Shown here: positions 1 through 19,116 of the stretch, one piece after another
Layout of the letters: each line of letters starts with the position of its first letter
How positions within the stretch are numbered: position 1 is the first letter of the stretch
Origin: Desulfurococcales archaeon
GTDB lineage: Archaea > Thermoproteota > Thermoprotei_A > Sulfolobales > Desulfurococcaceae
Reading direction: 5' to 3'
DNA: 19,116 nucleotides
Assembly: GCA_026985375.1 (NCBI GenBank)
Contig: JALSQP010000014.1
Location: 1-19,116, forward strand
Notes under the pieces: model-generated
What the model saw: the letters and a program-made list of their open reading frames with translations, nothing else
The model's database searches: none
Told to the model about the DNA's origin: nothing
Made by a program: the position numbers and the translations under genes

Positions 1-43
1 GTGATCTGAACCCAGGATCTCCGGCTCCAGAGGCAGGCACTTA
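1..43 (-). repeat. Decayed 3' remnant of tRNA-Arg (outer att-like copy)
   Basis: This stretch aligns with the T-arm, variable loop and anticodon-arm part of the intact tRNA-Arg gene at 3374-3451, in the same orientation, with roughly six substitutions. It keeps the anticodon-loop core but probably starts outside the window. It cannot fold as a tRNA because the 5' half is missing. It is the outermost of three tandem copies and looks like an old attachment-site or duplication scar. Confidence 0.75.
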
Positions 44-52
44 TAAGGAAGC

Positions 53-80
53 GTCCCACTAGTTGATATTAATCTGGGAC
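53..80. promoter_or_regulatory. Conserved inverted repeat in outer cassette leader
   Basis: GTCCCA (53-58) and TGGGAC (75-80) form a dyad with a 16-nt spacer. The same arms with the same spacer length occur at 1519-1546, about the same distance from the second tRNA remnant, while the spacer and surrounding sequence have diverged. It could be an operator, an integrase arm site or an RNA hairpin; the sequence does not say which. Confidence 0.4.
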
Positions 81-219
81 AAATAGGTAAAGAATTAATA
101 CCCATTATTTAGTGTATGAGACAGTTTATCTGGGCTGGGTGCTGCTTAACTACATGCTGAGAGATAACTAGATTTATCTTAATGAATATAGCATCATTTA
201 AAGGATTGAAGTATTTAGA

Positions 220-410
220 ACTGATATTAAACTAGTCGTTATCGAGGATCCCGAGGGTCTAAAAATCCCTCCTGCTGGTGATCCTGAGGAAAACCCAGGG
301 TAAAATTAACCAAACGAGGACTTGATAGAGAGGGCTTAGCTAGGAGGGAGATTGAGAGACACTATACGAGAGAGGAGCTAGAAGATGACATTGCCTTCGC
401 TGAAGTATAA
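220..410 (+). pseudogene. UPF0175-type antitoxin pseudogene (outer cassette)
   Basis: The 5' part (from about 226) encodes IKLVVIEDPEGLKIP, nearly identical to the N-terminus of the intact antitoxin at 1674-1952 (IKRVVIEVPEGLKIP), then meets a TAA at 301-303. In another frame, from about 321 to the TAA at 408-410, comes RREIERHYTREELEDD, which matches the intact protein's C-terminal HYDEEELREDLE region. The middle (about 30 codons) is deleted and the halves are out of frame. No good start codon remains. As in the intact cassette, its end overlaps the start of the following toxin frame. Confidence 0.8.
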
Positions 411-651
411 GGTTGTCGTATCGGATTCAAGTCCTTTAATACATCTTTCACGAATAGGGCGTCTTTATCTCTTAAGAGAGTTCTTTAAAGAAATCTTGAT
501 TCCTCAAGCCGTATACCATGAAGTCGTAGTAGATGGTGAAGGAAGGCCTGGATCAAGGAAAGTGAAAGAATCTCCATGGATACGGGTCATGGAGATAAGA
601 GATAAACGTCTAAGGAATATGAAGCTAGTTTTATGTTCAGTTATGTTTTGA
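385..651 (+). pseudogene. Truncated DUF3368 PIN-like toxin (outer cassette)
   Basis: This 88-residue frame matches only the N-terminal half of the DUF3368 protein at 1918-2454. It keeps the first acidic residue in VVVSDSSPLI (Asp14) and the segment FFKEILIPQAVYHEVV, and loses homology after about residue 80. The C-terminal half, with the remaining acidic residues expected in a PIN-type nuclease, is missing, so a nuclease function is unlikely. The frame ends by running 11 bp into the opposing vapC gene, which suggests that insertion or deletion at the vapBC junction cut it off. A transcribed remnant cannot be excluded. Confidence 0.75.
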
Positions 652-1093
652 TTTGATTAATTCTTGGTGGTAGGGCATTGTAGTCGTTTATGTCATGAAT
701 GTAATATGCTTCTACTCCGTACTTTCTTGCATTATTAACCATTACTTTATCTGCACTCACTAGCATAGTGGAGATGATGCTGGCAACTGCTATATAGAAT
801 GCATCTATGGCTCTACAGCCTGTAGCTAAAGCAATGTCTATGAGTAGATCATACTCTATTTCATCGATAATGATAACCTTGCTCATTATCTCATCGTATA
901 GCTTTTTGGCTATAGCTCTGGGCTTTCTACGAACCAGTTGCGAGACAAGCTCTATACCAAACACCTGGGGCTCGATAATGTTAAAGCCCTTCTCACTAAT
1001 GAGCTTAAACAAGCTACGTGCCCTACTACTCCGCATCTCATCATATATGAAGAGCCCATCGATAAAGACAGAGACATCAACTACCAGACTCAT
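641..1093 (-). CDS. vapC: VapC-type PIN-domain toxin (ribonuclease)
   Basis: This is a 150-residue single-domain PIN protein, a typical VapC length. The four acidic positions of the PIN active site are visible: Asp6 in VVDVSVFIDG, Glu48 in FGIELVS, Asp97 in AIDAFYIAVA and Asp115 in SADK. VapC toxins are Mg-dependent endoribonucleases that cut tRNA or other RNAs and stop growth unless bound by VapB. The start is the ATG at 1093, nine bases after the stop of the antitoxin gene upstream on the same strand, with AGGAGAGG in the antitoxin's last codons positioned as the ribosome binding site. Its 3' end overlaps the truncated toxin frame on the other strand by 11 bp. The gene itself looks intact. 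Confidence 0.9.
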   Translation of the reverse strand: MSLVVDVSVFIDGLFIYDEMRSSRARSLFKLISEKGFNIIEPQVFGIELVSQLVRRKPRAIAKKLYDEIMSKVIIIDEIEYDLLIDIALATGCRAIDAFYIAVASIISTMLVSADKVMVNNARKYGVEAYYIHDINDYNALPPRINQIKT

Positions 1094-1102
1094 TAGCCCA
1101 GG

Positions 1103-1267
1103 CTACCTCCTCTCCTTAAGGAACTCAGCTAGTACGTCCTCCTCAACCCTCTCAGCATACTTGTCGAGCACCTTATCAATACCCTTGGATACACTGACTC
1201 CCCTAGACCCGAATAACTTCTTTAAAGCACCTCTTGATACACGGAGTCTCACAACGCCACCAGACAT
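1103..1267 (-). CDS. vapB: VapB-type antitoxin, small
   Basis: This 54-residue frame runs MSGGVVRLRVSRGALKKLFG then a helical, acidic tail ending EFLKERR, and stops nine bases before vapC. The basic beta-strand-like N-terminus (VVRLRV) suits an AbrB or ribbon-helix-helix DNA-binding half, and the charged C-terminal helix suits toxin binding, as in other short archaeal VapB proteins. GAGG lies five bases before the ATG at 1267. The nearby upstream ATG leads to a stop within 11 codons, so it is not used. The pair would be co-transcribed and probably self-repressed. I am confident that it is coding and that it pairs with vapC, but less sure of the antitoxin subfamily. Confidence 0.8.
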   Translation of the reverse strand: MSGGVVRLRVSRGALKKLFGSRGVSVSKGIDKVLDKYAERVEEDVLAEFLKERR

Positions 1268-1452
1268 AAGTCCTCAACCATACGATATTATTGCTTACCG
1301 AGTCTCTTAACTCTTCCCAAAACCCTGGAGCCGCCTGGTCAGAGGAATCAGAATCCCACAGCAAATATCGATGATTTTTAGAATTAATCATAATGATCTC
1401 GTATCAAATTGGCTTCTGTAGCCAAGTTATTTTTAGGACCCGAATACTATGA

Positions 1453-1501
1453 TGGCGGGCCCGCCGGGATTCGGAACCCGGGATCTCCGGCTCCGGAGGC
1501 C
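1453..1501 (-). repeat. 3' remnant of tRNA-Arg (inner att-like copy)
   Basis: These 49 bases are almost identical to the 3' portion of the tRNA-Arg gene at 3374-3451: the encoded CCA, the 3' acceptor strand, the complete T-arm and the anticodon loop with its CCG anticodon. The only clear change is in the T-loop, where one base is added and a neighbour changed. Identity ends in the 5' strand of the anticodon stem, so no functional tRNA is encoded. The extent, from anticodon loop to CCA, is what archaeal tyrosine integrases typically use as an att core. Confidence 0.85.
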
Positions 1502-1518
1502 TGTACTTAAATACTTTT

Positions 1519-1546
1519 GTCCCAGGAGCTGATTAAGATCTGGGAC
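1519..1546. promoter_or_regulatory. Inverted repeat in inner cassette leader
   Basis: GTCCCAG (1519-1525) and CTGGGAC (1540-1546) are a perfect 7-bp dyad, conserved with the same spacing in the outer cassette (53-80). A further GTGGGAC lies at 1583-1589. It sits between the tRNA remnant and the antitoxin promoter. An operator for the antitoxin or a recombination arm site are both possible. Confidence 0.45.
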
Positions 1547-1631
1547 GATTAGGTATGGATTTTATACTTATTATCTAGATATGTGGGACAAGTGGACTGG
1601 GATTGAGTGTCGCTTAGAGAGATAGCTAGGG

Positions 1632-1639
1632 TTATAATG
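1632..1639 (+). promoter_or_regulatory. Probable TATA box for UPF0175/DUF3368 pair
   Basis: TTATAATG lies about 38 bases before the GTG start at 1674, which would place transcription start near 1660 with a short leader containing GTAGGGG as ribosome binding site. This is inferred from spacing only. Confidence 0.4.
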
Positions 1640-1673
1640 CTTCTATAGATATAGTGTATGGTAGGGGATTAGA

Positions 1674-1952
1674 GTGTCTAAGGCTGGTATTAAACGAGTT
1701 GTTATCGAGGTTCCTGAGGGTCTAAAGATCCCTTCCAGCGAGCTTGAGCAAAGACTAAGAATTGAGCTGGCCTTGAGACTCTATGAGAAGGGTATAGCAT
1801 CGCTAGGTCAGGCCCGGAGGATAGCAGGGTTGTCTAAGTGGGACTTTCTAGAGCTACTAGCTCGGGAGGGAATACCAATACATTATGACGAGGAGGAGCT
1901 AAGAGAAGATTTAGAGGTTGCCAAGAAACTTGTGGGAAAAACAAGGAAATAA
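1674..1952 (+). CDS. UPF0175 family antitoxin (HTH)
   Basis: This 92-residue protein has the UPF0175 pattern: an N-terminal strand (VVIEVPEGLKIP), then ELALRLYEKGIASLGQARRIAGLSKWDF, the conserved helix-turn-helix-like core in which 'LYEKGIASLGQARRIAG' is characteristic, then HYDEEELREDLE near the end. UPF0175 proteins commonly precede DUF3368 PIN-like toxins and act as their antitoxins. The GTG start at 1674 has GTAGGGG six bases upstream. The gene overlaps the toxin start at 1918, so translation is probably coupled. A decayed relative sits in the outer cassette at 220-410. Length and motifs look complete. Confidence 0.85.
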   Translation: MSKAGIKRVVIEVPEGLKIPSSELEQRLRIELALRLYEKGIASLGQARRIAGLSKWDFLELLAREGIPIHYDEEELREDLEVAKKLVGKTRK

Positions 1953-2454
1953 GAGTGATGAAAATAAAGGGCTGTCGGTTGTTTCTGATTCGACCGTCAT
2001 TATTGCTCTTGCCCAGGTATGTCGTTTAGACCTGCTGGAGAAGCTCTTTGGAGAAATCCTTGTGCCAGAAGCAGTTTGGCGTGAGGTAACGGTTAGAAGT
2101 AAGCCTGGTAGCGAGAAGATAAGGGTAGATGGTTTCATACACGTAAGAAAGGTACACAACAAGGAGCTAGTATCCCTTCTACGAGAGTTCGTTGATGAGG
2201 GTGAAGCAGAGGCTATAGCCCTAGCATTGGAGGCTAACGCTAACCTACTACTTATAGACGACCGTGACGCTAGAAGCCTAGCAAAGAAGCTGGGACTACA
2301 AATTATGGGCACATTAGGCGTAATAGCGTTAGCCAAGTATAATGGCTTAATCCTAGAAGTAAAACCGATAGTAGATGAGCTAGTAGAGAAGGGCTTCTGG
2401 ATATCCAAGAGGATACTCGAAGAATTCCTTAGAGAGCTAGGAGAAGAATCCTAG
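1918..2454 (+). CDS. DUF3368 PIN-like toxin
   Basis: This protein of up to 178 residues has the DUF3368 layout: VVSDSTVIIALAQ with Asp24 near the start, then LFGEILVPEAVWREV, then DEGEAEAIALALE, then LLIDDRDARSLAKKLGL and GTLGVIALAKYNGLI. The acidic residues match those of a PIN-type nuclease fold. It is the presumed toxin of the UPF0175 antitoxin just upstream. The start is uncertain: TTG at 1918 and TTG at 1927 both overlap the antitoxin end, and homologous proteins usually begin just before the first VVSD strand, so the true N-terminus may be up to 17 residues shorter. The outer-cassette copy (385-651) is truncated, so only this one is likely active. Confidence 0.85.
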   Translation: MPRNLWEKQGNKSDENKGLSVVSDSTVIIALAQVCRLDLLEKLFGEILVPEAVWREVTVRSKPGSEKIRVDGFIHVRKVHNKELVSLLREFVDEGEAEAIALALEANANLLLIDDRDARSLAKKLGLQIMGTLGVIALAKYNGLILEVKPIVDELVEKGFWISKRILEEFLRELGEES

Positions 2455-2457
2455 CAT

Positions 2458-2490
2458 TATATAGTACACAATTATACTCTTGTAAGAGTA
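2458..2490 (+). promoter_or_regulatory. Promoter with dyad before nucleoside phosphorylase locus
   Basis: TTATATAG at 2458-2465 resembles an archaeal TATA box. It is followed by the perfect dyad TACTCT-TGTA-AGAGTA at 2475-2490, where transcription would start. A dyad over the start site suggests a repressor site, but a small transcript hairpin is equally possible. Confidence 0.4.
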
Positions 2491-2530
2491 GTAACAATGT
2501 TTTACCGAGCTAGCTAGAGGTTGTGCAAGA

Positions 2531-3301
2531 ATGAACTTCAAGATTGGATACGGAAAGCCTGTCATAGATCCGTGGGAGCTCAAAAAGGACAAAGTACTAC
2601 ATGGTAAGAAGATAATCCTAACCTTTCATCCTTCACTACTTGGTAAAGTTAAGGCAATGCTTGAAAACGTCAAGGCTGTAAGACTAAGTTGATGGCTTTT
2701 CAGAAGCTTCATGGGAGTTTATCGTGGTAATGAAGCGCTTGTTGCACTTCCTTTTCCCGGCTCTCCAGCCGCTGTAGCGGCTCTTGAAGCTCTCGCCGCT
2801 ATGGGTGGAAGAGTATTCATAGTCGTTGGAAGAATTGGAGCTATTCATCCTAGGCTAAACATAGGTGATGTGCTCATCCCTATTTGGGGACTACGCGAAG
2901 AGGGAGCAAGTTTTCACTACATCTCCGATCCAGACTACATACCCGCCCCCGACACGGAGCTAGCCGAAGCTCTATACAAACGAGCTGTAGTGCTAAAAGG
3001 GAGAAGAAGGATCAGTATCATTAAAGGAGGTATATGGACTACGGATGCAATATTTCGAGAAACAATAGACAAAATTGTAGAATATTTATCGAAGAATATA
3101 TATGGAGTTGACCTGGAATCCACAGCATTAATGACTGTGACAGACTATAGAGGCGTGAGACTAGCTATTATCTCATCTGTATCCGATAAACTTCAACACG
3201 ATGGAAGATGGATAAGAGGGTTCCAAAGCAGAAGACTTAAGGCAACAGAAAAGCTTATCACTCAAGTAGCTCTTGATGTACTTGCAGAAGTTAAGATCTA
3301 A
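2531..3301 (+). pseudogene. Nucleoside phosphorylase with in-frame TGA at codon 54
   Basis: From the ATG at 2531 (GAGGT about nine bases upstream) one frame runs 53 codons to a TGA at 2690-2692, then continues open to 3301. The second part is a purine/uridine phosphorylase-family protein: ALPFPGSPAAVAALEALAAMGG, then GRIGAIHPRLNIGDVLIP, GGIWTTDAIFRE and GVDLESTALM, the last being the family's phosphate/nucleoside-binding E-S/M region. The first part (GKPVIDPWEL, IILTFHP) matches the N-terminal region of longer archaeal members, and the combined length of 256 codons fits the family. This is either a nonsense mutation in a decaying gene or a recoded stop. An internal start at ATG 2711 would give 196 residues but lacks a ribosome binding site. 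Selenocysteine is unlikely in a crenarchaeon. Confidence 0.75.
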
Positions 3302-3310
3302 AAATAATCT

Positions 3311-3327
3311 TTAGGATACCATCCTAA
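3311..3327. terminator. Short hairpin between phosphorylase locus and tRNA
   Basis: TTAGGAT and ATCCTAA form a 7-bp stem with a 3-base loop. Read on the minus strand it is followed by AGATTATTTTT, which suits termination of the tRNA transcript. It also lies ten bases after the phosphorylase stop on the plus strand. Its role is inferred from shape and position only. Confidence 0.35.
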
Positions 3328-3373
3328 CGTCTAGAGACCCTATATAACGCAACATGTGACGAAGTGTAGAATG

Positions 3374-3451
3374 TGGCGGGCCCGCCGGGATTTGAACCCG
3401 GGATCTCCGGCTCCGGAGGCCGGCGCCTTATCCAGGCTGGGCTACGGGCCC
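3374..3451 (-). tRNA. tRNA-Arg(CCG)
   Basis: The minus strand folds into a complete tRNA: acceptor GGGCCCG with CGGGCCC, a GCC/GGC D-stem, anticodon stem CCGGC/GCCGG around the loop CTCCGGA (anticodon CCG, reading CGG Arg codons), T-stem CCGGG/CCCGG with TTCAAAT loop, discriminator G and encoded CCA (3374-3376). There is no intron. An A/T-rich TATA-like stretch (about 3480-3494) sits at the expected upstream distance, inside the metG 3' end. Two partial copies of its 3' side lie downstream at 1453-1501 and 1-43, so this gene appears to be a favoured insertion site. Arginine tRNA genes are known targets of archaeal virus and plasmid integrases. Confidence 0.95.
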
Positions 3452-3489
3452 TTATAAGATATGGTTTGATTTAGAGTGAAATATTTTAT

Positions 3490-4989
3490 TTATACCTTTA
3501 TTTTCTTGAAGAGTATCAGTGCTTGTTTTACCTCGTATTTCTTTTGTGTTGATGGCGGTTCTTGGTAAGGGTTCGTTATCTTATACCCAAGCGCATCTGC
3601 TGTTTTTTGTGCTGCTCTCGGTATTGCTGGATAGAGCATTATTGTTGAGTACTTGATTGTTTCTAGTAGTGTGTATAGTTCTTTTGAAGGATCCTGTTTT
3701 TCCCATGGACGCTTCTCGTTTATGTATGCGTTTGCACGGCGTAGGAGATCCATTATGGCTGTTAGCGCTTTTGATACGTCGTACTCATCCATTGCCTCTC
3801 TGTAAATCCTTAGTGTTTCCCGCAATGGCTTTTCTAGTTCTTCATCTATTTCTTCTCCCTCAGCAGTTCCTTCGAGCTTCTTCTTGACAAGTACTCCTAC
3901 ACGTCTCACGAGATTACCGTATGTGTCGGCTAGTTCGCTGTTGTATATCGAGTCAAATAGCTCAGTAGTTACCTCTATGTCTTTTGCCATGTTGAATAAT
4001 CTCATTAATATATACCTCACTCCGCTGCTATCTTGGTATCTGTCTATGAGATCCTCTATGGCTATCACGTTTCCGGCACTCTTACCGATCTTGAGGCCAC
4101 GGTTTATGAGGAATGCGTGGACGAGGAGCTTTTTTGGTAATGGCACATCAAGGGCCTTTAGTATTGAGAACCATACAGCTGTATGGAACCATAGTATGTC
4201 CTTCCCTATGACGTGGTGTACTTCGGGCCAGTATTTATGGAACTTATCCATATCCTCGAGATAGCCTATGCCGCTTAGATAATTGAGAAGAGCATCGAAC
4301 CATACATAGACTGTATAATCGGGATCAAATGGTACCTCTATTCCCCACCATACGCGTTCCTTAGGCCTCGCGATGCTGACATCATGGAGTCCATCCTTCT
4401 CTATCTTCCCGAGTATCTCCTGCGCATAGCTTTCGGGATAGACTATTCTCCTGTTTCTGAGCACGTCTTTCATGAAGTCTTCGAACTCGCTTAGCTTGAA
4501 GTAGTAGGTTTCCTCCTCAAGCCATTCAAGAGGCTTACGGTGTATTGGGCAGTACGGCTTACCGTCGACCTCAATGTATTCTCCGGGGCTGTAGAATTTC
4601 TCGCAGCTGACACAATACCATCCAGCATAACTGGCCTTATAAATGAGACCATCCTGGTATAGCTTGTTCATAGCATATTTTACGACGCGTTCATGGTAGT
4701 CATGGGTTGTGCGGATAAAATGATCGTAACTTATATCGAGTAGGCTCCAATACCACTTGTACTTCTCAGCCATCTTGTCGACGAGCTCCTCGGGACTAAT
4801 ACCCATTTTCTCCGCAGCCCTTTGGAGCTTCAAGCCGTGTTCATCGGTGCCTGTCATGAAGAATACTTCATCGCCTATGAGGCGGTGATAACGGGCGATA
4901 GTGTCAGCGAACACGGTTGTATAGGCATGCCCTATATGTGGTGGGGCGTTGGGATAGTATATCGGTGTCGTAATATAAAATGACCCCAT
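3490..4989 (-). CDS. metG: Methionyl-tRNA synthetase (bacterial-type)
   Basis: This 499-residue class I synthetase charges tRNA-Met with methionine. The N-terminus FYITTPIYYPNAPPHIGHAYT carries HIGH at residues 18-21 and FMTGTDEHG follows at 44-52. A single zinc knuckle has Cys126, Cys129, Cys147 and His150. The second ATP-binding motif, usually KMSKS, is KIGKS at 300-304, so both lysines and the serine are kept. The anticodon-binding helical domain follows (YGNLVRRV, then RRANAYINEKRPW). There is no C-terminal EMAP-II/Trbp111-like tRNA-binding domain. The overall pattern is that of bacterial short MetRS rather than the usual longer archaeal form, suggesting ancient transfer. The ATG at 4989 has GGGTGG four bases upstream. 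It is transcribed alone, toward the tRNA gene. Confidence 0.95.
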   Translation of the reverse strand: MGSFYITTPIYYPNAPPHIGHAYTTVFADTIARYHRLIGDEVFFMTGTDEHGLKLQRAAEKMGISPEELVDKMAEKYKWYWSLLDISYDHFIRTTHDYHERVVKYAMNKLYQDGLIYKASYAGWYCVSCEKFYSPGEYIEVDGKPYCPIHRKPLEWLEEETYYFKLSEFEDFMKDVLRNRRIVYPESYAQEILGKIEKDGLHDVSIARPKERVWWGIEVPFDPDYTVYVWFDALLNYLSGIGYLEDMDKFHKYWPEVHHVIGKDILWFHTAVWFSILKALDVPLPKKLLVHAFLINRGLKIGKSAGNVIAIEDLIDRYQDSSGVRYILMRLFNMAKDIEVTTELFDSIYNSELADTYGNLVRRVGVLVKKKLEGTAEGEEIDEELEKPLRETLRIYREAMDEYDVSKALTAIMDLLRRANAYINEKRPWEKQDPSKELYTLLETIKYSTIMLYPAIPRAAQKTADALGYKITNPYQEPPSTQKKYEVKQALILFKKIKV

Positions 4990-5043
4990 AATTCCACCCG
5001 GTTGAAATATTTTCCTTTAATTAATGGAGAATAGTGGTTATAG

Positions 5044-5074
5044 AAAAAATATTATTTTCCCAGAGAAAAAACCT
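5044..5074 (-). terminator. T-run terminators after radical SAM operon
   Basis: Just past the radical SAM stop, the minus strand has two runs of six T (5066-5071 and 5044-5049) in a pyrimidine-rich stretch with no strong hairpin, the usual form of an archaeal intrinsic terminator. Confidence 0.55.
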
Positions 5075-6595
5075 CTATTTCTTTATCATTGCTTCAAGGG
5101 TTGGTTTTAATGTCTTTAATCCACGCTTGGCGAATCTTAGGAAGAGCTTTATCCCTATTCTAACAGGGGCAAGGTAGGGTTCTTTCAAATAGAACCTGTT
5201 AATAATGTCTTCGGCCCAGTATATTGAGTGATCAAGGCATTTAACCAATACATCAATATGCTCTGGCTTTAAATGCTCCCTCATGAACCATGTATTCTTC
5301 TTTAAAGCACCCATCGGTACAAAGAACATCGGAACAATGACGCTTCTATACGGTTTAAGCCTATCTAGAAGCTCCACGGTCTTAACAACATCTTCAGGCT
5401 CTTCTTCAGGTAGACCTAGAATAAGCGTAGCTGCAGGGATCATGTGGTTCTCATGCATTATCCTGAATGCGTCCTCCACGACATCCGGCCATTCCTCCGG
5501 CTTGTATGGCAAGCTCTTGGCAGGCATGATGATCTTTGCTAGTCTCGGGCTACCTGTCTCAATACCTACTTCAAGCCCGAGCAGATTCCTATGCTCGTTC
5601 AGAATATGCTCCTGCATCAGCTTGGAAACTAGACCATATCTTTCCTCCGCGTATCTGATAGCTGCAAGACTGGCATGTGCCCAGGCGATATCACCTTTAG
5701 GCCCAACCTCCTCGGCAACCATCTTATGGAGCTTCAATAGAGGCTCTGGCCGCGGCCTAATACCGTCAGCACCATATAGTAAGACGTCCTCGCTATGCAG
5801 TATAACTCCATTTATGCCGGCTTTCTTGTTTACTCTTATTTCCTCCCTGATCTTTTCTAAGGGAATAAAGCGTAGCGGTCGGAGAGTTACACTACAGAAC
5901 TTGCATCCTCTTGGACAACCCCTCATAATCTCGACTAGGCCGTTAACACTCGCGCCCTTAATAACAGGTATTTCCTCTATACTTGGAGAGTCACCAGGAC
6001 CAACATACACATAATCTGGGAGCTCCTCTCCATCAAGAGCCTTCTGGACAAGATCAACTATTACCCTTTCAACCTCCCCCTCGATAACGGTGTCAACACC
6101 CCATTTCCTCCATAGCTCGAGCTCCCATAGCCACTGCCAAGCCGCCGGCCCACCCATTATGAACTTAACACCTTTTTCCTTAGCTTTCCTTACCACCGGG
6201 CTATTCATGAACTTTATAAAGAGCTTCCTGTTAAGCGGCTCCTTCCCCGTCATGCTCCAGAACTCGCTACTGGGCGGCCCATATGCGAAGTAGTCGTGAT
6301 GCCCAACCATCATGACCTTCATAGTATCAAGGTGCTTGTGGAGGTGATCAGGATCTATGATCGCAGCCTTGAAACCCGCATCAATTAGTACTGCCTCAAC
6401 CTTCCTCATCCCGTAAGGCGCTTGCACTGGTCTGCCCTCAGAATCAACCTTAATCTTGGGAGCAGCAAGCCATTGCCAGAGCTTCTCAGGTATACCCATA
6501 GCTGGACCTGTCGCCATGAAGCCCAAGAACTCTTTTCCATGATGATTACTCATCATAGACCTATCAACGGTTAAGACTACCTCATACTTCCCCAT
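5075..6595 (-). CDS. B12-binding radical SAM protein (Grs/Tes-like candidate)
   Basis: This 506-residue protein has an N-terminal cobalamin-binding-like region (KVMMVGHHD at 93-101, KFIMGGPAAWQWLW at 144-157) and a radical SAM core with C227-x3-C231-x2-C234 in RGCPRGCKFCS, then LEVGIETGSPRL and a C-terminal extension. The opening KYEVVLTVDRSMMSN, followed by APYGMRKVEA and DPDHL, resembles, from memory, archaeal radical SAM enzymes that join or cyclise membrane-lipid isoprenoid chains (Grs and Tes groups). A lipid substrate is therefore plausible but unproven; a methylase or methylthiotransferase is the alternative. The frame is open for 40 codons further upstream, but ATG 6595 has GAGGTGAT just before it and removes the overlap with the preceding gene. 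It is the last gene of an operon with an unknown protein and an ArsR-like regulator. Confidence 0.85.
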   Translation of the reverse strand: MGKYEVVLTVDRSMMSNHHGKEFLGFMATGPAMGIPEKLWQWLAAPKIKVDSEGRPVQAPYGMRKVEAVLIDAGFKAAIIDPDHLHKHLDTMKVMMVGHHDYFAYGPPSSEFWSMTGKEPLNRKLFIKFMNSPVVRKAKEKGVKFIMGGPAAWQWLWELELWRKWGVDTVIEGEVERVIVDLVQKALDGEELPDYVYVGPGDSPSIEEIPVIKGASVNGLVEIMRGCPRGCKFCSVTLRPLRFIPLEKIREEIRVNKKAGINGVILHSEDVLLYGADGIRPRPEPLLKLHKMVAEEVGPKGDIAWAHASLAAIRYAEERYGLVSKLMQEHILNEHRNLLGLEVGIETGSPRLAKIIMPAKSLPYKPEEWPDVVEDAFRIMHENHMIPAATLILGLPEEEPEDVVKTVELLDRLKPYRSVIVPMFFVPMGALKKNTWFMREHLKPEHIDVLVKCLDHSIYWAEDIINRFYLKEPYLAPVRIGIKLFLRFAKRGLKTLKPTLEAMIKK

Positions 6596-6605
6596 GCTAT
6601 CACCT

Positions 6606-6983
6606 CTAAACCCTAATAACCTGGACTTGTCTTTCCTCAAGCAAACGTGAAACCTCCTCCATCTCCGACTCCACAACGCCGATAAGGGGTTTACCAGATC
6701 CTTTAATCTCATCAATAATTTTCGATAGCTTGTCCATATCGAGACCTATATATCTTAAAACCAGTGTGAACGCTATATTGTTCTGTAAAACATACCTTAA
6801 ATCCTCAATATAGTAGGGTGACGGTTTATTGGTAACAATGAAAAGCGTGAACCTACGACACCTTGTCTCAGCGGACATCTTCGCCAACTTGTTATAAGCT
6901 GTCAAAGCAACGTCTGAACCCTTTCCATTAAAACCAAGAATCACATATGAATTACCCTCTTCAAGAACGCGGAGGTTTTTCAT
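6606..6983 (-). CDS. Conserved-looking small protein of unknown function
   Basis: I do not recognise this 125-residue protein. It has no signal peptide or membrane segment. The predicted pattern alternates strands and helices (YVILGFNG, FTLFIVTN, LDMDKLSKIIDEIKG, KPLIGVVES), suggesting a small alpha/beta fold, with a single cysteine (Cys42) and a charged C-terminal helix followed by a VQVIRV strand. The ATG at 6983 overlaps the stop of the regulator gene by four bases (ATGA), and its own stop is ten bases before the radical SAM start, so the three are almost certainly co-transcribed. A role as a partner of the radical SAM enzyme is inference only. Confidence 0.75.
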   Translation of the reverse strand: MKNLRVLEEGNSYVILGFNGKGSDVALTAYNKLAKMSAETRCRRFTLFIVTNKPSPYYIEDLRYVLQNNIAFTLVLRYIGLDMDKLSKIIDEIKGSGKPLIGVVESEMEEVSRLLEERQVQVIRV

Positions 6984-7360
6984 CTATTCTCACCCCAAGG
7001 AAACAATCGTGAAATATGACGAGCTATTTCGTCGAGTTCGCTTTTAAGATAATGATCATTTAGCTCACTAGAGACTTGACGAAGATGCATATGAAGCTTA
7101 TGTAGATGCTGCTGTACCAGCTTGATCACAGCATTTTTTCTGACACTATATTTGATTTTCCCCTTCTCATGATGAATCTCGACAAGACCCACATTAACTA
7201 AGTGTTTTAAATGCGTTGAAAGATGGCTCTTAGCATATCCTGTTCTCTCAGATAAATCCTTGAGCGTTAGGGGCCTTGACTCGCGTAGTAAAGTGGTGAT
7301 CACTGCGGCCGCGGCAACTGGTATGCCTATGAATGTCAGAAGAGCGATCATGCTCTTCAT
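6980..7360 (-). CDS. ArsR/HTH_20-like winged-helix regulator
   Basis: This protein of about 126 residues has a short hydrophobic N-terminus (MIALLTFIGIPVAAAAVITTLL), then a winged helix-turn-helix: LTLKDLSERTGYAKSHLSTHL as the HTH and LVEIHHEKGKIKYSV as the wing. A long C-terminal helix rich in His, Leu and Gln (QQHLHKLHMHLRQV) probably dimerises; its histidines could also bind metal. The start is set at ATG 7360 because GGTGGT lies four bases before it; the ATG at 7372 has no ribosome binding site and would contain that motif. It leads the operon with the unknown protein and the radical SAM gene. Its promoter contains a dyad and related half-sites, so autoregulation is likely. Confidence 0.85.
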   Translation of the reverse strand: MKSMIALLTFIGIPVAAAAVITTLLRESRPLTLKDLSERTGYAKSHLSTHLKHLVNVGLVEIHHEKGKIKYSVRKNAVIKLVQQHLHKLHMHLRQVSSELNDHYLKSELDEIARHISRLFPWGENR

Positions 7361-7387
7361 ACTTACCACCATAAAGCTATTCTACAT

Positions 7388-7405
7388 GTTCAGAATATTC
7401 CGAAC
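7388..7405. promoter_or_regulatory. 18-bp dyad operator over predicted transcription start
   Basis: GTTCAGAAT-ATTCCGAAC is a dyad with only one mismatched pair (positions 5 and 14). It lies about 26 bases downstream (on the minus strand) of the TATA-like box at 7413-7424, so it would cover the transcription start of the regulator-led operon. Its half-site also recurs upstream of the TATA box at 7432-7450. Confidence 0.65.
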
Positions 7406-7412
7406 AAACCCT

Positions 7413-7424
7413 AAAATATATAAT
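7413..7424 (-). promoter_or_regulatory. TATA box of regulator operon
   Basis: On the minus strand this reads ATTATATATTTT, preceded by the purine-rich GAAAGG that suits a BRE. It is centred about 58 bases before the chosen ATG at 7360, giving a leader of roughly 30 bases. Confidence 0.6.
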
Positions 7425-7431
7425 CCTTTCT

Positions 7432-7450
7432 ATTATGAACGATTATGAAC
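7432..7450. repeat. Tandem half-site repeat upstream of TATA box
   Basis: ATTATGAAC occurs twice (7432-7440 and 7442-7450) separated by one base. Read on the minus strand each copy is GTTCATAAT, matching the GTTCxxAAT half-site of the dyad at 7388-7405. Confidence 0.6.
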
Positions 7451-7501
7451 AATTTTGTGATATAATGTTGAAACAATAGTCAAAAACCATTTGGATCTCG
7501 C

Positions 7502-7894
7502 TCATCCACTAATTGATGCGACTTTCTCCTTGAACTTCTCCCACTCAATAATAAATCGCTCATGCTTACCATAGCCAACCACTATATTACCCATCAAGCA
7601 CTTTACTTCAAATACTACTCTTCTACCCTGTACATCTACTACTTTTGAGATAAACCTAAGCCTAGCTCCGACAGGGGCAGGGTTCTTGTGATAGACATCA
7701 ACATGTATTCCGACACTAGTATACTCATCGCCAACGATTCTATCTAATAGCTCCTTTGACGTTATTTCCATTAATGCTATCATTCTCGGAGTGCTTAGAA
7801 CACCTAGTCCCTGCCTAATAAGAAACCCTGGCGAATCATCTTCCTTAACGATATATTCCTTTTCATTAGTAACTCCTATATTAGGTAACCTCAC
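7502..7894 (-). CDS. FlK-like hotdog thioesterase
   Basis: This protein of about 130 residues is a single hotdog domain resembling fluoroacetyl-CoA thioesterase FlK. A Thr, a Glu and a His (in VLSTPRMIALMEITS and VYHKNPAPVG; residues 35, 43 and 69 from this start) have the same 8- and 26-residue spacing as the FlK catalytic Thr42, Glu50 and His76. The C-terminal GKHERFIIEWEKFKEKV matches FlK's GTHER..EKF.AKV. It should hydrolyse an acyl-CoA thioester in the cytoplasm; fluoroacetyl-CoA is most unlikely as the natural substrate. The frame begins at GTG 7906, but that codon lies inside the ribosome-binding sequence AAGGAGGTG, so GTG 7894, ten bases further on, is the likelier start. It is transcribed divergently from the next gene. 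Confidence 0.85.
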   Translation of the reverse strand: MRLPNIGVTNEKEYIVKEDDSPGFLIRQGLGVLSTPRMIALMEITSKELLDRIVGDEYTSVGIHVDVYHKNPAPVGARLRFISKVVDVQGRRVVFEVKCLMGNIVVGYGKHERFIIEWEKFKEKVASISG

Positions 7895-7906
7895 GACTCC
7901 GCGCAC

Positions 7907-7987
7907 CTCCTTGATAATTCAATGACATAATTAATATCGGTTAGACCCGAATTAAATAATCGTGTAAAATAAGCTAGATACGGGGCG
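7907..7987. promoter_or_regulatory. Divergent promoter region
   Basis: Between the thioesterase and the membrane protein are two A/T-rich TATA-like stretches: ATTAATTATG on the minus strand (about 7928-7937) for the thioesterase, and ATTAAATAAT on the plus strand (7951-7960), 28 bases before the ATG at 7988, which would give a very short leader. No clear operator is visible. Confidence 0.4.
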
Positions 7988-9430
7988 ATGAATACCTCAA
8001 CAGAGGAGGAAAGGATATTGGATAAAAAAGAGCAGGCGGAAGTAACGGATTATATTAATATTTTGGAGAACAGATTTGGATGGTTGGTAATAGTATCACT
8101 TGTGACCTTCCTTATCTCCTTGTCACCGTATCTTTTGATGCTCGAACAATATCTTACGGGAATACATCTTGTCAACTACGTGACCCCTTACCCTCTCTAT
8201 CCCAAATACGTGTTGGCGTTGGTTAATGGTCTTTTAATATTTATTTTCATGTTTCTATTCCTAATTATGAAGAGAGAAATATATAGGATGGCGCCATCGA
8301 TAGCCAGTTCACTCATATTGTCAGTGCTAGCTTTAGCATTAGCATTAATACTCGCCATGATTGAAGCAATGAATATTAATATCATTCCACGATATATTCT
8401 TATAATCAATAACTATGTTTATAATCTGGCTTTTTTTGTGGCAATGTACTTTGTTTACATTATGACCGCCTTTGTGAGCGAGATAAGGCCATTTAGAATC
8501 AAAAACAAGATATTTAGCGGAATAGGGATAGCTTTTCTTGTTTTTACTAACTCGATCATTATATATATGTTTGTATCATACGGGATAGAAGCGCCAAAAA
8601 CGCCGCTATTCTTAATGATTTTCCTAATTTCCCCACTAGTCTTAGGATTAGTGCTTGATACTTATCTTCTTACGAGATTCGTAAATCTCGAAAGCATTCA
8701 TACATTAATCGATCTTGCTGACCTTTCTTTTCTAACGATAATGACCAATATCGTGTTTAATGAAGTCCTCATGGCGCAATTGTTTTTTCCACAGACCAGT
8801 CCCTCATCCATATTGGTAAGCCATGCTTATTATATGGGCATAATATCCAGTATTCTGGTATCAATACTTGTCATCGTATCAGTTAATATACTACGTGTGC
8901 TTCATATAAAAGTCGGAGCGATAAGAAATATAAGTCACGTACTTGTCGAGGCCGACTTCAATAAACCCGTTGAAACCTATGAGAAGATCGGGTTCTTCTT
9001 ATCTTTACTGCTTTCTGGAAGAGAAAAAATAAACTTCATTTTAGCTACAAGGCCTGGTTCGCTCATAGCTGATATATTGGCATTGAGATTTCCTAAGAGC
9101 CGAATAACCCGTATAGACATTATACCTGGCAAATCCAGTGTCTCAAGGGATAAAAATAGATTTGAAGCCCCGCCTTCCCCTGTCCATCTCCTCTACGCCA
9201 TAAGAGAGGCCCTCAGCCTTGTAGGTAAGAATGAGCTCCCAGTCCTCATCATAGATACGCTAACCGATATCGAGTTCCTAATAGGCGATATCAACACCTA
9301 CACGTTCCTTAGAAATCTCGTCTCAAAATTCCCGGATCTACTGTCACTGTATATAATTAATAGGGAGGCCCACTCGGTCCGTGAGATAAACTTGTTCAGA
9401 AATATCATTAATAGAGTGATCGAGATATAA
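7988..9430 (+). CDS. Polytopic membrane protein with DUF835-like C-terminal domain
   Basis: This 480-residue protein has about eight hydrophobic segments between residues 30 and 310, beginning with LVIVSLVTFLISLSPYLLML and ending with SILVSILVIVSVNIL, and no cleavable signal peptide. A soluble domain of about 150 residues follows. Its KINFILATRPGSLIADIL and LPVLIIDTLTDIEFLIGD, then FLRNLVSKFPDLLSLYIIN, resemble DUF835, a degenerate RecA/KaiC-like domain common in archaeal membrane proteins; no Walker A motif is visible. The topology suggests a membrane sensor or signalling protein, but its function is unknown. The gene is followed after 21 bases by the M55 aminopeptidase on the same strand, so the two may be co-transcribed. 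Confidence 0.75.
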   Translation: MNTSTEEERILDKKEQAEVTDYINILENRFGWLVIVSLVTFLISLSPYLLMLEQYLTGIHLVNYVTPYPLYPKYVLALVNGLLIFIFMFLFLIMKREIYRMAPSIASSLILSVLALALALILAMIEAMNINIIPRYILIINNYVYNLAFFVAMYFVYIMTAFVSEIRPFRIKNKIFSGIGIAFLVFTNSIIIYMFVSYGIEAPKTPLFLMIFLISPLVLGLVLDTYLLTRFVNLESIHTLIDLADLSFLTIMTNIVFNEVLMAQLFFPQTSPSSILVSHAYYMGIISSILVSILVIVSVNILRVLHIKVGAIRNISHVLVEADFNKPVETYEKIGFFLSLLLSGREKINFILATRPGSLIADILALRFPKSRITRIDIIPGKSSVSRDKNRFEAPPSPVHLLYAIREALSLVGKNELPVLIIDTLTDIEFLIGDINTYTFLRNLVSKFPDLLSLYIINREAHSVREINLFRNIINRVIEI

Positions 9431-9451
9431 CTTGTTTATAGGGTGCCAGAC

Positions 9452-10300
9452 ATGAAGGCCTTCATATCAATCGATATCGAGGGACTCCCAGGTATCTCCT
9501 CAACAACCATGCTTGGACCCAGGCTTAGCCAGTTCCAGCTGGGCTCAAAGATCATGACCGTTATCGCTAAGAAAACAGCTGAAAAACTACTCAGGCTGGG
9601 TTTTGATAGAGTTGTTATTGCCGATAGCCACGGCGCCATGACCAATATTAATTATCTGGAGATGCCCGAGAAAACAACGCTCATACAAGGATATCCTAGA
9701 CCCTACTCTATGCTGGCAGGTCTAGAAAAAGATACTGACGCGGCATTCTTCATCGGTTACCACGCGGCCGCCGGGACAAAACACGGAGTACTGGATCATA
9801 CTATGAGCGGTAGATCGTTTGCCATGATAAAAGTCAACGGTAGGAGGGCGAGCGAGTACCTGCTAAACGCTCTATACGCGGGCGAATACGATGTCCCAGT
9901 AGTCCTAGTTGCAGGCGATGAAGCACTCAGAGAAGAAGTAGAGACCTATACCCCTTGGGCTGTATTTGTACCCTTTAAGAAAGGATATAGTAGGTACGCT
10001 GGAGGATTCGACAGCATGCCCGAAGTACTCGCTAGACTAGAAAAAGGACTCGAGAAAGCGACTGAGATTATCAAGGAGGGCAGGGCTAAACCCTTAAAGA
10101 TATCCAAGCCATACAGGGTCGAAGTAATTGTTAGGGATTCGCTTATAGCAGACGTTGCGGAACAACTGCCCTTTATTACGAGAAGGGACGCCTATACACT
10201 GGAATTTAGCGTGGATAACGGGATTGACCTAGTCGGTATCATAGAAGTTCTTGCCATGATGTCCTACGGCGTATCATGTATGCGTGAGAGACTAACCTAA
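9452..10300 (+). CDS. dppA: D-aminopeptidase, M55 (DppA family)
   Basis: This 282-residue zinc peptidase of the DppA family releases N-terminal D-amino acids from peptides and in known members forms a decameric ring. With the start at ATG 9452 the metal ligands fall at the same positions as in Bacillus DppA: Asp8 and Glu10 in SIDIEG, His60 in ADSHG and His104 in IGYHAAAG. The acidic residue of the second half is probably Glu135 in RRASEY, and His116 in GVLDHTMSG is in the catalytic region. The GTG at 9443 opens the same frame but is part of the AGGGTG ribosome-binding motif six bases before ATG 9452. No transporter genes of a dpp operon are present, so it may serve general peptide turnover. 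Confidence 0.92.
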   Translation: MKAFISIDIEGLPGISSTTMLGPRLSQFQLGSKIMTVIAKKTAEKLLRLGFDRVVIADSHGAMTNINYLEMPEKTTLIQGYPRPYSMLAGLEKDTDAAFFIGYHAAAGTKHGVLDHTMSGRSFAMIKVNGRRASEYLLNALYAGEYDVPVVLVAGDEALREEVETYTPWAVFVPFKKGYSRYAGGFDSMPEVLARLEKGLEKATEIIKEGRAKPLKISKPYRVEVIVRDSLIADVAEQLPFITRRDAYTLEFSVDNGIDLVGIIEVLAMMSYGVSCMRERLT

Positions 10301-10312
10301 TATAAGTGAGTG

Positions 10313-10342
10313 TATCCAAACGGATAATAACTTATTTTATTT
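10313..10342 (+). terminator. Hairpin plus T-rich terminator after dppA
   Basis: TATCC-AAAC-GGATA (10313-10326) is a 5-bp stem followed by ATAACTTATTTTATTTT, a plausible terminator for the upstream gene pair. The same A/T-rich stretch could provide the TATA box of the THUMP gene. Confidence 0.45.
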
Positions 10343-10409
10343 TAAACAACCATCCTAACCTACATAGCAGTAATGCTCCGAAACACTATTATATAGAGGA
10401 GACAAGAAA

Positions 10410-10937
10410 ATGCCCGAATTTAATCTAATGGTGACGCATGAGCCAGGCCCCGAGAACTACCGGTATGTGCTCAGCGTATTGAGAGATATCCTCGACAAAT
10501 ACGTGGTCGTTGATGCCGCTACAGCGGTAATCCTGCTCAGAGTCGACGACCCCTACAAAGCCGTAGAGGTATTGAAACAACATAGAGACGAACTAAACCT
10601 AATCTACAGGATAATACCTATTGACGCAATCACTAATCCCTATGTAGAAGATGTCGCCGAGAAATCTGCCGAATTAGCGGATAAGAAGATACCCATGGAT
10701 AAGACATACCGTGTTACACTACGCGGAAGGCTCTACTGGCGCGAAACAAGAATGCCTGCACATAGTAGTGATGCGGTAAAGATCATAGCGGAGAAAATAG
10801 ATCGGCCTGTATCGCTCACTCATCCCAATTACGTCGTATACATCAGAAGCGTAAGATTATACCATAGAAGACGCGTAGCCACAATTACCATTACAACACC
10901 TGACAACATATTGGCGCTGGCCTCGAATAAGCCATGA
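10410..10937 (+). CDS. Stand-alone THUMP domain protein
   Basis: This 175-residue protein resembles the stand-alone archaeal THUMP proteins: a strand-rich N-terminus (FNLMVTHEPGPENYRYVLSVL, then VVVDAATAVILLRV), a middle with DPYKAVEVLKQ, and a THUMP core (KTYRVTLRGR, IAEKIDRPVSLTHPNYVVYI). THUMP domains bind the tRNA 3' end and normally belong to tRNA-modifying enzymes. Stand-alone forms such as eukaryotic Tan1 assist tRNA cytidine acetylation at position 12, so an adaptor role for a tRNA acetyltransferase is a reasonable inference. No catalytic domain is fused. GAGGAG lies before the ATG. The DUF47 gene follows after a 52-base gap. Confidence 0.8.
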   Translation: MPEFNLMVTHEPGPENYRYVLSVLRDILDKYVVVDAATAVILLRVDDPYKAVEVLKQHRDELNLIYRIIPIDAITNPYVEDVAEKSAELADKKIPMDKTYRVTLRGRLYWRETRMPAHSSDAVKIIAEKIDRPVSLTHPNYVVYIRSVRLYHRRRVATITITTPDNILALASNKP

Positions 10938-10989
10938 TTAAAAATAAAATCCAGATATTTGATTCTCTATCAGTGAGGCTGAGTAGCGG

Positions 10990-11649
10990 TTGATAAGGGA
11001 TATACTCCCAGAACCAATAATTGAGTTGTTCGAGGAATACATATCCAAGATCATAGATACCGTCAACTCTTTTCACCGGGGAATAGAACTACTTAATGAT
11101 ATGCGTATAGGAGAAGCAAGGGAAAAGCTTGCTGAAGCTATGAAGATCGAAAGCGATGCCGACAAGATTAGAAAAAAGATCCTCCTACTCCTCGAGGAGA
11201 GCAGACTGGACCCTAGCTTTAAAGAGGATTTCTTCCACCTGATCAAAAGAATAGATAGGATAGCAGACTGGGTTAAAGAAGCGGCCAGAGACCTTACTAT
11301 AATACCTTATCTTGAAACACCAGCTGACATAAGAGACGGTATCCATGCACTTATAGAAAAAGTAGTATCAATGACAAGACTCCTTGGTGTCGCCATCGAG
11401 AAAATACTTGATGAAGAATACAAAGACGCCAAGGAAATCCTAAAGAAGATAGAGGCTATCGAAGAAGAGGCGGACGAGATAGATGTTTCTAACAGGGGTA
11501 AACTACTCAAATACTCGGATAACATTAAACCAATAACATTAGCTATTCTACTCCATGACCTAAACAGTGATTTGGAAGATGCAGCTGATGCATGCGAGGA
11601 AGCAGCTGATTATCTAAGAGCCTTAATTGTCACATGGACTAACAAGTAG
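10990..11649 (+). CDS. DUF47/PhoU-like protein
   Basis: This 219-residue, almost entirely helical, strongly acidic protein has the DUF47 (PhoU-related) pattern: LLNDMRIGEAREKLAEAMKIESDADKIRKKI, then DFFHLIKRIDRIADWVKEAARDL, and in the second half AIEEEADEID and LNSDLEDAADACEEAADYLR. The paired E/D-x-x-x-D motifs of each three-helix bundle are known metal-cluster ligands in PhoU folds. DUF47 proteins usually accompany Pit phosphate transporters; none is next to this gene. The start is TTG 10990, with GTGAGG about ten bases upstream; no in-frame ATG is near, so the exact N-terminus is moderately certain. Confidence 0.85.
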   Translation: MIRDILPEPIIELFEEYISKIIDTVNSFHRGIELLNDMRIGEAREKLAEAMKIESDADKIRKKILLLLEESRLDPSFKEDFFHLIKRIDRIADWVKEAARDLTIIPYLETPADIRDGIHALIEKVVSMTRLLGVAIEKILDEEYKDAKEILKKIEAIEEEADEIDVSNRGKLLKYSDNIKPITLAILLHDLNSDLEDAADACEEAADYLRALIVTWTNK

Positions 11650-11735
11650 TACTAAACGAATAAGCAAATACAATAATTTATTCAATAACCCTTCCTTATA
11701 CCTCATCTATAGGATTCAGCATTATTCATCAGCAG

Positions 11736-11745
11736 TAAATAAAAA
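11736..11745 (+). promoter_or_regulatory. TATA box of ECF transporter operon
   Basis: TAAATAAAAA lies about 43 bases before the ATG at 11784, so transcription would start near 11767. That leaves a short leader containing GTGGGGG and makes the GTG at 11763 unlikely as a start. Confidence 0.45.
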
Positions 11746-11783
11746 TCCCAAGCCACAATATTGTGTCGAAGTGGGGGAACAAC

Positions 11784-12542
11784 ATGCCGGTAAATACTAG
11801 AAATAGTAGAGCTTCCCTGATCATTGCCTCCATTATCGTTGTATCAGGTGCTGCCATAGCTCTTAACCTAATTCCGGCGTTCCCTATAATAGGAAGTGCC
11901 GGGTTTATTACTCTTGGCGCACTAGCCGGAAGTATTATAGGTATTTATCTTGGTTTAAGACTTGGGATAACCGCGGTTTTGATAACATTAATAGTTGTTG
12001 TACAAATTAATTCCTCATTGATCACTATTTTCGGGCCGTTCTTCTTTATGCCTCTTGTGTTCAGCTTCCTGGTTGCTGGGACGTATTACTCAGGAAAACC
12101 TCATTATTCGCTTGGTCTATTAGGCGCACTAATTTTAATATTCATTGTGATCCAGTATCCATATATATTGAACTACTTAGGCGTACTAGTTTATGATGCA
12201 GCAATCACCTTGGGACTAGCCATAGCAACGCCATACATTATCGGCAAAAACAGAAATATTCTAAGGGGTGTGGGAAGCGTAATCGCGGGAGTCACGGCAG
12301 ATCATATGTCTGGGAATCTCGCATGGGTTTTAAATTACTTGTATTTGCAGGGCAACATATCTAGACTGGCTATAAATCCTGTATTCCAGACTAATTGGTA
12401 TAAAATATGGAATATGTCGGCCTACGTATATCCGATAGAACGCACTATTCTAATCATAATAGGTAGTATAATAGTACTCTCAACACTGAAGCCTTGGGAA
12501 ATACTGATCAGGAGGAGGATCTGTGGCGCAAGTAATAATTAG
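11784..12542 (+). CDS. Probable ECF transporter substrate-binding (S) membrane component
   Basis: This protein of about 252 residues has six or so hydrophobic segments, from SLIIASIIVVSGAAIALNLI to ERTILIIIGSIIVLSTL. The section FITLGALAGSIIGIYLGLRLGI, rich in small residues, and a late VGSVIAGVTADHMSGN are the kinds of segments seen in S components and related ECF membrane proteins. The assignment rests mainly on context: the next two genes encode a fused double ATPase and a T-like membrane protein. The substrate cannot be read from the sequence. ATG 11784 has GGGGG six bases upstream and is preferred over GTG 11763. It overlaps the ATPase gene by 20 bases. Confidence 0.65.
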   Translation: MPVNTRNSRASLIIASIIVVSGAAIALNLIPAFPIIGSAGFITLGALAGSIIGIYLGLRLGITAVLITLIVVVQINSSLITIFGPFFFMPLVFSFLVAGTYYSGKPHYSLGLLGALILIFIVIQYPYILNYLGVLVYDAAITLGLAIATPYIIGKNRNILRGVGSVIAGVTADHMSGNLAWVLNYLYLQGNISRLAINPVFQTNWYKIWNMSAYVYPIERTILIIIGSIIVLSTLKPWEILIRRRICGASNN

Positions 12543-13716
12543 GTTCAATAACGCCATGTTACGTGTAGGTGATCACGTTGCACATATATCTAATATCATA
12601 GCTAAATCCCCCGGCATACTATACATCAGAGGGCCAAACGGCTCAGGGAAAACAATCCTTCTTAAGACAATAGTAGGGCTGGATGAGATAAATGAAATAT
12701 TCTATACTGGTATCAAGGTAGAGCCAGAAAATACTAGAAAATGGTTTGTTCCCCAAGAACCATGGCTAATAACCCTTGGCGATATAGGATACGATGAACT
12801 ATGGCTTATTAGCCATGATAACTACACACCGCCGGGCAATGAACAGCTGATTAAGGAGATTCTAGCTAAAAAAATAGGTTACATGAGCTATGGCGAGAGA
12901 AAAATCCTCGAAATAATTAAGGCGCATGGAATCATGCCCGACATAGTATGTTTCGATGAACCATATAGTGGTCTTGACGAGAAATATTCGCGACTAGCAA
13001 GAATGATCATAGAAGATCTAAGCAGACAAGCGCTTGTGATCATTGCAACCAATAAAGAAAATGTCTTTCCAGAAGGACATGAAGCACGCGTAATGGCGGG
13101 ATCGTTAGGAGAAGTGATTGATCCGCCCACACCATCACCGACGAGTGGAAAAATAATTATTGAAAAACTCATTATTACGCGCGGTAAAAAACGAATAAAG
13201 ATTCGAGAACTAAGGCTTAGAAGTGGAGAAGCGGCAACGATAATTGGGCCAAACGGCTCAGGGAAAACAAGCACTTTACTAGCTATAGCTGGGGCTCTTA
13301 AGTATAAGGGAAGAATAGAGATCAAGGGAAAAACAGGCTTCGTCCCAGATGATACGCTCTTAGTGTCTCCGGGAGTGACTTTAAGAAATGTAATAGATAA
13401 TCTGTGCAAGCATAGAAAAGAATGTGTTGAACATTCATCTAATACTCTGAGAGAACTTGGTGTTGAAGACGATGATAAGCCATATGTTACACTTAGTGAT
13501 GGTCAAAGGAGACTAGCACTACTGATCCCTCAGCTGTTCTCTAATAGATCAGTACTCCTGCTGGATTCATGGCTTGAGGGCATAGATTCTCTAAGGAGAA
13601 AGGTGATCTATGATCTTATCAATCAATACCTTGAAGGAGGAGGAACAGTCATTACAACACTTCCACGCGGTGAGGAGCTCGATGTCATTGAAGGCCTACC
13701 TTCCCCTTATGATTAG
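12523..13716 (+). CDS. Fused double ABC ATPase of ECF-type transporter
   Basis: This 397-residue protein contains two ABC ATPase domains. Domain 1: Walker A GPNGSGKT (37-44), Q-loop VPQEP (Gln78), signature MSYGE (121-125), Walker B VCFDEP with Glu146, and ATNKEN where the switch histidine is expected. Domain 2: Walker A GPNGSGKT (242-249), no clear Q-loop glutamine (FVPDD), signature LSDGQ (324-328), Walker B VLLLDS with Ser349 in place of the catalytic Glu, and TTLPRGE without the histidine. One site may hydrolyse ATP weakly or not at all. Such fused EcfA-like pairs energise ECF vitamin or metal transporters. The GTG at 12523 follows a strong GGAGGAGG. Both neighbouring genes overlap it, so a tight operon is likely. 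Confidence 0.85.
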   Translation: MAQVIIRFNNAMLRVGDHVAHISNIIAKSPGILYIRGPNGSGKTILLKTIVGLDEINEIFYTGIKVEPENTRKWFVPQEPWLITLGDIGYDELWLISHDNYTPPGNEQLIKEILAKKIGYMSYGERKILEIIKAHGIMPDIVCFDEPYSGLDEKYSRLARMIIEDLSRQALVIIATNKENVFPEGHEARVMAGSLGEVIDPPTPSPTSGKIIIEKLIITRGKKRIKIRELRLRSGEAATIIGPNGSGKTSTLLAIAGALKYKGRIEIKGKTGFVPDDTLLVSPGVTLRNVIDNLCKHRKECVEHSSNTLRELGVEDDDKPYVTLSDGQRRLALLIPQLFSNRSVLLLDSWLEGIDSLRRKVIYDLINQYLEGGGTVITTLPRGEELDVIEGLPSPYD

Positions 13717-14245
13717 AGCAGGGTCATTCATTACGGTCTTGGCTCTACTATACATGTTTGGCTCTATTAATTCCATATTTATATGCTCAATACTTATTAC
13801 TTCAACGTTTGTTACGCTTTTGAAAATAAAGGGGGCTGGCTCTGCTGTATCTTACCTATTAAGCGTAGTAATAATTTTAGGTTTAACATATTTCTTTATG
13901 AGCCTTTACGGCATATATCATAATATAACATTTATCGGGTACTACAGCGTATTTATTCTCTTCTTTGGCACCATAACCGACATAGAATTATTATATACTA
14001 TTAGACATGGAAGAAGCCGCCTCATATATGTTCTTTTAGCACTTAAGATCTATGGGGTTATTATTGAACGATACTATAGAAGCCTAGAAATGAACAAGGC
14101 ATTACTTGGTAGGCAACGAACAGTTTTTCTCAAAGGAATAATAAGTACGCTGCAATCACTTCCTTATCTCACGTTCAGGATCGCTGAGTATCTACATACG
14201 CATCTACCATATGTTATGGGTCAAGAAGCCAATTTAGAGAAATAA
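13682..14245 (+). CDS. Probable ECF transporter T component (EcfT-like)
   Basis: This protein of about 187 residues has four or five membrane segments in its first 110 residues (AGSFITVLALLYMFG, FICSILITSTFVTLL, SYLLSVVIILGLTYFFMSLYG), followed by a basic cytoplasmic helical part: RYYRSLEMNKALLGRQ and IISTLQSLPYLTFRIAEYL. In T components two Ala-Arg-Gly-type helices couple to the ATPases; here the corresponding RSLEMNKALLGRQ is degenerate. The frame opens at 13610, but ATG 13682 has GTGAGGAG immediately before it and gives a normal overlap of 35 bases with the ATPase gene. Its 3' end overlaps the convergent ogt gene by 32 bases. Confidence 0.7.
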   Translation: MSLKAYLPLMIRAGSFITVLALLYMFGSINSIFICSILITSTFVTLLKIKGAGSAVSYLLSVVIILGLTYFFMSLYGIYHNITFIGYYSVFILFFGTITDIELLYTIRHGRSRLIYVLLALKIYGVIIERYYRSLEMNKALLGRQRTVFLKGIISTLQSLPYLTFRIAEYLHTHLPYVMGQEANLEK

Positions 14246-14570
14246 TACAATCCCTGGATACCCGGTTATTGTTGAAGCATACATCTTCGAGGATCAGTAA
14301 TCTCTTTTTAATCCTAGGCCCTCCCCTACTATAACCTCTAAGCTCGCCATTCTTACCGACAACTCTGTGGCATGGAATCACTATGGGTTCCATGTTTTTC
14401 TTCATGAATAGCCCAACTAGTCTTGGAGAAATACCGAGAATTTTAGCCAGTGATCCATATGTAGTAGTCTTGCCTTGAGGAACTAGATTAAGCAGAGTAT
14501 ATGTTGCCTCCATGAGATCCTTTATTGTAGCTTTCCTCACGACCCCCTTATCTACCTCCCACACGATCAA
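14214..14570 (-). CDS. ogt: Methylated-DNA--protein-cysteine methyltransferase (O6-alkylguanine)
   Basis: This 118-residue protein is the DNA-binding catalytic domain of the MGMT/Ogt family, without the N-terminal ribonuclease-like domain. It has the helix-turn-helix YGSLAKILGISPRLVG with the DNA-contact arginine (Arg50) and the active-site IPCHRVV, with Cys67 as alkyl acceptor, then GELRGYSRGG. The cysteine is present, so it is not an alkyltransferase-like (ATL) protein. It repairs O6-alkylguanine by suicide transfer. A C-terminal tail of about 20 residues follows the domain. The TTG start at 14570 overlaps the TGA of the DUF364 gene (TTGA) and is preceded by GGGGAG, so translation is coupled. 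It converges with the EcfT-like gene. Confidence 0.92.
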   Translation of the reverse strand: MIVWEVDKGVVRKATIKDLMEATYTLLNLVPQGKTTTYGSLAKILGISPRLVGLFMKKNMEPIVIPCHRVVGKNGELRGYSRGGPRIKKRLLILEDVCFNNNRVSRDCIISLNWLLDP

Positions 14571-15361
14571 TTCTTCTCCCCGACAAACAAGTAGTTGTCA
14601 CAGTATTGGCTGAAATTCCATCTACCGCCGCCCGCCCTGATCACGTTTTTTACAGCTTCAATGTTCCGCGGTATCATCGATGCTACTATGTTGAAGTATT
14701 TCGGAACTATTGTGGACGGGTAAACGGATGCTGTAGGACCTACAAGCACTAGGATTTTATCGTTTCCAGCCTTCTCAATTATATAGTCGATCGTGTCATT
14801 GACTAGCGTCGCACCCGTTATTATGATCGTTTTGGCTTTTCCGATGAGCCTGGGAAGCGAAACATCGGGGAACGCATTATATCTGTTCAACGGATTTCTC
14901 TCAACAACATATATTTCGCTAATTCCCTGCTCAGCGAGTTTCCTCCTTAGAGGACCCATGTTTCCTACTAATAATACTGGCTCTACAACATGTCTTCCTA
15001 TTAATTCTATAATGTCTGCTTCAATAAGCTCTATTTCTCTTTGCTCTATTGTTCTTATTAGGTATGAGCCGAGCGCGTTCATGAGCGCCTGCGCTATTGT
15101 CCTGTCGTATGGATTAGGGCTTATGACAAGTCTTCGTAGCTCATGAATTGTCTTGGGAAGCTTTAGGCTAGGAGAGACGTTCAGGAGATCCTCTATAGGC
15201 GTGATAGATACGCCTAAATACTTCTCATCATCAACCATGATCTCGCAGTACGAGTACCTCAGTCCTATAAGACACTCAGTGATCAGGGGTTCTTCACGTA
15301 GTAGGGAGATCTCTTTCTCGGCTATCTCCTCGACAAGCAAACCATGCACCCCGGCCTGCAA
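14567..15361 (-). CDS. DUF364 (putative heavy-metal chelation) protein
   Basis: This protein of up to 264 residues has an N-terminal DUF4213-like part (ECLIGLRYSYCEIMVDDEKYLGVSIT, then PNPYDRTIAQALMNAL) and a C-terminal Rossmann-like DUF364 domain (VLLVGNMGPLRRKLAEQG, then VVERNPL, then TIIITGATLVNDTIDYIIEKA and ILVLVGPTASVYP). Members are often near metal or cofactor genes; the 'heavy-metal chelation' label is a family name rather than a demonstrated activity. Here it is coupled to ogt. The N-terminus is uncertain: TTG 15361, GTG 15349 and TTG 15340 all fit, and the last has GGGGTG five bases upstream. It is divergent from the HMG-CoA reductase gene, with 42 bases between. Confidence 0.85.
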   Translation of the reverse strand: MQAGVHGLLVEEIAEKEISLLREEPLITECLIGLRYSYCEIMVDDEKYLGVSITPIEDLLNVSPSLKLPKTIHELRRLVISPNPYDRTIAQALMNALGSYLIRTIEQREIELIEADIIELIGRHVVEPVLLVGNMGPLRRKLAEQGISEIYVVERNPLNRYNAFPDVSLPRLIGKAKTIIITGATLVNDTIDYIIEKAGNDKILVLVGPTASVYPSTIVPKYFNIVASMIPRNIEAVKNVIRAGGGRWNFSQYCDNYLFVGEKN

Positions 15362-15403
15362 TTAATAACTTATACCATTCTAAGGATATAATTAGGTGGT
15401 CAC

Positions 15404-16681
15404 ATGGCTAAGTCCTCGAGGATCAAGGGTTTCTATAAGCTAAGTCTTGACGAAAGACTTAAGATAGTTGCAGAGTGGGCAGGCCTCAGTGATGAGGAGG
15501 TAGAGCTCCTCAGGAATCTCGGTAATCTTCCCGAGAAAATAGCTGATAGTATGATCGAAAATGTGATCGGTGGCATGACTATGCCCTTCGCCGTAGCGGT
15601 TAACTTCAGGATCAACGGCAAGGACTACCTTGTCCCAATGGTTATCGAGGAAACAAGTGTTGTAGCCGCAGCGAGTAATGCCGCTAAGATGCTCAGGGAG
15701 GGTGATGGAATAACAGCTAGGGCTGGCCCCCAGGAAATGATCGGGCAGGTCATGCTAGTTAACGTGACTGCCCCCCGGTACAAGGCCATGAAGATAATCG
15801 AGCATAAGGAGGAAATACTAGATCATGCGCGGCAACAAGACTCGACACTACTAAGACTCGGAGGCGGTCCTAGAGACCTTGAGGTACGCGTCCTAGACTC
15901 TAAGATCGGACCAGTCATAGTCGTTCATCTAATCGTTGACGTCTTAGACGCCATGGGCGCTAATGCTGTAAATACCATGGTTGAAAGCATCGCACCATTA
16001 CTCGAGAAGATCACGGGTGGTGAGGCGAGGCTAAGGATCATAAGCAACTATGCTACAAGAAGAATGGTCCGGGCATGGGCGAGAACCAGGCCAGAGAACG
16101 TTGGTGGAGAAGATATAGCGAAGAAGATTGTGGAGGCAAGCATACTGGCGGATATTGATCCGTACAGAGCAGTGACGCACAACAAGGGAATCATGAATGG
16201 AATAATAGCAGTAGCTCTCGCCACAGCACAAGATCATAGAGCAATCGAGGCTGGAGCCCATGCCTACGCCGCTCGTACAGGAGTATACAAACCGCTCAGC
16301 CACTGGGAGCTAGACGATGAAGGATATCTTGTTGGAGACATCGAGCTACCAATGCAAGTAGGTATCGTTGGTGGGGCGACAAAGGTACACCCAATAAGCA
16401 GGATAGCCCTGAAAATACTTGGCGTAAAGACCGCTAAAGAACTAGCAGAGATTATGGCTGCTGTCGGATTAGCACAGAATCTCGCTGCATTACGTGCACT
16501 GGTACATGAGGGAATACAGAAAGGACACATGAGACTACATGCTAGAAACCTAGCAATAATGGCTGGTGCTCAGGGCGAGCTCATAGACAAGATAGCGGAG
16601 AGAATGATTAGTGAGGGGAGAATAAGGTTCGACTATGCAAAGAAGCTCCTCGAAGAATATCTAAAGGGAGAAGCAAAATAA
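15404..16681 (+). CDS. mvaA: Hydroxymethylglutaryl-CoA reductase, class II
   Basis: This 425-residue enzyme interconverts HMG-CoA and mevalonate, the committed step toward archaeal isoprenoid lipids. It follows the class II pattern (as in Pseudomonas mevalonii): ENVIGGMTMPFAVAVNF at the substrate-binding entry, Glu83 in MVIEETSVVAAAS, the nucleotide-binding DAMGANAVNTMVE, Lys261 in THNKGIMNG, Asp277 in ALATAQDHRAIEAG and His375 in GIQKGHMRLHARN near the mobile C-terminal flap. Although the class is often called degradative, several archaea use it for synthesis, which is the likely role here. AGGTGG lies six bases before the ATG. Ten bases after its stop begins a structured RNA candidate. Confidence 0.95.
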   Translation: MAKSSRIKGFYKLSLDERLKIVAEWAGLSDEEVELLRNLGNLPEKIADSMIENVIGGMTMPFAVAVNFRINGKDYLVPMVIEETSVVAAASNAAKMLREGDGITARAGPQEMIGQVMLVNVTAPRYKAMKIIEHKEEILDHARQQDSTLLRLGGGPRDLEVRVLDSKIGPVIVVHLIVDVLDAMGANAVNTMVESIAPLLEKITGGEARLRIISNYATRRMVRAWARTRPENVGGEDIAKKIVEASILADIDPYRAVTHNKGIMNGIIAVALATAQDHRAIEAGAHAYAARTGVYKPLSHWELDDEGYLVGDIELPMQVGIVGGATKVHPISRIALKILGVKTAKELAEIMAAVGLAQNLAALRALVHEGIQKGHMRLHARNLAIMAGAQGELIDKIAERMISEGRIRFDYAKKLLEEYLKGEAK

Positions 16682-16690
16682 GGCTAGAGA

Positions 16691-16780
16691 ACGAAAATAT
16701 AGTATGGCCGCGACGCCCAGGCAAGTCCTGGCGGGATGAAACGGCCAGGGACGTATTCACCGTCATCCATATATTTTCGT
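16691..16780 (+). ncRNA. Candidate structured RNA with 16S rRNA complementarity
   Basis: These 90 bases fold by eye. ACGAAAATA (16691-16699) pairs with TATTTTCGT (16772-16780), and after a TAG bulge TATGG (16703-16707) pairs with CCATA (16767-16771). Inside, GGCCG (16706-16710) can pair with CGGCC (16742-16746), alternatively using the two shared Gs. Above that, CCAGG (16717-16721) pairs with CCTGG (16727-16731). The loop between these stems, CGA opposite GGATGAAA, has the GA-rich asymmetric form of a K-turn. The unpaired CAGGGACGTATTCACCG (16746-16762) is exactly complementary to the conserved archaeal 16S segment around E. coli 1369-1385. No canonical CUGA D box or ACA end is visible. A pyrimidine run (TTCTTTTTCC, 16785-16794) follows. 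Confidence 0.6.
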
Positions 16781-16845
16781 AAAGTTCTTTTTCCAAAAAT
16801 CAGTAAACCTATGCAGAGCCAAGTCCTATGGATTAAGGGAGAAAC

Positions 16846-17571
16846 ATGTTGCTGTCGAGAAACTATGATATAATAATCATTGGTGCCGGGTATACAGGTC
16901 TCGCAGCAGCTGCTTCACTCCTCGAAAACAAATATAATGTACTCGTGATCGAGCCCGAACCAGGGCTTTCACAGTACACTTACTATGCCGGATTAGGTGA
17001 TAAAGCCTACATCGATGATAGTGTAATTGATTTCTTAACCAAGTCCGGAGTAAAGGTTTTCAGCGATAATGATAAGAAGTGGATAAGGCCTCTCGAATAC
17101 ATCGTCAAGCTTTCCTCGAGAATACTCGACCTTGGTGGCGAAATCATTGTTAACACTGATCTAGAGCCTCTGTTCTCACCCAGCGAAACAGGGATAGTGA
17201 TGAAGGGCATTATTATTAGAGAGCCCGACGAGCACATGTTCGGCGATAAAGAAATAATAGGTTCGCGAATAGTCGTCGATGCAACGGCTAACGGTTATTT
17301 AACAAGCTTAGTGCTGGATAGACTTAAGATCAGTGTTGTATCGGAGGGTTTAGGCCCTATTATTCCTGGTTCGCAGGAACTTGTTGAGAGGACCTACTGG
17401 CTAATTCCCGGATTTATTGCTGCCGGTATTTCTGCCGCGATGATTTATGGTTGTAGTCAGCCATGGCCCTATGTCTCGCCATTAATCCTTAGCGGTCTCA
17501 GGGTTTTTGAGCTTGTTAGAACCGGGTATAGCGGATATGTATCTAATCCTCTTCCTCCAAATGTGATCTAG
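16846..17571 (+). CDS. Thi4-like FAD/NAD-binding protein, diverged
   Basis: This 241-residue Rossmann protein begins DIIIIGAGYTGLAAAASLL (GxGxxG at 13-18) and VLVIEPEPG. VVDATANGY (143-151), VERTYWLIPGFIAAGISAAM and a final LILSGLRVFELV match, in order, the VVDATG, 'E.T..V.PGL..AGMAA' and 'LSG..AAE' segments of Thi4/ribulose-bisphosphate-forming R15P isomerase-family proteins. The usual glycine-rich GGG-W segment after the first acidic residue and the RMGP motif are missing (here SQYTYYAG and QPWPYVSP), so thiazole synthesis as in standard Thi4 is doubtful. It is probably a cytoplasmic flavoprotein of unknown substrate. GGGAG precedes the ATG. It is convergent with the GPT gene, five bases apart. 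Confidence 0.75.
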   Translation: MLLSRNYDIIIIGAGYTGLAAAASLLENKYNVLVIEPEPGLSQYTYYAGLGDKAYIDDSVIDFLTKSGVKVFSDNDKKWIRPLEYIVKLSSRILDLGGEIIVNTDLEPLFSPSETGIVMKGIIIREPDEHMFGDKEIIGSRIVVDATANGYLTSLVLDRLKISVVSEGLGPIIPGSQELVERTYWLIPGFIAAGISAAMIYGCSQPWPYVSPLILSGLRVFELVRTGYSGYVSNPLPPNVI

Positions 17572-17576
17572 TATTT

Positions 17577-18602
17577 TTAGATGTATCTTATAAGGATCAT
17601 GGAGAGTATACCGATTATTACTTGCAATGATAGTATAAATACTGTGACATCTTTCTCTCGTGCATACCCCTTTAGCTTAATCAGTGTTTTTATCGCAAAA
17701 TGGGTCAAGCTGTAAACCTTCTCATATGGTGGCAGGATAGTGCCGTCTGCCTGTACTTTGCCAAAATTCTCCTTATAGACTCCGTCCTTGAGTCCACGAA
17801 GGAATAGCGCTAGTTCTATGAAGTAGAGAGTGAAAAGCATGATGCCGAATTTCTCGAAGTTACCCATAATCACAATTGCTGCATAGTATGCTCCCAGACC
17901 GTGAGTGAAGCTATTGCCTGGAAACACTTTCGCCGGGTACCAGTTATAGATCATGAAGCCAAGTATTGCAGCCAGCATTATAGCTGATGCTTCAAGGCTT
18001 GGATGTAAACCCTTGACCCACGAGTAGATGAGCACGAACAACATCAACAATATACCCTGTCCAGCCTCTAATCCGTTATATCCGGCCAACATATTGAACG
18101 CGTTGGATGCGCCAAGTATACCTACGGGAACCAGTACTAGGGGATATAAGAGACCTAGGTTGACCGGACCTATAATGGGAAGTGTTATGATAGAGTATCC
18201 AGCCTTGATCACTACTATGGGAAGAGCAAGAGGAGCCATATAGATGATCTTGCTCCACGGCTTCAATCCTTTCTTCCAGCCAAGAATATCGTCTAGGAAG
18301 CCGAGGAAACTAGACATGAAGAGCATGAGAGCTAGTGCCATGAGCTCTAAATTGTATTCCTTGTACTTGGAAAGGTATATCTGTAGTGCGATGAATACCA
18401 GGAGACCGAAACTAGCGGCGACACCGACCCATATTCCGCCGCTCTCGGGAACCTGTATTTCCTTGGGCTTATTCATATCTTTACCGGTCAAGCCTATCTC
18501 ATGTGCCTTACGGATCCACCAGCGGACCAAATGGAGACTTAGCATGAAGCTAATTATAGACGCTAGGACAACATAGAATACTTCTGTCCATGTAGGCAAC
18601 AA
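17577..18602 (-). CDS. UDP-GlcNAc:dolichyl-phosphate GlcNAc-1-phosphate transferase (GPT family)
   Basis: This 341-residue protein with about ten membrane segments belongs to the GPT/MraY/WecA superfamily, which starts lipid-linked glycan assembly by moving a sugar-1-phosphate to a polyprenyl or dolichyl phosphate. The cytoplasmic-face motifs are in order: KDMNKP..VPESGG (41-56), FLGFLDDILGWKKGLKPWSK (99-118), NAFNMLAGYNGLEAG (167-181) and FPGNSFTHG (227-235). The usual FxGD aspartate of the last motif is Asn230. In an archaeon the likely pathway is N-glycosylation of surface proteins. The start is TTG 18602 (or the adjacent TTG 18599), six bases after the XPF gene stop, with GGGTAG or GGAA as weak ribosome binding sites. 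Confidence 0.88.
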   Translation of the reverse strand: MLPTWTEVFYVVLASIISFMLSLHLVRWWIRKAHEIGLTGKDMNKPKEIQVPESGGIWVGVAASFGLLVFIALQIYLSKYKEYNLELMALALMLFMSSFLGFLDDILGWKKGLKPWSKIIYMAPLALPIVVIKAGYSIITLPIIGPVNLGLLYPLVLVPVGILGASNAFNMLAGYNGLEAGQGILLMLFVLIYSWVKGLHPSLEASAIMLAAILGFMIYNWYPAKVFPGNSFTHGLGAYYAAIVIMGNFEKFGIMLFTLYFIELALFLRGLKDGVYKENFGKVQADGTILPPYEKVYSLTHFAIKTLIKLKGYAREKDVTVFILSLQVIIGILSMILIRYI

Positions 18603-18608
18603 TTCCGG

Positions 18609-19116
18609 CTACCCTTCTCTTTCTTCATCTGCCCATCTAGTATTGAACACGAGATATATCTCCTTAGCTCTTTTTTCACCTATCCCTTCAACCTTCATAA
18701 GTTCCTGGACACTAGCATTAGCTATGTTTCGTAGCGTACCAAATACTCCCAGGAGTTTCCGGGCCAGCTTAGGCCCAACAAGACCCTCAGTAACATATAT
18801 TATCCTCTCCTGGATGGTCATGGGTTTCTTCTCGACACGTAGCCTATAAACTCTCTTCTCGCTAGTCTTCCCTAAGCTTTTAGCCTTCGATACCAGCCAT
18901 CCGATAGTGGCGGGTTTGTTTGGCGTATTCAGTATCTTGATGTCAAAATCTATCATGAGCGTATCAAGTACTCTGAGCACGCTCTGGATCTTCCATCCTC
19001 TATATTTTTCGAGGACGCCAAGCCAGCCCTCGATGATGATCATTGGTATGTAGCCATCCCTCCTAGCCGCTTCAACGAGTAGTTTGGCTTGTTCCCATAT
19101 ACGGTTATCACGAATA
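18609..19116 (-). CDS. xpf: XPF/ERCC4-type nuclease, 5' end outside window
   Basis: The frame is open to the window edge, adding 24 residues (IRDNRIWEQAKLLVEAARRD and on) before the ATG at 19043, so that ATG is internal and the gene is partial. What remains is the second half of the ERCC4 nuclease domain (DNRIWEQ.KLL, MIIIEGW) and a tandem helix-hairpin-helix at the end (GPKLARKLLGVFGTLRNI, MKVEGIGEKRAKEIY). Crenarchaeal XPF is a short form lacking the helicase part. It cuts branched or 3'-flap DNA as a homodimer with PCNA, often through a C-terminal PIP-like tail. The short tail here (TRWADEEREG) shows no obvious PIP box. The GKxxxERKxxxD active site would lie outside the window. Confidence 0.9.
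   Translation of the reverse strand, partial: IRDNRIWEQAKLLVEAARRDGYIPMIIIEGWLGVLEKYRGWKIQSVLRVLDTLMIDFDIKILNTPNKPATIGWLVSKAKSLGKTSEKRVYRLRVEKKPMTIQERIIYVTEGLVGPKLARKLLGVFGTLRNIANASVQELMKVEGIGEKRAKEIYLVFNTRWADEEREG

Follow-up and report, generated by a model that had tools for sequence, protein, structure and literature searches.

In a canonical box H/ACA guide RNA, a two-part guide flanks an unpaired UN in the target, and the lower stem is 7 to 9 bp long. Box C/D sRNAs carry box C (RUGAUGA) and box D (CUGA) instead. The eukaryotic snR30/U17 RNA is essential for pre-rRNA processing without modifying. Pyrobaculum sRNAs sR203 to sR210 were reportedly presented in Bernick 2012. In the parts of PMC4652768 drawn on here, these H/ACA-like sRNAs have a kink-turn hairpin, no lower stem, and a downstream ANA or degenerate NCA box, with generally two long free arms that form a pseudo internal loop; the canonical distance of ACA from the stem is given as 14 to 16 nt. 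For snR30, the corresponding parts of PMC7991803 report no known pseudouridylation site and pairing at the pocket bottom in its 3′ hairpin, and state that no archaeal homologue has been identified.

We analyzed a 19,116-nt stretch of DNA (the window) from a Desulfurococcales archaeon. The host is a heat-loving archaeon. A first-pass annotation of the window had marked positions 16691 to 16780 as a candidate structured RNA: a 14-bp outer stem was thought to enclose a K-turn-like hairpin and a 17-base stretch antisense to 16S rRNA. The antisense match is exact, with CAGGGACGTATTCACCG at 16746-16762 being the complement of 16S CGGTGAATACGTCCCTG. The features of the locus are as follows.

15404..16681, + strand: HMG-CoA reductase gene upstream of the RNA element, context only (TIGR00532, 468 bits; PF00368)
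16674..16683, + strand: possible TATA-like element, CAAAATAAGG, about 30 nt upstream of P1 and overlapping the HMG-CoA reductase stop codon
16692..16701, + strand: 5′ arm of the A+T-rich outer stem of the first-pass annotation, genus-limited (flank folding)
16705..16710, + strand: stem P1, 5′ strand, TGGCCG, pairing with 16742-16747 (compensatory changes in all 7 P1 pairs, 23 aligned relatives)
16712..16714, + strand: kink-turn left side, GAC (A and C invariant in alignment A5, 23 relatives)
16717..16731, + strand: capping stem-loop P2, CCAGG-CAAGT-CCTGG (covarying pairs in alignments A2 and A5)
16733..16739, + strand: kink-turn right side, GGGATGA, family consensus GGATGA (first G and TGA invariant in A5)
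16742..16747, + strand: stem P1, 3′ strand, CGGCCA, pairing with 16705-16710
16748..16762, + strand: free 3′ tail of 15 nt, GGGACGTATTCACCG, complement of 16S CGGTGAATACGTCCC
16763..16765, + strand: TCA, a possible degenerate NCA box replacing ACA (sequence)
16770..16779, + strand: 3′ arm of the outer stem, genus-limited (flank folding)
16786..16792, + strand: T-rich run, TCTTTTT, a possible transcription terminator (sequence)

A DNA search of 40 genomes of the same family gave matches in 12, all of which have the hairpin and the invariant tail in common. A covariance model, R1, matched 38 of 229 genomes of the class, including diverged copies that revealed the general plan. A second model, R2, was run on the 229 class genomes and then on 398 genomes of the phylum (class included). 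Both the hairpin and the tail were required for a copy to be kept, and irregular copies (e.g., those of G525, G184, G187, and G507) were included. The kept set comprises 56 copies from 27 genera, found in 50 of the 229 class genomes and in 6 genomes outside the class. The distribution is patchy, and family f9 is absent from the 56 copies. The R2 tallies of 150/229 and 30/398 are not counts of the RNA, because they include matches to the antisense strand of 16S genes, where the tail alone is present. Nine such matches lack the hairpin (L106, L112 [30 nt], L113 [57 nt], L130 to L132, L134, L135, and L143), and further R2 matches of similar length and score are presumably of the same origin. The search covered this one phylum plus a pattern scan of named contigs; the scan gave 13 matches, including Pyrodictium and Staphylothermus metagenome-assembled genomes (MAGs) and one match without the hairpin in a Desulfobacteraceae MAG. 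With the Rfam 15 covariance models, positions 16600-16900 of the window gave no match at the element up to an E value of 5, and no same-strand match was obtained for 4 element loci (to E 0.1) or 18 further loci (to E 1), the latter yielding one opposite-strand match to Pab91 (E 0.95). Among the literature matches listed, no title or abstract describes this RNA. Judging from its sequence, we concluded that the element is a conserved RNA.

In the family plan, one strand of a 7-bp stem, P1, is followed by RAC, the capped stem P2, GGATGA, the other strand of P1, a single base, and the tail. At the level of the consensus, RAC and GGATGA read as a kink-turn with a C-G pair, a three-base bulge, and tandem G.A pairs. 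An early alignment of family copies had 4 of 9 pairs covarying. Across 23 aligned copies (22 distinct rows), compensatory changes affect every one of the P1 pairs, and 97.4% of P1 cells pair. The covariation score was 0.664, compared with 0.223 for shuffled alignments (0 of 500 shuffles as high), and it fell to 0.27 or less when the pairing was slid by one to three columns. A left [AGT]AC together with a right TGA is present in 55 of the 56 copies. The register is canonical in 33 of 56, and a one-base shift occurs in genera g1, g5, g6, g7, and g11, the window among them. We concluded that the predicted hairpin is under selection for its fold. The suggestion of a structured RNA with a K-turn-like hairpin is supported by the covarying P1 and the invariant kink-turn bases, although the conserved fold differs from the one first drawn.

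The outer stem does fold in the window (minimum-free-energy structure, z = -2.65), and it had been expected to enclose the RNA and to be conserved. However, pairing between the flanks is strong in only 4 of 6 genomes of the host genus (-12.2 to -14.8 kcal/mol); the other two gave -5.2 and -6.9 kcal/mol. Flank pairing is weak in genera g5, g7, and g11 (-1.4 to -6.9), and in g12 it ranges from -6.2 to -12.8 but with different pairings. The outer stem was thereby ruled out as part of the RNA, and we take it to be genus-limited and outside the conserved element. No lower stem in cis could be aligned among the copies, with genera other than the host genus, g5, g7, and g11 judged by eye.

Directly after the predicted stem, the tail is complementary to 16S rRNA over at least 15 nt. 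We take its target to be about positions 1369 to 1383 of E. coli 16S, on a strand that is presumably conserved and close to the decoding region. Of the 56 copies, 45 have the same 15-nt tail, and the calculated duplex with 16S has an energy of -28.8 kcal/mol. A single-base change in G065 gives a G.U pair with that genome's own 16S; a single-base change also occurs in G138, a genome in which 16S was not found. The 16S gene was likewise not found in the host draft (990,945 bases in 164 contigs). A motif search of 50 RNA-bearing genomes found 16S in 10, and all 10 carry CGGTGAATACGTCCCTG. Since the host draft gave no 16S, the alignment with 16S that had been proposed is demonstrated for the genus, through G007, and not for the host itself. 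A 17-nt match to one 16S gene would arise by chance on either strand of the window with a probability of about 0.003, in agreement with the original view that coincidence was unlikely; conservation of the sequence across genera is a much stronger argument, and the copies in 27 genera rule out a chance match. The site is the same in 8 of the 9 genomes without a kept RNA in which it was found (13 searched). Guide-target covariation is not demonstrable, because the 16S site hardly varies. At three loci (L149 to L151, in G444, G285, and G237), intron-like sequence seems to split the 16S gene itself, a few bases 3′ of the target.

Opposite the single base between P1 and the tail lies the U that directly follows the paired site in 16S, which we take to be about E. 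coli U1384. The single base varies (19 C, 14 A, 14 G, and 9 T) and is therefore not fixed by 16S. All 10 carrier 16S genes read have U-G directly after the paired site, and 9 of them have U-G-CUCC; the remaining one, that of G065, has UGCCC after the site rather than UGCUCC. One copy from each of four genera (g56, g60, g63, and g206) is without 3 to 4 nt of the tail. In these shortened tails, 5 to 6 nt beside the stem and 8 to 9 nt further on still pair, with AAU(A) looped out; of the four, the copy of G182 was compared with the 16S of its own genome.

In the same genomes, R2 found further RNAs in which this hairpin is followed by other tails. One of these, L094, lies in the host genome (G000:C7:4067-4109, minus strand) and resembles Rfam PyrR205 (E 3e-4; 34.4 bits, below the gathering score of 35.6); another, L110, resembles HgcG (E 2e-5; 30.7 bits, below the gathering score of 77). 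PyrR205 and HgcG are box H/ACA families. By eye, L101 and L110 have a lower stem with an adjacent ACA. L094, L097, and L100 represent a sibling H/ACA RNA with a conserved 5′ flank and ACA, L094 being the copy scanned against Rfam. The element thus has its predicted hairpin plan in common with box H/ACA RNAs from these genomes. We regard it as H/ACA-like, since R2 retrieves RNAs of that type with the same hairpin. An atypical guide RNA had been among the options first listed, and the H/ACA-like architecture is in line with it. Exact complementarity to ten 3-kb loci around 16S was at most 12 nt for 13 of 14 sibling RNAs, and a search for canonical H/ACA targets of the siblings, in 16S loci only, gave none that was convincing.

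In 22 of the 56 copies, from 17 of 27 genera, an ACA begins 14 to 21 nt downstream of the tail start, compared with 3, 7, and 1 copies (3, 6, and 1 genera) for the next three 8-nt intervals. It is absent from the 14- to 21-nt interval in 34 of 56 copies, including that of the window, which has TCA. The first-pass annotation had set box H/ACA RNAs aside for want of an ACA; this is correct for the window copy but not for the family, given the ACA in 17 genera and the H/ACA RNAs found by the model. In family f1, 13 of 16 copies have NCA or ACA at the position of the window TCA, and parts of PMC4652768 describe NCA boxes for H/ACA-like RNAs. The ACA of the family is often further from the stem than is canonical.

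The 8 nt upstream of P1 contain GGAG in 12 of the 56 copies and 8 of 27 genera; by number of genera, it is the commonest 4-mer there. It is absent from this position in 44 copies and 19 genera, the host's included. The best TATA start falls between -40 and -29 relative to P1 in 15 of the 21 genera outside family f1. The GGAG genus count was reached in 4 of 20,000 permutations, and the TATA count in 1 of 2,000 shuffles (shuffled mean, 7.1); these odds, like the ACA comparison, are flattering, because the motifs and intervals were chosen after the sequences had been inspected. In 23 of the 33 copies with the canonical register, the bases flanking P1 on its two sides pair with each other, so that GGAG may in part extend P1. 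That pairing also weakens the argument from the varying base, according to which the base between stem and tail is free of 16S. In g59, GGAG could instead pair with CCTCC downstream. The 5′ flank is not conserved between genera, and there is no conserved 5′ guide arm.

With a TATA-like box 29 to 40 nt before P1, the predicted leader is a few bases long; its position suggests that the RNA has its own transcript with little 5′ leader. For the window, CAAAATAAGG is a possible TATA-like element by analogy with the other genera only. Ten of the 27 genera have T-runs no more than 60 nt from the tail start. We infer that the RNA is transcribed as its own short RNA. Genes for Cbf5 and Nop10 were each found in 4 of 4 host-genus genomes searched, including the host. 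The host Cbf5 gene (G000:C56:6159-7146, minus strand) was matched in two pieces, as in all 4 genomes of the genus searched; this is as expected if an intron is present, as in other crenarchaeal Cbf5 genes (intron-bearing according to parts of PMC2738675).

We give a probability of about 50% to the reading that the element is a small archaeal box H/ACA-like RNA, consisting of one kink-turn hairpin and a 3′ tail, that guides pseudouridylation of U ~1384. In this reading, L7Ae would bind the kink-turn, and Cbf5-Nop10(-Gar1) would bind the stem and the ACA/NCA region. The tail would pair with 16S at ~1369-1383, with its first 5 to 6 nt acting as the 3′ guide. Because all 15 nt of the tail are complementary to 16S, the rRNA could replace the missing strand of the lower stem: the next 8 to 9 nt of the tail and 16S would form, in trans, the lower stem that is absent from the RNA. 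The U that immediately follows the paired site (CCC-U-G in 16S) would then be placed at the active site and converted to pseudouridine. In some genera, a GGAG preceding P1 could pair with CUCC of 16S, two nucleotides beyond the paired site, which fits a short 5′ guide with U-G left unpaired. The shortened tails of four genera support the proposed split into a guide of 5 to 6 nt and a lower stem of 8 to 9 nt. Together with the ACA spacing, the varying base, the U-G after the site, and GGAG, they point to pseudouridylation of U ~1384 as the most likely function. Against a guide, the continuous 15-bp duplex is much longer than the usual short 3′ duplex of H/ACA RNAs.

That length is what one would look for if the same H/ACA-like RNP were non-modifying, with the long helix clamping the 1369-1383 strand during 30S assembly and being released later. 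Such a particle would be, in concept, an archaeal counterpart of eukaryotic snR30/U17. The continuous pairing of at least 15 nt, the lack of a GGAG-type 5′ guide in 19 of 27 genera, and the position of the target strand, presumably conserved and close to the decoding region, all fit an assembly role. The shortened tails do not, since they keep a 5- to 6-nt segment beside the stem, as a modification pocket would, and the varying base opposite U and the GGAG signal resemble such a pocket too. Parts of PMC7991803 leave room for other H/ACA roles in archaeal ribosome formation. We consider the assembly role the chief alternative to a modification guide, though on the unlikely side.

We find it improbable that the RNA acts in regulation or stress by masking the 16S strand of mature 30S subunits (hibernation), with the kink-turn serving for stability only. 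A target presumably close to the decoding region would suit such an RNA, as would the TATA-like box that precedes the stem in 15 of 21 non-f1 genera, but this reading leaves the H/ACA architecture and the enrichment of ACA unexplained.

The first-pass annotation had also raised a regulatory 3′-UTR element, which here would belong to the HMG-CoA reductase mRNA. We inspected the gene neighbors of 31 of the 56 copies by open reading frames (ORFs), with family searches for a few loci. In genera g1, g5, g7, and g11, 10 of 11 loci have a same-strand ORF of 425 to 462 aa at 22 to 46 nt upstream of the RNA, and family search named HMG-CoA reductase in 4 of the 10 (the window, L019, L021, and L023); the eleventh locus, L017, is short, and its upstream ORF was not found. 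This arrangement, and the outer stem seen in 4 of the 6 host-genus genomes, are what a cis-acting element would predict. However, HMG-CoA reductase lies upstream only in those four genera among the 31 loci, the nearest ORFs of the remaining loci differ as far as sequences were inspected, other genera have the TATA-like box, and the tail is fixed by its match to 16S. A 3′-UTR element is thus very unlikely. Elsewhere in the window, small ORFs at 385-2454 include a PIN-domain protein (644-1093) and a DUF3368 protein (1918-2454), perhaps toxin-antitoxin pairs, and a tRNA-Arg (CCG) gene lies at 3374-3451. The gene after the RNA (16846-17571) encodes a Thi4-like FAD protein that scores above the Pfam cutoff for Thi4 but well below the NCBIfam cutoff for thiazole synthase.

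An atypical box C/D guide is hardly credible: GATGA resembles box C, but positions 16691-16780 contain no CTGA, as the first-pass annotation had observed in setting aside a standard C/D RNA, and the element has nested covarying stems and no Rfam match in the window up to E 5.

One sibling RNA points to a second case. L136 has a 15-nt complement to 16S TACGGCCGCAAGGCT, the 16S sequences being from other genomes and not L136's own. Searched as an exact pattern (ATGA, stem strand, then the tail), this tail was found in 3 of 398 phylum genomes, all of one genus outside the class (L136/L170 in G453, L169 in G449, and L171 in G461), with compensatory changes in the stem. These sequences perhaps represent a second RNA of similar plan; the geometry is less clear, because the stem may extend into the tail.

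More broadly, we propose, tentatively, a widespread archaeal class of H/ACA RNPs with a single long 3′ tail, in which rRNA would replace the lower stem, acting either as substrate-completed guides or in 30S assembly. If so, the element would represent a new substrate-completed guide geometry or the first archaeal H/ACA RNP devoted to 30S assembly. In either case, it is an RNA family conserved across part of the phylum, without a model in the Rfam searches made, for which one predicted modification site (or assembly step), presumably beside the decoding region, can be named. By implication, neither a lower stem nor a conserved 5′ guide may be indispensable to H/ACA RNAs. This is relevant to what a minimal guide is, to whether a substrate can complete a guide, and to whether archaea use H/ACA particles for ribosome assembly, as eukaryotes do.

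Like eukaryotic snR30/U17, the element is an H/ACA-type RNA predicted to pair with rRNA other than through the usual modification pocket, a likeness of pairing and not of compared sequence. Like canonical archaeal box H/ACA RNAs of the Pyrococcus abyssi type, it has an upper stem with a kink-turn, a 3′ guide right after the stem, and, in many genera, ACA. Unlike them, it has no conserved lower stem in cis and no conserved 5′ guide, its 3′ complementarity is longer, and its ACA often lies beyond the 14 to 16 nt given in parts of PMC4652768. It resembles Pyrobaculum sR203 to sR210 in having a kink-turn hairpin without a lower stem and, in the window, TCA as an NCA-type box. In contrast to those RNAs, with generally two free arms, the 3′ arm of the element alone is conserved, and it pairs continuously over at least 15 nt.
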